From: Arenibacter sp. F26102
GTDB lineage: Bacteria > Bacteroidota > Bacteroidia > Flavobacteriales > Flavobacteriaceae
Reading direction: 5' to 3'
DNA length: 64,000 bases
Assembly: GCF_023015865.1 (NCBI RefSeq)
Contig: NZ_JALKBC010000006.1
Location: 124,001-188,000, forward strand
Under the pieces are notes generated by a model, which saw only the letters and a list, made by a program, of their open reading frames with translations, did not search any database and had not been told where the DNA came from. Numbering within the stretch: the stretch's first letter is position 1; each line of letters starts with the position of its first letter. A program made the position numbers and the translations under genes. Shown here piece after piece: positions 1 to 64,000 of the stretch.

Positions 1-561
1 ACCAACCGCTGCAATTTTCTGGAAGGCCTGAATCATACCGATTACCGTACCCATGAACCCAAGCATCGGAGCTACCGCGATAAACAAAGACAACCAAGAA
101 ACGTTTTTCTCCAATTGACCCATTTGCACACCTCCATAGGCTACAACTGCCTTTTCTGCAGACTCGATACTGTCACCAGCTCTTTCCAAACCTTGATAAT
201 AGATAGAAGCAACCGGACCTTTTGTATTTCTACAAACTTCCTTAGCAGCTTCAACACCACCTGAAGCCAAAGCATCTTCTACTTGTTGCTTTAGTTTTGT
301 TGTGTTCGTAGTTGCAAGATTTAAATAAATAATTCTTTCGATTGCAACTGCAAGTCCAAGAATCAAACATAAAAGAACAATACCCATAAATCCGGCACCA
401 CCCTGTATAAATTGCTCCTTAAGCACTTGGGTAAATCCTTTTTCTGCCGCTGGAGCCGCATCTTGCAAAATAGCTGCTGCTGCAACAACTTTTGCACTTA
501 CTGTATTTGTACCTGCCACAAATAACCCAGCCGTTGCCAGGATAGAGAATAATCTTTTCAT
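1..561 (-). CDS. exbB: MotA/TolQ/ExbB proton channel family protein (partial)
   Basis: Inner-membrane proton-channel subunit of a TonB-ExbB-ExbD or Tol-type energising complex. The 187 visible codons start at an ATG and run off the left edge of the window, so the C-terminus is missing. The N-terminus is a cleavable-looking hydrophobic signal (MKRLFSILATAGLFVAG) followed by an Ala-rich linker. A membrane segment follows (about residues 55-75, GFMGIVLLCLILGLAVAIER), then a cytoplasmic stretch with the family pattern AKEVCRNTKGPVASIYYQGL. The last visible part, LFIAIAPMLGFMGTVIGMIQAF, is the start of the conserved pore helix pair. The long periplasmic N-terminus is common in Bacteroidota ExbB. 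ExbD/TonB partners would be expected further left, outside the window. TolQ is the alternative name; the family call is firm. Confidence 0.93.
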   Translation of the reverse strand, partial: MKRLFSILATAGLFVAGTNTVSAKVVAAAAILQDAAPAAEKGFTQVLKEQFIQGGAGFMGIVLLCLILGLAVAIERIIYLNLATTNTTKLKQQVEDALASGGVEAAKEVCRNTKGPVASIYYQGLERAGDSIESAEKAVVAYGGVQMGQLEKNVSWLSLFIAVAPMLGFMGTVIGMIQAFQKIAAVG

Positions 562-640
562 TTCTTTGAAACTTAAATTTAGTTAGTTAATAGGGTTAAA
601 GATAAAAAAAATTCGCAATATAAAAATTAAAACTTAACAG

Positions 641-728
641 CAGAGAGGAAGGGATTCGAACCCTCGATACCCTTGTGGGGTATACACACTTTCCAGGCGT
701 GCGCCTTCGACCACTCGGCCACCTCTCT
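641..728 (-). tRNA. tRNA-Ser (anticodon GGA)
   Basis: An 88-nt cloverleaf can be folded on the minus strand. The acceptor stem is AGAGAGG paired with CCTCTCT, and G is the discriminator base. The D-arm begins TGGCCGAGTGGTCGAAGGC. The anticodon loop CTGGAAA reads GGA (Ser, UCC/UCU codons). There is a long class II variable arm (TACCC/GGGTA) and a canonical GGTTCGAATCC T-arm. CCA is not encoded. The long variable arm and the anticodon agree on serine. Confidence 0.96.
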
Positions 729-794
729 AGTACTCGTTAACGGGCAGCCAAATAACAAAAAAAATATTAGTTAAAGAAATTTAGACTGTTATTT

Positions 795-1841
795 TTATTG
801 CATTTCACCCCTGAGAGATGTTTCATATATGGTTTTGAACAACTTTGGGGAAATATTATTACCAAGTAAATACATTAACTTGGTAATAGCCGCCTCAGTT
901 GTAATATCCTTACCATTAATTACTTGTAGTTTTTGAAGGTGCTTACTGGTTTCATAATGCCCCATAAGAACACTGCCTCCTGAACACTGTGTTACATTAA
1001 TAATAAAAATTCCTCTTTCCATGGCTTTTTTTAATTCCAAGCCAAACCATTCGTTCGTTGGGGCATTTCCTGAGCCATATGTCTCCAAAACCACTGCCTT
1101 TAAGTTAGGGGAATTTAGGACACTGTGCAACACAGATTGGTTAAAACCAGGAAATAATTTAAAAATGAATACATTTTGATCCATTTCTTTATGCACTTTT
1201 AGTCTTTTAGCCGAGTTCGGTCTATATAAATACTCCTCATTTACTTTTAAATGTACCCCAGATTCTATTAATGCAGGATAATTTAAGGAGGCAAAAGCCT
1301 CAAAATGCTCTGCATTTATCTTGGTAGTCCTATTTGCCCTATATAATTTATATTCAAAATATAGACCAACTTCCTGCACTACGGGCTTGTTGTTTTTCCA
1401 CAATGCGGCAATCTGAATCGAAGTAATTAGATTCTCCTTGGCGTCTGTCCTTAAATCACCAATAGGCAACTGGGAACCCGTAAAAATCACTGGTTTCTGT
1501 AAATTCTCCAACATATAGCTCAAGGCTGAAGAAGTATAGCTCATAGTATCGCTTCCATGGAGCACTACAAAACCATCATGAGTATCATAATGATCCTCAA
1601 TAATCGCAGCGATATTGACCCAATGCCCCACATCCATATTGGACGAATCTATGGGCTCCTCAAATGAAACACTCTCTATGCTGCAGTCCAATTGATTGAG
1701 CTCTGGAATATTTTTAAGCAATTTGTTAAAATTAAAAGCTTTTAAGGCTCCGGACTCATAATCTTTAACCATACCTATGGTCCCTCCCGTATAAATAAGG
1801 AGAATCTTCGTTTTTTTGGCTACTGAAGTTCTATTATTCAA
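795..1841 (-). CDS. ansA: Type I L-asparaginase (cytoplasmic)
   Basis: Hydrolyses L-asparagine to aspartate and ammonia. The 348-aa protein has the full asparaginase/glutaminase fold. The first catalytic Thr is in the N-terminal YTGGTIGM motif (residues 17-24). The second active-site motif is HGSDTMSYTSSALSYML (about residues 95-111), and GSQLPIGDLRTDAKENL (about 122-138) follows. There is no signal peptide, which fits the cytoplasmic type I enzyme rather than periplasmic AnsB. The start is a TTG: an in-frame TAA lies four codons upstream, and the next ATG is inside the catalytic TGGTIGM motif. It stands alone, with tatD upstream on the same strand and a 91-nt gap between them. Confidence 0.95.
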   Translation of the reverse strand: MNNRTSVAKKTKILLIYTGGTIGMVKDYESGALKAFNFNKLLKNIPELNQLDCSIESVSFEEPIDSSNMDVGHWVNIAAIIEDHYDTHDGFVVLHGSDTMSYTSSALSYMLENLQKPVIFTGSQLPIGDLRTDAKENLITSIQIAALWKNNKPVVQEVGLYFEYKLYRANRTTKINAEHFEAFASLNYPALIESGVHLKVNEEYLYRPNSAKRLKVHKEMDQNVFIFKLFPGFNQSVLHSVLNSPNLKAVVLETYGSGNAPTNEWFGLELKKAMERGIFIINVTQCSGGSVLMGHYETSKHLQKLQVINGKDITTEAAITKLMYLLGNNISPKLFKTIYETSLRGEMQ

Positions 1842-1932
1842 TTTTAGTCTTTATTTAGGATACACAATGGCAAATGCCAAGCTATTTAATTAGAGATAAA
1901 TCCCATTTATTGGTCAATAGTTTCGACTATTT

Positions 1933-2700
1933 TTAAATTCCAAAAACCTCCTTGGAATTGGCAGTGGTTATAGCTGCAATTTCACCCTTATCCACCCCAT
2001 ATATGAGCGACATCTTTTCCAGAACATTTACCAAATAAGCACTCTCATTGCGCTTTCCACGAAAGGGAACCGGGGCCAGATAAGGAGAATCTGTTTCCAA
2101 TACCACATGTTTCAAGTCAATTTCCCTTAAAAAAGTATCAATTTTGCCATTTTTAAAGGTAGCCACTCCTCCTATACCCAATTTCATATTATAGGAAATA
2201 GCCTTAAGCGCCTGTTCAAAAGTGCCGGTAAAACAATGAAAAATACCAAATAGCTCCTCACTTTTTTCTTCCTCCAAAATTTGGAATATTTCATCGAAAC
2301 CATCCCTACAATGTATTACAATGGGGTAAGCATATTTCTTGGCCCATTGAATTTGTTGTTTAAAGGCAATCTGCTGTTCCTTAAGAAAAGTTTTGTCCCA
2401 ATACAGATCAATCCCCGTCTCCCCTACAGCATAAAATTTTCTTGAGGCCAACATCTCCTCAACGTGGGCCAGTTCATCCCTGTAATTCTCCTTTACATGT
2501 GTTGGATGCAACCCTGTCATAAGAAATATATTATCTGGAAAGGATTTTTCCAAATCCAGCATTGCCTTGGTATAAGATGAATCAATTGCCGGTATAAAAA
2601 AGCGTTTTACGCCCAAATCCATGGCCCTTTCTATGACCAAATTGCGATCATCATCAAAAGCTTCACTATATAAATGGGTATGCGTATCTGTTAATATCAT
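1933..2700 (-). CDS. tatD: TatD family metal-dependent hydrolase (DNase)
   Basis: Predicted TIM-barrel metal-dependent 3'-5' DNase of the TatD/YcfH/YjjV family (255 aa, usual length). Metal ligands are visible in order: the N-terminal DTHTHLYSEAF motif, GLHPTHV, the GETGIDLYWD glutamate, VIHCRDGFDEI, FHCFTGT, and the C-terminal signature LETDSPYLAPVPFRGKRN. The start is an ATG. The family is linked to DNA repair and degradation of fragmented DNA, but the physiological role in this phylum is not settled. The divergent gene on the other strand begins 39 nt away. Confidence 0.94.
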   Translation of the reverse strand: MILTDTHTHLYSEAFDDDRNLVIERAMDLGVKRFFIPAIDSSYTKAMLDLEKSFPDNIFLMTGLHPTHVKENYRDELAHVEEMLASRKFYAVGETGIDLYWDKTFLKEQQIAFKQQIQWAKKYAYPIVIHCRDGFDEIFQILEEEKSEELFGIFHCFTGTFEQALKAISYNMKLGIGGVATFKNGKIDTFLREIDLKHVVLETDSPYLAPVPFRGKRNESAYLVNVLEKMSLIYGVDKGEIAAITTANSKEVFGI

Positions 2701-2716
2701 AGAACAAAAATAGGAT

Positions 2717-2724
2717 TATCTTTG
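2717..2724 (+). promoter_or_regulatory. Candidate -7 promoter box (TATCTTTG)
   Basis: TATCTTTG fits the Bacteroidota -7 consensus TAnnTTTG and lies 15 nt before the ATG of the retropepsin-like gene. No good TTG box is present 17-23 nt upstream, so the assignment is weak. Confidence 0.35.
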
Positions 2725-2738
2725 ACAAAAAATTATAA

Positions 2739-3179
2739 ATGTCCAGTCTTAAAGATTTTCTTTACAAAAAAAAATATATAGCCATTCCCTTGGTCCTAAC
2801 GGCAACAAATCATTTTGAAGTTACCGCAACCATCAATGGAGTTAAAGGCAGATTTATTCTGGACACCGGAGCATCAAACACTTGTATTGGCTTGGACAAA
2901 ATAGATTTCTTCAAATTAAATTCCAAAGATTCCAAAATAAAGGCAGCGGGTGCCGGGGCTACAGAAATGTTCACAAAACTATCGACTAAAAATAGGATAG
3001 AAATGGGGAGTTGGTTCAAGAAAAAACATAAAATTGTCCTGTTCGACCTAGTTCATGTAAACGAAGCCTTGACCTCCCATAAGGCTATGCCAGTAGACGG
3101 TATTATTGGGGCTGATATCCTAAAAAAAGGTAGGGCCATTATTGATTACAAAAAAACCCGCCTTTACCTAAAACAATAA
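2739..3179 (+). CDS. Retropepsin-like aspartic protease (clan AA)
   Basis: A single-domain aspartyl protease of 146 aa, predicted to act as a homodimer as retropepsins do. The catalytic motif FILDTGASNTCIG (about residues 39-51) carries the active Asp-Thr-Gly. The C-terminal half contains the second hydrophobic-hydrophobic-Gly motif VDGIIGADIL (about 119-128). No signal peptide or membrane anchor is visible, so a cytoplasmic location is inferred. The substrate is unknown; such proteins are widespread single-copy genes in Flavobacteriia. It starts at an ATG and is divergent from tatD. Confidence 0.85.
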   Translation: MSSLKDFLYKKKYIAIPLVLTATNHFEVTATINGVKGRFILDTGASNTCIGLDKIDFFKLNSKDSKIKAAGAGATEMFTKLSTKNRIEMGSWFKKKHKIVLFDLVHVNEALTSHKAMPVDGIIGADILKKGRAIIDYKKTRLYLKQ

Positions 3180-3205
3180 GAAGGAATAAGGTGGGTAAAA
3201 AATAA

Positions 3206-3236
3206 GACCTGCCAAGTTTTTAAAACTTGGCAGGTC
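3206..3236. terminator. 15-bp perfect palindrome between convergent genes; probable bidirectional terminator
   Basis: The arms GACCTGCCAAGTTTT and AAAACTTGGCAGGTC face each other across one base. The symmetric A/T core would give U-rich tracts on both strands. It lies between the convergent retropepsin-like gene and odhB, a suitable place for a bidirectional terminator. Its design (CCTGCC-AAG-TTTT/AAAA-CTT-GGCAGG) resembles the CCTGCAAGG palindromes at 32.7-38.4 kb, so it may be a diverged member of the same family. Confidence 0.6.
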
Positions 3237-3287
3237 CGTTCTATTTTCATTCCAATACATGTGGGGCCATGCCCTTTGAGTATTACA

Positions 3288-4508
3288 TTAAAGCTCTAAA
3301 GCTTTTTTTACATTATTATCCATCAACAACTCTTCCGGACTCTCCAATGCTTCTTTGATCGCCACAAGGAACCCAACAGACTCCTTACCGTCGATAATTC
3401 TGTGGTCATAGGACAGCGCAACATACATTATTGGCGCAATTGCTATGGCCCCATCACGGGCAATAGGTCTTTCCACTATATTGTGCATTCCTAAAATTGC
3501 ACTTTGAGGTGGATTGATAATTGGAGTGGACAACATGGAACCAAAAACCCCTCCATTGGTAATGGTAAAGGTACCCCCTGTCATTTCATCTACTGTGATC
3601 TCACCCTCACGAGCTCTTATCGCCAACCTTTTAACTTCGGATTCCACACCCCTAAAGCTTAAATTTTCTGCATTGCGTATTACTGGCACCATTAGTCCTT
3701 TTGGTCCTGAAACCGCAATACTTATATCACAGAAATCAAAGGAAATCATTTCCTTGCCATCTATCATGGAGTTAACCGAAGGATACATTTGCAAGGCCCT
3801 AATTACAGCTTTGGTAAAAAAGGACATAAATCCTAAACCTACATTATGCTTGTTCTTAAAGTCTTCTTTGAATTGATTTCTCAATTTAAAAACAGCCGAC
3901 ATATCCACTTCGTTAAAGGTGGTCAACATAGCCGTCTCATTCTTGGCCGACACCAATCGCTCCGCCACTTTACGGCGTAACATAGATAACTTGGTACGAC
4001 TTTCACCTCTAGGTCCGCCAGTAGGTGTACCCATGGATGGAACCGCTTTTACAGCATCTTCCTTGGTAATCCTACCGTCCTTGCCTGTACCTTTAATATT
4101 AGCCGCATCCAAGTCTTTCTCAGCTAGGATTTTCTTGGCAGCAGGAGAAGCTGAACCGGACGCATAAGAAGTTTTTTCCGGTTTTGCCTCAATTTTCTTT
4201 TCAGCCACCTCTTTTACCTCAGGTTTTTTATCCGCTGGCTTTTCTTCACTTTTGGCCCCTTCAGGTTTGGAAGCGCTGGTGTCTATTAAACACACAACAG
4301 CACCTACGGCAACTGCATCACCTACTTCAGCCTTTAAAGTAATAATTCCACTCTCCTCTGCCGGCAATTCAAGGGTAGCCTTATCGGAATCCACTTCTGC
4401 TATTGCCTGATCTTTCTCAACATAATCGCCATCATTTACCAACCATTCCGCTATCTCTACTTCCGTAATGGATTCCCCTGGAGAAGGGACTTTCATTTCT
4501 AAAATCAT
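3288..4508 (-). CDS. odhB: 2-oxoglutarate dehydrogenase E2, dihydrolipoyl succinyltransferase
   Basis: E2 core of the 2-oxoglutarate dehydrogenase complex (TCA cycle); transfers the succinyl group to CoA through lipoyl-lysine. The 406 aa run in standard order. The N-terminal lipoyl domain has the acceptor Lys43 in [12 protein letters not shown]. An Ala/Lys/Glu/Pro-rich linker covers about residues 80-115. The E1/E3-binding domain contains [14 protein letters not shown] and [14 protein letters not shown]. The catalytic domain ends with the HxxxDG active-site motif [11 protein letters not shown]. The gene is 115 nt downstream of sucA on the same strand, giving the usual sucA-odhB operon. E3 is not in the window. 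Confidence 0.97.
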
Positions 4509-4623
4509 GTTTTATAATTTTAATTTGTGTTTTGTCTGAACTCTTATTGTAATGTGTTTTTCATAAAATACCCTCTACCCGATTTAAAACAGATCCGATC
4601 CATTTTAGCCTTTGGACATTTTA

Positions 4624-7437
4624 TTACTTATTATTTGTGGCATCTGGATTTAAACCCATATTGTTCTTGTTTATATCAAAAACATAATCAATTACTTGTT
4701 GATGACGGCGTTTGGAGCGCACTGCACTACCTGCCGCTGGAGAGGCATAAAATCTCCTAGAGACCACCCTCAATTTATGGGCCTCGCTAAAATGCATTGT
4801 TAAATGTCCCCAAGCCCCCATATTCCTGGGTTCTTCCTGAGCCCAAACCTTATCGTCGGCATTCGTATACTTCTCCATAATCGCCTTCATTTGCTTTGCG
4901 GGTACTGGAAACAATTGCTCCACCCTAACCAAGGCAACATCCTCCCTTTTATTTTCTTCCCTAAAAGCCAAGAGGTCATAATAAAATTTACCGGTACAGA
5001 ATACCAAACTCTTTATTTTGGATACCTCAGCAGTAGCATCGTCTATTACCTCCTGGAATCCACCATTGGCAAATTCCTCAACCGTTGATACAGCTTTGGG
5101 ATGCCTCAATAAACTTTTAGGCGTAAAAACGATCAATGGCTTCCTATAGTTCACCTTCATTTGCCGTCTTAACAAATGAAACATATTTGCCGGTGTAGAT
5201 ACATCAGCAATAAACATATTATCCCTGGCGCACAACTGCAAATAGCGCTCCATACGGGCCGAGGAATGTTCTGCTCCCTGGCCTTCGTATCCATGTGGCA
5301 ACAACATTACCAATCCATTCTGCAATTTCCATTTGTCCTCTGCTGCGGATATGTACTGATCGATCATTATTTGGGCACCATTGCTAAAATCACCAAATTG
5401 AGCTTCCCAGATGGTAAGGGTATTAGGACTAGCCATGGCATAACCATAATCAAAACCAACCACTCCGTATTCCGACAAAAGGGAATTATATATTTGAAAA
5501 ATACCTTGTTTATCGGATATATGGTTCAGGAGCATTACTTCCTCCTCGCTTTCTTCAACTTTCATAACTGCATGACGATGCGAAAAAGTACCCCTTTCCA
5601 CATCTTGCCCGGACATTCGCACTCCATAGCCTTCCTCCAGGAGGGTACCATAAGCCAACAGCTCTCCCATTGCCCAATCCAAAGTGTCATTTTCAAAAAA
5701 CATGGCCTTACGGTCCTTTACCAATTTCTCAACTTTACGTAAAAACTTCTTATTCTTAGGCAGTTCTGTTAATACCTTGGCTATTGCGGTAAGTTTCTTT
5801 TTATCGTATTTTGTATCTACCGGATCCATCATTTCCCATTCACGAACATGGGTATACCCACTCCATTCATCGGCCATAAATGGGGTTATTACGGTCTTAT
5901 CCTCTTTTCTGGAATCTTCCAGCTCCTCTTCCAGAGTTGCTTTATATTGTTCTTCGAGCTCCCGAACATAACTATCCCCAATGATACCTTCGTTTATTAG
6001 TGCCTCGGCATAAATATCCCTGGAATTTTTATGCTTGGCAATTGCTTTGTATAATTTGGGTTGGGTAAAACGAGGCTCGTCCCCTTCATTATGACCATAT
6101 TTCCTATACCCTAAAAGATCTAGGAATACATCCCTTTGAAAACGCATACGGAATTCCAAGGCAAAAAGCGAGGCATGAACCACAGCCTCGGGATCGTCCG
6201 AATTAACATGTAGGACAGGACTCAAGGTCACCTTGGCCACGTCCGTACAGTATGTAGAACTTCGTGCATCCAGATAATTGGTAGTAAAGCCTATTTGATT
6301 ATTTACAACAATGTGAATGGTACCATTGGTTTTATAACCATCCAAATTGGCCATTTGCACCAATTCATAAACCAATCCCTGACCTGCTATTGCTGCGTCT
6401 CCATGTACAACTATAGGCAAAACCTTGGAGAAGTCGTCACTGTAGCGCGAATCTTGCTTTGCTCTTGCAATACCTTCAACAACAGCACCTACAGTTTCCA
6501 AATGGGAAGGGTTCGGCGCAATGTTCATAATAATCTTCTTCCCGTTGTTTGCTTTTCGCTCAGAGGTCCACCCTAAATGATATTTTACATCCCCATCAAA
6601 GATTTCCTGCTCATAATCCTTCCCATCGAATTCACTAAAGATATCTTTTGCCTTCTTTCCGAAGATATTTGTCAATACATTTAATCGGCCTCTATGGGCC
6701 ATTCCCATAACAAATTGCTCAACCCCCATTTCGGCAGCCTTTTCCACTACGGCATCCAAAGCGGGAATCAACGACTCATTACCTTCCAATGAAAACCTCT
6801 TTTGCCCAACATATTTAGTATGCAAAAACCCTTCAAAGGAAACCGCTTCATTTAATTTTTTAAGAATATGTTTTTTCCGATCCGCATCATATTTAGGATG
6901 ATTGTCATTGACATTCAACCAATTCTGGATCCATTCTACCCGCTCAGGGTTTCTTATATACATATATTCCACACCTATTGCATCGCAATAAATCTTCGTA
7001 AGGTGCTCTATAATTTGGCGCAAGCTACTGGGGCCTATACCTAAAATTTCCCCTGCGGTAAAAGTGGTATCCAGATCACTAGGTGTCAATCCAAAATTAC
7101 CAATTTCCAAGGTAGGAAAATACTGTCTTCTTTCCCTTACAGGGTTTGTTTTGGTAAACAAATGTCCTCTTGTTCTATACCCATCTATAAGTCGCACCAC
7201 CTGAAACTCCTTCTGAAGCTTCTCCGGCACCTCAACCTCATGACCCCCCGCAACCGACAATGTCGCCATTTGCAATTCATCGTTAAAACCTTCCATGGAA
7301 TTTTCCATGCCAAAATCGAATCCTTGGAAAAAGGCCCTCCAACTGGGCTCTACACTGTCTGGATTTGTTAGGTACTTATCGTATAATTCTGCGAAGTAAG
7401 AAGTATGCGCAGCGTTTAAAAAGGAATATTTATCCAT
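4624..7437 (-). CDS. sucA: 2-oxoglutarate dehydrogenase E1 component
   Basis: Thiamine-diphosphate-dependent E1 (937 aa) that decarboxylates 2-oxoglutarate and succinylates the E2 lipoyl group. Visible landmarks are the N-terminal E2-binding helix (SFLNAAHTSYFAELYDKY), FVMGMAHRGRLNVLTNIFGK, the TPP-binding segment HGDAAIAGQGLVYE through NNQIGFTT, and the transketolase-like region with LLPHGYEGQGAEHSSARMER. I chose the ATG encoding MDKYSFLN. A frame extension of nine codons upstream is possible, but the family N-terminus begins at MDKYSF, and AGAGAGA lies just before this ATG. It is the first gene of the sucA-odhB operon. Confidence 0.97.
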   Translation of the reverse strand: MDKYSFLNAAHTSYFAELYDKYLTNPDSVEPSWRAFFQGFDFGMENSMEGFNDELQMATLSVAGGHEVEVPEKLQKEFQVVRLIDGYRTRGHLFTKTNPVRERRQYFPTLEIGNFGLTPSDLDTTFTAGEILGIGPSSLRQIIEHLTKIYCDAIGVEYMYIRNPERVEWIQNWLNVNDNHPKYDADRKKHILKKLNEAVSFEGFLHTKYVGQKRFSLEGNESLIPALDAVVEKAAEMGVEQFVMGMAHRGRLNVLTNIFGKKAKDIFSEFDGKDYEQEIFDGDVKYHLGWTSERKANNGKKIIMNIAPNPSHLETVGAVVEGIARAKQDSRYSDDFSKVLPIVVHGDAAIAGQGLVYELVQMANLDGYKTNGTIHIVVNNQIGFTTNYLDARSSTYCTDVAKVTLSPVLHVNSDDPEAVVHASLFALEFRMRFQRDVFLDLLGYRKYGHNEGDEPRFTQPKLYKAIAKHKNSRDIYAEALINEGIIGDSYVRELEEQYKATLEEELEDSRKEDKTVITPFMADEWSGYTHVREWEMMDPVDTKYDKKKLTAIAKVLTELPKNKKFLRKVEKLVKDRKAMFFENDTLDWAMGELLAYGTLLEEGYGVRMSGQDVERGTFSHRHAVMKVEESEEEVMLLNHISDKQGIFQIYNSLLSEYGVVGFDYGYAMASPNTLTIWEAQFGDFSNGAQIMIDQYISAAEDKWKLQNGLVMLLPHGYEGQGAEHSSARMERYLQLCARDNMFIADVSTPANMFHLLRRQMKVNYRKPLIVFTPKSLLRHPKAVSTVEEFANGGFQEVIDDATAEVSKIKSLVFCTGKFYYDLLAFREENKREDVALVRVEQLFPVPAKQMKAIMEKYTNADDKVWAQEEPRNMGAWGHLTMHFSEAHKLRVVSRRFYASPAAGSAVRSKRRHQQVIDYVFDINKNNMGLNPDATNNK

Positions 7438-7541
7438 GAAAAAGTCTCTCTGTCTTTTGAACAAAATTTATTCAAAAATACAACATTTAGCATATCTAAG
7501 CTTAACTTAGTACTTAATAATGGAAAAATATTACAATAATT

Positions 7542-8072
7542 ATGATAAATCGTTATTCCTTAAAAAAAAAGTTGATTTTATGTGTTTTTTTCACTGCTTT
7601 ATGCGGCTTGGGCTATTCACAACTGACTCCACGGCATTCTGATTTTTGGAACAATGTACATTTTGGAGGTAATTTAGGCTTTGGATTTGGCAATAATTCC
7701 TTCAACGCATCTATTTCTCCAAGTGCCATTTATCAGGCCACCGAACAATTGGGTTTGGGCGCAGGACTCAATTTTAACTATGCCAAATTTCGTGATGCAA
7801 AATTAGTGGCCTATGGTGGAAGTGTAATATCCCTATTCAATCCAATTCCTGCATTGCATCTTTCGGCAGAACTGGAACAGCTAAGGGTAAATCGTCAACT
7901 TGAATTGGATGGCGGCAATTTGGAAGAAGATTATTGGTCACCCGCCTTATTTCTTGGAATAGGCTATGGCAATAGAAATGTGACCATAGGTATACGATAC
8001 GATGTTTTATACGACTCTCAAAAAAGCATATACGCCAGTGCCTTAATGCCTTTTGTTAGAGTATATTTTTAA
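7542..8072 (+). CDS. Outer-membrane beta-barrel protein, sucA-adjacent
   Basis: A 176-aa exported protein of unknown role. An N-terminal signal peptide (LILCVFFTALCGLGYSQ) is followed by alternating amphipathic strands rich in Gly and aromatics (NNVHFGGNLGFGFGNNSFN, LGLGAGLNFNYAKF, PALFLGIGYGNRNVTIGIRY). It ends in an aromatic residue (VRVYF), as outer-membrane barrels do. About eight strands are plausible. Relatives next to sucA in Flavobacteriia are sometimes labelled alpha-ketoglutarate decarboxylase, apparently by neighbourhood; nothing in the sequence supports an enzyme. It is divergent from sucA, with 104 nt between the two starts. Confidence 0.75.
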   Translation: MINRYSLKKKLILCVFFTALCGLGYSQLTPRHSDFWNNVHFGGNLGFGFGNNSFNASISPSAIYQATEQLGLGAGLNFNYAKFRDAKLVAYGGSVISLFNPIPALHLSAELEQLRVNRQLELDGGNLEEDYWSPALFLGIGYGNRNVTIGIRYDVLYDSQKSIYASALMPFVRVYF

Positions 8073-8073
8073 A

Positions 8074-8430
8074 CTAGGAACCGTACTCGTTTCTAAACCA
8101 AACTTTTTGCCATTCCCTTTTTAATATTTCAAAGGTCACCTGCTCCGAAATTTCAACCACATCGGTTGCTTCAATGCCTTTGACCACTTTCTCTGGAACA
8201 TCAATAATGTAAAGCAAGTTTAAATAATCCGTGAATTTTTCCATGATCAAATAATACACTTTCTCATGTATCAAAGTCTTCAAATCCCCTGGTGGCACCT
8301 CGTCGGGCAAGTCTATAAATACATTGGCAAACACAAAATCCTTTTGCAGTTGCAAAACTAGATTTTGATAGAGACTCTTGTCCTCTGCATGCTCTAGAAG
8401 TGCCGAAATAGTGGGAAAATTTACAACCAT
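8074..8430 (-). CDS. Conserved hypothetical protein, 118 aa
   Basis: Not recognised beyond a general impression of a conserved flavobacterial family. The 118-aa protein is acidic and mostly helical, with no signal peptide or membrane segment. It begins MVVNFPTISALLEHAEDKSL and contains an LPDEVPPGDLKTLIHEKVYY segment and a Trp-containing C-terminus. It begins with an ATG. Its stop codon is one base from the stop of the convergent barrel gene, so the two transcripts must overlap or share a terminator. An early gene of the organism rather than a shadow is inferred from coherent codon use and the clean intergenic start. Confidence 0.6.
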   Translation of the reverse strand: MVVNFPTISALLEHAEDKSLYQNLVLQLQKDFVFANVFIDLPDEVPPGDLKTLIHEKVYYLIMEKFTDYLNLLYIIDVPEKVVKGIEATDVVEISEQVTFEILKREWQKVWFRNEYGS

Positions 8431-8614
8431 ATGCTATTTACGAAATTTTACTTTAAATGGTTTTTAAGAAATGCAATAAAGCCATTTTTTTTTCAAAAAC
8501 TCCCAGTCCCAACCTTAAAAATTGTTTGAAAATTTATCCTATGGCCCCTGAAGGAACAACACCTCATTAATTTGGAACATCTACCTAACCAAAATAATAT
8601 ATGGTTTAATAGAA

Positions 8615-9043
8615 TCAAAGATTATTGATAACTACATCCGTTTCCCCTTCAAAAAGTAAAACATGACAGCAATCTGCACCCACTGTATAATCCGAATCAA
8701 CCACAAGTCTGTCTTCAACATATCCTTTGAAATTTATTTCAATTTTTTTGTCCCTATATTCCATTGAATACTTATCACTAATCAAAGGGTAGACTCCATT
8801 TATTGTCATCCACTCATAATCGCCACTTGCGGTATCCGGGGTAATATCAGCACCCTTTGGCAGGACAACTACTTCAAATTCATCCAAAACCACAACCTTA
8901 CCCTTCTGATCTTTGACACTTATTGTAATGGTCCTATATTCTTCGGTACAGGCTACATTTAAACAATCCAAAGCATCATCTTCACTTTTATTATTACAGT
9001 TTAGAATTATCAGTAATGTTATTAATCCAACAAAGCCTTTCAT
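8615..9043 (-). CDS. Putative lipoprotein, 142 aa
   Basis: A small exported protein with an N-terminal hydrophobic stretch (MKGFVGLITLLIILNC). Cys16 is the likely lipidation site, although Asn before the Cys makes the lipobox unusual. The mature part contains the paired cysteines CLNVACTEEYRT and a strand-rich domain with KVVVLDEFEVVVLPKG. No family is recognised. It is flanked by noncoding stretches of 184 nt and 165 nt and seems monocistronic. Confidence 0.6.
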   Translation of the reverse strand: MKGFVGLITLLIILNCNNKSEDDALDCLNVACTEEYRTITISVKDQKGKVVVLDEFEVVVLPKGADITPDTASGDYEWMTINGVYPLISDKYSMEYRDKKIEINFKGYVEDRLVVDSDYTVGADCCHVLLFEGETDVVINNL

Positions 9044-9208
9044 TACCTTTATTTTTTAGAAGGATACAAAATCTTCGCACGGGTTGCTTTATTCCAGGAA
9101 AATTACTTAATCCTTATATGTTAACCCCCAAAATAGACTGTCGTTCAATTATTGACACCTATCGTGTGTGCCAAAACTTATCATAAAATCCAAGTAAGCT
9201 TTCAAAAT

Positions 9209-10225
9209 TTATTTTCTGACCTTTTGTTCCCAAAGCCAGGCCGATTTCATAGCCTCATCCAGAGTGGATTCTGCCTTCCAACCTAAAACTTTATTGGCCT
9301 TGGTCGTATCAGCATAGGCAGAAGTAATATCCCCAGGTCTTCTATCCACAATTTTATAGTTTAATTTTTTTCCGGACACCCTTTCAAAACTCTTAATGAC
9401 CTCCAAAACGGTACTACCTGTTCCCGTGCCCACATTGAAAACCTCATAGTTCTCCGAGTTCTTACCGTTCAGTAGTCTTTCCAACGCCACTACATGTGCC
9501 TTTGCCAGATCCACCACATGAATATAATCCCTAATACAAGTACCATCTGTGGTAGGATAATCCCCGCCAAAAACCGAAAGCTGCTCTCTAAGACCAATAC
9601 CTGTCTGGGTAATAAACGGCACCAAATTCTGTGGTACACCAATGGGCAATTCTCCTATTTCAGCACTTGGATGTGCCCCCATTGGATTAAAGTATCTAAG
9701 CGCAATGGCATTTATTCCTGGCGTTACCTTACAGGTATCACGAATTATTTCCTCTCCCATTTGCTTGGTATTCCCATAAGGTGATTCTGCTGCTTTTACG
9801 GGCGCACTCTCGGTAATGGGCATTTTATCCGCTTGGCCGTAAACGGTACAGGATGAACTAAAAATAAAACTGGAATTATTTTTTTGGGAAAGCTCCTTAA
9901 GCAAGTACACCAAAGTACCTATATTGTTCTCGTAGTACAGCAAGGGCTTTTCCACACTTTCACCAACCGCTTTGGAAGCCGCGAAGTGAATAACGCCAAC
10001 TATATCCTGATGTCTTTTAAAAAAATCCTCAACTTTTGATTTTTCTTTAAGATCTAATTTCTCAAAAGTGGGTCTTTTCCCCGTAATGGCCACAATACCA
10101 TCCAAAACCTTTTCCGTTGAATTGGATAAATCGTCAATAATAATTACTTCATAGCCCTTATTCTGTAATTCTACCGTGGTATGGGAACCGATAAATCCCA
10201 AACCTCCCGTTACTAGTATCTTCAT
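9209..10225 (-). CDS. galE: UDP-glucose 4-epimerase
   Basis: NAD-dependent extended short-chain dehydrogenase (338 aa) interconverting UDP-glucose and UDP-galactose. It feeds galactose use and surface polysaccharide synthesis. The Rossmann motif GGLGFIG is at residues 7-13, Ser-rich FSSSCTVYG at about 122-130 supplies the catalytic Ser/Thr, and the Tyr150-x3-Lys154 dyad is in SPYGNTK. The substrate-site segment LRYFNPMGAHPSAEIGE and the C-terminal RRPGDI motif are typical of GalE. It lies 71 nt downstream of a sugar aminotransferase on the same strand, so cotranscription for envelope sugars is likely. Confidence 0.95.
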   Translation of the reverse strand: MKILVTGGLGFIGSHTTVELQNKGYEVIIIDDLSNSTEKVLDGIVAITGKRPTFEKLDLKEKSKVEDFFKRHQDIVGVIHFAASKAVGESVEKPLLYYENNIGTLVYLLKELSQKNNSSFIFSSSCTVYGQADKMPITESAPVKAAESPYGNTKQMGEEIIRDTCKVTPGINAIALRYFNPMGAHPSAEIGELPIGVPQNLVPFITQTGIGLREQLSVFGGDYPTTDGTCIRDYIHVVDLAKAHVVALERLLNGKNSENYEVFNVGTGTGSTVLEVIKSFERVSGKKLNYKIVDRRPGDITSAYADTTKANKVLGWKAESTLDEAMKSAWLWEQKVRK

Positions 10226-10296
10226 GTAATGATTTTTATTTTAAATTTTTGTTTTCAGTTTAATCTGCAACAAGGGCAGTCCGAAATTACCTTCAA

Positions 10297-11451
10297 TTAT
10301 TTATCTATAAACTGAATAATGGTTTCGGTAATAAACGCGATTTGCTCATCGTCCAGCTCGGTATGCATTGGCAAAGAAATAACCTCGTTGACCAATTGAT
10401 TGGTTATCGGAAAATCTTTCTCCTTATAACGCTCATCCAAATAAGCTTTTTGCCTATGTAAAGGAATTGGGTAATACACTCCGCAAGGAATTTGCTTTTC
10501 AGATAAATGTTTTACCAGAGCATCCCGTTGACCGTTCAAAATTCTCAAAGTATATTGATGGAACACATGACAATCACATTTATCACATATCTCCTTACAG
10601 CCATTCGCCATTTGTGGGACAACAATATTTTTATTGCCATTAAAGGCCTTTGAATATTTTTTTGCTGCTGCCCTCCTACTGGCATTATAACCATCCAATC
10701 GTGATAGCTTTGATCGTAGCACGGCTGCCTGTATTGAGTCCAATCTTGAGTTCACCCCCACAACATCGTGATGATAACGTTCGTACATACCATGGTTCAC
10801 AATACCCCTTAAGGTATGCGCCAAAGCATCATCGTTGGTAAATATAGCACCACCATCACCGTAACATCCCAAGTTCTTGGACGGAAAAAATGAGGTTGCC
10901 GCCACATGGCCCATAGTACCGGCTTTCTGCTTTTCGCCATTATTAAAGGTATAATCCGCGCCAATGGCCTGGGCATTGTCCTCTATAACATATAGATTAT
11001 ACTTTTCGGCAATTTCCAAAACGGCGTCCATATTGGCACATTGACCAAAAAGATGTACAGGCACTATGGCCTTTGTTTTAGGAGTAATGGCCTTTTCCAA
11101 GGCTATTGGATCTATATTAAAACTGTCCTGTTCCACGTCTGCCAAAACTGGAGTTAGTTGCAAAAGGGCAATTACCTCTACCGTTGCTGCAAAAGTAAAG
11201 TCTGCGGTTATCACCTCATCACCGGGCTTTAAACCAAGTCCCATCATGGCTATTTGTAGCGCATCTGTACCATTGGCACATGGAATTACATGCTTAACAC
11301 CCAAATAGTTTTCCAACTCTTTTTGAAAGGCATGTACCTCGGGACCGTTAATAAATGCAGCTGTTTCCAGAACATTGGAGATGGAGGCGTTTACTTCCTC
11401 CTTTATGACCTCGTATTGACCATTTAGGTCAACCATTTGTATTTTCCTCAT
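10297..11451 (-). CDS. DegT/DnrJ/EryC1/StrS family sugar aminotransferase
   Basis: PLP-dependent aminotransferase acting on nucleotide-linked keto-sugars for O-antigen or capsule synthesis. With the chosen ATG (MRKIQMVDLNGQY) it is 384 aa, the family norm. The frame stays open for 34 more codons upstream, but those residues are Cys-rich and lie outside the family. The PLP lysine is Lys192 in SFFPSKNLGCYGDGGAI. ANGTDALQIAMMGLG binds the cofactor phosphate, and EDNAQAIGA supplies the Asp that contacts the pyridine nitrogen. An inserted CKEICDKCDCHVFHQY segment with four Cys is unusual and may bind metal. Product sugar unknown. Divergent from kdtA. Confidence 0.9.
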   Translation of the reverse strand: MRKIQMVDLNGQYEVIKEEVNASISNVLETAAFINGPEVHAFQKELENYLGVKHVIPCANGTDALQIAMMGLGLKPGDEVITADFTFAATVEVIALLQLTPVLADVEQDSFNIDPIALEKAITPKTKAIVPVHLFGQCANMDAVLEIAEKYNLYVIEDNAQAIGADYTFNNGEKQKAGTMGHVAATSFFPSKNLGCYGDGGAIFTNDDALAHTLRGIVNHGMYERYHHDVVGVNSRLDSIQAAVLRSKLSRLDGYNASRRAAAKKYSKAFNGNKNIVVPQMANGCKEICDKCDCHVFHQYTLRILNGQRDALVKHLSEKQIPCGVYYPIPLHRQKAYLDERYKEKDFPITNQLVNEVISLPMHTELDDEQIAFITETIIQFIDK

Positions 11452-11566
11452 TGAATAAAACTTAGATTCGCAACTTGGTTTGGAGCAAACAATATTACAA
11501 AAATAAGGATTGGCAGCCAATGGAATTTCTTTAAAGAAGCGTATTTTAGCCACAAACTAAGATTCA

Positions 11567-12802
11567 GTGTTTACTATATATAATTTTGCCGTACAATTAT
11601 CCGCTCTTTTCCTGGAATTGATAGCGCTGTTCCATCCAAAAATCAAACTTTTCGTAAACGGTCGTAAAGGAGTGCTGTCCTACCTACAAAAGAACATTGC
11701 AAAGGGTGATCAAATAATTTGGATACACACTGCCTCTTTGGGAGAATTTGAACAAGGCCTTCCCATAATAGAACAATTAAAAAAAGATTATCCAGCTTAT
11801 AGAATATTGGTTACTTTCTTTTCCCCTTCGGGCTATGAGGTCAAAAAAAATACGGCTGCGGCCGATATGGTTACCTACCTACCTATGGACACCCCAAAAA
11901 ACGCCAAAAAATTCCTGGACATCGTTGATCCCAAGCTGGTGATTTTTGTTAAGTACGAAATTTGGCCCAATTATTTAAAAACATTGGGGCACCAGAAAAT
12001 ACCAACTATCCTTATCTCCGCTCTTTTCAAGGACAATCAAATTTATTTCAAAGGTCTTGGGGGATTTATGCGTAAGGCCTTGGGCAATTTCACCCATATT
12101 TTTGTTCAGGATTCCAAATCCATTGCATTATTGAGCGGGATTGGCATCAAAAATACAGATATCAGCGGAGATACCAGATTTGATAGGGTAATTGAAATTC
12201 TCCATCGGGACAACAGTTTAAAGTTCATGGAAGAATTTAAGAACAATACCCAAACTTTGGTAGCTGGCAGCACTTGGCCGGAAGACGAGGCAATTTTGGT
12301 GCCGTATATAAATTCTAGCGAATTCCCTTTAAAATTTGTTCTTGCCCCGCACAACATTAAATTGGAACATATCAACAAATTAAGGGCATCCATAAATAAA
12401 AAAACAGTGCTTTTTTCCGAGATTGAAAATAAAGATCTAACAGACTATGAAGTTCTTATAGTAGACACCATTGGGCTGCTGACTAAAATTTATAGTTATG
12501 CGGACATTTCCTATGTAGGAGGTGGATTTGCCACTGGATTACACAACACATTGGAACCTGCCGTACACGGTATCCCTGTAATAATTGGACCAAACTTTAA
12601 GGGATTTAAGGAAGCCGAAGACTTGGTAATCAAAGGTGGAATATTGGTTGTTAAATCCAAAATGGAATTCAACACCTTAATAAATGAGCTTTTAGCGGAC
12701 TTAAAGTATCTATCAAAAACTGGAAACATCAACGGAACTTATGTCTCTGAAAATAAGGGAGCAAGCGTCCAAATCATGACCTATATACGTACATTACTAT
12801 GA
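11567..12802 (+). CDS. waaA: 3-deoxy-D-manno-octulosonic acid (Kdo) transferase
   Basis: Inner-membrane-associated GT30 enzyme that adds Kdo to lipid IVA during lipopolysaccharide core synthesis. The 411-aa protein starts with a hydrophobic anchor helix (SALFLELIALFHPKIKLFVNGRK). Then comes the signature IWIHTASLGEFEQGLPIIE with the catalytic Glu, PMDTPKNAKKFLDIVDPKL, KYEIWPNYL, and in the C-terminal lobe AGSTWPEDEA and YVGGGFATGLHNTLEPA. The start is a GTG; no ATG lies nearby in frame. It is divergent from the aminotransferase, and the small lipoprotein gene follows after 16 nt. Confidence 0.94.
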   Translation: MFTIYNFAVQLSALFLELIALFHPKIKLFVNGRKGVLSYLQKNIAKGDQIIWIHTASLGEFEQGLPIIEQLKKDYPAYRILVTFFSPSGYEVKKNTAAADMVTYLPMDTPKNAKKFLDIVDPKLVIFVKYEIWPNYLKTLGHQKIPTILISALFKDNQIYFKGLGGFMRKALGNFTHIFVQDSKSIALLSGIGIKNTDISGDTRFDRVIEILHRDNSLKFMEEFKNNTQTLVAGSTWPEDEAILVPYINSSEFPLKFVLAPHNIKLEHINKLRASINKKTVLFSEIENKDLTDYEVLIVDTIGLLTKIYSYADISYVGGGFATGLHNTLEPAVHGIPVIIGPNFKGFKEAEDLVIKGGILVVKSKMEFNTLINELLADLKYLSKTGNINGTYVSENKGASVQIMTYIRTLL

Positions 12803-12818
12803 ACACCTATGTACGACT

Positions 12819-13055
12819 ATGCAATATTCCCGAATTTTCACCTTGGTTGCTGTAACCTATTTAGTGCTTTCCTGTTTTTCATGTAGGGGACCTATGGGAG
12901 AACAACAAGGCACCACACCACCTGAAAAAGAAGCTCCATCTCCAAAAAAGGAGGATATTCAGAAACCACAACCTAAAAAAGAGGCCCCCAAAACAAAAAA
13001 TGGACATAAGTCCAAATCAAGGGATACCCTTAACCCAAAAATTGCCCTATCTTAA
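12819..13055 (+). CDS. Small Pro/Lys-rich putative lipoprotein, 78 aa
   Basis: A short exported protein. A hydrophobic N-terminus (IFTLVAVTYLVLSCFSC) with two candidate lipidation cysteines precedes a low-complexity tail rich in Pro, Lys and Glu (EKEAPSPKKEDIQKPQPKK). It sits 16 nt behind kdtA and is likely in the same transcript. The tail is too repetitive for family assignment. A cell-wall-spanning linker or a tethered peptide is a guess. Confidence 0.5.
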   Translation: MQYSRIFTLVAVTYLVLSCFSCRGPMGEQQGTTPPEKEAPSPKKEDIQKPQPKKEAPKTKNGHKSKSRDTLNPKIALS

Positions 13056-13071
13056 ATAGTCTATACATTTG
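13042..13071 (+). promoter_or_regulatory. Bacteroidota-type promoter TTG-N19-TACATTTG
   Basis: TTG at 13042-13044 is followed after 19 nt by TACATTTG (13064-13071). This matches the Bacteroidota sigma-A consensus TTG-N17..23-TAnnTTTG. It lies 44 nt ahead of the sugar-porter ATG and immediately after the small lipoprotein gene, so the porter probably has its own promoter. Confidence 0.55.
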
Positions 13072-13115
13072 GTTTACTTTTTTTGTTAGCTTTACAAAAA
13101 TCAACAAACCAGATT

Positions 13116-14450
13116 ATGAATTCCAAAATTCTTCGCATCTCCCTTATTGCCGCTTTGGCCGGATTTTTATTTGGCTTTGACACTGTAGTTATTTCAGGCG
13201 CAGAAAAAAAATTACAACTTTTATGGAACTCCTCGGAAGCCTTTCATGGAACGGTAGTAATAGGTATGGCTTTGTTTGGAACCGTTATCGGGGCAATTTT
13301 AGGTGGAATTCCCACTAATAAAATTGGCAGAAAAAATACCCTTATTTGGATAGGTATCCTTTATTCCATCTCCGCCATAGGTTCTGCTTTTGCCAATGAC
13401 CCCGTTACCTTCGGAATATTCAGATTTATTGGCGGTTTGGGTGTTGGTGCATCAACAGTGGCGGCCCCAGCATATATTTCTGAAATTGCTCCAGCAAAAG
13501 ATCGTGGAAGATTGGTTGGCCTATACCAATTTATGCTTGTATTTGGAATCCTTGTGGCCTTCATGTCCAATTATGCCCTCAGTAATGTGGGTGAAAACGA
13601 TTGGCGTTGGATGGTGGGCGTTGAAGCTTTCCCTGCTGTAATTTATACCTTATTTGTTCTTACCGTTCCTAAAAGTCCAAGATGGCTTTTGACCAAAAAC
13701 AGAACTGAAGAGGCCAAAAAAATTCTGTATTCCATAAATCCAGATCTGTCATTGGAAGAATTGGAAGCTGAAATTGCCTACGGAGAAGAAGGTGCTGCTG
13801 CCTCCGAAAGTATTTTTATGAAAAAATATCGATTCCCCTTGACTCTGGCTTTTCTAATCGCATTTTTTAATCAGTTCTCTGGAATCAACGCTTTCTTATA
13901 CTACGCTCCCAGAATATTTGAGGCTGCGGGATTAGGTGAAAGTACAGCCCTGCTCAGTAGTATAGGAATCGGTATCACCAACCTTATCTTTACCCTATTG
14001 GGTATATTTCTGATTGACCGCCTAGGTCGAAAGCAATTAATGTATTTTGGCTCTATTGGCTATATAATTTCATTATCACTGGTAGCAGCTGCTTTTATTT
14101 TAAACTGGGAAAGCATGGCAGTTCCTATTTTTCTGTTCCTATTTATTGCATCCCACGCCATAGGTCAAGGTGCGGTAATTTGGGTATTTATTTCGGAAGT
14201 ATTCCCCAATCACCTAAGAGGAACCGGTCAGGCTTTTGGCAGTTCCGTACATTGGGTACTGGCCTGGCTAATACCCTCCTCTATCCCCGCACTTTTTGCT
14301 TGGGTAGGTCCAGGACCTGTTTTCGGATTTTTCGCCTTTATGATGGTGTTGCAATTGCTCTTTGTGATGTTTATGATGCCGGAAACCAAGGGAATTACCC
14401 TGGAGGAACTCGGCAAAAAACTGAGTAGATCTAAAAATAATATCGATTGA
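13116..14450 (+). CDS. MFS sugar porter (MFS_1/Sugar_tr family)
   Basis: Twelve-helix inner-membrane sugar:proton symporter (444 aa). Family signatures are present in order: GFLFGFDTVVISGAEKKLQ in helix 1, the loop 2-3 motif NKIGRKN, FRFIGGLGVGASTVAAPAYISE, the PKSPRWLL motif before the central loop, FNQFSGINAFLYYAP in helix 7, and the C-terminal PETKGITLEEL. The ATG encoding MNSKILRISLIAALAG was chosen; an in-frame TTG 33 nt upstream only adds polar residues that do not fit the family. The substrate (hexose or pentose) cannot be read from sequence. It stands alone behind its own candidate promoter. Confidence 0.93.
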   Translation: MNSKILRISLIAALAGFLFGFDTVVISGAEKKLQLLWNSSEAFHGTVVIGMALFGTVIGAILGGIPTNKIGRKNTLIWIGILYSISAIGSAFANDPVTFGIFRFIGGLGVGASTVAAPAYISEIAPAKDRGRLVGLYQFMLVFGILVAFMSNYALSNVGENDWRWMVGVEAFPAVIYTLFVLTVPKSPRWLLTKNRTEEAKKILYSINPDLSLEELEAEIAYGEEGAAASESIFMKKYRFPLTLAFLIAFFNQFSGINAFLYYAPRIFEAAGLGESTALLSSIGIGITNLIFTLLGIFLIDRLGRKQLMYFGSIGYIISLSLVAAAFILNWESMAVPIFLFLFIASHAIGQGAVIWVFISEVFPNHLRGTGQAFGSSVHWVLAWLIPSSIPALFAWVGPGPVFGFFAFMMVLQLLFVMFMMPETKGITLEELGKKLSRSKNNID

Positions 14451-14584
14451 TTTCCAGTAGTTTATCGAAAATTTTAACAATACAACGGATTAGTATACTA
14501 TTTCAAAGTCATTTAGCGGATTTGACTCTGAAACCCATCATAATTTAAGGATAATTCATTAAATTGTATTAAATTCTTAATATT

Positions 14585-14713
14585 ATGGAAGATGTTACTT
14601 TTGGCACTAGGGTGCTCAATGGATTCCTTAGCCTTATGGTAGTAGTATTGGTCGCCATTCTATTAGCTGTGGTAGTCTGTCTGATTTTAGCAGCTTTTGG
14701 TTTCTTTAATTGA
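14585..14713 (+). CDS. Small single-pass membrane peptide, 42 aa
   Basis: A 42-codon frame with an ATG and a TGA encodes a polar head (MEDVTFGTRVLNG) followed by a nearly continuous hydrophobic helix (LMVVVLVAILLAVVVCLIL) and a short tail. The composition is what one expects of a genuine small membrane protein rather than random AT-rich sequence. It lies alone between the sugar porter and the DUF1501 gene. No family recognised. Confidence 0.5.
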   Translation: MEDVTFGTRVLNGFLSLMVVVLVAILLAVVVCLILAAFGFFN

Positions 14714-14852
14714 AACTGGACCCTACTGTTCTAGACCTATACAATTCCGAGTTATATTATTCCCCAAAATATAGCATGGCTATTTATTTATATTATTTCA
14801 GTTTCGCCTAATTGGGCTATATCACTTCACTTGCATTAACGCTGGAAGGCAT

Positions 14853-16304
14853 TTAGGTCACTATCCTCTCGCCAAACAAGTCCAATATTGGTTTACCTTG
14901 TCCATCCGGAGTAGTATAAAACGGTCTACCTTCAATAGTATAATTTGTTTCCGGATCCATACCCAAGGCATGATATATGGATTGATGAACCTGATCGATC
15001 ACCACTGGATTATCAATTGAAGAGCAGGGTCGTTCATCAGCTGTTTTACCATACACCAAACCTTTCTCGACTCCACCGCCCCACATGAGTATGGAGCTAC
15101 CATCAGTAAAATGCCTATGCATACCATAGAATTTCTCGTCTTCGATGATGTCCGGTTGATTTACCTGGTCCTGCACGGGCACTCCTGGTCGGCCTTCCAT
15201 AATAGCATCCCTGCTAAATTCACTGGCCAGAATTATAAGCGTTCTATCCAAATGCCCTGATTCATCCAAGTCTTTTATGAGTTGTGCTATTGGCCGGTCT
15301 ATTAGCTCTTTCATTTTTGCCGCACGGGTATGGCCATTTTCGTGGGTATCCCATCCAAGAAATGGTTCATATTCTGTGGAAACACTGATGAACCTTCCTC
15401 CGTTCATGGCCAATCTTTTTGCCAGAAGGCACCCTAACCCAAACCTCCCAGTATTATAGGTGTCATAAACCTCTTTGGGTTCCTGTGATAGATCGAAAAC
15501 CTTGGCCTCAGGAGAATTTAACAACCGATAGGATTGTTCCATGGAACGCATCAGGGATTCCCTTTGATAATCGCTGCCACCCTCCATAATCTTGCTCTTA
15601 TTTGCCAATTCCTTATAAAGTTTATAGCGGGCTTCAAATCTTTTAAGCGACATCCCTTGAGGTGGCCTTACACTATCCAAACCTGTAGAAGGGTCCGGTA
15701 TTAGGAACGGACCGTATTCACTCCCCAAGAATCCAGCGGAATGAAATGCCTTCAATTCCTCTGCCTCCCCAACCGTAAATCGTTGTCCCATGGCTATGAA
15801 TGGAGGAATAACCGGGTTTACAGGTCCCATTTCCTTGGCAATCCAGGCACCTATATGTGGAGCTTGCACAGACTGGGGTGGCTCATAACATGTATGCCAA
15901 TGGTATTGATGACGCGTATGTAGTATATGACCAAGATCTGCGGATTTATAAGAACGGATTATAGCACCTTTATCCATTACACCGCCTATCCCTTCAAGTC
16001 CCTCCGAAAAATGTAATCCATCCACAATTGTGGGTACCTTAGGAAAGGTGCTTAAAACTCTCTTGCTTTCCACTCCCTTGGTGTAGGGTACGAATGCCTT
16101 GGGGTCAAATGTTTCCGTATGGGCCATACCCCCTGCCATCCACAATAAAATAACGGTATCGGCTTTGGAAGTTATAGCTGGAACTGAATTGCAGGAACTT
16201 AAAAAACTGGCCATCGGAATACTGGTAGAAGCTGCCGCAAGACTAGCTGCCCCCATCTTTTTAACAAAATCCCTTCTCGCACTACTATGTAAATCCTTAT
16301 TCAT
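14853..16304 (-). CDS. DUF1501 domain-containing protein (Tat-exported sulfatase-like fold)
   Basis: A 483-aa exported protein. The N-terminus has a twin-arginine signal (SARRDFVKKMG, then an Ala/Ser-rich hydrophobic stretch). The mature part matches the DUF1501 family, whose fold is related to alkaline phosphatase/sulfatase enzymes. Visible segments are VILLWMAGGMAHTETFDPK, DLGHILHTRHQY, GRFGLGCLLAKRLAMNGGRF, FLGWDTHENGHTRA and TLIILASEFSRDA, which include several candidate metal ligands (His, Asp). Such proteins occur beside DUF1549/DUF1553 proteins in Planctomycetes and some Bacteroidota; the function is not established. It is 6 nt downstream of its partner on the same strand, so the two form an operon. 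Confidence 0.9.
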   Translation of the reverse strand: MNKDLHSSARRDFVKKMGAASLAAASTSIPMASFLSSCNSVPAITSKADTVILLWMAGGMAHTETFDPKAFVPYTKGVESKRVLSTFPKVPTIVDGLHFSEGLEGIGGVMDKGAIIRSYKSADLGHILHTRHQYHWHTCYEPPQSVQAPHIGAWIAKEMGPVNPVIPPFIAMGQRFTVGEAEELKAFHSAGFLGSEYGPFLIPDPSTGLDSVRPPQGMSLKRFEARYKLYKELANKSKIMEGGSDYQRESLMRSMEQSYRLLNSPEAKVFDLSQEPKEVYDTYNTGRFGLGCLLAKRLAMNGGRFISVSTEYEPFLGWDTHENGHTRAAKMKELIDRPIAQLIKDLDESGHLDRTLIILASEFSRDAIMEGRPGVPVQDQVNQPDIIEDEKFYGMHRHFTDGSSILMWGGGVEKGLVYGKTADERPCSSIDNPVVIDQVHQSIYHALGMDPETNYTIEGRPFYTTPDGQGKPILDLFGERIVT

Positions 16305-16310
16305 TTTTTG

Positions 16311-19154
16311 TTAGTATATAAATTGAAATTCTGGCGAAATGAACATCGACCAAAAAAGATCTTGCAATGCCTCTTCCTTTGAACCGGTCTGCAGTGCATT
16401 GAGCATTATACCCCTTTCCTTATCCGTTGGGTTTCTACCCAATGTTTTTCGGTATAGGTTTAGCACTATTTGTTCATCCTTATCTCCATACTTCTTCAGC
16501 CATGTCTCTGCCCCTTCCTTAAGTACGCCATTAAAATACTCCCCATTGGTCAACTCCAGAGCCTGTAATAAGGTAGCCTGCTCATCTCGTGTGGTTGCTA
16601 CATTTTCCCTAGTAGGCCTACCCATAACCTTCATAAATGGATGTTGCTTTACAAGGCTGGCCCTAGCAAATTCCCGTTCCGTATTTTCAAAAGTGAAATT
16701 CACCAACTTGTCCCAGTTACTTGACCCATAATTACGGACTCCTTGCCAACTACCATCATCAAATATTACGCTTACCCATTCGCCTTCCGGTTGTTTATCA
16801 GTGCTTTTCCATTTATCATTGGAGGTAACCAGCATTCCAGTTCCATCTTCAAATTGGATTTTCATGGTGAACAGGATACCCGCTGGATTGGCAATGCTTC
16901 CCTCATTATTTCCTTCTAGAGCTAATATATTTTCACCTTCAATAAGCTTATCCCCGACCTCTAACCTATCCACTTTTCTCCAATCCGTTCCCTCCGATAT
17001 TATTTTACCATTTAGATACAATGTATAGGAATGATCAACGGAAATAAGTGCCTCTGCGGCCTGAATTTTTTTCCCCTTTAAATTGAAGCCATGTCTAAAA
17101 TATCTCGTCCCTGGCTCGGGCAGTACATCACGATCAAACTTAACTTCCCTATGCCAAACCCTATTATAGGGCAAACCTTCGTTATTGGGGTCATATGCCG
17201 CTGCATAATACATGGGGGCAACCACCTGGCTAACGGCATCCGAAAATTGCTCTGCACTTAATCGCCTTAGGATTGGTCCCTTAAATACATAACCTTTTTT
17301 TAAATCCTCCTGATCCTCCAAACGGGTAGACTCCAATTGGTAAGCCTTGGAGGTCATTATCATTTTCAGTAAATATTTTATATCATAACCAGAGTCCACA
17401 AAATTGGTGGCCAACCAATCCAACAAATCGGAATTCCAAGGTTCATTGTCCATTTCGTCTACGGGCTCAATGATTCCCCGTCCCATAAACCTTTTCCAAA
17501 ATCTATTTGTGATGGTTCTGTACAGCCTACCATTCTCGGGCTTAACCATGACCTCTGAAAGCAATAGCAATCGTTCCTTTACACTTTCCGCCTCTACAGA
17601 GCCTAGTTCCGGATATAGAAAATTTACCTCGGCCATTTTCCCAATTGGCATATCACATCTATTTAATTCCATAATGGAATCTGCAAAAATAGAGGCAAAA
17701 CCATAGGATTGCTCCAAAGTAAGATTGCTTACAAAACTGTTATGGCAGGATGCGCACTTTACATTGACTCCCATTAAAGATTGACCAATATTTTGGGCAG
17801 CCTGCATCTCGGTTCGTTGACTGGCATTGACCAAACCCCGCCATTTAATCCCATTGATAAACCCCTCCGATTCTTCACTTGGATTTATCAATTCCTTGAC
17901 CATTATATTATAGGGTTTGTTATCCATTAGAGAATGGTACAACCAATCTGTAATCTGTTTACGTCCGCCAGTTATAAAACCGGGACCACTATAATCATTT
18001 CTGAGTATATCATTCCAAAAACTCAACCAATGCTGGGTGTAATTATGCTTATCTCCCAACAATTCATCTATAAGTTTTTCTCTCTTCCCCTTATCGCCGC
18101 TATTTACAAATTGATCTATTTTAGCTGGCTCGGGAAGCAGACCAAGAATATCAAGTGAGGCACGTCTAATAAATGTTCTGTCATCCACCTCCTTGGGCCA
18201 TTTCAATCTCTTTTCCTTAAAATAGACATCCATAAACTTATCTATGGGATGTTTTTCATTACTAGTCTTGGGAAGATCGGGCATTGACAAGGCCAACTCG
18301 GCTTCGGGAAAAATCTTAAGCGCCCCATCGGACCATTTTGCCCCTTTTTTAATCCATAATTCGATCAATTTTATTTCATTGCTCTTCAAAACCTTTCCCT
18401 TCTTGGGCATTACTTCATCATGATCCGGCGGAAGACTTATTCTTCGGAACATCTCACTCTCCTCCGGCCTACCTTCTACAATGATTGGGCCCGACTTTCC
18501 TCCTTGGTAAACCCCGCGTTTATTGTCCAGTACCAGTTCCCCTTTTTGTTTATTTTCACTGTGGCATTGATAACAATTATGTGCTATAATTGCCCTTACA
18601 CCCAGATTAAGATCTTCTTGTTGAGCTTCGGACAGTGAATCCAACCCATTTAATTCCGCCAAAAGTACCGTGGCTTTTCCATCGTCATAAGAATCTTGAT
18701 TATGAGGCAAGACGCTGGTTAAATAATCTTCCCCATGGGTAAGACTCGCCCCCAAATGACCAGCAACAACCAGCAACAATACGGTTGCGACAAGACCAAA
18801 ACGATAATAGCCATAATGTTCAAGCTTTCCATTTAATGTATTTCGCAACAAGAACCAGGTAATAGTGGCAAAAACTGCTGTTGCAATCCCCACATTCTGA
18901 TGAAACTGGACCAAATCACCAACATAATCGTCATGGGTACGAAGCAACCAGCCCAAAACTGCAGATAGTACCGCAGACGCAGCTCCCAAAGCGACCATCC
19001 AATTAATACCTTCCCTAAGGCTTTGCCTTCTTCCCCCAAGTGTCAAAAATTCTAAAAAAATTGCCACCACCAACAAGCCTATCGGAAAATGTACTACCAT
19101 AGGATGAAAGCGTCCTAACAACTGAAATATCCAGTCCCACGAATTACTGTCCAT
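16311..19154 (-). CDS. Membrane-anchored cytochrome-like DUF1549/DUF1553 protein
   Basis: A 947-aa multi-domain protein. Residues 1-160 hold about four membrane helices of DUF2231 type (FHPMVVHFPIGLLVVAIF). A planctomycete-type cytochrome c domain follows, with a CYQCH heme site (Cys194, Cys197, His198). Next comes a DUF1549 domain (TFIRRASLDILGLLPEPAKI) containing the second CxxCH motif CASCH (Cys467, Cys470, His471). A beta-rich carbohydrate-binding-like insert follows (FRHGFNLKGKKIQAAEALIS). The C-terminus is DUF1553 (LRRLSAEQFSDAVSQV, LYRKTLGRNPTDKERG). A periplasmic redox partner of the DUF1501 protein is inferred from the operon. Substrate unknown. Confidence 0.9.
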   Translation of the reverse strand: MDSNSWDWIFQLLGRFHPMVVHFPIGLLVVAIFLEFLTLGGRRQSLREGINWMVALGAASAVLSAVLGWLLRTHDDYVGDLVQFHQNVGIATAVFATITWFLLRNTLNGKLEHYGYYRFGLVATVLLLVVAGHLGASLTHGEDYLTSVLPHNQDSYDDGKATVLLAELNGLDSLSEAQQEDLNLGVRAIIAHNCYQCHSENKQKGELVLDNKRGVYQGGKSGPIIVEGRPEESEMFRRISLPPDHDEVMPKKGKVLKSNEIKLIELWIKKGAKWSDGALKIFPEAELALSMPDLPKTSNEKHPIDKFMDVYFKEKRLKWPKEVDDRTFIRRASLDILGLLPEPAKIDQFVNSGDKGKREKLIDELLGDKHNYTQHWLSFWNDILRNDYSGPGFITGGRKQITDWLYHSLMDNKPYNIMVKELINPSEESEGFINGIKWRGLVNASQRTEMQAAQNIGQSLMGVNVKCASCHNSFVSNLTLEQSYGFASIFADSIMELNRCDMPIGKMAEVNFLYPELGSVEAESVKERLLLLSEVMVKPENGRLYRTITNRFWKRFMGRGIIEPVDEMDNEPWNSDLLDWLATNFVDSGYDIKYLLKMIMTSKAYQLESTRLEDQEDLKKGYVFKGPILRRLSAEQFSDAVSQVVAPMYYAAAYDPNNEGLPYNRVWHREVKFDRDVLPEPGTRYFRHGFNLKGKKIQAAEALISVDHSYTLYLNGKIISEGTDWRKVDRLEVGDKLIEGENILALEGNNEGSIANPAGILFTMKIQFEDGTGMLVTSNDKWKSTDKQPEGEWVSVIFDDGSWQGVRNYGSSNWDKLVNFTFENTEREFARASLVKQHPFMKVMGRPTRENVATTRDEQATLLQALELTNGEYFNGVLKEGAETWLKKYGDKDEQIVLNLYRKTLGRNPTDKERGIMLNALQTGSKEEALQDLFWSMFISPEFQFIY

Positions 19155-19328
19155 AACTGCAATTTAATGTTTTTTTTGTACGCTAACATTATCAAAATGT
19201 GAGGCATACTATATGGGACATTAGGCAACCGCTGTCAACGATTATGTTTTGAAGTAGTAATCGGCATTAAAAATGGCATATCCTGTCCGCACCAATTACC
19301 CCCAAATCTAATCGACCTCCTCGGATAC

Positions 19329-19353
19329 AAAAAAAGCAACCCCTTAAGGTTGC
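19329..19353 (-). terminator. Rho-independent terminator of the 94-aa gene
   Basis: On the minus strand the stem GGTTGC/GCAACC, with a short AT-rich loop, is followed by a run of seven T. It lies about 80 nt beyond the stop of the 94-aa membrane-protein gene and separates it from the DUF1549/DUF1501 operon. Confidence 0.65.
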
Positions 19354-19434
19354 CTTTACCAATTATCCCATTCCTTGAGCCATAACAATGTCCCAATTAT
19401 AAATATTACATGGAACCTAATTACGTTGTTAATT

Positions 19435-19719
19435 CTATTTTTTCGCTTTTTTCATACTATCAACTTCCTTCCTAAACCTCAATATCATGAGACTATCCAA
19501 TTGCCCGCCAATACTGTCCCTCATGGAAGACCAATTCTGGGAATTCATATCACCGGCATACCGCATTATCTTGTTAAATCTAGCCACATTAAACCGATTC
19601 GCTTTCCAAGCGGCCTCGGTACTTTCCTTATGTTTTAAATCCTGCAAGTAAATACCAACTCCAAAGCCAACTAAGATAATTCCCAGTACCAATAACCACC
19701 GTGCGGTTGTTTTAGACAT
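19435..19719 (-). CDS. Hypothetical single-pass membrane protein, 94 aa
   Basis: One N-terminal membrane helix (WLLVLGIILVGFGVGIYL, about residues 8-25) is followed by a charged, helical C-terminal domain (FRKEVDSMKKAKK). The start is an ATG. It lies upstream of the DUF1549/DUF1501 operon on the same strand, separated by 280 nt that include a terminator, so cotranscription is unlikely. No family is recognised. The helical tail could be periplasmic or cytoplasmic. Confidence 0.55.
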   Translation of the reverse strand: MSKTTARWLLVLGIILVGFGVGIYLQDLKHKESTEAAWKANRFNVARFNKIMRYAGDMNSQNWSSMRDSIGGQLDSLMILRFRKEVDSMKKAKK

Positions 19720-19846
19720 TATTCTGAATTTAGATTAAAACAATAAAATAATTCATAGGACACTATGGTATTTACGTAAAAAATAGTGCCTACGGACTGT
19801 TTTTTAGAAATATTTTACGACCTAAACTCCTTAGCTAGCAGTTAAA

Positions 19847-19942
19847 TTATATAAACTTAGAAATTACCATGAGCAATACAATAACTGCAAAGGCACCACT
19901 AAAAGTCAACACAAGGTCGATAAAAATAAATTTCCTTTTCAT
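19847..19942 (-). CDS. Possible 31-aa membrane peptide
   Basis: A 32-codon frame starting at an ATG encodes MKRKFIFID followed by a hydrophobic helix ending in VIVLLMVISKFI. Basic residues come first and one continuous membrane span follows, with nothing else. Very short frames of this kind arise by chance in AT-rich DNA, so this is a candidate only. Confidence 0.3.
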   Translation of the reverse strand: MKRKFIFIDLVLTFSGAFAVIVLLMVISKFI

Positions 19943-20624
19943 TACTTTAATTTAATATTAATTGTTTTCCTCTGCGATCCATCACCATAAGGTCGGAAAG
20001 CCTAAAAGTTTGATTGGGTTCTTCCTAGGTTTAAATTCTAAATGTGCTTATTTCAAGACATCTTACTAATTCTAAAGTTAGTCTGGAATGATTGAATATA
20101 AAAATATCAACGTTCAACGCTTAAAAACCTTGGATAAAATGTAGAATTACCTCACCACCCACTAATAATCAATGTAATTTGGTACCATTAGAAAATGAAG
20201 GTCGACTTTGTTTTTTTAGAGAAAATTGTTTCGAACTTTAATATTGAGGCAATTGACTAATCATCATAAGGAAGTGCAAATTTTAGAAAACTACTAACCA
20301 CTTAGATCTTGTAAGAGACCAAATATATGTAAGTACTGAAATGGCGCGAATGTTCTCCTTATAGATCATGGCCAATGTCCAAAATCTGATTGACTATTAA
20401 TTAAACAAATTGTTCTAAATTTCCGTACCCAAGGATTTACCGGTTTTTTCTTAATGTTTTACCATTTTTCAAACATCTTATTCTAATATATTTGATAGTA
20501 AATTTTTATATAATGTAAGTAAAGTGTTTCGGAATAAAAAGTTAGAAAAACTAGTAAGTAGCAGAAATCTTGCATCTAGAGTTGTTGGATGCACCAGTTT
20601 AGGTAAAAAAGTAAACCCGATTAA
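19943..20624. other. Noncoding AT-rich interval upstream of the esterase gene
   Basis: About 680 bp with no credible coding frame on either strand and no tRNA-like fold. I see no promoter with both TTG and TAnnTTTG at acceptable spacing. It may hold the control region of the plus-strand esterase gene that begins at its right end, or the remains of deleted genes. Confidence 0.4.
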
Positions 20625-22676
20625 ATGAAAAGGCAATCTATTATTATCCTTCTGTCCACATTTTGTTCAATGTTGACCTTCCCTCAATCTTTTGAGCTTA
20701 CGGTTGATGCGAACTTTGATCAACCAAATAACATTCGTCAACATTTGTGTAAGATGGCCAGTAATATTACCCGTAATTTCCTAAAAGATATTAAAAATTT
20801 GGAGGACTGGGAGGCTGTTCGCGAGGAACGGCACCAACAATTTCTTGAAATGTTGGGGCTACAGGGAAAGCCCCTTAAAGGACAAAGAGCTCCCCTAAAT
20901 GTCACCAAAACAGGTAGCATTCAAAAAAAGGGATACCGTATCGAAAAGCTATATTACGAATCTTTGCCCGGGCTTTATGTGCCTGCCAACCTCTATATTC
21001 CCGATGGAATCAAAACACCAGTGCCCGCGATCTTGTACGTTAGTGGCCATGCCCATTCCCAAAAATACAACTATCAAGCACATGCCAAGAATTTCGCCCA
21101 AAACGGCTTTGTGTGCCTAATTATCGAAACCATTCAACGAGGAGAAGTAAAAGGAGAGCATTTAGGGCAAGAATCCAATGGATGGTTCCATTGGTACAGT
21201 AGAGGCTACAATCCTGCCGGAGTGGAGGTATGGAATGGAATACGAGGCTTAGTTCTTTTGTCCGCAATGCCAGAAGTAGATATAAATAATCTTGGCGTAA
21301 CCGGCATTTCTGGTGGCGGTTCCCAAAGCTGGTATCTGCCGGTGGCCGATTCAAGAATCAAGGCAGCAGCTGCTGTAGCTGGCGCAGGTTCGTTGGAAGG
21401 TCAAATAGTACAAAAAACAATCGATGACCATTGCGACTGTATGATGCCGATCAATACCTATGGTATCGACTTTACCGACATCGGTGCATTGATCGCGCCA
21501 CGACCATTTATGATTGCACAACCAAATCGCGATCTATATTATTCCATTGAAGCAGTCCATACGCTGTACAATAAGATAAAACCCATCTATTCCTTCTACG
21601 GAAAACCAGATAATTTGACCATGAAAGATGCTACTGGAGGGCACAGCTATGGGTCGAAGGAAGAACTGCGCCCAGAAATTCTATCGTTCTTTTTAAAGGC
21701 GTTAAAGGGTAAAAATATACCACCGGATAAATTGGGGAAAATTGACACATCGTTGGAACTGTCGGAGGAAGAATTAAAAGTCTATATAAATGGCGTACCT
21801 AGTGACGACAGAACGAAATATATTCAGGATTCGTTCGTAGACTTGGCCACAGCGCCAGAAATTAAAACGGTAGAACAACTTAATTCCTATAGAAACGAGG
21901 TAAAGGCTTTTTTGAAAGAAAAAACGTTTGGTGCATTTCCCGACGAACCCGGACCGTTGGACATGCGATTGGATTTCATATCATCGAGCAAATCGGGAAA
22001 TGAAAGAAAAGACTACAGCTTTGTTTCAGAGGAAGGATGGCGATTGAAGGTTTCAATGCAATTAGGGCAGCCGACTGATAAGGATCAACCGCTTCTTTTG
22101 GTTTTGAAAAACCCCAATGAGGAACGTTATGAATCGGACGCTTTGGTCAGTGGTCTGAGAGGGAAAGTAATCATTGCCTATTTTGAGGCACGTGGAATCG
22201 GCGATACCGGTTGGTCCGCATCACAACAATGGCATATCCGGAGGGCAGCAGCCTGGACGGGAAGAACCATCGCCTCCATGCGTGTCTATGATGTACTACG
22301 CTGTTTGGAAGCCTTGCGGAGCATCCCAGGTGTGGATACCGACAACATTAGCATTCTAGCACAGGGCGAAATGGCGGCCATAGCCCCTTATGCAACTCTA
22401 TTGGATGGCAATGTAAAAACCCTACTACTGAAAGATCCGCCTGCGACCCAAAATGCACCAAGTGACCCAACGGGTAAAGGCGAGGCCATTGAAATGCTGA
22501 ATTGTTTGAGAGTAACCGATCTACCGCAAGTGGCAGGTTTGCATTATCCCAATGAACTCCTTATTATGGGCAATGAGCCAAAAACATATGAGTGGACCCA
22601 AGACCTTTATGAAAATTTGGATAGGCCTGATGGCTACAAAAAAGTTCAAAAAGCATCACAGTGGCTGGATGATTAA
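20625..22676 (+). CDS. Secreted alpha/beta-hydrolase, acetyl-xylan-esterase-like, two lobes
   Basis: A 683-aa exported hydrolase with an N-terminal signal peptide (SIIILLSTFCSMLTFPQS). The first half is a complete alpha/beta-hydrolase domain: strand and oxyanion segment PAILYVSGHAHSQ, nucleophile motif TGISGGGSQSW, an acid-loop region APRPFMIAQPNRDLYY, and a C-terminal catalytic His in GGHSYG. Beyond about residue 380 a second, hydrolase-like lobe lacks an evident GxSxG (LLLVLKNPN, VIIAYFEARGIGDTGW, ISILAQGEMAAIAPYA) and may be structural or bind ligand. A role in deacylating polysaccharide is inferred from the family (AXE1/CE7-like). It appears monocistronic. Confidence 0.75.
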   Translation: MKRQSIIILLSTFCSMLTFPQSFELTVDANFDQPNNIRQHLCKMASNITRNFLKDIKNLEDWEAVREERHQQFLEMLGLQGKPLKGQRAPLNVTKTGSIQKKGYRIEKLYYESLPGLYVPANLYIPDGIKTPVPAILYVSGHAHSQKYNYQAHAKNFAQNGFVCLIIETIQRGEVKGEHLGQESNGWFHWYSRGYNPAGVEVWNGIRGLVLLSAMPEVDINNLGVTGISGGGSQSWYLPVADSRIKAAAAVAGAGSLEGQIVQKTIDDHCDCMMPINTYGIDFTDIGALIAPRPFMIAQPNRDLYYSIEAVHTLYNKIKPIYSFYGKPDNLTMKDATGGHSYGSKEELRPEILSFFLKALKGKNIPPDKLGKIDTSLELSEEELKVYINGVPSDDRTKYIQDSFVDLATAPEIKTVEQLNSYRNEVKAFLKEKTFGAFPDEPGPLDMRLDFISSSKSGNERKDYSFVSEEGWRLKVSMQLGQPTDKDQPLLLVLKNPNEERYESDALVSGLRGKVIIAYFEARGIGDTGWSASQQWHIRRAAAWTGRTIASMRVYDVLRCLEALRSIPGVDTDNISILAQGEMAAIAPYATLLDGNVKTLLLKDPPATQNAPSDPTGKGEAIEMLNCLRVTDLPQVAGLHYPNELLIMGNEPKTYEWTQDLYENLDRPDGYKKVQKASQWLDD

Positions 22677-22846
22677 TTTTAGGAATACATTCCACAGACA
22701 TTTTAAAAAATGAATTCAAATAACTAACCAGTCCCTTAAATAAGACCTACTAACTAATAGAAGTTACCCTTATGGATGAAAAACCGTAACCGTTAACGGT
22801 AAATAATGGAGCCCTTGATATTATGTCATGGAACACAAATAAGACA

Positions 22847-24436
22847 TTACTTCATTATTCTTGTCAATTGAAAATATCTCTGATAGTTTTCTGGGATGTC
22901 CGCAATATCCAATAGGCAACCTTCCTCCATATAAGGATAAATTTCATCATATGTCTTTACAATGTACATGCCCACCCTCTTGCTGATATGTTCGCGCCTT
23001 AAATCTGCAGGACCATCCAATCCGGCTGCTGCAATCAATTCCAAAAAACTATGGATAGTGGCTTCGTGGTAATTTTTCGCCCTTGGTGCTTTGTCGTCCA
23101 CCACTAGACCTTTAACAAGCGACCTGTTCTGTGTGGCAATCCCCGTAGGGCAAGTATTCATGTTGCATTGCAAGGCCTGGATACACCCGATGGACAACAT
23201 CATGGCACGGGCACTGTTGCAACCATCGGCTCCCAGTGCCAATGCCCGTGCCATATGAAATCCGGTTATGATTTTTCCTGCCACGATTACTTTTATATCC
23301 TTTTTCAATCCGAAACCTACCAAGGTATCGTGTACAAAAATCAACCCTTCGCGCAATGGCATGCCCATCGTATTCGAAAATTCCACCGGAGCGGCTCCAG
23401 TGCCGCCTTCTCCGCCATCAACAGTAATAAAATCGGGAGTTATGCCTGTAAAGATCATGGCCTCGCAGAAATCCATAAATTCCTGTTTCCTACCAATGCA
23501 CAACTTGAACCCGATCGGTTTTCCATCGGACAGGTCGCGCAGTTTTTTAATAAAATACATGAATTGAATAGGGTCCTCAAAAGCCGAATGTGATGGAGGG
23601 GAATGAACGGCAATGCCAGGTTTGATATGCCTGATCTTTGCGATTTCCTCTGTATTCTTTATGGCAGGCAATATTCCCCCATGACCGGGTTTTGCCCCTT
23701 GCGACAGTTTAATCTCTATCATTTTTACCGATGGTCGCAGGGCATTTTCACGAAACGTTCTTTCATTAAAAGTGCCATCATCGTTTCTACAGCCGAAATA
23801 CCCGGTACCAATCTGCCAAATAAGGTCGCCCCCGTATTTCAGATGATGATCGCTGATACCCCCTTCGCCAGTGTTGTGAGCAAAATTCCCCATTTTGGCA
23901 CCCTTATTTAAGGCCATAACGGCATTGTTGCTCAAAGAGCCGAAACTCATGGCCGAAATATTCAATAGACTTGAAGAATAAGGCTGTTTACAATCCTTGC
24001 CTCCAATCAGCAATCTGGGAAACTCCCCAATATTCTTTGGATTGTGCTTTGCGTACATCGAATGTTCCATCCATTCATATCCCGAGTGGTAAAGATCCAT
24101 CTGCGTACCAAAAGGTTCGGTATCTGTCTCGCCCTTCGCCCTTCGGTAGATCACTGACCTTAAAATACGGTTCAACGGCCTTCCCTCTGTATCCGTCTCA
24201 ACAAAATATTGCATTATCTCCGGCCTTATGGATTCCAATACATAACGAAACCGACCAATCAACGGAAAGTTGCGTCTTATTGTATGTCGTTTTTGAAAGA
24301 TATCAAAGACGCCCATCAAAACTAATGGCCCTACCAATATGAAACTCCATAAAATAAGAGGCCGGAAAAGGGCAATGCAGATGATGGTGATGACAACTAC
24401 GGTTGAGATAAGAATAAAACGTTCACGGACTTTCAT
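22847..24436 (-). CDS. FMN-binding glutamate-synthase-family protein (GltB2-like)
   Basis: A 529-aa protein with two N-terminal membrane helices (ILISTVVVITIICIAL and SFILVGPLVLMGVF) ahead of a glutamate-synthase central/FMN TIM barrel. Signatures are ISAMSFGSLSNNAVMALNKG, HNTGEGGISDHHL, IKLSQGAKPGHGGILP, FITVDGGEGGTGAAPVEF (FMN phosphate), and the cysteine motif CNMNTCPTGIATQ that supports an iron-sulfur or structural site. There is no amidotransferase domain, so it is the stand-alone type found in many bacteria with unproven substrate. The ATG encoding MKVRERF was chosen; 29 additional in-frame codons upstream look like noncoding sequence. Convergent with the esterase. Confidence 0.88.
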   Translation of the reverse strand: MKVRERFILISTVVVITIICIALFRPLILWSFILVGPLVLMGVFDIFQKRHTIRRNFPLIGRFRYVLESIRPEIMQYFVETDTEGRPLNRILRSVIYRRAKGETDTEPFGTQMDLYHSGYEWMEHSMYAKHNPKNIGEFPRLLIGGKDCKQPYSSSLLNISAMSFGSLSNNAVMALNKGAKMGNFAHNTGEGGISDHHLKYGGDLIWQIGTGYFGCRNDDGTFNERTFRENALRPSVKMIEIKLSQGAKPGHGGILPAIKNTEEIAKIRHIKPGIAVHSPPSHSAFEDPIQFMYFIKKLRDLSDGKPIGFKLCIGRKQEFMDFCEAMIFTGITPDFITVDGGEGGTGAAPVEFSNTMGMPLREGLIFVHDTLVGFGLKKDIKVIVAGKIITGFHMARALALGADGCNSARAMMLSIGCIQALQCNMNTCPTGIATQNRSLVKGLVVDDKAPRAKNYHEATIHSFLELIAAAGLDGPADLRREHISKRVGMYIVKTYDEIYPYMEEGCLLDIADIPENYQRYFQLTRIMK

Positions 24437-25152
24437 AGAATGGCATGTTTGGTTAACAACATAAACAAGAAATAGAACTCTATTGCTGTAAGCTAATATA
24501 TATCGTTTATAATTAGAAATCAAACCTTCTATAAAGACGGATTTGAAGAATAGATAAGCACTTAAACATCAGCATTTTGGTAAATTTAGAGCGAATTTTA
24601 GTAATATGAATCAGTAATTGGCATCAGTTATCAGGGAACATATAAAACAAATATGGCGTTTAATAGATCAGTTAAGTGCGCTTAGAGGAAAATTGATCAT
24701 TTTATGAGCCATATTTAATTATGGTTTAAGTGAAAATAATATTCTTGACTGCCTAAAATATAGCGCAAATTAGATTTTTACAAGATGAAATTTAAAATTA
24801 CCCAAAAATCCCTTTGGAATTTTTTGAGATTGAAACATTTTTTTACCAACTAGGTATGGCCATTTTTACTAGCTGGTATTTCATCCTGGAAGATATGGGT
24901 GAAGGAGGATATCGCAATCCGGCTTGGATCTTGGGAGGAGTTGAAAAAGACGGCCAAATTGAATGGGTGCAACTGGAAGTTTTGCTTTACCACCCCTACT
25001 TTTTACTCCAGGCACGCAGATTTTTCGAAACAATCCACACCTTATTCTTCCAATTATCTTATCGGGGACAAAATCGAAATTTTATTCAATTTTTGGAATA
25101 ATTTGCGTACCTTATGGAAAGGTAATTTGTTTAAAGTCCAAATTGTCCTGCC
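24437..25152. other. Intergenic interval before the CheB-CheR gene
   Basis: About 715 bp. The left 350 bp are very AT-rich without coding signal. Between 24814 and 25150 three overlapping frames stay open for 90-125 codons, but none has a good start, a recognisable motif or family-like composition. They are treated as chance or as a decayed gene. No clear promoter box pair is visible before the CheB-CheR ATG. Confidence 0.4.
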
Positions 25153-28140
25153 ATGGAAAAAAGAAAGACAATGGCCACGGAAACCACTGGCCAAAAACCT
25201 TATTCGGAGAGCTATCTGGACCAAAAGACTGTGAAGTTTTGGGATGATAAATTTTTCATTGTAGGCATAGGCGCTTCCGCAGGAGGTTTAGAGGCTTTTA
25301 AAGAATTTTTTACCGCTATGCCCAGTACCCCCGATATGGCATTTGTTCTCATACAACATTTAGATCCTAATCACAAAAGCCTGATGGTCCAACTTTTGAA
25401 GAACCACACTCAAATGACGGTGACCGAAGTGGAGGACAACACAAAAGTGGTTCCTGACCATGTGTATATTATACCCCCGAACAAGAACATGGCAATCTTT
25501 AACGGAGTGCTGCATCTTATAGAACCCTCTGAGTCGCGGGGGTTTTGGAAACCGATCGATTTTTTTCTGAGCTCCCTTGCTGAGGATCAACGGGAAAGGT
25601 CTGTTGGGATAATATTGTCAGGTACGGGAACCGAGGGAACCCTTAGTCTAAAGAAAATCAAAGGACATGGCGGGCTGGCCGTTGTTCAGGATCCCAAAAC
25701 GGCCAAATACGATGAGATGCCGCGGAGCGCCATATCGGCAGGGGCGGAAGATTTTGTACTACCCGTCCATGAAATGCCCAATTTCCTTATTACATATCGC
25801 AAAAATCGAAAAATTGTTTCTCAGAATAAACTTCTCCCTACTTCGGGGTCCTCAGAACTTTTGGATAAAATTTTTACACTGCTACGCAATGAAACAGGGT
25901 GTGATTTTTGCGAATACAAAGAGGTTACACTAATGCGTCAGATCGAAAAGCGCATGGCCATTAACCAAATGGACAAATTGGAAGATTATATTAAATACCT
26001 TCAGACCGCCAGGGGTGAGGTGGTTAAATTGTTTCAAGAACTTCTAATAGGGGTTACGTGTTTTTTTAGGGATAAGGAGGCCTTCCGAGTATTGCAAGAA
26101 ATAATAATCCCCAGGATTATTCGGGATAAAAAAGACGGGGACGACATCCGCATCTGGGTTCCTGGCTGCTCTACAGGGGAAGAGGCCTATTCCCTTGCCA
26201 TACTATTTAATGAGGCCATATGCCAACAATCCAAAAAAATAAAAGTCCAGATTTTTGCATCGGACCTAGACGAAAATGCCATTAATTGTGCCCGTAAGGG
26301 GGTTTATCTTGAAACCATCGCCTTGGATATGCCGCCCGAAATCCTGACCCGCTACTTTCAGCCCGAGACCGTCAATTTTCGCATACGGAAGGAAATCCGT
26401 GACCAAGTCATTTTTTCTGGACACAACCTCCTTAAAGACCCTCCCTTCTCCAAACAGGATCTGGTGAGCTGCAGAAACCTGTTGATCTATCTAAAGCCTG
26501 AAGCCCAGAGAAAGGTTGTGGACGTATTTCATTATGCCCTGAAACCCCATGGTATTCTGTTTATTGGAAGTTCCGAATCCCTTGGGAACAATTCCTATCT
26601 TTTTGAGGTACTGGATCAGAAAAACAAACTTTACAGACACAAAAAGGTAGACCAGGATGAAATACCCAATATCGGGCATCTATTCCGGGTGCCAATTCCC
26701 ATAATTAATGCAAAGAACCGAATACGTAAAAAGGACAATGGCCAAAGCCTCGCAAGCATTACAGAGCAACTACTGCTGGCGGACTATGCCCCTGCCTGCA
26801 CAATAATAAACCATAAAGGGGTCTGTGTTTACTTTTCAGGAAACACGGGCAGTTATCTACAACCTTTACAGGGCGAGGCACAATTGAATATATTGAATAT
26901 GGCCACAGGGGGACTAAGAACAGAACTGTGCATCCTAATCAACAAAGTTCGTAAAACCCTTAAAATGAAAGAGCGAAAGGGGATAACTATTGAAATGGAC
27001 GGCAGAACTCGGAAAATAGATCTGCGTATAAGGCCTATGAACCACTTAGAACCAATTGGCGATTACTTGATGGTAACGTTCCATGACAGGGAAGAATACC
27101 AGGAAAAAATCACAGGAACAAAGGTGGTAAAATCGGAGGAAGTTTTTGAATTGCACGCCTTGGAACAGGAATTGGCCGAAACCAAGGAATATTTACGTTC
27201 CACGATCGAACAACTCGAGGTTTCCAACGTGGAACTTAAATACTCCAACGAGGAACTCCAATCCAGCAATGAGGAATTGCAATGTACCAATGAGGAGATG
27301 GAAACCTCCAAAGAGGAATTACAGAGCATAAACGAGGAGTTGATTACCGTAAACACAGAGCTGCAAGCCAAAATGGACGAGCTTGCCAATACCAACGACG
27401 ATTTGGATAACCTCCTTGCCAGTACGGAAATAGGGACTCTATTTCTAGATTCAGAATTGATTATAAAGCGTTTTACGCCTTCCATGTCCCAAATCTTCAA
27501 CCTTATTCCAAGTGATGTCAACAGGTCGGTGAGGGATTTGTCCTCGAACCTTATAAATAATAGGTTACTGGACGAGCTAGAAAAAGTCCTAACTACTCTT
27601 GTGCCATTGAAAACTACCGTCAAGAGCAAAGATGGTACGTGGTATCAAATGCGGGCTATTCCTTACCAGAATTCAGAGAATGTCATAAAAGGGTTGACGG
27701 TGACGTTTGTAGATACCACCCAAGAGACTTTGGTTACTGAAGAGTTAAAGGATATCAAGGAGCGATACGAACAGTTATTGTCTATCACAAAAACAATGGT
27801 CTATACCCAAGATAATAATCTGGTATACACCAGTCTCTCGGACAAACATCCCGATTTTGAGTTCAGGAACATAGTAGGTAAAACAGACCAGGAGCTCTTT
27901 TCTGGCCACGAAGCCAAAGTATTGAATACCATAAAGAAAAAAGTGCTCCGAACAGGGGAACCGGCCAAGGAATCGGTTCAATTAAAATTGGGAGGTCGAA
28001 CACGATTTTACGACCTTGTGGTCCGGCCGGTGTTGGAGAATAATAAAATCATCGGAATTGACTGTACTTCAATGGATATAACTGAATTTGCCATGGCGGA
28101 GAGAGATCTAAAGGTTCTTAAAAAGGATGAAAATGGATAG
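25153..28140 (+). CDS. CheB-CheR hybrid with coiled coil and PAS domains
   Basis: A 995-aa cytoplasmic fusion. Residues 34-220 form a CheB methylesterase domain with Ser42 (GIGASAGGLEA) and His69 (LIQHLDPNH). The position of the catalytic Asp is Glu161 (SGTGTEGTLSL), where relatives have SGTGSDGT. Residues 240-500 form a CheR methyltransferase (GVTCFFRDKEAF, SAM site WVPGCSTGEEAYSLA, FASDLDENAINCARKGVY, LVSCRNLLIYL). A heptad-rich coiled coil follows (about 670-750, repeated SNEELQSSNEEL), then two PAS-like domains. It carries no REC domain. It overlaps the downstream kinase gene by 14 nt. Without MCPs nearby, a non-chemotactic signalling role is likely. Confidence 0.93.
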   Translation: MEKRKTMATETTGQKPYSESYLDQKTVKFWDDKFFIVGIGASAGGLEAFKEFFTAMPSTPDMAFVLIQHLDPNHKSLMVQLLKNHTQMTVTEVEDNTKVVPDHVYIIPPNKNMAIFNGVLHLIEPSESRGFWKPIDFFLSSLAEDQRERSVGIILSGTGTEGTLSLKKIKGHGGLAVVQDPKTAKYDEMPRSAISAGAEDFVLPVHEMPNFLITYRKNRKIVSQNKLLPTSGSSELLDKIFTLLRNETGCDFCEYKEVTLMRQIEKRMAINQMDKLEDYIKYLQTARGEVVKLFQELLIGVTCFFRDKEAFRVLQEIIIPRIIRDKKDGDDIRIWVPGCSTGEEAYSLAILFNEAICQQSKKIKVQIFASDLDENAINCARKGVYLETIALDMPPEILTRYFQPETVNFRIRKEIRDQVIFSGHNLLKDPPFSKQDLVSCRNLLIYLKPEAQRKVVDVFHYALKPHGILFIGSSESLGNNSYLFEVLDQKNKLYRHKKVDQDEIPNIGHLFRVPIPIINAKNRIRKKDNGQSLASITEQLLLADYAPACTIINHKGVCVYFSGNTGSYLQPLQGEAQLNILNMATGGLRTELCILINKVRKTLKMKERKGITIEMDGRTRKIDLRIRPMNHLEPIGDYLMVTFHDREEYQEKITGTKVVKSEEVFELHALEQELAETKEYLRSTIEQLEVSNVELKYSNEELQSSNEELQCTNEEMETSKEELQSINEELITVNTELQAKMDELANTNDDLDNLLASTEIGTLFLDSELIIKRFTPSMSQIFNLIPSDVNRSVRDLSSNLINNRLLDELEKVLTTLVPLKTTVKSKDGTWYQMRAIPYQNSENVIKGLTVTFVDTTQETLVTEELKDIKERYEQLLSITKTMVYTQDNNLVYTSLSDKHPDFEFRNIVGKTDQELFSGHEAKVLNTIKKKVLRTGEPAKESVQLKLGGRTRFYDLVVRPVLENNKIIGIDCTSMDITEFAMAERDLKVLKKDENG

Positions 28141-29836
28141 TTCTAAGCGCATAGGGAACGAACTTCGAACCAAAGCCGAGGCCCGGGCCAAAAGGACTCG
28201 CCTTTTCAATAAGGATTTTTCAATGGAGAAGGCAAGAACTTTGCTGTACGAACTGGAGGTACACCAGATAGAATTGGAGATGCAGAATACTGAGTTGCGC
28301 GAAACCCAAGCCCATTTGGAGAAAGTAAAGGACGAATATACCGATCTTTTCGACTTTGCCCCAGTAGGTTACTTGATCTTGGACGAAAAGGGAACTATCC
28401 TCAACATCAATCTTACGGGTTGCAATCTCCTGGGACAAAATCGAGCCCGTATAAAAGGAAAACCTTTTTCTGCTTATTTATCAAGGGAGGAATCCAATGC
28501 GTTTTATCTGAGGTTAAAAGAAGCATTTAAAACCGGCACCCTGCCGGCGTTCGACCTCCAATTGAACCATAAGACCAGTGTCACAGCGCTTAGCGTACTT
28601 GTGCAAGGTGTGGTGACCACAAATGAACATAGTGAATGCTCACAGTGCCGAGTATCCCTACAGGATGTTACAGATCTACGAAAAGCTGAGAAACTGCTAG
28701 AGGAAAAGGCACGTATCCAGCGATATTTAGATATGGCCCCCATTGTTTTTCTTTTATTGGATCCTGGGCACAATGTAAAAATGATCAATCAGAAAGGCTG
28801 CGATCTCTTGGGCTATAATCGGCTGCACGTACAAGGAAAGAACTGGTTCCAAAACTTTAGCCCCCCATTGGACGAAAAAGGGATTACTACAAATGCCGAT
28901 TTACACTACAAAAAATTGCTTTTAGAACCTTATTGTGAATATTACATTGTCCGTAAGAACGGGGAACGGCGATTGATCGCATGGAGCAATTCCAGCTTGC
29001 TGGACAAGAAAGGCAACATCATAGGAACCATAATTGCAGGAGATGACATCACTAGTCGCAAAAAAGTGGATGATGGCAAACAAGCGTATCTGATGGAACT
29101 GGAAAAAACGGTCAAACTTCGCACCAAAGCCTGGAAAACACTAAAGGCAGAGAAAAAGACCTACCAGATGAACAGCCGTTTTGTTTTACGGGCCTCTCGG
29201 GAACTCCACAGAGAGCTTACCTCTCTGACGGCCTCCGTAAACTTGGTAGAGAAATATTATGGTCCAGGTCAGCACACAAAACAATTACCGTATATTTTCA
29301 AGGTACGATCAGGCGTTATTAGGCTTGGTTTGATGTTCGACAACTTTCTTTTAATGGATAGGCTGGAACGTGGAAAGGTAAAGGTCCATATGACGGTTTT
29401 TGATCTTGAAAAGTTCGTAAATGGTATCAATAAGAAATTGGAGGGCCTCCTACAAAATGACCTGGAAATAAACTATCGGCATCATGGCAATGTCAAGGTA
29501 TTAAGTGACAAGAAGATCCTGGAGAAAGTATTTACAAATCTCATTGACAATGCCATTAAATTTTCCGATTTGGATATTAACGTGAAAACTATGGCCAATA
29601 ATGGTCTTTTGATTGCTAGCTTTAAGGATAGGGGGATCGGAATACCAAAAGAGGAACAACAATATGTCTTCAACAAATACTACAAGGCCAAGAATACTGA
29701 CAAAACTAAGGGAACTGGTTTAGGTCTTGCTGTTGCCAAGCAATGTGTGGAATTGTTGAATGGTACCTTAGAATTTGCTAGCAATCTTAAAACTGGAAGT
29801 ACTTTTACGGTGGTGCTGCCGCAGGTCCGACCTTGA
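28127..29836 (+). CDS. PAS-domain histidine kinase lacking the usual phosphoacceptor His
   Basis: A 569-aa soluble sensor. An N-terminal helix (LLYELEVHQIELEMQNTEL) leads into PAS domains at about 80-185 (FDFAPVGYLILDEKGTI) and 205-310 (YLDMAPIVFLLLDPGHNV). After a coiled coil comes a DHp-like helix pair where the H-box reads RASRELHRELTSL: Arg358 stands where the phosphorylated His is expected, and His361 is three residues later. The ATP-binding domain is intact (N box EKVFTNLIDNAIKFSD, G1 DRGIGIP, G2 KGTGLGLAVAK). The ATG overlaps the CheB-CheR gene by 14 nt; an ATG six bases later is an alternative. The overlap implies translational coupling and a shared pathway. Confidence 0.88.
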   Translation: MKMDSSKRIGNELRTKAEARAKRTRLFNKDFSMEKARTLLYELEVHQIELEMQNTELRETQAHLEKVKDEYTDLFDFAPVGYLILDEKGTILNINLTGCNLLGQNRARIKGKPFSAYLSREESNAFYLRLKEAFKTGTLPAFDLQLNHKTSVTALSVLVQGVVTTNEHSECSQCRVSLQDVTDLRKAEKLLEEKARIQRYLDMAPIVFLLLDPGHNVKMINQKGCDLLGYNRLHVQGKNWFQNFSPPLDEKGITTNADLHYKKLLLEPYCEYYIVRKNGERRLIAWSNSSLLDKKGNIIGTIIAGDDITSRKKVDDGKQAYLMELEKTVKLRTKAWKTLKAEKKTYQMNSRFVLRASRELHRELTSLTASVNLVEKYYGPGQHTKQLPYIFKVRSGVIRLGLMFDNFLLMDRLERGKVKVHMTVFDLEKFVNGINKKLEGLLQNDLEINYRHHGNVKVLSDKKILEKVFTNLIDNAIKFSDLDINVKTMANNGLLIASFKDRGIGIPKEEQQYVFNKYYKAKNTDKTKGTGLGLAVAKQCVELLNGTLEFASNLKTGSTFTVVLPQVRP

Positions 29837-30284
29837 GCTCTAGAGACCTGCCCATAAAGAGAGATTCAAAAAAAAGCCGTCAATAATCCACCTTTCAGCT
29901 CACCCCATTTTCCTTTCCTGACCATAAGGTCTTTGGTAGAATCCATCACTCACTGGCCTGAAATGGCACAGAATTACATCCCTACAAGCTATTTATGAAT
30001 CCAATATCTTAAGGCCATTAAGAATACTATTTCTTTATGCCTTGGATAAGGTATTGACCATCGCTCTTTTTCCGCCGAAAAATTAACGATAAGAGAATGA
30101 AATAAATATATTCAGGAAGGTCAAATAACCGGTCATATTTAAATAATTACCATTTATACTGATTTTCCCACCATACATACAGAACAAGAGCTTGATTTGG
30201 GATTTCCGCTAAATTTAGCGTAATTTCTGACGACCTACTTTAGATTATTGCCAACTTGATTATAAACCCAAAATTTACCGCACC
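29837..30284. other. Noncoding interval with a CGCTAAATTTAGCG palindrome
   Basis: About 450 bp without a credible gene. A perfect 14-bp palindrome CGCTAAATTTAGCG lies at 30207-30220, 64 nt before the next ATG. It could be an operator for that gene. No T-run follows it, so it is not a terminator. Confidence 0.35.
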
Positions 30285-30737
30285 ATGGAAGTCACAGTTA
30301 ATCGGCGTAGGCATAATATTAAAAGGGCGAACCGGAACATTATTGGGAGACAGGACTCATATGGTTCTCGAAGGCCTGGCAACATAAAAACAACACCAAA
30401 ACGGACAACGCCAATTAATGACCCTTCTATTGGAATTAAATTAATAGTGCGCCTGGAGCGGAACAACCAAACACTTTTAATATTAAGAAATGAGCTGGAC
30501 TCATATGTCTATGAGCCCAGAACTCCTGAATTGTTTGAACGCATAGAATATTTGAAAGATCAAATAGAAATTACAAGAATAAAAAATTCGAAAATAATAG
30601 GTTTCTTGATGCATCATAAACATGTCGTTTGGGATTATTTGGATTACATAAAGTACGCCATCAGCAAATTTTATGACCTAAAAGGTAGAATAGAGGCATA
30701 TATGTACGACGCATGCAATGACCGACAAGAGTATTAG
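30285..30737 (+). CDS. Hypothetical protein, 150 aa
   Basis: An ATG-started 150-aa frame with a very basic N-terminal 45 residues (TVNRRRHNIKRANRN, many Arg/Asn) followed by an amphipathic helical region (LIVRLERNNQTLLILRNELD and FERIEYLKDQIEITRIKNSK) and an aromatic-rich tail. No signal peptide or membrane segment. The basic head suggests nucleic-acid contact, but no domain is recognised. It stands alone between the kinase gene and tRNA-Leu, behind a palindrome that might be an operator. Confidence 0.5.
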   Translation: MEVTVNRRRHNIKRANRNIIGRQDSYGSRRPGNIKTTPKRTTPINDPSIGIKLIVRLERNNQTLLILRNELDSYVYEPRTPELFERIEYLKDQIEITRIKNSKIIGFLMHHKHVVWDYLDYIKYAISKFYDLKGRIEAYMYDACNDRQEY

Positions 30738-30982
30738 AGCTGAAATAAGTTGAATGTCAACTCAAAAATAGGATTGACTCTGACATTTCACTTTGTCAAA
30801 AATATTTAAAGGACCACCCTTTTAAACACCCCCTTGGATACAGCTTGTACTGAGCGTAATCGAAATGCTCAGGACAAACTCCGAGACTTCCAGCCCTTGG
30901 CGGGACAGGCTTCTCGCCTCTCCGATTACAAAACTATCGACTACAAAAAAAGCCCCTCATTTCTGAAGAGCTTTCTACTAAG

Positions 30983-31064
30983 TACAGGCGGAGAGACTCG
31001 AACTCTCACACCTTGCGGCACTAGATCCTAAGTCTAGCGTGTCTACCAATTCCACCACGCCTGC
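30983..31064 (-). tRNA. tRNA-Leu (anticodon TAG)
   Basis: An 82-nt minus-strand cloverleaf. The acceptor stem GCAGGCG pairs with CGCCTGT (a G-U closing pair), with discriminator A. The D-arm is TGGTGGAATTGGTAGACAC. The anticodon stem-loop CTAGACTTAGGATCTAG reads TAG (Leu, CUA/CUG). The variable arm is a long class II arm, and the T-arm GAGTTCGAGTCTC is canonical. CCA is not encoded. Confidence 0.95.
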
Positions 31065-31253
31065 ATTTCAATATTTACATGAGGCACTAGATTCAACCCT
31101 AGTTGGCTGCCTCCCGATAGCTATCTGGACCAGCATGCCTACATTTAACCCGATTATTATCGGGATGCAAATATAAAGTAATTTTTCAATTTTAAAATAC
31201 TTAGCCAATAAAAAGTTCTTTTTTGTAAATTTAGCCTTCAATTAAACCAAAAC

Positions 31254-32642
31254 ATGCAAGACATTTCGGAGTACCTAGTCAAAAACAAAGAACGTTTTAT
31301 CAATGAGTTGATACACCTCCTAAAGATACCCTCAGTGAGCGCCGACCCAGCGTATTCCCAGGATGTCATCAATGCTTCCGAAGCCGTTAAGGCCTCATTG
31401 TTGGAGGCCGGTTGCGATAACGCTGAAATATGTGAAACCAATGGATACCCTATCGTCTACGGTGAAAAAATAATAAATCCGGAATTGCCCACCGTTCTGG
31501 TTTACGGGCATTATGACGTTCAACCCGCAGATCCAATAGACCTTTGGAACTCGCCTCCTTTTGAGCCCGTAATAAAATCCACCGATATCCACCCCGAAGG
31601 GGCCATCTTTGCTAGGGGTGCCTGCGATGACAAGGGACAAATGTATATGCATGTAAAGGCTCTGGAGTTCATGGTGAAAACCAACCAATTGCCCTGCAAC
31701 GTGAAATTTATGATCGAAGGGGAAGAAGAAGTAGGAAGCGAGAATTTGGGCACTTTCGTAGCCGAGAACAAAGAAAAATTGGCCAATGACATTATCCTAA
31801 TTTCAGATACCGGTATGATTGCCAACAATGTGCCTTCCATAACCACAGGTTTGCGTGGACTTAGCTATGTGGAAGTAGAGGTTACAGGCCCTAACAGGGA
31901 CCTGCATTCAGGCTTATACGGTGGTGCCGTGGCCAATCCTATCAACGTATTGACCAAAATGATTGCCTCACTTCACGATGAAAACAACCATATCACCATC
32001 CCGGGTTTCTATGATAAAGTGGAAGAACTTTCCAAGGAAGAACGTGCTGAAATGGCCAAGGCACCTTTTAGCTTGGAGAACTACAAAAAAGCCTTGGATA
32101 TAAAGGCCGTTTATGGAGAAAAAGGTTATACCACCAACGAACGCAACTCCATTAGACCCACCTTGGACGTTAACGGAATTTGGGGCGGATATATAGGTGC
32201 GGGAGCAAAAACCGTAATTGCCAGTAAGGCCTATGCAAAAATCTCCATGCGCTTGGTACCCCATCAGGATTGGAAAGAAATAACGGAGTTGTTCAAGACC
32301 CATTTCGAAAGTCTGGCACCGGAGGGAGTTACGGTTAAGGTTACCCCGCACCATGGTGGCCAAGGTTATGTAACGCCAATAGACAACAATGCTTATAAAG
32401 CGGCTTCAAAAGCTTATGAAACTACCTTTGGAAAGACCCCAATACCTCAGCGTAGTGGAGGCAGCATCCCCATTGTTTCCCTTTTCGAAAAGGAATTGAA
32501 TAGCAAGACCATCCTTATGGGATTCGGTCTGGACAGTGATGCCATTCATTCTCCCAACGAGCATTTTGGCGTTTGGAACTACCTAAAAGGTATAGAGACC
32601 ATTCCGTATTTCTATCAATACTTTACGGAATTATCCAAATAA
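31254..32642 (+). CDS. M20 family dipeptidase
   Basis: Zinc-dependent exo/dipeptidase (462 aa, PepV/CNDP-like). Metal-site motifs are present: VLVYGHYDVQPAD (first His/Asp), GACDDKGQMYMHV (bridging Asp), EGEEEVGSENL (catalytic Glu pair), SDTGM (Asp) and the late His in GLDSDAIHSPNEHFG. The dimerisation/lid domain carries VTGPNRDLHSGLYGGAVANP. No signal peptide, so it probably degrades imported or turnover peptides in the cytoplasm. The ATG is well supported. The stop is followed at once by the repeat-rich region. Confidence 0.95.
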   Translation: MQDISEYLVKNKERFINELIHLLKIPSVSADPAYSQDVINASEAVKASLLEAGCDNAEICETNGYPIVYGEKIINPELPTVLVYGHYDVQPADPIDLWNSPPFEPVIKSTDIHPEGAIFARGACDDKGQMYMHVKALEFMVKTNQLPCNVKFMIEGEEEVGSENLGTFVAENKEKLANDIILISDTGMIANNVPSITTGLRGLSYVEVEVTGPNRDLHSGLYGGAVANPINVLTKMIASLHDENNHITIPGFYDKVEELSKEERAEMAKAPFSLENYKKALDIKAVYGEKGYTTNERNSIRPTLDVNGIWGGYIGAGAKTVIASKAYAKISMRLVPHQDWKEITELFKTHFESLAPEGVTVKVTPHHGGQGYVTPIDNNAYKAASKAYETTFGKTPIPQRSGGSIPIVSLFEKELNSKTILMGFGLDSDAIHSPNEHFGVWNYLKGIETIPYFYQYFTELSK

Positions 32643-32659
32643 GGTAGAATTTTATTTAT

Positions 32660-32835
32660 GGGCGTTCCCCTTGCGGGTCGCTCTTTCCGCTGTATCTTTT
32701 TTGGCAGCTGTCATGTCCTGCAAGGTTTTCAAAACCTTGTAGGACTAAAACCATCGTCCAACTAAGATACCTACAAGGTTTGACAAACCTTGTAGGAGTA
32801 AGGCCAAAAAAGGATGCCGCTGCAATAGCTAACGC
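32660..32835. repeat. Imperfect palindromic (MITE-like) element with GCGTT/AACGC ends
   Basis: The left end (GGCGTTCC, then CTCTTTCCGCTGTATCTTTT) is an imperfect inverted copy of the right end (AAAAAAGGATGCCGCTGCAA, then TAGCTAACGC). Two CCTGCAAGG/CCTACAAGG palindromes fill the interior. A second, partial copy of the right arm occurs at 34203-34246. No coding frame is inside. Elements with this arm pattern are common between genes in Bacteroidota (from memory; a genome search would be needed). Confidence 0.6.
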
Positions 32836-32960
32836 AAAATCAATTAACGTTGATGCCGGGGTTTTACAATATAATGCTCCCCACCCTGGACAGGGAGGGA
32901 TGGATTCTTTACCGACAAAGAGTCGGGAAAGAAGACGGGGCGGGTAGAAAGACCGTAAAA

Positions 32961-33220
32961 ATAGAGATTGCACCAATAGCCACATCATAATTGCCCAAGG
33001 ATGCAAGCTATCCCTTCCGTCATCCCGACAAAAAGGTCGGGATGCCACCTTCCCTTGCACACCATTGGCTAGTCCTGCAAGGTTTTGGAAACCTTGTAGG
33101 ACTCAAGCACCTAGCTTACCAAAACTCCCAGATAAATTAAAACGCTCTTACTCCATACCTACAAGGTTAAAAATAAACCTTGCAGGATTAGGGACAGGCC
33201 GACAAAAAGTTAAAAAAAGT
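32961..33220. repeat. Long direct repeat, copy 1 (partner at 33652-33911)
   Basis: This 260-bp segment recurs almost unchanged exactly 691 bp further on. I see only about two base differences (near 33053 and 33089). It spans the end of one array unit and the beginning of the next. Confidence 0.75.
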
Positions 33221-33651
33221 GGCTCCCCACCCTGGACAGGGAGGGGTGGATTCTTTACCGATACCGGGTCGGGAAAGAAGACGGGGCGGGTAGAAAGACC
33301 GTAAACCAGAGATCGCACCAATAGCCACATCACATTAACACAAGGATGTGCTCTACCCCTTCCTTCATCCCGACAAAAAAAAGTCGGGATGCCACCTTCA
33401 CATACGCCTCATTAGGTTGTCCTGCAAGGTTTTCAAAACCTTGTAGGACTCAAGCACCTAGCTTAACAAGACTTCCAGACAAATAAAAACGCTCTTACAC
33501 CATACCTACAAGGTTAAAAAAACCTTGCATGATTAGAAACAGGCCGACAAAAAGTTAAAAAAATTGGCTCCCCACCCTGGACAGGGCGGGGTGGATTCTT
33601 TACCGACAAAGAGTCGGGCAAGAAGACGGGGCGGGTGGAAAGCCCTTAGCA

Positions 33652-33911
33652 ATAGAGATTGCACCAATAGCCACATCATAATTGCCCAAGGATGCAAGCT
33701 ATCCCTTCCGTCATCCCGACAAAAAGGTCGGGATGCCACCTTCCCCTGCACACCATTGGCTAGTCCTGCAAGGTTTTGAAAACCTTGTAGGACTCAAGCA
33801 CCTAGCTTACCAAAACTCCCAGATAAATTAAAACGCTCTTACTCCATACCTACAAGGTTAAAAATAAACCTTGCAGGATTAGGGACAGGCCGACAAAAAG
33901 TTAAAAAAAGC
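33652..33911. repeat. Long direct repeat, copy 2 (partner at 32961-33220)
   Basis: Near-identical to the segment 691 bp upstream. Alternate array units resemble each other more than neighbours do, so a two-unit block was duplicated or homogenised recently. Confidence 0.75.
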
Positions 33912-34395
33912 TGCTCCCTACCCTGGACAGGGAGAGGTGGATTCTTTTCCGACTTCGAGTCGGGAAAGCAGAAGGGGCTGGTAGAAAGACCGTAAAAATA
34001 GAGATTGCACCAATAGCCACATCGCAACAGCCTATGGATGCAAACTACCCCTTCTGCCATCCCCTGCACACCATTGGTGTAGTCCTACAAGGTTAAAAAA
34101 AAACCTTGCAGGATTGGAAGCTGGCCTAACAGGAAAAGCCAGGTTAACCATCATGCACTTGCACTAAAACTACAAGGCTAAAGCGAACCTTGCAGGATTC
34201 AAGCCAAAAAAGGATGCCGCTGCAATAGCTAACGCAAAATCAATATACAATAAACAAGGTAAGTCTATTGTTTCCCAACCTGTTAATTTCCGGTCAATAA
34301 ACAATCTTATGGATCAATCCCTAAACCCGTTGTCATAGTCAAGCTTTTTACTTAACCCGAAATCAATATTCATCCCTCCCAGCAAGAAAAACTAC

Positions 34396-34409
34396 TCTAC
34401 ATTTGTAGA
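34396..34409. promoter_or_regulatory. BlaI/MecI-type operator 1 (TCTACATTTGTAGA)
   Basis: The inverted repeat TCTACA-TT-TGTAGA matches the TACA-N2-TGTA core recognised by BlaI/MecI repressors. It contains the TTG at 34403-34405 that serves as the upstream promoter box. Confidence 0.75.
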
Positions 34410-34433
34410 ATTAAAATATTTGCTCTATGTTTG
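34403..34433 (+). promoter_or_regulatory. blaI promoter TTG-N20-TATGTTTG embedded in the operators
   Basis: TTG (34403-34405) and TATGTTTG (34426-34433) are separated by 20 nt, an excellent Bacteroidota promoter. Each box lies inside one BlaI-type dyad, so repressor binding would block both. The predicted transcript would start roughly at 34440, only about 17 nt before the chosen blaI ATG. Confidence 0.7.
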
Positions 34434-34437
34434 TAGA
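34424..34437. promoter_or_regulatory. BlaI/MecI-type operator 2 (TCTATGTTTGTAGA)
   Basis: Imperfect second dyad TCTATG-TT-TGTAGA, 28 bp centre to centre from operator 1. It overlaps the -7 box. An upstream in-frame ATG at 34427 lies inside this operator, which argues against its use as the start codon. Confidence 0.7.
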
Positions 34438-34456
34438 ACAAATAATCATTTTACAA

Positions 34457-34822
34457 ATGAAACTATCAAAAACAGAAGAAGAATTAATGAACCACCTCTG
34501 GAAGCTCAACAAAGCTTTTATGAAAGATCTGTTGGAGGTCTATCCGGAACCCAAACCGGCCACCACTACCGTGGCTACCTTGCTAAAACGGATGACGGAC
34601 AAAGGCTTTGTTGGGTATAAATTGCTTGTCAACGCCAGACAATACTACCCTTTGGTAAAGAAAAAAGACTATTTCTCCAAACACTTGGACGGACTCATAA
34701 AAACCTTTTTTAACGATAGTGCTTCCCAGTTTGCTTCCTTCTTTGCCCAAGAAACCGATTTGAGCAAGGAAGAACTGGAAGAATTAAGAAACTTGATCGA
34801 TACCGAAATTAAAAACAAATAA
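34457..34822 (+). CDS. blaI: BlaI/MecI/CopY family transcriptional repressor
   Basis: Winged-helix repressor of 121 aa. The N-terminal domain has LSKTEEELMNHLWKLNKAFM and the recognition region PKPATTTVATLLKRMTDKGF, typical of BlaI/MecI. The C-terminal dimerisation helices are YFSKHLDGLIKTFFND and ELEELRNLIDTEIKNK. I chose the ATG at MKLSKTEEE, since the ten upstream in-frame codons overlap the operator. blaR1 follows after 2 nt. Two operator dyads cover the promoter, so autorepression relieved by BlaR1 cleavage is expected. In Bacteroidota such pairs usually regulate envelope functions rather than beta-lactamase, and no beta-lactamase is in the window. Confidence 0.92.
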   Translation: MKLSKTEEELMNHLWKLNKAFMKDLLEVYPEPKPATTTVATLLKRMTDKGFVGYKLLVNARQYYPLVKKKDYFSKHLDGLIKTFFNDSASQFASFFAQETDLSKEELEELRNLIDTEIKNK

Positions 34823-34824
34823 TC

Positions 34825-37026
34825 ATGTGGATCTATCTTTTAAAATTTAGTGCGTGTTTAGCCATACTCCTGCTATTTTACAAGTTAGCGCTGGAGAAGG
34901 TCCATATTCATCATTTTAAAAGATATTATCTGCTATCTGCCTTTCTCATTTCCCTAAGTATTCCCTTAATCACCTTTACCCAATATGTTACCGTAACCTT
35001 AGAGCCGTCACTGATTGAAACGTACATTGACCAAATCCCTAGTAACCCCATAGAAAACAAAACCAACAACGAGCCATTATTACCCATTATTCTATGGTGC
35101 ATTTACGTTTTAGGGGTATTCATTTTCGCACTAAAGTTTTTTGGGAACCTCAGGGTGTTGATCAAAAATATTACGTATAATCCCAAATTAAAATCGGGAC
35201 GTATTCATCACGTGTTGCTTCAAGAATTGATTGCTCCGCACACCTTTTTTAGCTATATTTTTTTTAACAGAACCAATTACGAATCCCAGAAAATTCCGCA
35301 AGAAGTTTTTTGGCATGAGGAAACCCATGCCTTACAAAAACACAGCTTGGATATCTTACTGTTGGAGCTGATTCAAATTCTCTTATGGTTTCACCCATTG
35401 ATTTACTGGGCAAAGCATTTGGCAAAACTGAACCACGAATTTTTAGCGGACCAGGCCGTTTTAAAAAGAGGGACTAGTGTTCCCAACTATCAAAACTTGG
35501 TATTGGCATTCTCATCAATTGCCGTAACATCCCCTTTGGCAAACACTTTTCATTATTCATCAATCAAAAAACGAATCGTCATCATGAAAACACAAACATC
35601 AAAAAAAGCCATTTGGCTTAAAGGTTTATTGTTAATTCCATTAATGGCCCTCCTACTCTACGGTTTTAGCACCAAAGAAGTTCTTGAAGTTCAAAAAATC
35701 GAGACCGTTACTATTGAGCAGGACTACCAACAAGAAACAATAATAGAGGATATTGAACAGGAAAAAATTAATGATTCAAGAAATCAAAATATTCCAACAC
35801 AGGAAATTTCTATAGCCATTAATAAAAAAGGACAGTTGTTGGTCAATGTTGATTTGGTTAAAATCGAAGACCTAAAATCGCACCTACTTAAATACAACCA
35901 AAACCTAACAAAAGAACAAAGGGAGCAAAGCGTTAGGGCCGTTATTAGTGTAGAGAAAGAAACTCCAGACAATATCATTAAACAAGTAGATGCCATTTTA
36001 ATGGACTATGGCGTAGCCTCCATAGACATTAAAGGACCAACAAGATTCCCAACCCAAGTCGGGGCCACCAATACGGAAATACAGGAATTCAACATCCTCG
36101 CCAAAAAATACAATGCACAACCCCAAGAAACAAGGGTTATTCCGTTAAAGGACCTAAAGAAATTAGAAACTATTTACGGACGTATGAGCAATCAGCAAAA
36201 ACAGCAGGCTCTGCCCTTTCCTGAATGCCCACCAGTTCCACCAGCCCCTGATCCTGCTCCTGCTCCAAAGCTGGTTCCAACCATAAAAAAAAGTGAATCA
36301 AGTCCTATTCCACCAGTTCCAACACCGCCAAAGACAGAAACAAACGTTGACCATGAAGAAGCGTTAGGAAACGATAATCATATCTCAAGAAAAGTGGTGT
36401 CGAAAGCGAAAATAGTACCCGTTGTTAGCTCCGATTTCCCACCACCTCCTCCAACCATAGCATACCATCGCTCTACCGAAAATTATTCCAAAAAAGTAAA
36501 AAATGCCATGGAAAGCTATTTAAAAAAAGCTAAAATCTATAGGACTGAAGTCTCCAATTACCATTACGAGAACAAGGGCAGTATTGATGAACTGAAAAAA
36601 ACCTATTATGAAGTTATGAAATTATACTCGGAATATAAAAATATTGCTTTGGAGGAAAATGTTTATGTGCATCCGGTCCCTTTATATTCTGACACTAAGG
36701 GAGAGTTTGGAAATCCAGATTCCACACTAAATAAGGAAGAAGATAATATTCCAGCACCAAATTTAAAAAGTAGCGAAAATCAAAAACTAAAGGCCATAAA
36801 AGAGCCTTCCGTATATTATGGAAAATTGCACACCGTACCTCAGCCGCCACCTCAGCCTAACCCTAATCCAGTGATTTATATAAAGGAATTGGCCGAAAAA
36901 GGAGCGACCTTTTATATAGGCCCTCATCAATATAAGACGACTGAAGCAATGGAATTGGTTCGAAAGAGTAAAGATCCAAGCATTGATGTAAGCGATTACC
37001 CCATCGTGAGACTGGGTGGTTGTTGA
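34825..37026 (+). CDS. BlaR1-like M56 family metallopeptidase with Pro-rich tail
   Basis: A 733-aa membrane sensor-protease. Four N-terminal helices (KFSACLAILLLFYKLAL, YYLLSAFLISLSIPLI and others) surround a gluzincin site HEETH (His164, Glu165, His168), with the third ligand region LNHEFLADQAVL. Another helix follows (GLLLIPLMALLLYGFS, about 265-282). The extracytoplasmic part has no penicillin-binding domain. It is a variable region with a proline-rich stretch at about 470-510 (ECPPVPPAPDPAPAP) and further PPP runs near the end. Cleavage of BlaI on stimulus is inferred from the family. It is cotranscribed with blaI (2-nt gap) and embedded between repeat arrays. Confidence 0.9.
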   Translation: MWIYLLKFSACLAILLLFYKLALEKVHIHHFKRYYLLSAFLISLSIPLITFTQYVTVTLEPSLIETYIDQIPSNPIENKTNNEPLLPIILWCIYVLGVFIFALKFFGNLRVLIKNITYNPKLKSGRIHHVLLQELIAPHTFFSYIFFNRTNYESQKIPQEVFWHEETHALQKHSLDILLLELIQILLWFHPLIYWAKHLAKLNHEFLADQAVLKRGTSVPNYQNLVLAFSSIAVTSPLANTFHYSSIKKRIVIMKTQTSKKAIWLKGLLLIPLMALLLYGFSTKEVLEVQKIETVTIEQDYQQETIIEDIEQEKINDSRNQNIPTQEISIAINKKGQLLVNVDLVKIEDLKSHLLKYNQNLTKEQREQSVRAVISVEKETPDNIIKQVDAILMDYGVASIDIKGPTRFPTQVGATNTEIQEFNILAKKYNAQPQETRVIPLKDLKKLETIYGRMSNQQKQQALPFPECPPVPPAPDPAPAPKLVPTIKKSESSPIPPVPTPPKTETNVDHEEALGNDNHISRKVVSKAKIVPVVSSDFPPPPPTIAYHRSTENYSKKVKNAMESYLKKAKIYRTEVSNYHYENKGSIDELKKTYYEVMKLYSEYKNIALEENVYVHPVPLYSDTKGEFGNPDSTLNKEEDNIPAPNLKSSENQKLKAIKEPSVYYGKLHTVPQPPPQPNPNPVIYIKELAEKGATFYIGPHQYKTTEAMELVRKSKDPSIDVSDYPIVRLGGC

Positions 37027-37055
37027 TGTTCTCATTCCAAACAAAACTTAAAACA

Positions 37056-37515
37056 GTCCTGCAAGGTTTTGAAAACCTTTTAGGACTCAAGCACCAAGCT
37101 TACCAAGACTTCCAGATAAATTAAAACGCTCTTACTCCATACCTACAAGGTTCAAAAAAAACCTTGCAGGAATGGAAGAATGCCTAAACGGGAAAACCAG
37201 ATAAGCAATGATGTCCAAACACCATACCTACAAGGTTTTGAAAACCTTGCAGGATTAGGGACAGGCCGAGAAAAAGTTAAAAAAAGTGGCTCCCCACCCT
37301 GGACAGGGAGGGGTGGATTCTTTACCGACTTCGAGTCGGGAAAGCATACGGGGCGGGTGGAAAGCCCTTAGCAATAGAGATTGCACCAATAGCCACATCA
37401 TAATTGCCCAAGGATGCAAACTATCCCTTCCGCCATCCCGACAAAAAAGTCGGAATGCCACGTTCCCCTGCACACCATTGGGTAGTCCTACAAGGTTTAA
37501 AAAAACCTTGCTGGA
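37056..37515. repeat. Downstream repeat unit of the CCTGCAAGG array
   Basis: Contains four palindromes (37056, 37141, 37226, 37484), the TCAAGCACCAAGCTTACC spacer, the CCCACCCTGGACAGGG block (37288-37368), the GATTGCACCAATAGCCACAT block and the hairpin near 37434-37456. It is the same unit type as at 32.7-34.2 kb, so blaI-blaR1 lies within an interrupted array. Short frames crossing it are repeat-derived. Confidence 0.8.
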
Positions 37516-37600
37516 TTAGGAACAGGACACAAAAAAGCCAAGAGACCCAAATATCCTAAGAATAAGAATTAAGGTCTCTTGGCTACAAACTATACTAATA

Positions 37601-38020
37601 CTAATATTGTTCCAATAAGTAATTCAACAAATCGGTAGTAGTAACAATCCCTACCAAGTCTCCATTCTCAACCACCGGCAAAGCATGAAATTCCTTTTTG
37701 GCCAAAATTTCCGCTACCTCTTTAATGGTCAATGCGGGGGCAATGTGTACTGGATCTTTGACCATTACCTGTTCTATGCTCAACATATTATAGACCGCCG
37801 TGTCTACTTGGGACTCATCCTCTCCATAATTATCAACAAAATTAATTCGCAATAAATCCGTTAAACTCAGAATTCCAATAATCTTTTTATTGTTCACAAC
37901 TGGAATGTGACGAATCTTATGCTTTTCGAACAATTTTTCGGCATCCAATAGACTGTTAGTGTGATTTATTGTAACTAAATCGGTTGTCATAATTTTTGAT
38001 ACTGGCTCTCTTTTTTTCAT
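37601..38020 (-). CDS. Tandem CBS-domain protein
   Basis: A 139-aa cytoplasmic protein made of two CBS motifs (about residues 8-58, VSKIMTTDLVTINHTNSLLD to IIGILSLTDLLRIN, and about 80-135, VMVKDPVHIAPALTIKEVA to LVGIVTTTDLLNYLL). Bateman modules of this kind bind adenosine nucleotides; stand-alone versions act as energy or redox sensors, target unknown. The ATG start is clear. It lies just outside the repeat array and reads toward it. Confidence 0.92.
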   Translation of the reverse strand: MKKREPVSKIMTTDLVTINHTNSLLDAEKLFEKHKIRHIPVVNNKKIIGILSLTDLLRINFVDNYGEDESQVDTAVYNMLSIEQVMVKDPVHIAPALTIKEVAEILAKKEFHALPVVENGDLVGIVTTTDLLNYLLEQY

Positions 38021-38258
38021 ACTTAATTAAATTTTGAAATTGTTCAATATTTGGTGGGTTTAAAATCGGAGCACCAATACTCAGATGGCAGGAACTCGTC
38101 ATTAAACCAAAAGGTCCGTTCTGCCCGTTTAAACCAACACACTAAAGGTCGCCAACATTCCTTACTTAAAACATGATATAAGTCAGCCCAAACAAAGATC
38201 CAGTAATAATTAGGGGCATAAAAACTTGCAGTTTGAAAGCCCCAAGATAAGATTGATA

Positions 38259-38339
38259 CCTACAAGGTTGTGAAAACCTTGCAGGACTGGAGCCATAATC
38301 TATCCGTTATACCTACAAGGTTTTTTAAACCTTGCAGGA
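38259..38339. repeat. Two CCTACAAGG palindromes at the edge of a decayed gene
   Basis: Copies at 38259-38287 and 38312-38339. They are the last of the family in this region. The right copy abuts the start of homology of the DUF4407 relic, as if an array recombination or insertion removed the front of that gene. Confidence 0.7.
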
Positions 38340-38340
38340 T

Positions 38341-38741
38341 TGGAAGCAGGCCGATCAAATAACAACTACACAACCCATCATTGTTGGTTTCGACGGACTC
38401 ATGGCTAGAATAAATGCCCTGAATAAATTGCCATGGTTGCCCTCTTTTTTTATTTTTCTTTTGTTCCTGGCCATAGAAACATCACCCATAATCGCAAAAT
38501 TATTATCGCCAAAAGGCGCATACGATTATAAATTGGAAGACGAGGAAAGTGCCGTTAGGACCTGGGTTACCAAAAAAGTTAGTCAACGGGATAAAGTATT
38601 GGAACAGATACTCTGTTAAACAACAAAATTTACGGTGAAATAGCTGAGGAGGAAGAAATTTACAATTATAAAAAACAAAAGTCTGAGGAATTGCTGAAGT
38701 TACAGGCCAATGCCTTTCATGAGGTACAAGTAAAGAGTTAA
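38341..38741 (+). pseudogene. C-terminal relic of a DUF4407 gene, frameshifted
   Basis: The frame from about 38380 reads GFDGLMARINALNK, a membrane helix FIFLLFLAIETSPIIAKLLS, then PKGAYDYKLEDEE, the pattern of DUF4407 C-termini (helix followed by ETxPxxxKLLSxxGxYD). It meets a stop at 38617-38619. The adjacent frame takes over near 38601-38616 and continues LLNNKIYGEIAEEEEIYNYK through FHEVQVKS to a stop ending at 38741. The N-terminal two thirds are missing, so this is a truncated and frameshifted pseudogene. The palindromic repeats directly upstream mark the breakpoint. Confidence 0.7.
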
Positions 38742-38933
38742 TAGAGCCATTAAACGCATGCCTAAATCTATAATACATTGAGGCCATTATCACTTTGACT
38801 GTCCGGTTGAGCGCAGTCGAAACCTATAAGACAGCAATTGCATGATTTCTGTAAAACAAAAAAATGAATGGCAACCTACCAATCTGTCCACTAACTCGAG
38901 AGATGCATCCCCGAGGTCAAGGGCAATCCCTCG

Positions 38934-39935
38934 TTAATTCCCCCACATCCTTGCCCAAAGGGCAGTCATGAGTTTTTTGGCATCACGCTTTAATTTAGGG
39001 GTCTCCTCTACCAACAGTTCACCGCCCGTGGCAACCAACTTATAATTGAAAGCAAATTGCTGCTCATTGGGATCCAAACTCATCAATCCAAATCGCAGGT
39101 CATTAAAAAACAACTGACCGTTCTTCTCATTTATAGTAAACCATCCTTCGGTAATTTTCTTGAGCCGCAAAACCTTGTCATTCCCAGCCAAGCTGCCCAA
39201 TAATTCATGGTTTTTAGGATACCTACTAAATTCCACAGGCTTATCATCAAAAAAAGAGTAGTTCCCTATTAGGTAAGCATCACCTGCATCCACATTCGCA
39301 GACCAAAGAATAGTATTAAACGGAGACGGTCTAATATCCATCTCGTGATAAGCTATCCCTTGCTCATCCAGACTATCCGTAATCTTTTTAAAGGCAATTC
39401 CCTTGAGCACCAAAGTCAGTCCTAAATAGGCACTGCTAACTGTCAATCCAAGGGTATTATAACGCCCACGCATAGGCGAGTCGCGCTTTTGTCGCAGGGC
39501 CATTATAAGAAACGCTAAAAAGGGCAGGGTATATAAAGGATCAATGACAAATATATTCTGAAAAGCCAACCTCAAGTCAAATGGCCAAAATAGTTGGGTT
39601 CCCCAAGTGGTAAAAGCATCCAATATGGGATGTGTAAAGAGTCCCCAAAACATTAACCAGGACCAGTCTTTCCATGTGGCAGGTCCATTTCTCTCCAACT
39701 TATAAATCAGCCACCCGAAAATTGGAGCAAATATTACCGAAAAGAAAATAGAGTGACTAACTCCTCTGTGCAATTCTATAGCCGTAACACTATCCGTAAC
39801 ATAATTGGCCAAAACGTCGAGGTCTGGAATGGTGCCCGCAATGGCTCCATACAGCATAGCCTTATTACCGACTTTATTGCCTAAAACCGCTTCTCCTACC
39901 GCGGCACCCAATACTATCTGTGTTAGAGAATCCAT
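38934..39935 (-). CDS. YdjM/DUF457-type membrane-bound metal-dependent hydrolase
   Basis: A 333-aa inner-membrane protein. The N-terminus has the family motif MDSLTQIVLGAAVGEAVLG and GAIAGTIPDLDVL, followed by LHRGVSHSIFFSVIF with the conserved His residues, and FWGLFTHPILDAFTTWG. About five membrane helices occupy the first 190 residues; a soluble C-terminal domain follows. E. coli YdjM is a LexA-regulated member; no LexA-like box was noticed here. Enzymatic activity of the family is predicted, not shown. It lies 85 nt downstream of the MutS-like gene on the same strand. Confidence 0.85.
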   Translation of the reverse strand: MDSLTQIVLGAAVGEAVLGNKVGNKAMLYGAIAGTIPDLDVLANYVTDSVTAIELHRGVSHSIFFSVIFAPIFGWLIYKLERNGPATWKDWSWLMFWGLFTHPILDAFTTWGTQLFWPFDLRLAFQNIFVIDPLYTLPFLAFLIMALRQKRDSPMRGRYNTLGLTVSSAYLGLTLVLKGIAFKKITDSLDEQGIAYHEMDIRPSPFNTILWSANVDAGDAYLIGNYSFFDDKPVEFSRYPKNHELLGSLAGNDKVLRLKKITEGWFTINEKNGQLFFNDLRFGLMSLDPNEQQFAFNYKLVATGGELLVEETPKLKRDAKKLMTALWARMWGN

Positions 39936-40020
39936 TGTTGTTTTTTATTCAAAAAGCCTCAGCCAGAATTAACTAAGGGTTAAGGAAATATCCTCATCCC
40001 CAGCAATCCTCCCACGTAGA

Positions 40021-41793
40021 CTATTCCACTATTTCCATCTTCTTCAACAAGAAAGAGGCATTCATATTTTTACAAACCCCAGTTTTGAAGGTATAATCAA
40101 AATGAAGTTCGTTGTCTATAATTTCAGCATCAAAATAATAATTTTTGATCTGTGGCAAGTCTTCAGAAGCCTCACACAAACTCAGATCATGGGTAGCAAT
40201 GATTCCGGTGGATTTTGAGGCCACCAACTTTTCAACAAACTTCCGAGAGCCAATGGCCTTATCCATGCTGTTGGTCCCTTTTAGAATTTCATCCAAAACA
40301 ATAAAATATTTGTCGTTCTGAATTTCATCAACGATAAATTTCAACCGCTTCAATTCCGAAAAGAAATAAGATTCATCATCCGTAAGGGAATCCGTGGTAC
40401 GCATGCTGGTAATTAATTTAATCGGGGAATACTCGGCTGCAGATGCACATACCGGAAGTCCAACATTAGCCATAACAATCTGAAGGGAAACCGTTCTTAA
40501 AAAGGTACTTTTTCCCGCCATATTGGCCCCTGTTACAATAAAAAACTGTTCCTTAAGGATGTTGATATCATTTGGCACTGCCTTCTTGGGGTCTAACAAA
40601 GGATGTGATGCCCTCTCCGACCTCAGCACTATCTCGTTTTCCACCAAATTAGGATAAGTATAGGATGGATGGTTATGGGCAAAATTGCCTAAACTATTGT
40701 AGGCATCAAAAATGGCGATGGTATGAAACCAATTTTCCACTTTTAATCCATGTTTGCCAATCCACTGCTCTACCCTATATGCTTGACGCAAATCCCAAAG
40801 AAAAAATCCATTACCTAGCAAAGCAAAAAACATATTGTTTCGTTGATCCAATGCACTGAGTATTTCCGAGAATTCCTTTAACACCCTTGATGCCAACTGT
40901 TCCTTGGAAACAACACTATTCCTTTTCTCTTTTAAAAGGTCAGAAGTAAATTCCTCTTCTTCTATTTTCAGAATTAACTTTTGATATTGTTGAAAGGTGC
41001 TTTGTAACTTATTGGCATCTGAGGCCAAAATTGAAGTTTTTTTAAGGTAAAAACCACTGATCAACAAACCGAGCAAAAGAATAATAAAAATGGGAAAACC
41101 CGGTGAAATTCCCAACAAGTAGCCCCCGATTAAAATCACGGAAACCAGGGAAAATAGATTGGGCAGAAAACGCATTGCCTTGGGAACATAGGCCTTGTAC
41201 CCTTTGAGCCATGAAACTATGGTCTTGGTGGTCGTATCCGTTTTAACCAAGATAGCAATAGCTGAAAATTGCTGCCTCCAATCGGACATTTTTGCAAGCT
41301 CCTCCACTGCTTTTTGTTTGGACTCAATACCATCGATATTATTGGACAAGAGCATTTCCACCAACATATCACTGCCTTGGTTCAAGGCGGTGCGATTGCT
41401 ATACTGATAAAACGAACCTTTTCCAAACAGATCAATATCCTGGGCAAAATAGTGTGTAGGCTTCTTGTAGTCAGAACCGTCGGGAAGATGATAAAAATTG
41501 CGTTCCAGCACCTGAATCTCAGTTTCGTTAATTTTTATCAACGCCAATAACATATCCCGTTCGTACTGTAAGTCCGTATGCTTGGAAACCAGATATAGGA
41601 ATATGCCGATGGTAACGATAATTATCCCAAGGACCAATTTTGTTTCACCAAAAACAAGGTAGACCAAGGTAATGACAACAACAAAAAGAATCAATCGAAC
41701 CGTACTTGATAGGGCTAGTCGCTGTTTTACCTTGCCTAATAGCTCCCGGTGAGCTTCAACTCTTTTTTTATAAAATACTTTTAAGTCTTCCAT
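40021..41793 (-). CDS. Membrane-anchored MutS-like ATPase
   Basis: A 590-aa protein with a MutS C-terminal ABC-type ATPase but no mismatch-recognition domain I. Two membrane helices lie near the N-terminus (LILFVVVITLVYLVFG, LVLGIIIVTIGIFLYLV) and two more near residues 210-255 (LFSLVSVILIGGYLLG, FIILLLGLLISGFYL). The ATPase has Walker A GANMAGKST (from Gly422), the ABC-like signature DSLTDDESYFFSELKRL, Walker B YFIVLDEILKGTNS, and the H-loop IIATHDLSLCE. Family members are widespread in Bacteroidota without known function. A role in DNA repair should not be assumed, since the protein is membrane-bound. Confidence 0.88.
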   Translation of the reverse strand: MEDLKVFYKKRVEAHRELLGKVKQRLALSSTVRLILFVVVITLVYLVFGETKLVLGIIIVTIGIFLYLVSKHTDLQYERDMLLALIKINETEIQVLERNFYHLPDGSDYKKPTHYFAQDIDLFGKGSFYQYSNRTALNQGSDMLVEMLLSNNIDGIESKQKAVEELAKMSDWRQQFSAIAILVKTDTTTKTIVSWLKGYKAYVPKAMRFLPNLFSLVSVILIGGYLLGISPGFPIFIILLLGLLISGFYLKKTSILASDANKLQSTFQQYQKLILKIEEEEFTSDLLKEKRNSVVSKEQLASRVLKEFSEILSALDQRNNMFFALLGNGFFLWDLRQAYRVEQWIGKHGLKVENWFHTIAIFDAYNSLGNFAHNHPSYTYPNLVENEIVLRSERASHPLLDPKKAVPNDINILKEQFFIVTGANMAGKSTFLRTVSLQIVMANVGLPVCASAAEYSPIKLITSMRTTDSLTDDESYFFSELKRLKFIVDEIQNDKYFIVLDEILKGTNSMDKAIGSRKFVEKLVASKSTGIIATHDLSLCEASEDLPQIKNYYFDAEIIDNELHFDYTFKTGVCKNMNASFLLKKMEIVE

Positions 41794-41827
41794 TTAGGAA
41801 TTTAAAATGTGAATAATTTAAATATTA

Positions 41828-42187
41828 TCAATCCAATGCCCTAAGTTCGACTTGCACTTTCTTTGTTAGCCCGGCAACTACCAATTCATAGGAATGGTCT
41901 ATTAATTCAAGGACCAAAGTCGGAGCTAGCCCTTCCAAATAAAGAGTGTTCCAATGTACCTTACTCATGTGGTATCCAGGAATGATTTTACCGTCATAGG
42001 TTTCACGCAGCTCAATGGCTCTTTCAGGATCGCATTTTAAATTAGCCTGGGACGGAATCCTTTCCAAGGGTACAAGGGCAAACATTTTACCCATCACCTT
42101 GAATACCAAGGTTGAGGCATCAAATGGAAACTCTTCCGTAACTCCCTTTTTATTGATACAATGCTCCCTAAATTCCTCTATATTCAT
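41828..42187 (-). CDS. MmcQ/YjbR family protein
   Basis: A 119-aa protein with the MmcQ/YjbR-like fold, sometimes described as DNA-binding by structural resemblance. Typical segments are the N-terminal EFREHCINKKGVTEEFPFD, VMGKMFALVPLE, LKCDPERAIELRETYDGKI, IPGYHMSKVHWNTLYLEG and LIDHSYELVVAGLTKK. Cytoplasmic; function unproven. It begins a tight minus-strand run with the GNAT gene 18 nt upstream. Confidence 0.9.
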   Translation of the reverse strand: MNIEEFREHCINKKGVTEEFPFDASTLVFKVMGKMFALVPLERIPSQANLKCDPERAIELRETYDGKIIPGYHMSKVHWNTLYLEGLAPTLVLELIDHSYELVVAGLTKKVQVELRALD

Positions 42188-42205
42188 AGTATCGGTTCTA
42201 TGGAA

Positions 42206-42733
42206 TCACCAACGGGCCAGCTCTTTTAAACTATCCCATGTTACCCTACATTTAAGCACCTCCTGATCACCGATGTCATTTCCTGCCACGGTTTCAAAAT
42301 TAACTCCTCCCAAACGCTCATAAAAGGCCATAGCGCTGGTATTGTTCTTTAGCACCCATAAATACAATTTCCCTTTGGGTTTCTTCTTCAGTGCTTCTTG
42401 GGCCACCATGCCCATCAAATGTCTGCCAATTCCCTTTCCCTTGACCGTCGCCAACACATGCAAGTTGTCCAATAAGGTACCGTGTTCAGCATCATCCTCA
42501 AGAAAGGCACAAGCAAATCCGCAGATTTCCCCATCCCGTTCAGCTACCAAAACGACTTGATTAGGAGAGGGATTGCTTAGTCTATCTTTCCAAACCTCTT
42601 CTCTCTCCAGTTCAGCTTCCACATCCAAAAAATGATCACTAAAATCACCTCTGTAATGCTGTTGCCAATTTTTTACGTGCAATTTGGCAATTTCTAAATA
42701 ATCACTGGCCTTGGCCTGCCTATACGTCAACAT
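42206..42733 (-). CDS. GNAT family N-acetyltransferase
   Basis: Acetyl-CoA-dependent transferase of 175 aa. The acetyl-CoA pyrophosphate-binding motif KGKGIGRHLMGMVAQEA is at about residues 97-113, preceded by the beta strand LLDNLHVLATV and followed by LYLWVLKNNTSAMAFYERLG. Substrate unknown. Starts at an ATG and is linked to mmcQ (18 nt) and to the Dabb gene (9 nt), so the three are probably one transcript. Confidence 0.92.
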   Translation of the reverse strand: MLTYRQAKASDYLEIAKLHVKNWQQHYRGDFSDHFLDVEAELEREEVWKDRLSNPSPNQVVLVAERDGEICGFACAFLEDDAEHGTLLDNLHVLATVKGKGIGRHLMGMVAQEALKKKPKGKLYLWVLKNNTSAMAFYERLGGVNFETVAGNDIGDQEVLKCRVTWDSLKELARW

Positions 42734-42742
42734 AACAAAAGA

Positions 42743-43138
42743 TTAAATTCCTAGGGAATCGTACACTATTACCTTGGTCCATAAACTACTGGATTCCGCT
42801 ACAAATAGGTTATGGGCTTCTTCGGTCTGATATTTTGCCTGTGCATCTGCAGATTCAAAAGAAACCACCAAGGAATAAGTAAAGGATCCGTCTACAACAT
42901 CGCGCGTTGCTTTAGGGGGTACACCTACAAAGTTGGTCTTGGCATATTTGGAATCTCGCATAAACTTCAAGATAGATGTCTCAAAAGCCTTTCTATCCTC
43001 CACACTATCTGGGTTCTTTAACCAAAAATAAACGGTGTGCACATAATTGGAATCAAAGTTCTTCATGTTTTCTTTGTTTTGACCATAGCTGTATACGGTC
43101 ATTGTTAAAAATATTACAGTATAAATTATAGTTTTCAT
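42743..43138 (-). CDS. Exported Dabb (stress-responsive A/B barrel) domain protein
   Basis: A 131-aa protein with a signal peptide (TIIYTVIFLTMTVYSYGQ) and one ferredoxin-like Dabb domain: VHTVYFWLKNPDSVEDRKAF, a conserved FVGVPPKATRDVVDGSF segment, YSLVVSFESADAQAKYQ and a terminal VIVYDSLGI. Dabb proteins form dimeric barrels in stress or polyketide-cyclase contexts; in Flavobacteriia a periplasmic version is common with unknown substrate. First gene of the Dabb-GNAT-MmcQ run. Confidence 0.88.
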   Translation of the reverse strand: MKTIIYTVIFLTMTVYSYGQNKENMKNFDSNYVHTVYFWLKNPDSVEDRKAFETSILKFMRDSKYAKTNFVGVPPKATRDVVDGSFTYSLVVSFESADAQAKYQTEEAHNLFVAESSSLWTKVIVYDSLGI

Positions 43139-43247
43139 AATTAGGATTGTTTTTAATAGTGCCCCAAGTCTGCACCAATAAGATTGGTTCTTAAACTGCT
43201 AAAATAAAAAACAATTATCCAATTTGGACCCTTTGGACAAAAGGAAA

Positions 43248-43871
43248 TTACTGATCTAAAACCTGCTTTTTGCGCTGGCTCATTTCCAAGGCAGAATAGT
43301 CTAGTTTCCAACCAATGGTTTCCACAATCTTTTCGATTAACAGTACAGCTTCCAAGGCCTCCTTATTGGCCGTATCCATTAGACCACTTTGGGGAATTTT
43401 ATCCCTAATATGTTGCTTTGCCTCCATATTTAACGAAGTAAGATCTGTAGGTGTAAAAGTATTGAAAAGTCCGTTCTGTATATCGTAAAATTGTAATTCA
43501 GGGGCAATGGATAAAATTTCAGCCTGCGGGAAATTGGTAAGAATAATTTTCTTCTTATCATTATCGGCATGCATTTGTAATTTCTTTAGGTCAAAACCAA
43601 TATGTGCCTTGGCGTTTATGATGATCAATGCCTTCTTCTTACTGCTTACTAGACTCAGAAAGCGTTCCTTGGTGTTTTCGTACCGATAAATTTCAGCGAA
43701 ATCACCTTCTACGGTTATTAGTTTACAAACGCTTTTTATCTTATCCAATAGAATGGTCGACTGGTGTTCCGTTAGCTCTTTACTCCTTTTTTTTCGAAAA
43801 AAGGAAAACACCCAGTACATTGCAATGGCCCCGAGAATAAGACCCAAAAAAAGTTCCAATATATCACTCAT
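43248..43871 (-). CDS. DUF4230 domain-containing protein
   Basis: A 207-aa membrane-anchored protein: one N-terminal helix (LFLGLILGAIAMYWVFSFF) then the DUF4230 domain (KSVCKLITVEGDFAEIYRYE, KKALIIINAKAHIGFDLKKL, KKIILTNFPQAEILSIAPE, FYDIQNGLFNTFTPTDL). The function of the family is unknown; the fold is suspected to be extracytoplasmic. It overlaps the upstream DUF4260 gene by 8 nt, so it is the last gene of the cyclase-DUF4260-DUF4230 operon. Confidence 0.9.
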   Translation of the reverse strand: MSDILELFLGLILGAIAMYWVFSFFRKKRSKELTEHQSTILLDKIKSVCKLITVEGDFAEIYRYENTKERFLSLVSSKKKALIIINAKAHIGFDLKKLQMHADNDKKKIILTNFPQAEILSIAPELQFYDIQNGLFNTFTPTDLTSLNMEAKQHIRDKIPQSGLMDTANKEALEAVLLIEKIVETIGWKLDYSALEMSQRKKQVLDQ

Positions 43872-44235
43872 TTGCCTTACCTATTTCTCCTAAATGGGTG
43901 TATTTAAACCCCTTGTTATATTTAAGTCCATAACCAAATATCCTGTCCATGGAAGCATGGGAAAAAAGGATAATCCCTATTAACTGACACAAAGGTAATG
44001 AAAGATAAATACCGAGAAAATAAATAGCGATGGCCAAGCCTTTATGATGAAATGTATTATATCCTATGGCACCAATCTTATTTCCCATAAGATAGCCAAG
44101 CATCCCAATATCTGGTGCCAAAATTAGCCCAACAAACCACCACCAGCTATAAGGCAACATACCAAATAGATAAATTCCCAAAAGAAACATTAGTAATTCT
44201 TCTGCTTTTAAAAGTAATTGCATCCCATTGTGCAT
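43864..44235 (-). CDS. DUF4260 family membrane protein
   Basis: A 123-aa integral membrane protein with about four helices. The family hallmarks are LLKAEELLMFLLGIYLF, the WWWFVGLILAPDIGMLGYLMG segment, YNTFHHKGLAIAIYFLG and the C-terminal HASMDRIFGYGLKY. Function unknown. The ATG shares its A with the TGA stop of the upstream cyclase gene (a TGATG junction), which indicates translational coupling; a GTG one codon earlier is the alternative start. Confidence 0.9.
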   Translation of the reverse strand: MHNGMQLLLKAEELLMFLLGIYLFGMLPYSWWWFVGLILAPDIGMLGYLMGNKIGAIGYNTFHHKGLAIAIYFLGIYLSLPLCQLIGIILFSHASMDRIFGYGLKYNKGFKYTHLGEIGKANE

Positions 44236-44984
44236 CACTCCTCTATTAAATATAGAACGGGTCTACTGGGACTGGCATCATTTTCAAACGCCGCCATCTG
44301 TAAATTTAGAAAATACTTCCCGTCCGCAATGGTATTGGCCACAAAAACAAACTCGGTTATAGTTGCTTGCAACCGCCGTTTTCCGTGGTAGTTCCAAAAA
44401 GTTTTATGTGCCAATAGGGCTCCGTCATCCTTTTCCTTATCCACAGAAGGTAGATCCACCAATAAGTGCTCCACTCCTTTATCTACCAACAATTGGGCGG
44501 CGGATTCCAACAAATATGGGGGATTGGTATTGGCATATTGCCTAGTCATTTTGTCCCTAAGGTTAGGGATGGTCCGAATGACCACTGCCTCCCTATTTTT
44601 ATTGCCCAAGGCATATTGCAATTGCTTTTTGGAGATTACAAAATCCCCATTTATCTTTTCTGGGGCTATGGTAATGACCTCGGTCATAAAAAAGAATTTG
44701 GAAAGGCTTTTATTTACGGAATAGAACTCTTCCGTTATATGACCAATGCATTCCGTATGGGTGCCATGGGCATGAGGATTAAAACTAATATCGTTGAAAT
44801 TGGTCGAGGCACCTTCGGAGACCTTCCCAATAAATTCCCCTTCGGTATGGGGCTCAATTTTCGGCGGTTCCACATACCATGCATTTACATTGGTACTCTT
44901 TCCTGTAATGGGAATAGAGATGTCCAAGGGCTTGGAAAGATCTATTGTATAATTTTTGGTGTTGTGTTTTATAATGGTTTTCAT
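44235..44984 (-). CDS. Cyclase family protein (kynurenine-formamidase-like)
   Basis: A metal-dependent hydrolase of the cyclase/KynB superfamily, 249 aa. The metal-binding region FNPHAHGTHTECIGHI (about residues 69-84) matches the family HxGTHxD pattern, with Glu in place of Asp. LLVDLPSVDKEKDDGALLAH supplies the later Asp/His. Substrate not deducible; N-formylkynurenine is one candidate but the pattern is divergent. First gene of a coupled three-gene operon. Its ATG lies 24 nt downstream of hemW's stop region on the opposite reading order of the strand, so cotranscription with hemW is possible. Confidence 0.82.
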   Translation of the reverse strand: MKTIIKHNTKNYTIDLSKPLDISIPITGKSTNVNAWYVEPPKIEPHTEGEFIGKVSEGASTNFNDISFNPHAHGTHTECIGHITEEFYSVNKSLSKFFFMTEVITIAPEKINGDFVISKKQLQYALGNKNREAVVIRTIPNLRDKMTRQYANTNPPYLLESAAQLLVDKGVEHLLVDLPSVDKEKDDGALLAHKTFWNYHGKRRLQATITEFVFVANTIADGKYFLNLQMAAFENDASPSRPVLYLIEE

Positions 44985-45008
44985 GTATGCTGAACTTCTT
45001 AATCGTGC

Positions 45009-46142
45009 TCAGGACAAGTTAATCAAAAATAAATCGGCTGCAATCCCATCACTTAAAAATTTGCCTTTTTTCGAGACCAATAAACGATCATTCTCTATGT
45101 AAAGTAATCCGTCCTCTATTTTTTTTTGGGCCTGTTGCGTCAAATAGGCATAAAATTTCTGGCCAAACTCGGTTTTTATTCGCTCCAGGGATACACCCCA
45201 AATGGTCCGTAAACCAGTCATGACATATTCGTTGTAACGATCTGTTTTGGACAGCACCTCAGTTTCCATGGGCAGCTCGTTCTGGGCAATCGCTTTTATA
45301 TATTTTGCATTGTTATTAATATTCCAACCCCTTCTAATTCCGTCGTACGAATGTGCGGAAGGTCCAATCCCAAGGTATTTTTTTCCTTGCCAATACGCGG
45401 TGTTATTGAGGGAGAAATATCCGGGTTTCCCAAAATTTGAAATTTCATAGTTTACGAATCCCGCTGCTGACAATTTCTGGACCAAGATATGGAAATGGGC
45501 TTCTGCCAATTCATCATCCAAAGGCGGGACAAGTCCTTTGTCTATAAATGTCTTTAAAGCGGTTTTAGGCTCTACGGTAAGGGCATAGCTGGAAATGTGG
45601 GGTACTCCAAAGGCCAATGCCTTTTCTATGTTGGAAATCCATCTTTCATTGGTCATTCCTGGAATGCCATAAATAAGATCGATGGAAATATTGTCAAAAT
45701 AAACCTGTGCCAGGGCAATACATGCTTCAGCCTCCTGGGCATTATGTGCCCTATTCATCAGTTTCAAATCCTCCTCAAAAAAGGATTGTATACCGATACT
45801 TAGCCTATTGATGGACGATTTCTCCAATTCCTCTATTTTATCTTTCGACAGATCATCCGGATTGGCTTCCAAAGTTATTTCAGGATCAGCTACTACGGTA
45901 CAATTACTATAAACTGCCCCAATTATCCGGTCGATTTCTATGGTATCCAACACCGATGGCGTTCCACCCCCAAAGTAAATGGTCTCTACAACTTCATCCT
46001 TAAACTCGTCCTTCCGCAATTCCAACTCCTTTATCAGTGCCAATATCATAGTCTCTTTCTTCCCCATATTAGTGGAAAAATGAAAATCGCAATAGTGACA
46101 GGCCTGCTTGCAAAAAGGAATATGTATGTAGATGCCGCTCAT
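45009..46142 (-). CDS. hemW: Radical SAM heme chaperone HemW
   Basis: A 377-aa radical SAM protein that binds heme and hands it to target proteins; long misannotated as oxygen-independent coproporphyrinogen oxidase. The 4Fe-4S cluster motif is CKQACHYCDFHF at residues 11-22 (CxxxCxxC). SAM-binding segments YFGGGTPSVLD and EANPDDLSKDKIEEL follow, plus NRLSIGIQSF. The C-terminal HemW domain includes GIGPSAHSYDGIRRGWN. Cytoplasmic or loosely membrane-associated. The stretch upstream of its ATG is the repeat-bounded four-helix-bundle element, so its promoter may have been displaced or supplied by that element. Confidence 0.94.
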   Translation of the reverse strand: MSGIYIHIPFCKQACHYCDFHFSTNMGKKETMILALIKELELRKDEFKDEVVETIYFGGGTPSVLDTIEIDRIIGAVYSNCTVVADPEITLEANPDDLSKDKIEELEKSSINRLSIGIQSFFEEDLKLMNRAHNAQEAEACIALAQVYFDNISIDLIYGIPGMTNERWISNIEKALAFGVPHISSYALTVEPKTALKTFIDKGLVPPLDDELAEAHFHILVQKLSAAGFVNYEISNFGKPGYFSLNNTAYWQGKKYLGIGPSAHSYDGIRRGWNINNNAKYIKAIAQNELPMETEVLSKTDRYNEYVMTGLRTIWGVSLERIKTEFGQKFYAYLTQQAQKKIEDGLLYIENDRLLVSKKGKFLSDGIAADLFLINLS

Positions 46143-46147
46143 TTTTA

Positions 46148-46666
46148 CAGTGGTCAGTGGTCAGTAAAATTAACCTATTTGGAACCAAACTTTTCAGGGT
46201 TATTAATCATAAAATAGATTAGCTTCCCGATTTCCTGACTTTCACTTACCATCTCATCGAATATTTCCTTTTTAATATATTGACATTCCATCGCATATTC
46301 CATCCATACTTGGGTTTCCAAATTCTCAGCATCGCTATCAGTTAATTTATTGATGAAATATTTCGGATAAAGTCGCTTAGCATAAGATTCAGCAATATTA
46401 GCAGAAACACTTCTGGAAGATCTTCTTATTTGATCGGTCAAGGAATATCTTTCTTCTCTAGGAAATGTTTTCGAAATCTCAAAAATCCTCATAGCCAAGG
46501 CAAAAGATTTTTTATAAGCCATTAAATCCTGAAATCTCATAACTACTGATTATTGTTCAATACATTAAAAATAATGTCATCAAATTAATTGGCATAGAGG
46601 TCTGGCCAATATTTTTACGGTTGGCATTGATCCCACTATTTACTTTTTACTGACTACTGTTCACTA
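46148..46666. mobile_element. Putative small mobile unit: four-helix-bundle gene within a 22-bp inverted repeat
   Basis: Left end CAGTGGTCAGTGGTCAGTAA at 46148-46169; the right end at 46645-46666 is its reverse complement with 18 of 22 matches. The 519-bp interval holds one complete gene with little else. It lies between hemW and ruvC, beginning 6 nt before the hemW start. The layout resembles intervening sequences of 23S rRNA, which also carry a four-helix-bundle gene between complementary ends. Mobility is inference; no target duplication was recognised. Confidence 0.5.
46175..46540 (-). CDS. Four-helix bundle protein (23S rRNA IVS / Avd-like family)
   Basis: A 121-aa helical protein: FQDLMAYKKSFALAMRIFEI, the conserved turn FPREERYSLTDQIRRSSRSV, SANIAESYAKR, a long helix with AENLETQVWMEYAMECQYI, and EIGKLIYFMINNPEK. 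This is the family seen in 23S rRNA intervening sequences, and related to the Avd accessory proteins of diversity-generating retroelements. Avd binds nucleic acid and reverse transcriptase; stand-alone members have no known role. No reverse transcriptase is in the window. ATG start. Bounded by an inverted repeat. Confidence 0.9.
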   Translation of the reverse strand: MRFQDLMAYKKSFALAMRIFEISKTFPREERYSLTDQIRRSSRSVSANIAESYAKRLYPKYFINKLTDSDAENLETQVWMEYAMECQYIKKEIFDEMVSESQEIGKLIYFMINNPEKFGSK

Positions 46667-46726
46667 TATATCGGCTAAAGGATTACTATCATTACCCATG
46701 ATATATTATTGACAATTGCTAATTGT

Positions 46727-47284
46727 TTATTGTTTATTGATTTTGTCTCCGTTTTGTTTAACAAAGGCATCCCAACCGCTATAACTTTTGCCTACTTCTA
46801 TTCGGCCTTCATTATAAAAATGACAGACGGCCGCTGCCAGGCCATCGGTACTATCCAGATTTTTGGGAAGCGATTTTAAGCCCAAAACGCTCTGTAGCAT
46901 TTTGGCCACCTGCTCCTTACTGGCGTTACCATTTCCTGTAATGGCCATTTTAATCTTTTTTGGAAGGTATTCCGTTATGGGGATTTGTCGCGATAATCCT
47001 GCGGCCATGGCTACTCCCTGGGCCCTGCCGAGTTTGAGCATGGACTGAACGTTCTTTCCAAAAAAAGGTGCCTCAATAGCAATTTCGTCTGGGTGATAAG
47101 TATCTATAAGCTCTATGGTGCGTTCAAAAATGAGTTTTAGCTTGGTATAGGGGTCATCGTATTTTTGAAGTAGGAGTTCGTTCATCTGAAGAAACTCCAT
47201 CTTTTTATTCACCACCTTAATGAGGCCAAAGCCCATGATGGTGGTTCCGGGGTCTATTCCCAATATTATCTTTTCATTTGCCAA
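46727..47284 (-). CDS. ruvC: Holliday junction resolvase RuvC
   Basis: Dimeric endonuclease (185 aa) resolving Holliday junctions during recombination repair, with RuvAB. The first catalytic Asp is in ILGIDPGTTIMGFGL. The second acidic residue is in EIAIEAPFFGKNVQSMLKLG, and the last two Asp are near the end in LDSTDGLAAAVCHFYN. AITGNGNASKEQVAKMLQ is the DNA-binding segment. The start is a TTG: a TAA lies a few codons upstream and no ATG is available before the catalytic motif. A small lipoprotein gene lies 33 nt upstream. Confidence 0.95.
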   Translation of the reverse strand: MANEKIILGIDPGTTIMGFGLIKVVNKKMEFLQMNELLLQKYDDPYTKLKLIFERTIELIDTYHPDEIAIEAPFFGKNVQSMLKLGRAQGVAMAAGLSRQIPITEYLPKKIKMAITGNGNASKEQVAKMLQSVLGLKSLPKNLDSTDGLAAAVCHFYNEGRIEVGKSYSGWDAFVKQNGDKINKQ

Positions 47285-47316
47285 GGAAGGAATTGTTTAT
47301 ATTCTAGATTTATATT

Positions 47317-47793
47317 TCAATTGGAATTCACAATAATAGGAATCCTGAATTTTGAGGAAACCGGGACCCCTCGTTTTAGTGCGGGCGATAATGGGGGCAA
47401 TCCTTTTAAGCTTTGAGTGATGATAGTGCGAAATTCCGGGATCTGATTTTCAATATCCTGGTTGCGTTGCACTTCCAAAACGGATATTTCACCTTTGTAG
47501 TCCACCAAAAAATCCACATATATAGAGGTATTGATATCGGAAACAAATTGAAACTCAAAATCCTCCAACGTCTCCGTATACTGCTCCAATAGTGTATTTT
47601 GAAAACACTCCAACTGCCCCTCCTTGTCCAACATTTCATCACAGTTGTCAAATAATGGATAGCGATCAACCTCATTAAAATTTATACTGCGCATTTCCTC
47701 GTTTACCAATTCTTGGGTTTTTTCTTCTTTGGAAGTAAACCAGTCGCAAGAGGTAAAAAGACAAAAACAAGCCAAAACCGCAACTTTCCTCAT
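47317..47793 (-). CDS. Putative lipoprotein with TonB-C-like domain
   Basis: A 158-aa protein with a lipoprotein signal (VAVLACFCLFTSC, Cys in a TSC lipobox). The middle has a disulfide-capable pair (FDNCDEMLDKEGQLECFQ). The C-terminal part reads IYVDFLVDYKGEISVLEVQR then IITQSLKGLPPLSPALKRGV and SSKFRIPIIV, which resembles the TonB C-terminal beta-beta-alpha-beta domain used in Bacteroidota periplasmic proteins. It is upstream of ruvC on the same strand by 33 nt; the functional link is unclear. Confidence 0.65.
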   Translation of the reverse strand: MRKVAVLACFCLFTSCDWFTSKEEKTQELVNEEMRSINFNEVDRYPLFDNCDEMLDKEGQLECFQNTLLEQYTETLEDFEFQFVSDINTSIYVDFLVDYKGEISVLEVQRNQDIENQIPEFRTIITQSLKGLPPLSPALKRGVPVSSKFRIPIIVNSN

Positions 47794-48065
47794 GTATGCC
47801 AGATTCTGGGCGGAAATTACAATTTTTTGATCAAATTAAGGGGTGTAGCCTTCAATTTCCTCCTCAATAGTCTAATCCTATGGGCTACAATTTTCAAGAA
47901 ATAACCTTACCAACAGCACAGTGGCTACCCTATAGAAACAAATAGTAGCGTTTACTTATTGGTAATATGGTATTTCTGTTGTTCCGTAACAACAAGCATA
48001 GTAGTGGGCAATACCCCGTCCCTAAATAGAACTCTGTCCAAGTGACTATCTCAGTCATTTTGAGA

Positions 48066-48461
48066 CCTAACATTTTTGAAAAATGCACAAATATGGGATG
48101 ACGTTGTTATCTTTGTATACACCCTTGCAAAATGGCCGTCGTTCGTGTAGTGCGTTGTTGCCTGTCTTCGAGCATGGCAGGGATAAAGGGAGTCACAAAT
48201 CATAGTACTTCCCGAATTTGGGAATGTCCGTTCGGTAGCCTTTCGTTGATCGATGTTTTATCCCGCAGGAGCTATGGCTGCGCATCATTCTTTTCATTAC
48301 ACGAAAAGGTCAGCGTTTCTAACCCCTTCCGGCTTCTCCTTTGTCGAACCCACCTTGTCCTCCCGCGGAAAACGCAGGACAGGCCTGATTAGGGGAAGGG
48401 GCTTTTTTTTAGCATTACATTGTGTGACAATAAAACTTTGAGTTTAATAATAATAACAATT
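48066..48461. other. GC-richer noncoding patch with no assignable gene
   Basis: About 400 bp. An 86-codon plus-strand frame (48132-48392) exists, but its product (many Ser, Arg and Cys, no domain) and overlap of other open frames argue against it. The 3' part contains hairpin-like CCGCGGAAAACGCAGG sequence. Probably an old repeat or relic. Confidence 0.35.
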
Positions 48462-48531
48462 GGCTCCTTCCCTTGGATAAGGGAAGGTGGATTCTCGGCC
48501 AGCAGCCGAGGAGACGGAAGGGATTGTAAGC
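48462..48531. repeat. Diverged copy of the CCCACCCTGGACAGGG repeat block
   Basis: The order TGGCTCC, TTCCCTTGGATAAGGGAA, GGTGGATTCTCGGC, GCCGAGGAGACGGAAGGGAT, AAGCCC matches the block found in each 345-bp unit at 33-37 kb, with base substitutions that keep both stems paired. Compensated changes suggest selection for structure. Confidence 0.6.
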
Positions 48532-48840
48532 CCAAGTCCTGGGAAAGCACATAATATTACCAATAGACAACTTAAATTAGGAAAACCCTAAAGCTAGTTA
48601 GAGCGTCACACTCGTACTTGAGCCTTCCAATACTGAATACATGTAGGCACGAGCGGGGGCTTCTCTCACGATACGCATCGGGAGTCCCTAAAATGGGACT
48701 CTGTCGAAGTGACTGGACCAGTCATTTCGACTGCTAAGGAGAAATCACACAGGTAGCTGTACGAAAATTGTAAATTAAAGGGAAAAAAGTAATATGTCTT
48801 AAAACAAAATATTAAATTTTAATAGTTCCGCGCCAATCTT

Positions 48841-49073
48841 GTGCGACTTCTCGTCATCCACAAAATGGGACTCTGTCTAAGTGACCACTCTGGTCATTTC
48901 GACAGAGCGATAGCGACGAGAAATCTCACTTGTAACTAAACCAAAACATCAATTGTGTGAATAAATTTTCAGCATTGAACTATAAACAATATGCATTGAT
49001 TAAAACCATTGTATGTGCGACTTCTCGTCGTCCCTAAATGGGACTCTGTCGAAGTGACTATCTCCAGTCATTT
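48841..49073. repeat. 233-bp direct repeat left of the GIY-YIG gene
   Basis: Recurs at 49811-50043 (offset 970 bp), highly similar from about 48905 onward, including the nonpalindromic spacer AACTAAACCAAAACATCAAT. Confidence 0.75.
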
Positions 49074-49187
49074 CGACTGCTAAGGAGAAATCACACAAGT
49101 AGCTCAACGAAGTTTTGAAAGTTATCCGCGATGTAACTACCACTATGAACATGAAATATAGGATACCAAAATTAAAACCAAAACCTG

Positions 49188-49676
49188 TGCGACTTCTCTA
49201 TCGTTGAGAAAAAGCAACTCATGTCGAAGTGACTGCACGATTCATTATTGTAATCCAATTAAACAATCTGATTATTCAAGGATTCCCACCTAGGATTAAA
49301 AGCTGAAATAAGAGTATTCTTCTTATCCCTTCGCCACTTTTTAATTTCCTTTTCCCTCCCTATGGCATCTTTTGGGTTTTCAAAACCTTCGTAATACACC
49401 AAATAAATGCAGTTATATTTGCCCGCAAAAGATTTCTTGGAATTTTGACTATCGAAATAGTGCTGGGATAACCTACGCTGTATATTATTGGTCACTCCTA
49501 TATAGAGGGTTGTACGATGTTCGTTTGTGGTTATATATACAAAATGATTGTAAAACAATTAGAAGCTCGTGTTAGTGTTACCCAAATTTAGTTCATTATT
49601 CATAATTATTCGATAAACTCCTCATAGCAAAATGACCTCCCCTGTCATTTCGAATGAGCGATAGCGAGGAGAAACC
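49188..49676. mobile_element. GIY-YIG gene lying between two halves of one palindromic repeat
   Basis: The left half (GTGCGACTTCTC to GTCGAAGTGACT, 49188-49238) ends about 20 nt beyond the GIY-YIG stop. The matching right half (TGTCATTTCGAATGAGCGAT to GAGGAGAAACC, 49636-49676) lies about 75 nt before its start. Together they would form the usual hairpin with the gene in the loop. Mobility is inferred from this layout only. Confidence 0.45.
49259..49558 (-). CDS. GIY-YIG nuclease family protein
   Basis: A 99-aa single-domain nuclease of the YhbQ/UPF0213 type. The GIY-YIG core appears as FVYITTNEHRTTLYIGVTNN with the Y-I-G triplet. The catalytic Arg is in IQRRLSQHYFDSQ, and the metal-binding Glu lies in AIGREKEIKKWRRDKKN; LVYYEGFENP joins them. 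The start is a TTG directly after an in-frame TAA, with no ATG available. Such stand-alone domains cleave structured or branched DNA. The gene is surrounded by palindromic repeats and may act on them. Confidence 0.88.
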   Translation of the reverse strand: MFYNHFVYITTNEHRTTLYIGVTNNIQRRLSQHYFDSQNSKKSFAGKYNCIYLVYYEGFENPKDAIGREKEIKKWRRDKKNTLISAFNPRWESLNNQIV

Positions 49677-49810
49677 GAAGGTTCACGAATACCCCTTAAA
49701 TAAAATGTCATGAGCTAAATCGCACTGATAGCTCGACTTGAACTTGAATTATGCGCTGCAATTCACTCCTAACAACAATAATGAAAATGTGCCCAAACCA
49801 TAACCAATAT

Positions 49811-50043
49811 GTGCGACTTCTAGTCGTCCCGAAATGGGACTCTGTCGAAGTGACTATCTCCAGTCATTTCGAATGAGCGATAGCGACAAGAAATCTCACT
49901 TGTAACTAAACCAAAACATCAATTGTGTGCATAAATTTTCAGCATTGAACTATAAAAAATATGCATTGATTAAAACCATTGTATGTGCGACTTCTCGTCG
50001 TCCCAAAAAGGGACTCTGTCGAAGTGACTACTACAGTCATTTC
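49811..50043. repeat. 233-bp direct repeat right of the GIY-YIG gene
   Basis: Partner of 48841-49073 at a constant offset of 970 bp; the pair brackets the nuclease gene. Confidence 0.75.
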
Positions 50044-50321
50044 GAACGAAGGTGAGAAACCGAAGGTTCACGAATACCCATGAAATAAAATGTCATGAGC
50101 TAAATCGCATTAGAAGCTAACGTGAATTTGAATTGTGTGCTTAACTTCAACCACAATTTGAAATATAAACTGGCCAAAACCAAGCATGTGCAACTTTCAA
50201 TCATTGGGAAAAAGCAACTCATGTCCAAGTGAATGCCCCAGTCCTTCCCTATCCATGTAACAAATCCTCCCTATCTTCGTCAAACAGAGAACGTATTCCC
50301 GTCGGAATTTTAAAGAATAGT

Positions 50322-50837
50322 ATGGACATTGCATTGTTGATTATTGGATTTGTTTTAATGTTCGTTGGCGTATTGGGAAGTTTTCTACCGGTACTTCCGG
50401 GAACGCCTATAAGTTGGGTAGGCCTACTCCTCCTCTACCTTACCAAAGCCATTCCTGATGATTGGGTCTTTTTGGGAATAACCTTGGCCATTGCCATTTT
50501 GGTCTTTACCCTGGACTACATTATTCCGGTTTGGGGAACCAAAAAATTCGGGGGAAGCAAATGGGGTATGATAGGTACCACAATTGGACTTTTGGCAGCC
50601 CTAATATTTCCTGTTCTAGGGTTTTCAGGCATCATTGTTTGGCCCTTTTTAGGGGCATTAGTGGGAGAGCTTATTAACAAAGCAGACCAAAAAACGGCCC
50701 TAAAGGCCGCCTTTGGTTCTTTTTTAGGGTTTTTAACCGGTACCTTCCTGAAATTTATGGTCGCCATAATGTATTTAGGCCTATTTATATTTAAAGCTTG
50801 GGAATATAAATCGGACTTATTTCCTTTTTTTAATTAA
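50322..50837 (+). CDS. DUF456 domain-containing membrane protein
   Basis: A 171-aa integral membrane protein with five or so helices. DUF456 features: the N-terminal LLIIGFVLMFVGVLGSFLPV and LPGTPISWVGLLLLYL, LDYIIPVWGTKKFGGSKWG, IGLLAALIFPVLGFSGIIVW, and a Gly-rich AFGSFLGFLTGTFLKF. Function unknown. The ATG encoding MDIALLIIGF was chosen; the 31 upstream in-frame codons run through the repeat remnant and are polar. Convergent with the nitroreductase gene, 9 nt apart. Confidence 0.9.
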   Translation: MDIALLIIGFVLMFVGVLGSFLPVLPGTPISWVGLLLLYLTKAIPDDWVFLGITLAIAILVFTLDYIIPVWGTKKFGGSKWGMIGTTIGLLAALIFPVLGFSGIIVWPFLGALVGELINKADQKTALKAAFGSFLGFLTGTFLKFMVAIMYLGLFIFKAWEYKSDLFPFFN

Positions 50838-50846
50838 CCTGCATTT

Positions 50847-51398
50847 CTACATCCATGTTACTTTCTCCTGCCACGGGCCTTTGCTGACCACCGGAATTTC
50901 TTCATCATAATAGCCCATATAGAAAAAGCCTAGGCATACCTCTCCAGAGTTCAGCTCAAAAAAATCGTCCATATATTTAATCAGCCCCGGGGAGCTCCAA
51001 TAGCTACCTATGCCGATCTCTGTACAACAGAGCCACATATTTTGTACCGCCATGGCGGTTGCTGCAACCTCTTCCCATTCTGGTAAACTCTCTTGGGGAT
51101 CTCGTTGCATACATATTGCTATAACAGCCCCAGCTTTTTTAGGATTTTGAATCAACTTTTCTACCTTGAACTGCTTGGGTTTGGGGTCGGTTTCCATATA
51201 TTTTAAAGAAAGGAACAAGCCTAATTTTTCTTTAGTCTCTCCCTGTAGCACGCGGAAACGCCAAGGTTCCGTTTTTTTATGGGTTGGTGCAAAGTTGGCA
51301 GCCTCCAAGACCTTCTCTATAGACTCCTTGCTAATGGGTTTGTCATTATATTGTGCCGGAAAAACCGAGCGGCGCCTCTTAATTATATCAAAAATCAT
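50847..51398 (-). CDS. Nitroreductase family protein
   Basis: FMN-dependent oxidoreductase of 183 aa. FMN-binding features: the N-terminal IIKRRRSVFPAQYNDKP, LEAANFAPTHKKTEPWRF, AVQNMWLCCTEIGIGSYWS and the C-terminal CLGFFYMGYYDEE. The compact YdjA-like type (about 180 aa). Substrate unknown; reduction of nitro compounds or quinones is family knowledge. Its start lies 42 nt from the LysR stop on the same strand. Confidence 0.9.
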   Translation of the reverse strand: MIFDIIKRRRSVFPAQYNDKPISKESIEKVLEAANFAPTHKKTEPWRFRVLQGETKEKLGLFLSLKYMETDPKPKQFKVEKLIQNPKKAGAVIAICMQRDPQESLPEWEEVAATAMAVQNMWLCCTEIGIGSYWSSPGLIKYMDDFFELNSGEVCLGFFYMGYYDEEIPVVSKGPWQEKVTWM

Positions 51399-51440
51399 AA
51401 TCTCTCTGTTTAAATATTACAAACTAAGGTTTTAAATCCC

Positions 51441-52334
51441 CTAGCGCGATTGGTTTAACAATAAATTAATACAATGCCGCAGGGCAGGGTTCCTATTATC
51501 CTCCTTCCAACAAACGAATAGCACTGCTCTTTGAGGAATGTTCTTTAGCTCAATAAACTTCACCTTCATCTGAAACCCGTATTGTAAGGAAGTGGGTATT
51601 ATGGCTATACCCAAATTATTCTCCACCAGCTTAAAAATAGTCTGGGCATGCACAGATTTATGGGAAACCTTGGGGGTAAATCCGGCATCTTCACAAATGC
51701 TCATGACTGTATCAAAGTACAACGGACTATAATCTTGGGCGAAAAGAATAAAATTCTCTTCCGCCAATTGCCCTACATCCCGGAATTCCCTGGTCAATAA
51801 TGGATATAGTTCCGGCAAAACAACAGAAAAAGTATCGGTATAGACCGGTTGAAGATTCAATCCTTCAGGTACTCTGGCCGTACGTACAAACCCCATATCC
51901 AATTTATCCTTTACAATGGCATTGATCTGGGCATTGTTGGACAACTCCTCCAAATTGGTCTGGATTCCCGGAAATCTATCCTTTAACTTTATCAAAAGAT
52001 CGGGAATCACTTCTTGCATGGCAGAACCCAAAAAACCTATTCGGACTTCTCCAAAATTGCCATCCCGAATGTGCCTCAACTGCTTTTTGGTAACTTCCAA
52101 ATGATTTAAGATGAACTCAATTTCACTTTTCAGATATTCCCCCGCTGCTGTCAGGGCTACTTTCTTTTTCGTCCGAATAAATAGCTTTACGTCCAATATC
52201 TCCTCCATTTGCTTAATCTGTCGGCTTAAGCCAGGTTGGGAAATACATAATTTTTCGGCAGCCTTTCTGTAATGTAACTCTTCTGCTACCGCTAAGAAAT
52301 ATTTAAAATGTCGGAGCTCCAATTGATAACCCAT
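51441..52334 (-). CDS. LysR family transcriptional regulator (divergent from hut genes)
   Basis: A 297-aa LTTR. Helix-turn-helix at residues 5-62: LRHFKYFLAVAEELHYRKAA, EKLCISQPGLSRQIKQMEEI, KLFIRTKKKVALTAAG. The effector-binding domain begins near residue 90 (GEVRIGFLGSAMQEVIPDLL). Divergent from hutH with 78 nt between the starts, the usual arrangement for an LTTR that controls its neighbour. A histidine or urocanate inducer is therefore likely but not shown. Two dyads in the shared region are candidate binding sites. Confidence 0.92.
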   Translation of the reverse strand: MGYQLELRHFKYFLAVAEELHYRKAAEKLCISQPGLSRQIKQMEEILDVKLFIRTKKKVALTAAGEYLKSEIEFILNHLEVTKKQLRHIRDGNFGEVRIGFLGSAMQEVIPDLLIKLKDRFPGIQTNLEELSNNAQINAIVKDKLDMGFVRTARVPEGLNLQPVYTDTFSVVLPELYPLLTREFRDVGQLAEENFILFAQDYSPLYFDTVMSICEDAGFTPKVSHKSVHAQTIFKLVENNLGIAIIPTSLQYGFQMKVKFIELKNIPQRAVLFVCWKEDNRNPALRHCINLLLNQSR

Positions 52335-52361
52335 GGTTATTAAGTGTGTATATTAATAGTA

Positions 52362-52400
52362 TTGGTGATTATCAAACTTAATCAATAAATTTATATTGAT
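52362..52400 (+). promoter_or_regulatory. hut promoter with LysR-type dyads
   Basis: TTG (52362-52364), 21 nt, then TAAATTTA (52386-52393), close to the TTG/TAnnTTTG consensus. The -7 region lies inside the inverted repeat ATCAATA-N6-TATTGAT (52381-52400). A smaller dyad TGATTATCA is at 52366-52374. Both share the ATCA/TGAT half-site and are plausible LysR sites. Confidence 0.5.
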
Positions 52401-52412
52401 AAAAATAATCCC

Positions 52413-53993
52413 ATGACTACTTCAAAAAAAATATTTTTTTTCGGGGAAGATCATCTAACTGCAGGTCTAGCTCTGGGCCTTACTAGGGGAACGATCCATG
52501 GACAAATCTCAGAAAAGGCAAGAAAAAAAATTCGGGCCAGTTATGAAGTCGTGGCCCATATAGTGGACCAAGGCCAACCTGTTTACGGCATCAATACCGG
52601 ATTTGGCCCCTTATGTACCACCAAAATCTCCAAAACCGAAACCAAAATATTACAGACCAATATACTTCAAAGTCACAGTGTGGGGGTTGGACAACCTATT
52701 GAAAACGAAATTGCCAAATTAATGCTTGTTTTAAAGGCCCATTCCTTGGCACAAGGTTATTCTGGCATTGCAGAAACTACCATCGACCGAATAATCTGGC
52801 ACATAGACAATGATGCCATTCCAATAGTACCCTCCCAAGGTTCGGTAGGAGCATCTGGTGACCTTGCTCCCTTATCCCATTTATTTTTACCACTAATAGG
52901 ATTAGGAAAAGTCAGGTATATAAGAAAGGTAATTTCCACAGCGCAACTCCATAGAATTTATGGTCTTGAACCCTTGGAATTGGGCCCCAAAGAGGGACTA
53001 GCGCTAATAAACGGCACCCAATTTATTGCTGCCCACGCCGTAATGGTCATAGACAAAATGCACGCTTGTCTTACCCACGCCGATATTATTGGCGCTATGA
53101 TGATCGAAGGGCTTCAAGGAAGTGTAAAACCCTTTTTTAAGAAACTACATGACCTGCGGCCATTTAAAGGAAATATTCATGTGGCGACGAGAATCCGTTT
53201 CCTATTGGAAGATTCCGAAATAATGCAAGACCATATCGATTGTGAACGGGTACAAGATCCCTATTCACTTAGGTGCATACCTCAAGTACACGGTGCTTCC
53301 AGAAATGCTTGGTTACATTTAAAGGAACTGTTGGAGGTAGAATTGAATTCAGTTACAGACAACCCCATAATCATAAACGAGGAACTAACTATCAGTGGAG
53401 GTAATTTTCACGGACAGCCTTTGGCCATGGCCTTGGATTATGCCTGCCTGGCCGCCTCCGAACTGGGAAACATCTCGGACCGCCGCATTTATTTGGCTTT
53501 GGAAGGCAACAGTCAAGGAGTGCCCAAATTATTGATGAAAGATACCGGAATCAATTCGGGTTATATGATCCTACAATATACCACGGCGGCTTTGGCCAGT
53601 GAAAACAAGGGATTGTGTTTTCCCGCCAGTGCCGATAGCATCCCCACCTCCTTAGGACAGGAAGACCATGTAAGCATGGGATCTATCAGTAGTAGAAAAG
53701 CCCTGCAGGTCCTGGAAAACGTGGAAAAAATCTTGGCCATAGAACTCCTTACAGCAGCACAGGCCTTTGAATTTAGAAAACCCATGAAATCCGGAGTATT
53801 ATTGGACGAAGTCCATAAAGAAATTCGTAAAAAAGTGGCCTTTGCCCTTAAGGACAGGGTGTTTTCAGAGGATATTGAAAAAGGAATAGATATAATCAAA
53901 GGCCGCAGTGTTATCAGGACTGTGCAAAAAACCATGAAGCGGAACAAACTGAAAATGAACAGTCCGTATGAAATGGAATTTGAAGAATATTAG
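52413..53993 (+). CDS. hutH: Histidine ammonia-lyase
   Basis: Converts L-histidine to urocanate and ammonia, the first step of histidine degradation. The 526-aa protein carries the MIO cofactor tripeptide Ala147-Ser148-Gly149 in GSVGASGDLAPLSH. It also has YGINTGFGPLCT (catalytic Tyr loop), the NGTQF motif, VQDPYSLRCIPQVHG, VTDNPIIINEE and SGGNFHGQPLA. About 15 residues longer than usual at the C-terminus. First gene of hutH-hutI-hutU; hutI follows 48 nt later. Control by the divergent LysR is inferred. Confidence 0.97.
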   Translation: MTTSKKIFFFGEDHLTAGLALGLTRGTIHGQISEKARKKIRASYEVVAHIVDQGQPVYGINTGFGPLCTTKISKTETKILQTNILQSHSVGVGQPIENEIAKLMLVLKAHSLAQGYSGIAETTIDRIIWHIDNDAIPIVPSQGSVGASGDLAPLSHLFLPLIGLGKVRYIRKVISTAQLHRIYGLEPLELGPKEGLALINGTQFIAAHAVMVIDKMHACLTHADIIGAMMIEGLQGSVKPFFKKLHDLRPFKGNIHVATRIRFLLEDSEIMQDHIDCERVQDPYSLRCIPQVHGASRNAWLHLKELLEVELNSVTDNPIIINEELTISGGNFHGQPLAMALDYACLAASELGNISDRRIYLALEGNSQGVPKLLMKDTGINSGYMILQYTTAALASENKGLCFPASADSIPTSLGQEDHVSMGSISSRKALQVLENVEKILAIELLTAAQAFEFRKPMKSGVLLDEVHKEIRKKVAFALKDRVFSEDIEKGIDIIKGRSVIRTVQKTMKRNKLKMNSPYEMEFEEY

Positions 53994-54041
53994 ATTGCAG
54001 GTAGCGGGCCTCGGCAATTGGACTTTAGAAATAAGACAAAA

Positions 54042-55289
54042 ATGAAAAAATACACCCTAATAGGACCTTTCAAGCAAATCTTGACGATGAGTGGAATGCC
54101 CCTTAAGGGTTCCTTGATGGACGAGCAATTGAACATAATAGAAAATGGAGGCATTATTATGGCTGATGAAAAAATATATGCAGTGGGACCTTATTCGCAA
54201 GTATCAGAAGAAGGAAATAACCTAAATGCAGAGAATTTACTCATCCTTTCCGATATGGTATGCATTCCAGGATTTATTGATTCCCACACCCACATATGCT
54301 TCGGAGGCAGCCGGGCCAATGACTATGCCCTTCGCAATTCCGGTAAAACTTATCTAGAGATTGCCAAAGCTGGTGGCGGAATCTGGGATACCGTTACCGA
54401 GACAAGAAAAGCGACAACTTCCTCTCTAATTGAGGGTGTAAAAACAAGGGCGGACCGACATTTGACCCATGGAGTGACCACCATAGAAGTAAAAAGTGGC
54501 TACGGACTTTCGATACAGGAGGAACTAAAAATGTTAAGGGCCATTGCATTGGCCAACGAACAATGCCAGTCCGACCTGATCCCTACCTGTTTGGCGGCAC
54601 ATATGGTACCTAAAGACTACAATGCAAGTCCAGCCGATTATCTCCTGGAAATAAGCACTTCACTATTTCCAATTCTAAAAAAGGAACAGTTAGCCAATAG
54701 GATCGATGCCTTTATAGAGGAAGGCGCCTTTTCCCCAACTTCAATAGCTCCCTATTTTGATAGTGCCAAAGAAATGGGCTTTGACATCACCGTACATGCC
54801 GATCAATTTTCTACAGGTGGAAGTGCCGTGGCGGTAAAATATGGTGCTATCAGTGCGGATCACTTGGAAGATAGTGGAGAAAAAGAAATTCAGCTTTTGG
54901 CCAATAGCAATGTAGTGGCAACCGCCTTGCCCGGCGCTTCCATAGGGTTGGGATGCCACTATGCGCCTGCTCGAAAATTGTTGGATGCTGGAGCCGCCGT
55001 GGCGATTGCCAGTGATTGGAATCCAGGATCTGCCCCCATGGGAAACCTATTGGTCCAAGCTGCAATTCTGGGCACCTTTGAAAAACTGACCAATGCCGAA
55101 GTACTGGCCGGGATTACCTATAGGGCTGCAGCAGCTTTGGGCTTAAGGGATCGTGGCAAAATTGAAACCGGACTTTTGGCCGATCTTATTGCTTTTCCTA
55201 CCAAGAATTATAACGAAATTCTTTACCAACAAGGCATGTTGCTACCCTCCTTAGTTTGGAAAAAAGGAAGATTGGCTGTAGATGTATAA
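54042..55289 (+). CDS. hutI: Imidazolonepropionase
   Basis: Third step of histidine degradation: hydrolyses 4-imidazolone-5-propionate to N-formimino-L-glutamate. Amidohydrolase fold, 415 aa. Metal-binding His82 and His84 in the GFIDSHTHICFGGSRAN motif; VTTIEVKSGYGLSIQEELKM; a further His in DITVHADQFSTGGSA; and the metal Asp in IASDWNPGSAPMGN. The ATG encoding MKKYTLIGPF was chosen; an upstream in-frame TTG adds eight polar codons. 11 nt separate it from hutU. Confidence 0.96.
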   Translation: MKKYTLIGPFKQILTMSGMPLKGSLMDEQLNIIENGGIIMADEKIYAVGPYSQVSEEGNNLNAENLLILSDMVCIPGFIDSHTHICFGGSRANDYALRNSGKTYLEIAKAGGGIWDTVTETRKATTSSLIEGVKTRADRHLTHGVTTIEVKSGYGLSIQEELKMLRAIALANEQCQSDLIPTCLAAHMVPKDYNASPADYLLEISTSLFPILKKEQLANRIDAFIEEGAFSPTSIAPYFDSAKEMGFDITVHADQFSTGGSAVAVKYGAISADHLEDSGEKEIQLLANSNVVATALPGASIGLGCHYAPARKLLDAGAAVAIASDWNPGSAPMGNLLVQAAILGTFEKLTNAEVLAGITYRAAAALGLRDRGKIETGLLADLIAFPTKNYNEILYQQGMLLPSLVWKKGRLAVDV

Positions 55290-55300
55290 AACCTCAAAAA

Positions 55301-57328
55301 ATGAATGGAACGATGACGACCGAGAATTTTAAAGCTCAAATATTACAGGGTATTCCAAAAGAATTACCAGTAAAAAGAAACTATCCGGAGAATACAAATA
55401 GGGCTCCCAAACGCAGGGACATCCTTTCCTTGGAAGAAAAAAAATTGGCCATCAGGAATGCCCTACGATATTTCCCCGTAGACTGGCACGAAACCTTAGG
55501 CAAGGAATTTGTAGAGGAATTGAATACGCTGGGCAGAATATATATGTACCGATTTAAACCAGATTACGCAATATACGCCAGACCCATCAATGCGTATCCG
55601 GCAAGAACTGCCCAAGCGGCCAGTATTATGCTAATGATTCAAAATAATTTGGATCCAAAGGTAGCACAACATCCCGAAGAACTCATAACCTATGGTGGTA
55701 ATGGGGCTGTTTTTCAGAATTGGGCACAGTATCTAATTACAATGCAGTATTTAGCTTCTATGACCAATGAACAAACCCTGCATATTTATTCCGGGCATCC
55801 CATGGGACTATTTCCCTCTTCCAAAGAGGCCCCAAGAGTGGTAGTAACCAATGGCATGATGATTCCCAACTATTCCAAGCAAGAAGACTGGGAGAAATAT
55901 AATGCCCTGGGAGTGACCCAGTACGGGCAAATGACCGCAGGCTCCTACATGTACATTGGTCCGCAAGGAATAGTTCACGGTACCACTATTACCGTACTTA
56001 ATGCCTTTAGGAAAGTCTTGAAAAATGACGAATCAGCCAAAGGAAAAATATTCCTCACCTCTGGTCTAGGGGGTATGAGCGGAGCCCAGCCCAAGGCCGG
56101 AAATATTGCCGGCTGTATTACCATATGTGCGGAGGTAAACAAAATTGCCGCACAAAAAAGATACCAGCAAGCTTGGGTAGATGAGCTTTTGGAAGACTTG
56201 GACCAGTTGGTACAACGAACTAGAAAGGCCATCCAACAACAAGAAGTTGTTTCCCTGGCCTACATTGGTAACATTGTTGACGTATGGGAAAGCTTTTACC
56301 AGGAAAACATATTCATTCATTTGGGATCCGATCAGACCTCCCTTCATAATCCGTGGTCCGGGGGGTATTATCCGGTAGGGCTTACTTTTGAAGAATCCAA
56401 TAATTTGATGCGCGATAATCCTGAAGTTTTTAGACAAAAAGTACAAGCTTCGTTAAGAAGACAGGTTGAGGCCATTAACAAACACACCGCCAATGGGACT
56501 TACTTTTTTGATTATGGCAATGCTTTTTTATTGGAAGCATCTAGAGCGGGTGCGGATATAATGGACAGTAATGGCAAAGATTTTAGATACTCGTCTTATG
56601 TCCAAGACATCCTAGGCCCTATGTGTTTCGATTACGGATTCGGGCCCTTTAGATGGGTATGCTCATCAGGGGACCCTAAGGATTTGCAAATAACCGATGA
56701 TCTTGCACTTCAAATTTTAAAAGAAATTAGCGCTAATGCACCTTCAGAAATCCAGCAACAAATACAGGACAATATAAAATGGATACGGGAAGCCGCTTCC
56801 AATAATTTGGTAGTAGGCTCACAGGCGCGCATACTATATGCAGATGCAGAAGGAAGGACCAAAATTGCCGAGGCCTTTAACAACGCCATCAAGTCGGGAA
56901 AAATAACTTCACCTATAGTTTTGGGAAGAGACCACCATGACGTGGGCGGTACGGATTCCCCTTATAGGGAAACCAGCAATATTTATGACGGCAGCAGGCT
57001 TACCGCAGATATGGCAATCCAAAATGTTATTGGCGATAGTTTTAGGGGTGCCACTTGGGTATCCATTCACAACGGTGGTGGTGTAGGTTGGGGCGAGGTT
57101 ATCAATGGAGGTTTTGGATTGGTTCTAGACGGTTCCACAGATGCCTCAAGACGTTTAAAAAGCATGCTTTTTTACGATGTAAACAATGGTATATCCAGAA
57201 GAAGTTGGGCCAGAAACAAGGAAGCAATATTTGCCCTAAAACGAGAAATGGCACGTTCTCCAGAATTAAAGGTAACCTTGCCCAATTTAGTGGAAGATGA
57301 CATAATCAACGATTTGTTCAATTATTGA
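55301..57328 (+). CDS. hutU: Urocanate hydratase
   Basis: Second step of histidine degradation (urocanate to 4-imidazolone-5-propionate), NAD-dependent. The 675 aa match the longer Bacteroidota form rather than the 550-aa proteobacterial form. Visible are YRFKPDYAIYARPINAYPA, EELITYGGNGAVFQNWAQY, the NAD site FLTSGLGGMSGAQPKAGNIA, FHLGSD-type IHLGSDQTSLHNPWSGGYYP, the catalytic Cys region DILGPMCFDYGFGPFRWVC and LGRDHHDVGGTDSPYRET. The ATG encoding MNGTMTTENF was chosen; MTTENF 12 nt later is equally possible. Confidence 0.96.
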   Translation: MNGTMTTENFKAQILQGIPKELPVKRNYPENTNRAPKRRDILSLEEKKLAIRNALRYFPVDWHETLGKEFVEELNTLGRIYMYRFKPDYAIYARPINAYPARTAQAASIMLMIQNNLDPKVAQHPEELITYGGNGAVFQNWAQYLITMQYLASMTNEQTLHIYSGHPMGLFPSSKEAPRVVVTNGMMIPNYSKQEDWEKYNALGVTQYGQMTAGSYMYIGPQGIVHGTTITVLNAFRKVLKNDESAKGKIFLTSGLGGMSGAQPKAGNIAGCITICAEVNKIAAQKRYQQAWVDELLEDLDQLVQRTRKAIQQQEVVSLAYIGNIVDVWESFYQENIFIHLGSDQTSLHNPWSGGYYPVGLTFEESNNLMRDNPEVFRQKVQASLRRQVEAINKHTANGTYFFDYGNAFLLEASRAGADIMDSNGKDFRYSSYVQDILGPMCFDYGFGPFRWVCSSGDPKDLQITDDLALQILKEISANAPSEIQQQIQDNIKWIREAASNNLVVGSQARILYADAEGRTKIAEAFNNAIKSGKITSPIVLGRDHHDVGGTDSPYRETSNIYDGSRLTADMAIQNVIGDSFRGATWVSIHNGGGVGWGEVINGGFGLVLDGSTDASRRLKSMLFYDVNNGISRRSWARNKEAIFALKREMARSPELKVTLPNLVEDDIINDLFNY

Positions 57329-57352
57329 TATCTGGATCAACAAAAATTGATG

Positions 57353-59407
57353 CTAAGGAATTGTTAAGGGAAGGTTTTCCTTTACCCAAACAAGATTACT
57401 TTTTGCTCGTTCAAATGCCGGGTCAATTTGCAATGCTTTGGTTAAAGCCGCTATGGCTTCTTTACGCTTCTTCAAGGCCATATAGGCACTTCCTATATTA
57501 TTATAGGCAAATTTATTTTCTGCGTCCAATTCTAGTGCTTTCTCTGCTGCAAGAATACAATTTTCATATAGTTGATGATTATAATAGTCCAAACTTAAAT
57601 CAATATAATTTTCAACAGAAGGTGTTTTTTCTGCCAACTCTTCAGCTAATTTTAACGAATACATCTCTATGTTTTTATTAGTCAAATAGAAGTTGGAGAA
57701 TGAATCTTCGGGTGCGATTTCCAAAGTTTCTTTAACCAAAGAATCCAATTTTTCATAATCGCCCAAACTGTTATATATTTTCATTAATAAATGTCTAGTT
57801 TTCAAATCGAGTTTACTTAATGAAAATGCTATTTCTGCATTGGATAAGGCCTCCTGTAAGCGACTTTTATCAAAGAGAAATTGGGCATAATAGTGGTAGA
57901 CTCGAGGATTCTTGGGCCCGTATTCAATTGCTTTTTTATAATTGATTTCAGCTTCATCCGGTTTATTCATTGCTTTATTAACTATGGCGAGGTTTGTATA
58001 TAAAGTGGAATAATAAGGAGTATAGATAAGGGCTTTTGTAAAATAATCCAAAGCTATATCGTATTTACCTATTGCCATTTGAGTTAAACCATAGTGCATT
58101 AGTCCCCTCCCGTTTTGTGGGCTTTTAATAGTTACATCTTTCCATAGGCTTTCTTCCGACAGCCATACTCTATTTCGTTGCCTTGTTCCTATCATAAGAG
58201 CAAATAGAATAATAATTCCTAACAGTATTACGCCGTATTTGTAAATAGGCTTTCTATTTACAGTTGATTGACGGTTGATTATAAAAACCCCAATTGACCA
58301 TGCAACACTTAGAGATAATCCTACAAAAGGAAAAAACATACGATGGTCATTTGTAACCTCAGCAAGCGGAACAAAACTCGAAGTAGGTATCAGAGAAATA
58401 AAAAACCAAATAATACCAAAAGCTATGGGTTTGGTCTCTTCTTTTTTTGATGTCTTGAATGCTATGACGATCATAGCAAAAACAAAAGCAAGGCCAGCAT
58501 AAATCCGTTCATCAAACAGATTTGAAAATGCCAACCAGTCAGTGTCTGCAGATAAGTTAGTTGGAATGAAGAAGGTAAAGAAGTAACGGAATAAAACCCA
58601 AGGTTGTGTAATCAAATAATTTAATATTGAAGTTCCCCCTGGTTCAAATGCTGAATTTTGCATTTTTACAACAAAAAGACCCAAAAGGCCACAAACGATA
58701 AAAGCTGGCAATGTTTGAAGAAATGCTTTCTTGATAACAGCTATTCCTTTTTTGCTAAAAATTTCGAACAAAGAATTTTTCGACTCAAAAAGCAACACGT
58801 AGAAAAATAAAATCGGAGCGAACATCGTGGCGGGTTCCTTGATAAATATTCCGATTGCTACTGGAATTAAATACAAAAACCATTTTCGTTTTCCAGGATA
58901 GACAACATACACATAGAATGCCAAAACCACACTCAGCGTAGATAAAGAATCGCCCCGCTGATAGATATAATTTATAGTTTCCGCAATTGCCGGATGAAGT
59001 CCGTACAAAGCCACGGCAAAAAGGGCAAAATAATCAGACCATTGGTGTTGGGTGGCTTTGATCAAAATTTTTCTGAACAGAAAAAACATGAATATTAATT
59101 GAACTAAAAACCATAGAAATGTACTCAAGTGAAAATAAAAAGGGTTGTATCCTTTCCCTAGGTAATAATCAATCGCCAAAGATGTCATTGTAAGTGGCCT
59201 GTATGTTTGATGGGTAACCAAAGTGGAAGAGGTAGTGGCGTCTTTGAAAAAAGATGGAACATGTTTTAGGTCCTGTACATACGGATTATCTACTATTTGA
59301 TTAAAGTCATCAAATACAAAACCATTGTCAAAGTGGTTTGTGTAGGTGAGTGTTACTGCAATTAATATTAGCAATAAAATTAATAAACTTTGTATCTTTT
59401 TATTCAT
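57353..59407 (-). CDS. TMTC-like GT-C membrane protein with C-terminal TPR repeats
   Basis: A 684-aa protein. About ten membrane helices occupy residues 1-400. The first extracytoplasmic loop has FDNGFVFDDFNQIVDNPYVQ, the Asp-Asp loop of GT-C glycosyltransferases such as eukaryotic TMTC O-mannosyltransferases, followed by QTYRPLTMTSLAIDYYLG. Residues about 430-670 are TPR repeats (MHYGLTQMAIGKYDIALDYF, NKPDEAEINYKKAIEYGPKN, AYNNIGSAYMALKKRKEAIA). Transfer of a lipid-linked sugar to protein is inferred from family resemblance only. It ends 24 nt from the hutU stop, convergent, and belongs to a cassette inside the hut locus. Confidence 0.75.
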   Translation of the reverse strand: MNKKIQSLLILLLILIAVTLTYTNHFDNGFVFDDFNQIVDNPYVQDLKHVPSFFKDATTSSTLVTHQTYRPLTMTSLAIDYYLGKGYNPFYFHLSTFLWFLVQLIFMFFLFRKILIKATQHQWSDYFALFAVALYGLHPAIAETINYIYQRGDSLSTLSVVLAFYVYVVYPGKRKWFLYLIPVAIGIFIKEPATMFAPILFFYVLLFESKNSLFEIFSKKGIAVIKKAFLQTLPAFIVCGLLGLFVVKMQNSAFEPGGTSILNYLITQPWVLFRYFFTFFIPTNLSADTDWLAFSNLFDERIYAGLAFVFAMIVIAFKTSKKEETKPIAFGIIWFFISLIPTSSFVPLAEVTNDHRMFFPFVGLSLSVAWSIGVFIINRQSTVNRKPIYKYGVILLGIIILFALMIGTRQRNRVWLSEESLWKDVTIKSPQNGRGLMHYGLTQMAIGKYDIALDYFTKALIYTPYYSTLYTNLAIVNKAMNKPDEAEINYKKAIEYGPKNPRVYHYYAQFLFDKSRLQEALSNAEIAFSLSKLDLKTRHLLMKIYNSLGDYEKLDSLVKETLEIAPEDSFSNFYLTNKNIEMYSLKLAEELAEKTPSVENYIDLSLDYYNHQLYENCILAAEKALELDAENKFAYNNIGSAYMALKKRKEAIAALTKALQIDPAFERAKSNLVWVKENLPLTIP

Positions 59408-59457
59408 GAAAACCTATATTGTCAGTAAACGATAAAAATGTGCCATATGATATTATC

Positions 59458-60069
59458 TTAGGATTCTTTTTTCCTTAGCACGGTTATAAAGTGTAAATCT
59501 CTACCAAATATTAAATTAAATGGAAAAGGATAAATAGGAATTTTACAGTTTAGAGTTTCAATTTCAATTCCTAAATCATTGAAAGTAGCTTTCCAAAAAT
59601 CTAGATTTTTAAAATTGTAAATAACTTTGACACCATGAGGTGCGTTTCCAATCCAATCCATAAATTTTAATATGCCAAAATCAAGGGCATTATTATAGTG
59701 ATGGTCTTTAATAATAATATACTTTCTACTTACTCTTGACGCTTCGACAATTAATTCTTTAATATTTGTTGTATGGTGTAAAACATCTACAAATAGAGTA
59801 GCATCAAACTCATTATTAGCATGAGGAATTGTTTTACCATCAAATATTTTAAAGGGTATAGCACAACTTTCACGCGAAAAAACATCTAGACCCTCTATTG
59901 TAATGTTTTTTTTCTTGTCTAAAATCAATTTAGAAATAGTTCCATCACCGCAGCCAATATCCAATACTCTAATATTATCTGGAATTTGCGCCGCTATTTG
60001 ATTAGAAAGCACATCTATTCTTCGTAAGAATACATATTTGTTGTGTAATTTTTTGAATAGTTCAAGCAT
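59458..60069 (-). CDS. Class I SAM-dependent methyltransferase
   Basis: A 203-aa methyltransferase. Motif I is VLDIGCGDGTISKLI (about residues 36-50), followed by an acidic loop after ITIEGLDVFSRE, motif FDATLFVDVLHHT (motif IV) and IIIKDHHYNNALDFGIL. The substrate is unknown; position between a GT2 and a GT-C protein suggests a glycan or its lipid carrier. Gaps of 50 and 54 nt to its neighbours point to one operon. Rather AT-rich compared with the hut genes. Confidence 0.85.
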   Translation of the reverse strand: MLELFKKLHNKYVFLRRIDVLSNQIAAQIPDNIRVLDIGCGDGTISKLILDKKKNITIEGLDVFSRESCAIPFKIFDGKTIPHANNEFDATLFVDVLHHTTNIKELIVEASRVSRKYIIIKDHHYNNALDFGILKFMDWIGNAPHGVKVIYNFKNLDFWKATFNDLGIEIETLNCKIPIYPFPFNLIFGRDLHFITVLRKKES

Positions 60070-60123
60070 GTTTTTTTGTTAATATTTAAATTTTAATACT
60101 GTTAGATTCGACACATGGGTCAA

Positions 60124-61314
60124 TTAATTTACCTCGTCTAAAAATTTAATCTTCTGGATAGTTCCGATAATACTTGAAAGGAAGCTCAAAAAAATTGTTT
60201 GAATGCCTATAATTATCATCACTATAGATGGAATCAAAGTTCTGAACGATGCACTGAGATCGGTTATGCGTCCATAATCTTCCTGCCGCCAGTTCATAAA
60301 TAAATTTAAACTCATTATAAAACCTAAGATGAATATGAATAAACCTAGAAGTAGGCCTTTTTCAAGGTTAAAAAATTTAAATAGATTCAAGAACTTTTTT
60401 TCAACTGGAATCAAACCTTGATTGATTGCATAAATTCTACTTAGAAAGGAGAAACTCAGTATCTGATAACTTAATATTATTCCAGCCCCACAATAGGTCA
60501 ATGTATGTAAATCAAATGTCAATTTCTTGGCATGGATGGGATTGATGCCTATTATTACAAATAGTATTGTTGAAATTAAAAACAAGATCAATCCTGGGTA
60601 AAAGAACAACCATTTTGGGCTGTACATCAATAAAAATTTCAAATGCCTCCAACCGTCTCTCCACGTTCTTAAATGGGGAGGTCTGCTTCTACCATCTTTC
60701 GATAATATTGTTGGCACTTCTGTAATTTTTAATTTAAAAATGCTTGCCTTGACAATCATTTCAGAAGCGAATTCCATTCCTGTGGTCCTCAGTTCAAGTT
60801 TTTGAATACTTTCTTTTCTGAATCCTCTTAATCCGCAATGAAAATCCTTTATTTTAATTTTAAAAAAAAGCCGTCCAATGAATGAAAGAACCGGATTACC
60901 TAGGTATTTGTGTAAAAAAGGCATCGCACCTTTTTCAATGCCCCCTTTGAACCTATTGCCCATCACTAAATCATTCCCCTCTCTTAATTTTAAAACAAAT
61001 GGCATCAGGTTAGAAAAATCATAGCTGTCATCGGCATCTCCCATAATTATAAATTCGCCTTTTGAACCTTTAATTGCCCCCATTAATGCAGCCCCATACC
61101 CTTTTTCATCAATATATACCACGTGAGCACCATTCCTCTGGGCTATTTCAATTGAACCATCTGTACTTCCATTATCGCCAATTACCACTTCGCCGGATAC
61201 ATTGTTTTCTTTTAAGAAATTTCGTGCCTTATTTATACATATTTCTATCGTTTCCGCTTCATCTAAACAAGGAATCACTATTGATAATTCTACATTTTTA
61301 TTTGACTCGGTCAT
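60124..61314 (-). CDS. Polyprenyl-phosphate-sugar-synthase-like GT2 glycosyltransferase
   Basis: A GT-A fold glycosyltransferase family 2 enzyme with a membrane domain (396 aa). N-terminal VELSIVIPCLDEAETIEICI binds the nucleotide. The metal motif is FIIMGDADDSYDF, and later come DFHCGLRGFRKESI and FASEMIVKASIFKLKITEVP, as in dolichyl/polyprenyl-phosphate mannose or glucose synthases. Four membrane helices follow from about residue 235. It probably loads a sugar on undecaprenyl phosphate for the GT-C protein two genes on. First gene of the inserted cassette. Confidence 0.88.
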   Translation of the reverse strand: MTESNKNVELSIVIPCLDEAETIEICINKARNFLKENNVSGEVVIGDNGSTDGSIEIAQRNGAHVVYIDEKGYGAALMGAIKGSKGEFIIMGDADDSYDFSNLMPFVLKLREGNDLVMGNRFKGGIEKGAMPFLHKYLGNPVLSFIGRLFFKIKIKDFHCGLRGFRKESIQKLELRTTGMEFASEMIVKASIFKLKITEVPTILSKDGRSRPPHLRTWRDGWRHLKFLLMYSPKWLFFYPGLILFLISTILFVIIGINPIHAKKLTFDLHTLTYCGAGIILSYQILSFSFLSRIYAINQGLIPVEKKFLNLFKFFNLEKGLLLGLFIFILGFIMSLNLFMNWRQEDYGRITDLSASFRTLIPSIVMIIIGIQTIFLSFLSSIIGTIQKIKFLDEVN

Positions 61315-62126
61315 AGATCCTCTTTTTTGAAAGTTTGATACAATTTATTTTGGTTGCTAAGATGAATAGATTCCTTCTTAATTAAAAATTATCGGGTTCA
61401 AATAGTTCAAAAACTAACAAATTTTATGGTGAATTTTTTTAATAAATTGCAAAGCATGTAGTGTGTTCTGTTGATTCATAATCTTTGCCCTATAAATCTG
61501 GCCAACGGCCTGTAAAATATCATGTTTATACAAATAGAAAGCTATTTGCGCATTTGATTGTGTCATCTTTCCAATTAGCACTAAAATTCATTTAATAGTT
61601 GGACTAGTCCAATACTCGGTATTTAAAATCCAATATTCAATCATCTACAGTCTCATTCAGAAAATGAAGATTTTTATCAGCAGTTTCTATATCCGAACTC
61701 TTTCTGAAACCATAATATGGAGCCAAAATTATGACCGGAAATCCAGTCTTCCATCTGCTATCCAATATTACCTCAGCTATAATCAAGTTTTACGCAACGC
61801 TAAGATTAAGGATAAATTTAGACCTTATTTCAAGTGAAAACCGCAAAAAAATTCATCTTCCCTTTTTTCCTTTTTGAATTGTTCGACTTGACCAAAACTC
61901 AAAATAACAAATAAATTTTCGACAAACAAAGCGGCGACTTACAATCATTGATGAAAGAGGCTAGTTTCAAAAACCCATCGACTCAATTTATCGTCCTATT
62001 GACCTTGTACGAGAAAAGCATATTCCTTTCTAAAAATCCAATTCTGAATTTAGGAGATTTATAGAGACCTAGAGAGTCTCAATTTCGTCTATTAAAAAAC
62101 TATTGAATCCTTTGAACACTCATTGA
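61315..62126. other. AT-rich noncoding interval
   Basis: About 800 bp. No gene on either strand could be supported; frames are short and broken. It should contain the promoter of the minus-strand GT2 gene near its left end. A short GAGAC/GTCTC stem lies at 62064-62080. Together with the GT2 relic to the right it looks like decayed sequence. Confidence 0.45.
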
Positions 62127-62363
62127 AACTCAAACCCAGATGAACATGGGCCAATAATATTTTTATGGAGTTATTTACGGGAGGAACTAAATAATTTTGG
62201 AAAACAAACGATTGCCATAGATATTCTATATTACATTACTTCCATAAATACCTTTGCCCCTACAGGAACCATAATGATCGTTACCCTGTCCATTATATTG
62301 GGATTTCAACTTATCCTTCAAGCTATCCAATACGACATTATAAATGCGCCAAAAGCGCAATAA
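62127..62363 (+). pseudogene. C-terminal relic of a second GT2 glycosyltransferase
   Basis: An open stretch after a TGA (62124-62126) reads DEHGPIIFLWSYL, then IDILYYITSINTFAPTGTIM, then a membrane helix IVTLSIILGFQLILQAIQYD and INAPKAQ before TAA. The pattern PTGTIM followed by GFQxxLQAIxxDI matches the C-terminal helices of flavobacterial polyprenyl-phosphate glycosyltransferases as I know them. No start codon or catalytic domain is found upstream. The minus-strand frame over the same bases (62226-62498) is regarded as its shadow. Confidence 0.5.
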
Positions 62364-62536
62364 AAAACCGCCAAGTATCTTAAAAAATACTTGTTCACAT
62401 TTGTGCGCAAGAAAGGGAAAAACACTAATATTGATATAGGAGTTTTCACACTTATCAATCGCTTTGTTCCGTTCATTATCGACCTGGAACAAATTCATCG
62501 GTTAGTTAGGCCATCAACCTATAAAATTCAATAAGA

Positions 62537-63508
62537 ATGCACACCTATTCCAAAACCGACTCATTGCTCTGGACAGGCCGCAAGTCTGGTCAACAATTCT
62601 ACCTACATGAAAAAGTTGTTTTCATAGAACTTAATTATGATAAATTTCCCAGTATCAATACACCGGCTTGGGCAATATTGGGTTATGCCTGCGATGAGGG
62701 CGTTAAAAGGAATGAAGGGCGAATTGGTGCCGTCCTTGGCCCAGATGCCATAAGAAAGCAACTGGCCAAGCTGCCCAATCACCTGTCAGAAAGCACTTTA
62801 TTAATGGATGTGGGAACCATAGATTGTAAAGACGGGGATTTAAAAAAAACACAAACGGTTTTGGCGCGTACCGTTACACAAATACTAATGCAAAATACAT
62901 TCCCAATTGTTATTGGAGGCGGACATGATATTGCCTTTGGCCATTACAACGGAATAAAAAAATATCTAGAAGCGGAAGGCGGGAAAAAAACCATTGGCAT
63001 CATCAATTTTGATGCCCATTTTGACCTTCGTCAAAACGAATCCAACAATAATTCCGGAACACCTTTTTATCAAATTGCCCAAGAATGCAAACTGGACAAG
63101 TCCAGATTTAAATATATGTGTTTGGGGATTCGTGAAGATGCCAATAGTAAAATCCTATTTGAAACCGCAAAGGAATTGGGGGTTTCCTTTATTGAAAAAA
63201 AACACTTCAATCTTTTACATTTCAATAAAATAAAGAAGGGGATAGAGGATTTTATAGCAGACGTAGACCACATCTATACAACTATTGATATGGACGGGTT
63301 TTCTTCGGCCTATGCTCCTGGTGTTAGTGCTGCCTCTCCAATGGGCTTTTCCCCGGAAATGGTTTTGGAATGCTTGAAAATTATTATCGATTCCAAAAAG
63401 ATGATAAGTCTGGATATTGCTGAAATGAATCCTACTTATGACATTGACCAACAAACGGCAAAATTGGCAGCCTCGTTAATTCATTTTGTAATCCACAACT
63501 ACCACTAA
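62537..63508 (+). CDS. hutG: Formimidoylglutamase
   Basis: Arginase/agmatinase-fold enzyme (323 aa) hydrolysing N-formimidoyl-L-glutamate to glutamate and formamide, completing histidine degradation. Binuclear Mn site motifs: IVIGGGHDIAFGH (His), IINFDAHFDLR (Asp-His-Asp) and TTIDMDGFSSAYAPGVSA (paired Asp, with the SxxxPGxSA pattern). Agmatinase is the alternative, but hut genes 5.2 kb upstream on the same strand favour HutG. Separated from hutU by an opposite-strand cassette, so it needs its own promoter, which I could not identify. Confidence 0.9.
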   Translation: MHTYSKTDSLLWTGRKSGQQFYLHEKVVFIELNYDKFPSINTPAWAILGYACDEGVKRNEGRIGAVLGPDAIRKQLAKLPNHLSESTLLMDVGTIDCKDGDLKKTQTVLARTVTQILMQNTFPIVIGGGHDIAFGHYNGIKKYLEAEGGKKTIGIINFDAHFDLRQNESNNNSGTPFYQIAQECKLDKSRFKYMCLGIREDANSKILFETAKELGVSFIEKKHFNLLHFNKIKKGIEDFIADVDHIYTTIDMDGFSSAYAPGVSAASPMGFSPEMVLECLKIIIDSKKMISLDIAEMNPTYDIDQQTAKLAASLIHFVIHNYH

Positions 63509-63555
63509 TACCCAAATTTTTAGAATTTATTTCTAATTTCAACATAGCAACGGCA

Positions 63556-64000
63556 TTATTCCAACCATGATCGGTAATACTTGCCATCATCAATATCCAT
63601 AGCTGCCTTGGTTATTTGCAAAGGTCTAAAAGTGTCTATCATTACAGCCAACTCCTCAGTTTTGGATTTTCCTATACTAGCCTCATAAGTCCCTGGATGT
63701 GGCCCGTGGGGAATACCCGCCGGATGCAATGAAATATATCCCTTATCTATATTCTTACGGCTCATAAAATCGCCATCCACATAATATAACACCTCATCGG
63801 AATCTATATTGGAATGATTATATGGGGCAGGTATGGACTGGGGGTGATAGTCGTACAAGCGCGGAACGAAGGAACAGACTACAAAGGCGGTAGTTTCAAA
63901 AGTCTGATGCACAGGAGGTGGTTGGTGTACGCGTCCTGTAATGGGTTCAAAATTATGTATGGAAAAGCCATAAGGATAATTGTACCCATCCCAACCTACC
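63556..64000 (-). CDS. hmgA: Homogentisate 1,2-dioxygenase (C-terminal part)
   Basis: Iron-dependent ring-cleaving enzyme of tyrosine/phenylalanine catabolism (homogentisate to maleylacetoacetate). The 147 visible codons are the C-terminus and run off the right edge. They read VGWDGYNYPYGFSIHNFEPI, GRVHQPPPVHQTFET, FVPRLYDYHPQSIPAPYNHS and the metal/active-site region SDEVLYYVDGDFMSR with SLHPAGIPHGPHPG (His ligands), typical of HmgA. It is convergent with hutG. Together the two loci suggest a region devoted to aromatic and histidine catabolism. Confidence 0.94.
   Translation of the reverse strand, partial: VGWDGYNYPYGFSIHNFEPITGRVHQPPPVHQTFETTAFVVCSFVPRLYDYHPQSIPAPYNHSNIDSDEVLYYVDGDFMSRKNIDKGYISLHPAGIPHGPHPGTYEASIGKSKTEELAVMIDTFRPLQITKAAMDIDDGKYYRSWLE

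Follow-up and report, generated by a model that had tools for sequence, protein, structure and literature searches.

Genes and repeats at the locus

The window, a 64,000-nt stretch of the genome of the marine bacterium Arenibacter sp. F26102, contains a GIY-YIG nuclease gene on the minus strand (49259-49558), an ORF with a TTG start and a TAA stop that encodes a protein of 99 aa. The protein matches Pfam family PF01541 (GIY-YIG) with 61.6 bits against a cut-off of 22.6, and its catalytic-type residues Y8, Y19, G21, R29, H33, and E69 are kept in 153 to 155 of 155 relatives. It is predicted to be a small protein made up of the GIY-YIG domain only, with the active-site-type residues in place. The dN/dS values of 21 Arenibacter pairs (median, 0.064; maximum, 0.21) reveal that the gene is under purifying selection in this genus. 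The nearest solved structures by sequence, 1zg2 (E = 0.0015) and 1ywl (E = 0.0028), are UPF0213/YhbQ-like GIY-YIG proteins, but the similarity is weak. A search with the PADLOC models of antiphage defense gave no convincing match, the matches being short and weak (best E = 0.0013 for the 99-aa protein).

The gene is embedded in an array whose palindromic units measure about 82 to 89 nt and recur with a period of about 174 nt; all units were read on the minus strand and scored with the unit model R1. The array includes the inner part of a decayed unit (48017-48063; 34.8 bits), an altered unit (48653-48750; 59.6 bits), an intact 89-bp unit (48841-48929; 83.2 bits), and an intact 82-bp unit that consists of a head-to-head pair of GTC-tagged hairpins (49015-49096; 96.1 bits, E = 2e-22). 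Beyond the gene follow another intact 89-bp unit (49811-49899; 83.9 bits), a unit with a nested insert in its outer arm (49985-50071; 80.7 bits), and a strongly decayed unit with a weak match (50188-50269; 16.9 bits, E = 0.054).

As the original prediction had it, direct reading of the sequence places the two halves of a further unit on opposite sides of the gene; both are on the minus strand. The downstream half (49187-49233) comprises an outer arm, GTGCGACTTCTC on the plus strand (49187-49198), and an inner arm, TCGAAGTGAC on the plus strand (49224-49233); the unit model gives a weak match here (49187-49289; E = 9e-5), the portion of which past 49233 enters the gene. The upstream half (49630-49725), which belongs to direct-repeat family D4 and is 82% identical to the half of the intact unit, comprises a partial inner arm (49630-49636), an inner arm, GTCATTTCGA on the plus strand (49644-49653), and an outer arm in two pieces, GAGAAA (49669-49674) and TCGCAC (49720-49725). 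The TCGCAC end is displaced by a nested 45-nt insert (49675-49719; direct-repeat family D6, 91%; no strand assigned), which is missing from the original description of the palindrome. The 45-nt element (CCGAAGGTTCACGAATACCC...) also occurs near 50060-50104, likewise nested within the outer arm of a repeat unit, and was found again in sister species.

The gene-bearing unit spans 49187-49725. When it is counted as one, the gaps between consecutive units are 90, 85, 90, 85, and 85 nt. Since the array spacing is preserved across the gene, the gene occupies one array slot, which argues against the halves being two separate decayed units. The position of the gene between the two halves of one palindrome unit is therefore confirmed.

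Structure of the repeat unit

The units fold better than their shuffled versions (z = -3.9 to -4.6), and each can be viewed as two hairpins in a head-to-head arrangement, GTC-ATTTC...GAAAT and GTC-ACTTC...GAAGT. Among 11 units, pairs within the hairpins form in 99.1% of cells and pairs of the full palindrome in 93.9%, and the palindrome is imperfect: one A.C mismatch and one T.G wobble are fixed in all 11 units. No covarying pair was found among the unit columns of the genus alignment, which consequently favors neither the monomer nor the dimer reading. However, the two halves differ compensatorily and other nuclease clades carry other stems behind the same GTC, and so the conserved object looks like a GTC-tagged monomer hairpin rather than an 82-bp palindrome. 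The Arenibacter stems are 5 bp long (ATTTC or ACTTC), with the tail CTCAC or CGCAC. The tag is TGTC at 49643-49646, AGTC in other units of the array, and TGTC in many flanks of clade A, the nuclease clade described below. An Rfam search yielded no family above the cut-off, with one chance-level match far below it.

Distribution in the genus Arenibacter

An orthologue with 86 to 99% identity is present in 7 of 18 Arenibacter genomes, including that of the window; the other 11 lack the nuclease gene. In all 7 carriers, a search tolerating two mismatches places the inner arms on the same sides of the gene; at one mismatch, the upstream inner arm was not found at the certesii locus, and the nearest downstream inner arm at the algicola locus is in the opposite orientation. 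An anchor gene (window 50319-50834) is present in 18 of 18 genomes, and the nuclease gene lies beside it in 6 of the 7 carriers. Where the original prediction had looked to identical copies at other loci, the genome of the window contains a single clade A gene, and in one sister species (G004) the gene lies in another place.

In G004, the anchor locus has neither gene nor array; both adjoin what we take to be a PEP-hydrolase-like gene elsewhere. The latter locus (L061 8368-10459) is nonsyntenic, and next to it lie a gap in the assembly and a near-duplicate of the edge of the array. Five other genomes contain a close relative of the PEP-hydrolase-like gene, and no repeat was found in these 3.9-kb loci; in four of the five, the relative is then followed by what is presumably a transporter-like frame, and in the fifth the region is degraded. 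The search for a clean empty site was negative. The gene and array of G004 were likely relocated, and a clean insertion is unproven because of the assembly gap at the locus.

Unit model matches were counted on both strands, with 150 of 1086 to 1681 candidates scored per genome. On this basis, the 7 carriers have 4 to 23 matches per genome, and the 11 noncarriers have 5 to 12 (six genomes), 1 (one genome), or none (four genomes). The presence of units in noncarrier Arenibacter genomes indicates that gene and repeat are not strictly coupled. At the intergenic site of the gene, four gene-less relatives (L080, L085, L086, and L087) hold other repeats (CTCCTTCCCTTGG...AAGGGAAGG and more). The site is a general repeat hot spot.

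Repeats flanking homologous nuclease genes

A scan based on the protein alone retrieved 448 stretches encoding a relative, the best 80 of which are the clade A loci. With one mismatch allowed, GTCATTTCGA-type half-repeats occur within 300 bp on both sides of the gene in 75 of these best 80 of 448, on one side in 4, and on neither in 1. The original prediction had named missing halves around other homologues as grounds against it, and this is not what the 80 loci show. Across the best 80 of 448, the density of GTCATTTCGA is 11.5 per kb within 150 bp, 5.4 at 150 to 300 bp, and 0.16 beyond 2 kb. This relation of motif density to distance was used in place of a scoring of inverted repeats in the flanks against mismatched locus pairs (78 of the 80 loci, 2 short ones omitted), which was a weak test because one motif is common to all loci.

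The nearest flanking motifs of the 75 loci (from the best 80 of 448) are inverted in 54 and direct in 21. The tags point toward the gene in 23 loci, as in the window, away from it in 31, and in the same direction in 21. The rule is therefore that the gene is flanked by cognate, mostly inverted hairpins, and the gene in a loop, which had been proposed from the window, is one arrangement among several. Loop insertion as a general rule was rejected, given that the tags face the gene in just 23 of 75 loci.

Clades B, C, and D were reached via other small GIY-YIG genes of the window's genome, and their loci are part of their matches. Exact motifs were counted within 300 bp. The count covers 29 of the 30 clade B loci and 24 of the 28 clade D loci, those of odd length being left out. 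The 80 clade A loci (best 80 of 448) have their own motif in 76 cases, that of clade C in 1, and that of clade B in 0. The own motif was found at 27 of the 29 clade B loci among the matches listed (that of A at 1, that of C at 0) and at 12 of the 22 clade C loci among the matches listed, with no foreign motif at the latter, and the motifs of A, B, and C were all absent from the 24 clade D loci among the matches listed. The clade C proteins form groups of 19 and 3, each with its own repeat (18 of 19 with one mismatch, and 3 of 3, respectively) and none crosswise. Four other GIY-YIG matches of the window's genome, with longer reading frames, have none of the A, B, or C motifs within 300 bp. Clades A, B, and C are each associated with a repeat of their own, and crossover is almost absent.

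The abundance of the repeats was compared with the presence of the genes in 149 Flavobacteriaceae genomes, each from a different genus. Of the 26 genomes with a strong B gene, 23 contain at least 5 B repeats; the same applies to 13 of the 29 whose B match is weaker and to 16 of the 94 that have no B gene. At least 5 A repeats were found in 12 of 18 genomes with a strong A gene, 1 of 48 with a weaker match, and 2 of 83 with no A gene; that is, 6 of the 18 strong A carriers have fewer than 5 A repeats, and this number is reached in 3 of the 131 genera that lack a strong A gene. A control with the reversed pattern gave no match for B and one for A. The P values for co-occurrence are near 1e-11, and they are too small since relatedness between genera was ignored. 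Repeat abundance follows the presence of the cognate gene, although not strictly; a strict dependence of the repeats on the gene was rejected owing to the repeats in gene-less Arenibacter genomes and gene-less genera. Many repeat copies are far from any such nuclease gene.

Homologues in other bacterial groups

Homologues were found in 31 records of a plasmid collection, 15 of which were analyzed. Reading by eye of 200- to 220-bp flanks revealed tagged hairpins on both sides of the gene in 13 of the 15 loci (Spirosoma, Planktothrix, two Sinorhizobium loci, Shinella, Rhizobium CIAT894, Aeromonas, Neorhizobium, Novosphingobium, Azospirillum, Neisseria gonorrhoeae, and two Sphingobium loci) and on one side in 2 (Photobacterium and Rhizobium tumorigenes). 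A perfect 7-bp stem after GTC occurs at 13 of the 15 loci, with a density of 3.22 per kb versus 0.28 in control stretches. Clades A, B, and C required a less strict definition. With a 5-bp stem after GTC, at least 1 hairpin lies within 300 bp at 76 clade A loci versus 23 control stretches (of the best 80 of 448), at 22 versus 11 of 29 clade B loci, at 20 versus 5 of 22 clade C loci, and at 15 versus 10 of 15 plasmid loci, so that clade B and the plasmid set are weakly separated from the controls by that measure.

A tree was built from a set of 155 proteins, from which 5 proteins with stops had been removed. Clade B is represented in it by 23 of its 30 loci, and clade D by 14 of its 28 loci, one of which was then dropped, together with 3 genes of the window's genome. 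Support is 0.94 for clade A, together with one plasmid-set member, 0.905 for clade B, 0.97 and 0.99 for the two clade C groups, and 0.945 for the main plasmid-set group, which has 13 members. The clade C groups jointly enclose the main plasmid-set group, and the placement of clade D is without resolution. Among the plasmid loci, the nuclease gene of Azospirillum lipoferum lies with paired REPs between sufB and sufC, and that of Planktothrix agardhii has an MmeI-type restriction enzyme gene on one side and the DISARM gene drmA on the other.

The REPs that flank the homologues of Alphaproteobacteria, Neisseria, Aeromonas, and Planktothrix are of the CGTC type. According to Di Nocera et al. (2013, PMC3733652), these repeats have the tag CGTC, or TGTC or CCTC, followed by a stem of 8 to 9 bp that starts with AT and mostly by the tail CCA; they form four families, are mostly dimeric and intergenic, and occur in several phyla. 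In the same text, the CGTC repeats appear to have no dedicated transposase, and what spreads them is left open. The repeats at the homologues of Alphaproteobacteria, Aeromonas, and Neisseria belong to this type (PMC3733652), and the Arenibacter repeat resembles them in its GTC tag followed by a stem starting with AT but differs in its 5-bp stem and in a tail other than CCA. Because of these mismatches in stem and tail, the Arenibacter repeat is CGTC-like and falls outside the four families as published there. The literature searched contained no link between bacterial GIY-YIG genes and REP or dRS3 repeats; in the one paper found to mention both "GIY-YIG" and "repetitive extragenic", the two terms occur in unrelated places.

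Relationship to known systems

The gonococcal GIY-YIG homologue shares 34 of 88 residues with the Arenibacter protein (39% identity over 88 aa), and its gene is flanked, in parallel to the Arenibacter gene, by CGTC-tagged hairpins of the GCGGGAAT type. This homologue may be the published Ssn. Ssn GIY-YIG nucleases and NTS repeats of Neisseria are said to have been described by Chenal, Veyrier and co-workers in 2025; Ssn, a small protein with a single GIY-YIG domain like that of Arenibacter, is reportedly specific for NTS repeats and cleaves single-stranded DNA only; it is said to have many homologues and to affect DNA uptake. A cognate repeat around the gene and elsewhere in the genome, a feature by which Ssn-type nucleases are reportedly recognized, was found in Arenibacter as well. 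Unlike Ssn/NTS, the Arenibacter repeat has the stem ATTTC/ACTTC, and the repeats are head-to-head dimers in arrays with a period of about 174 nt, with the gene within one dimer. The Arenibacter nuclease most probably belongs with Ssn/NTS. The nuclease/repeat partnership is real, but its kind is probably already known, and the claim of an undescribed system is not borne out, given the reported Neisseria work and the gonococcal homologue with its repeats.

The likeness to the RAYT/REP systems (REPtrons), in which a GIY-YIG enzyme would take the place of the Y1 transposase, was borne out by the flanking repeats at 75 of the best 80 of 448 loci and by the three clade-specific repeats: in both cases, a small nuclease gene is flanked by cognate hairpin repeats in clade-specific pairs. 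However, the Pfam search detected GIY-YIG-type families only, and lacking an HUH/Y1 enzyme, the system would work like RAYT/REP yet is not a member of it. The similarity to the GIY-YIG homing endonucleases of group I introns is a weak one of the catalytic core (NCBIfam, 23.5 bits), far under the curated cut-off of 56.05, and the 99-aa protein is without their DNA-binding C-terminal domain; the Rfam search gave no sign of an intron at the gene.

Proposed function and alternative explanations

The match of the repeats to their own nuclease branch suggests that the enzyme recognizes them, and it may help to maintain or spread them. The gene is in our judgment probably a REP-associated GIY-YIG nuclease that targets the GTC-tagged hairpin of the surrounding array. 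In view of the reported Ssn work, recognition and nicking of the hairpin are likely, and we hold with reasonable confidence to the proposed recognition, cleavage, and strand state of the target. The nuclease would most likely recognize the GTC-ATTTC...GAAAT or GTC-ACTTC...GAAGT hairpin in single-stranded or extruded DNA and would nick it at or near the GTC tag. Repair and recombination at the nicks could then duplicate, move, and rearrange the repeats and occasionally the gene, so that nuclease and repeat would persist together. We propose this part, a role of the nuclease in spreading the repeats, tentatively and with somewhat less than even confidence. An added effect on DNA uptake is possible by analogy with what is reported for Ssn in Neisseria.

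Strong purifying selection, the conserved locus in 6 of 7 carriers, and the existence of a gonococcal homologue that has flanking repeats too would also fit a domesticated, Ssn-like factor of DNA uptake or array recombination, for which the repeats are host sites spread by other enzymes. This explanation is unlikely but deserves to be kept in sight. Of the 18 Arenibacter genomes, 11 lack the gene, and each nuclease clade has different repeats, both of which are more like an element travelling with its enzyme.

A homing-type selfish gene would cut gene-less palindromes in double-stranded DNA and be copied into the loop by break repair, with the array as its homing site. The filling of one unit slot with the array spacing kept, the single-domain GIY-YIG protein within its own putative target, and the gene and array at another locus in G004 agree with such a gene. 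Nevertheless, efficient homing would have filled more than one of the many gene-less units in the window's genome, the placement of the gene relative to the tags varies, and homing alone does not explain why unfilled repeats multiply with the gene, which makes it improbable. Still less probable is a passenger role, in which mobile or dispensable genes accumulate in palindrome arrays as hot spots and the enzyme and the repeat have no functional link. Varied repeats at the intergenic site in gene-less relatives and units without the gene are compatible with a passenger of this kind, but not the clade-by-clade association with one protein family, the purifying selection on the nuclease gene, and its co-occurrence with distant repeat copies. 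That the flanking hairpins merely regulate the nuclease mRNA and are unrelated to its substrate is the least credible explanation, since, although the units fold and have a fixed orientation to the gene in the window, no Rfam family exceeded the cut-off, many repeat copies are distant from any such gene, and co-occurrence and clade-specific repeats would be left unexplained.

The clade-by-repeat match offers a candidate enzyme for the CGTC repeats in several phyla, and many natural enzyme/hairpin pairs are now on hand for specificity tests. Should the nucleases prove to cut their hairpins, the flanks of a gene would reveal its target, and the same type of nuclease/repeat partnership would have arisen at least twice from unrelated enzymes. 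More speculatively, the GIY-YIG superfamily may supply the missing enzymes of the CGTC REPs, each clade recognizing, cutting, and spreading its own GTC hairpin in at least 3 phyla and moving within or among its copies, as a "GIY-YIG REPtron" independent of RAYT/REP, with tRNA genes as the target of clade D; we regard this wider proposal as possible but rather doubtful.

GIY-YIG genes adjoining tRNA genes

The GIY-YIG genes of clade D adjoin tRNA genes. In the window's genome, they lie at genes for tRNA-Leu (L003/L004), tRNA-Arg (L008-L010), and tRNA-Pro (L013-L015) in two or three tandem copies. Each copy has a tRNA 5' half with an additional palindrome in front of it, and behind the last one comes an intact tRNA. 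The literature search on GIY-YIG genes at tRNA genes returned nothing relevant. Among the matches listed, 24 of the 28 relatives (L249-L276) have a tRNA gene on the same strand, within 300 bp in 23 cases, and 3 of the 4 loci without one end at contig ends.

The window also contains a minus-strand ORF (46175-46540) for a 121-aa protein, which we take to be of the four-helix-bundle type; its neighbors are presumably radical-SAM-like and RuvC-like genes.
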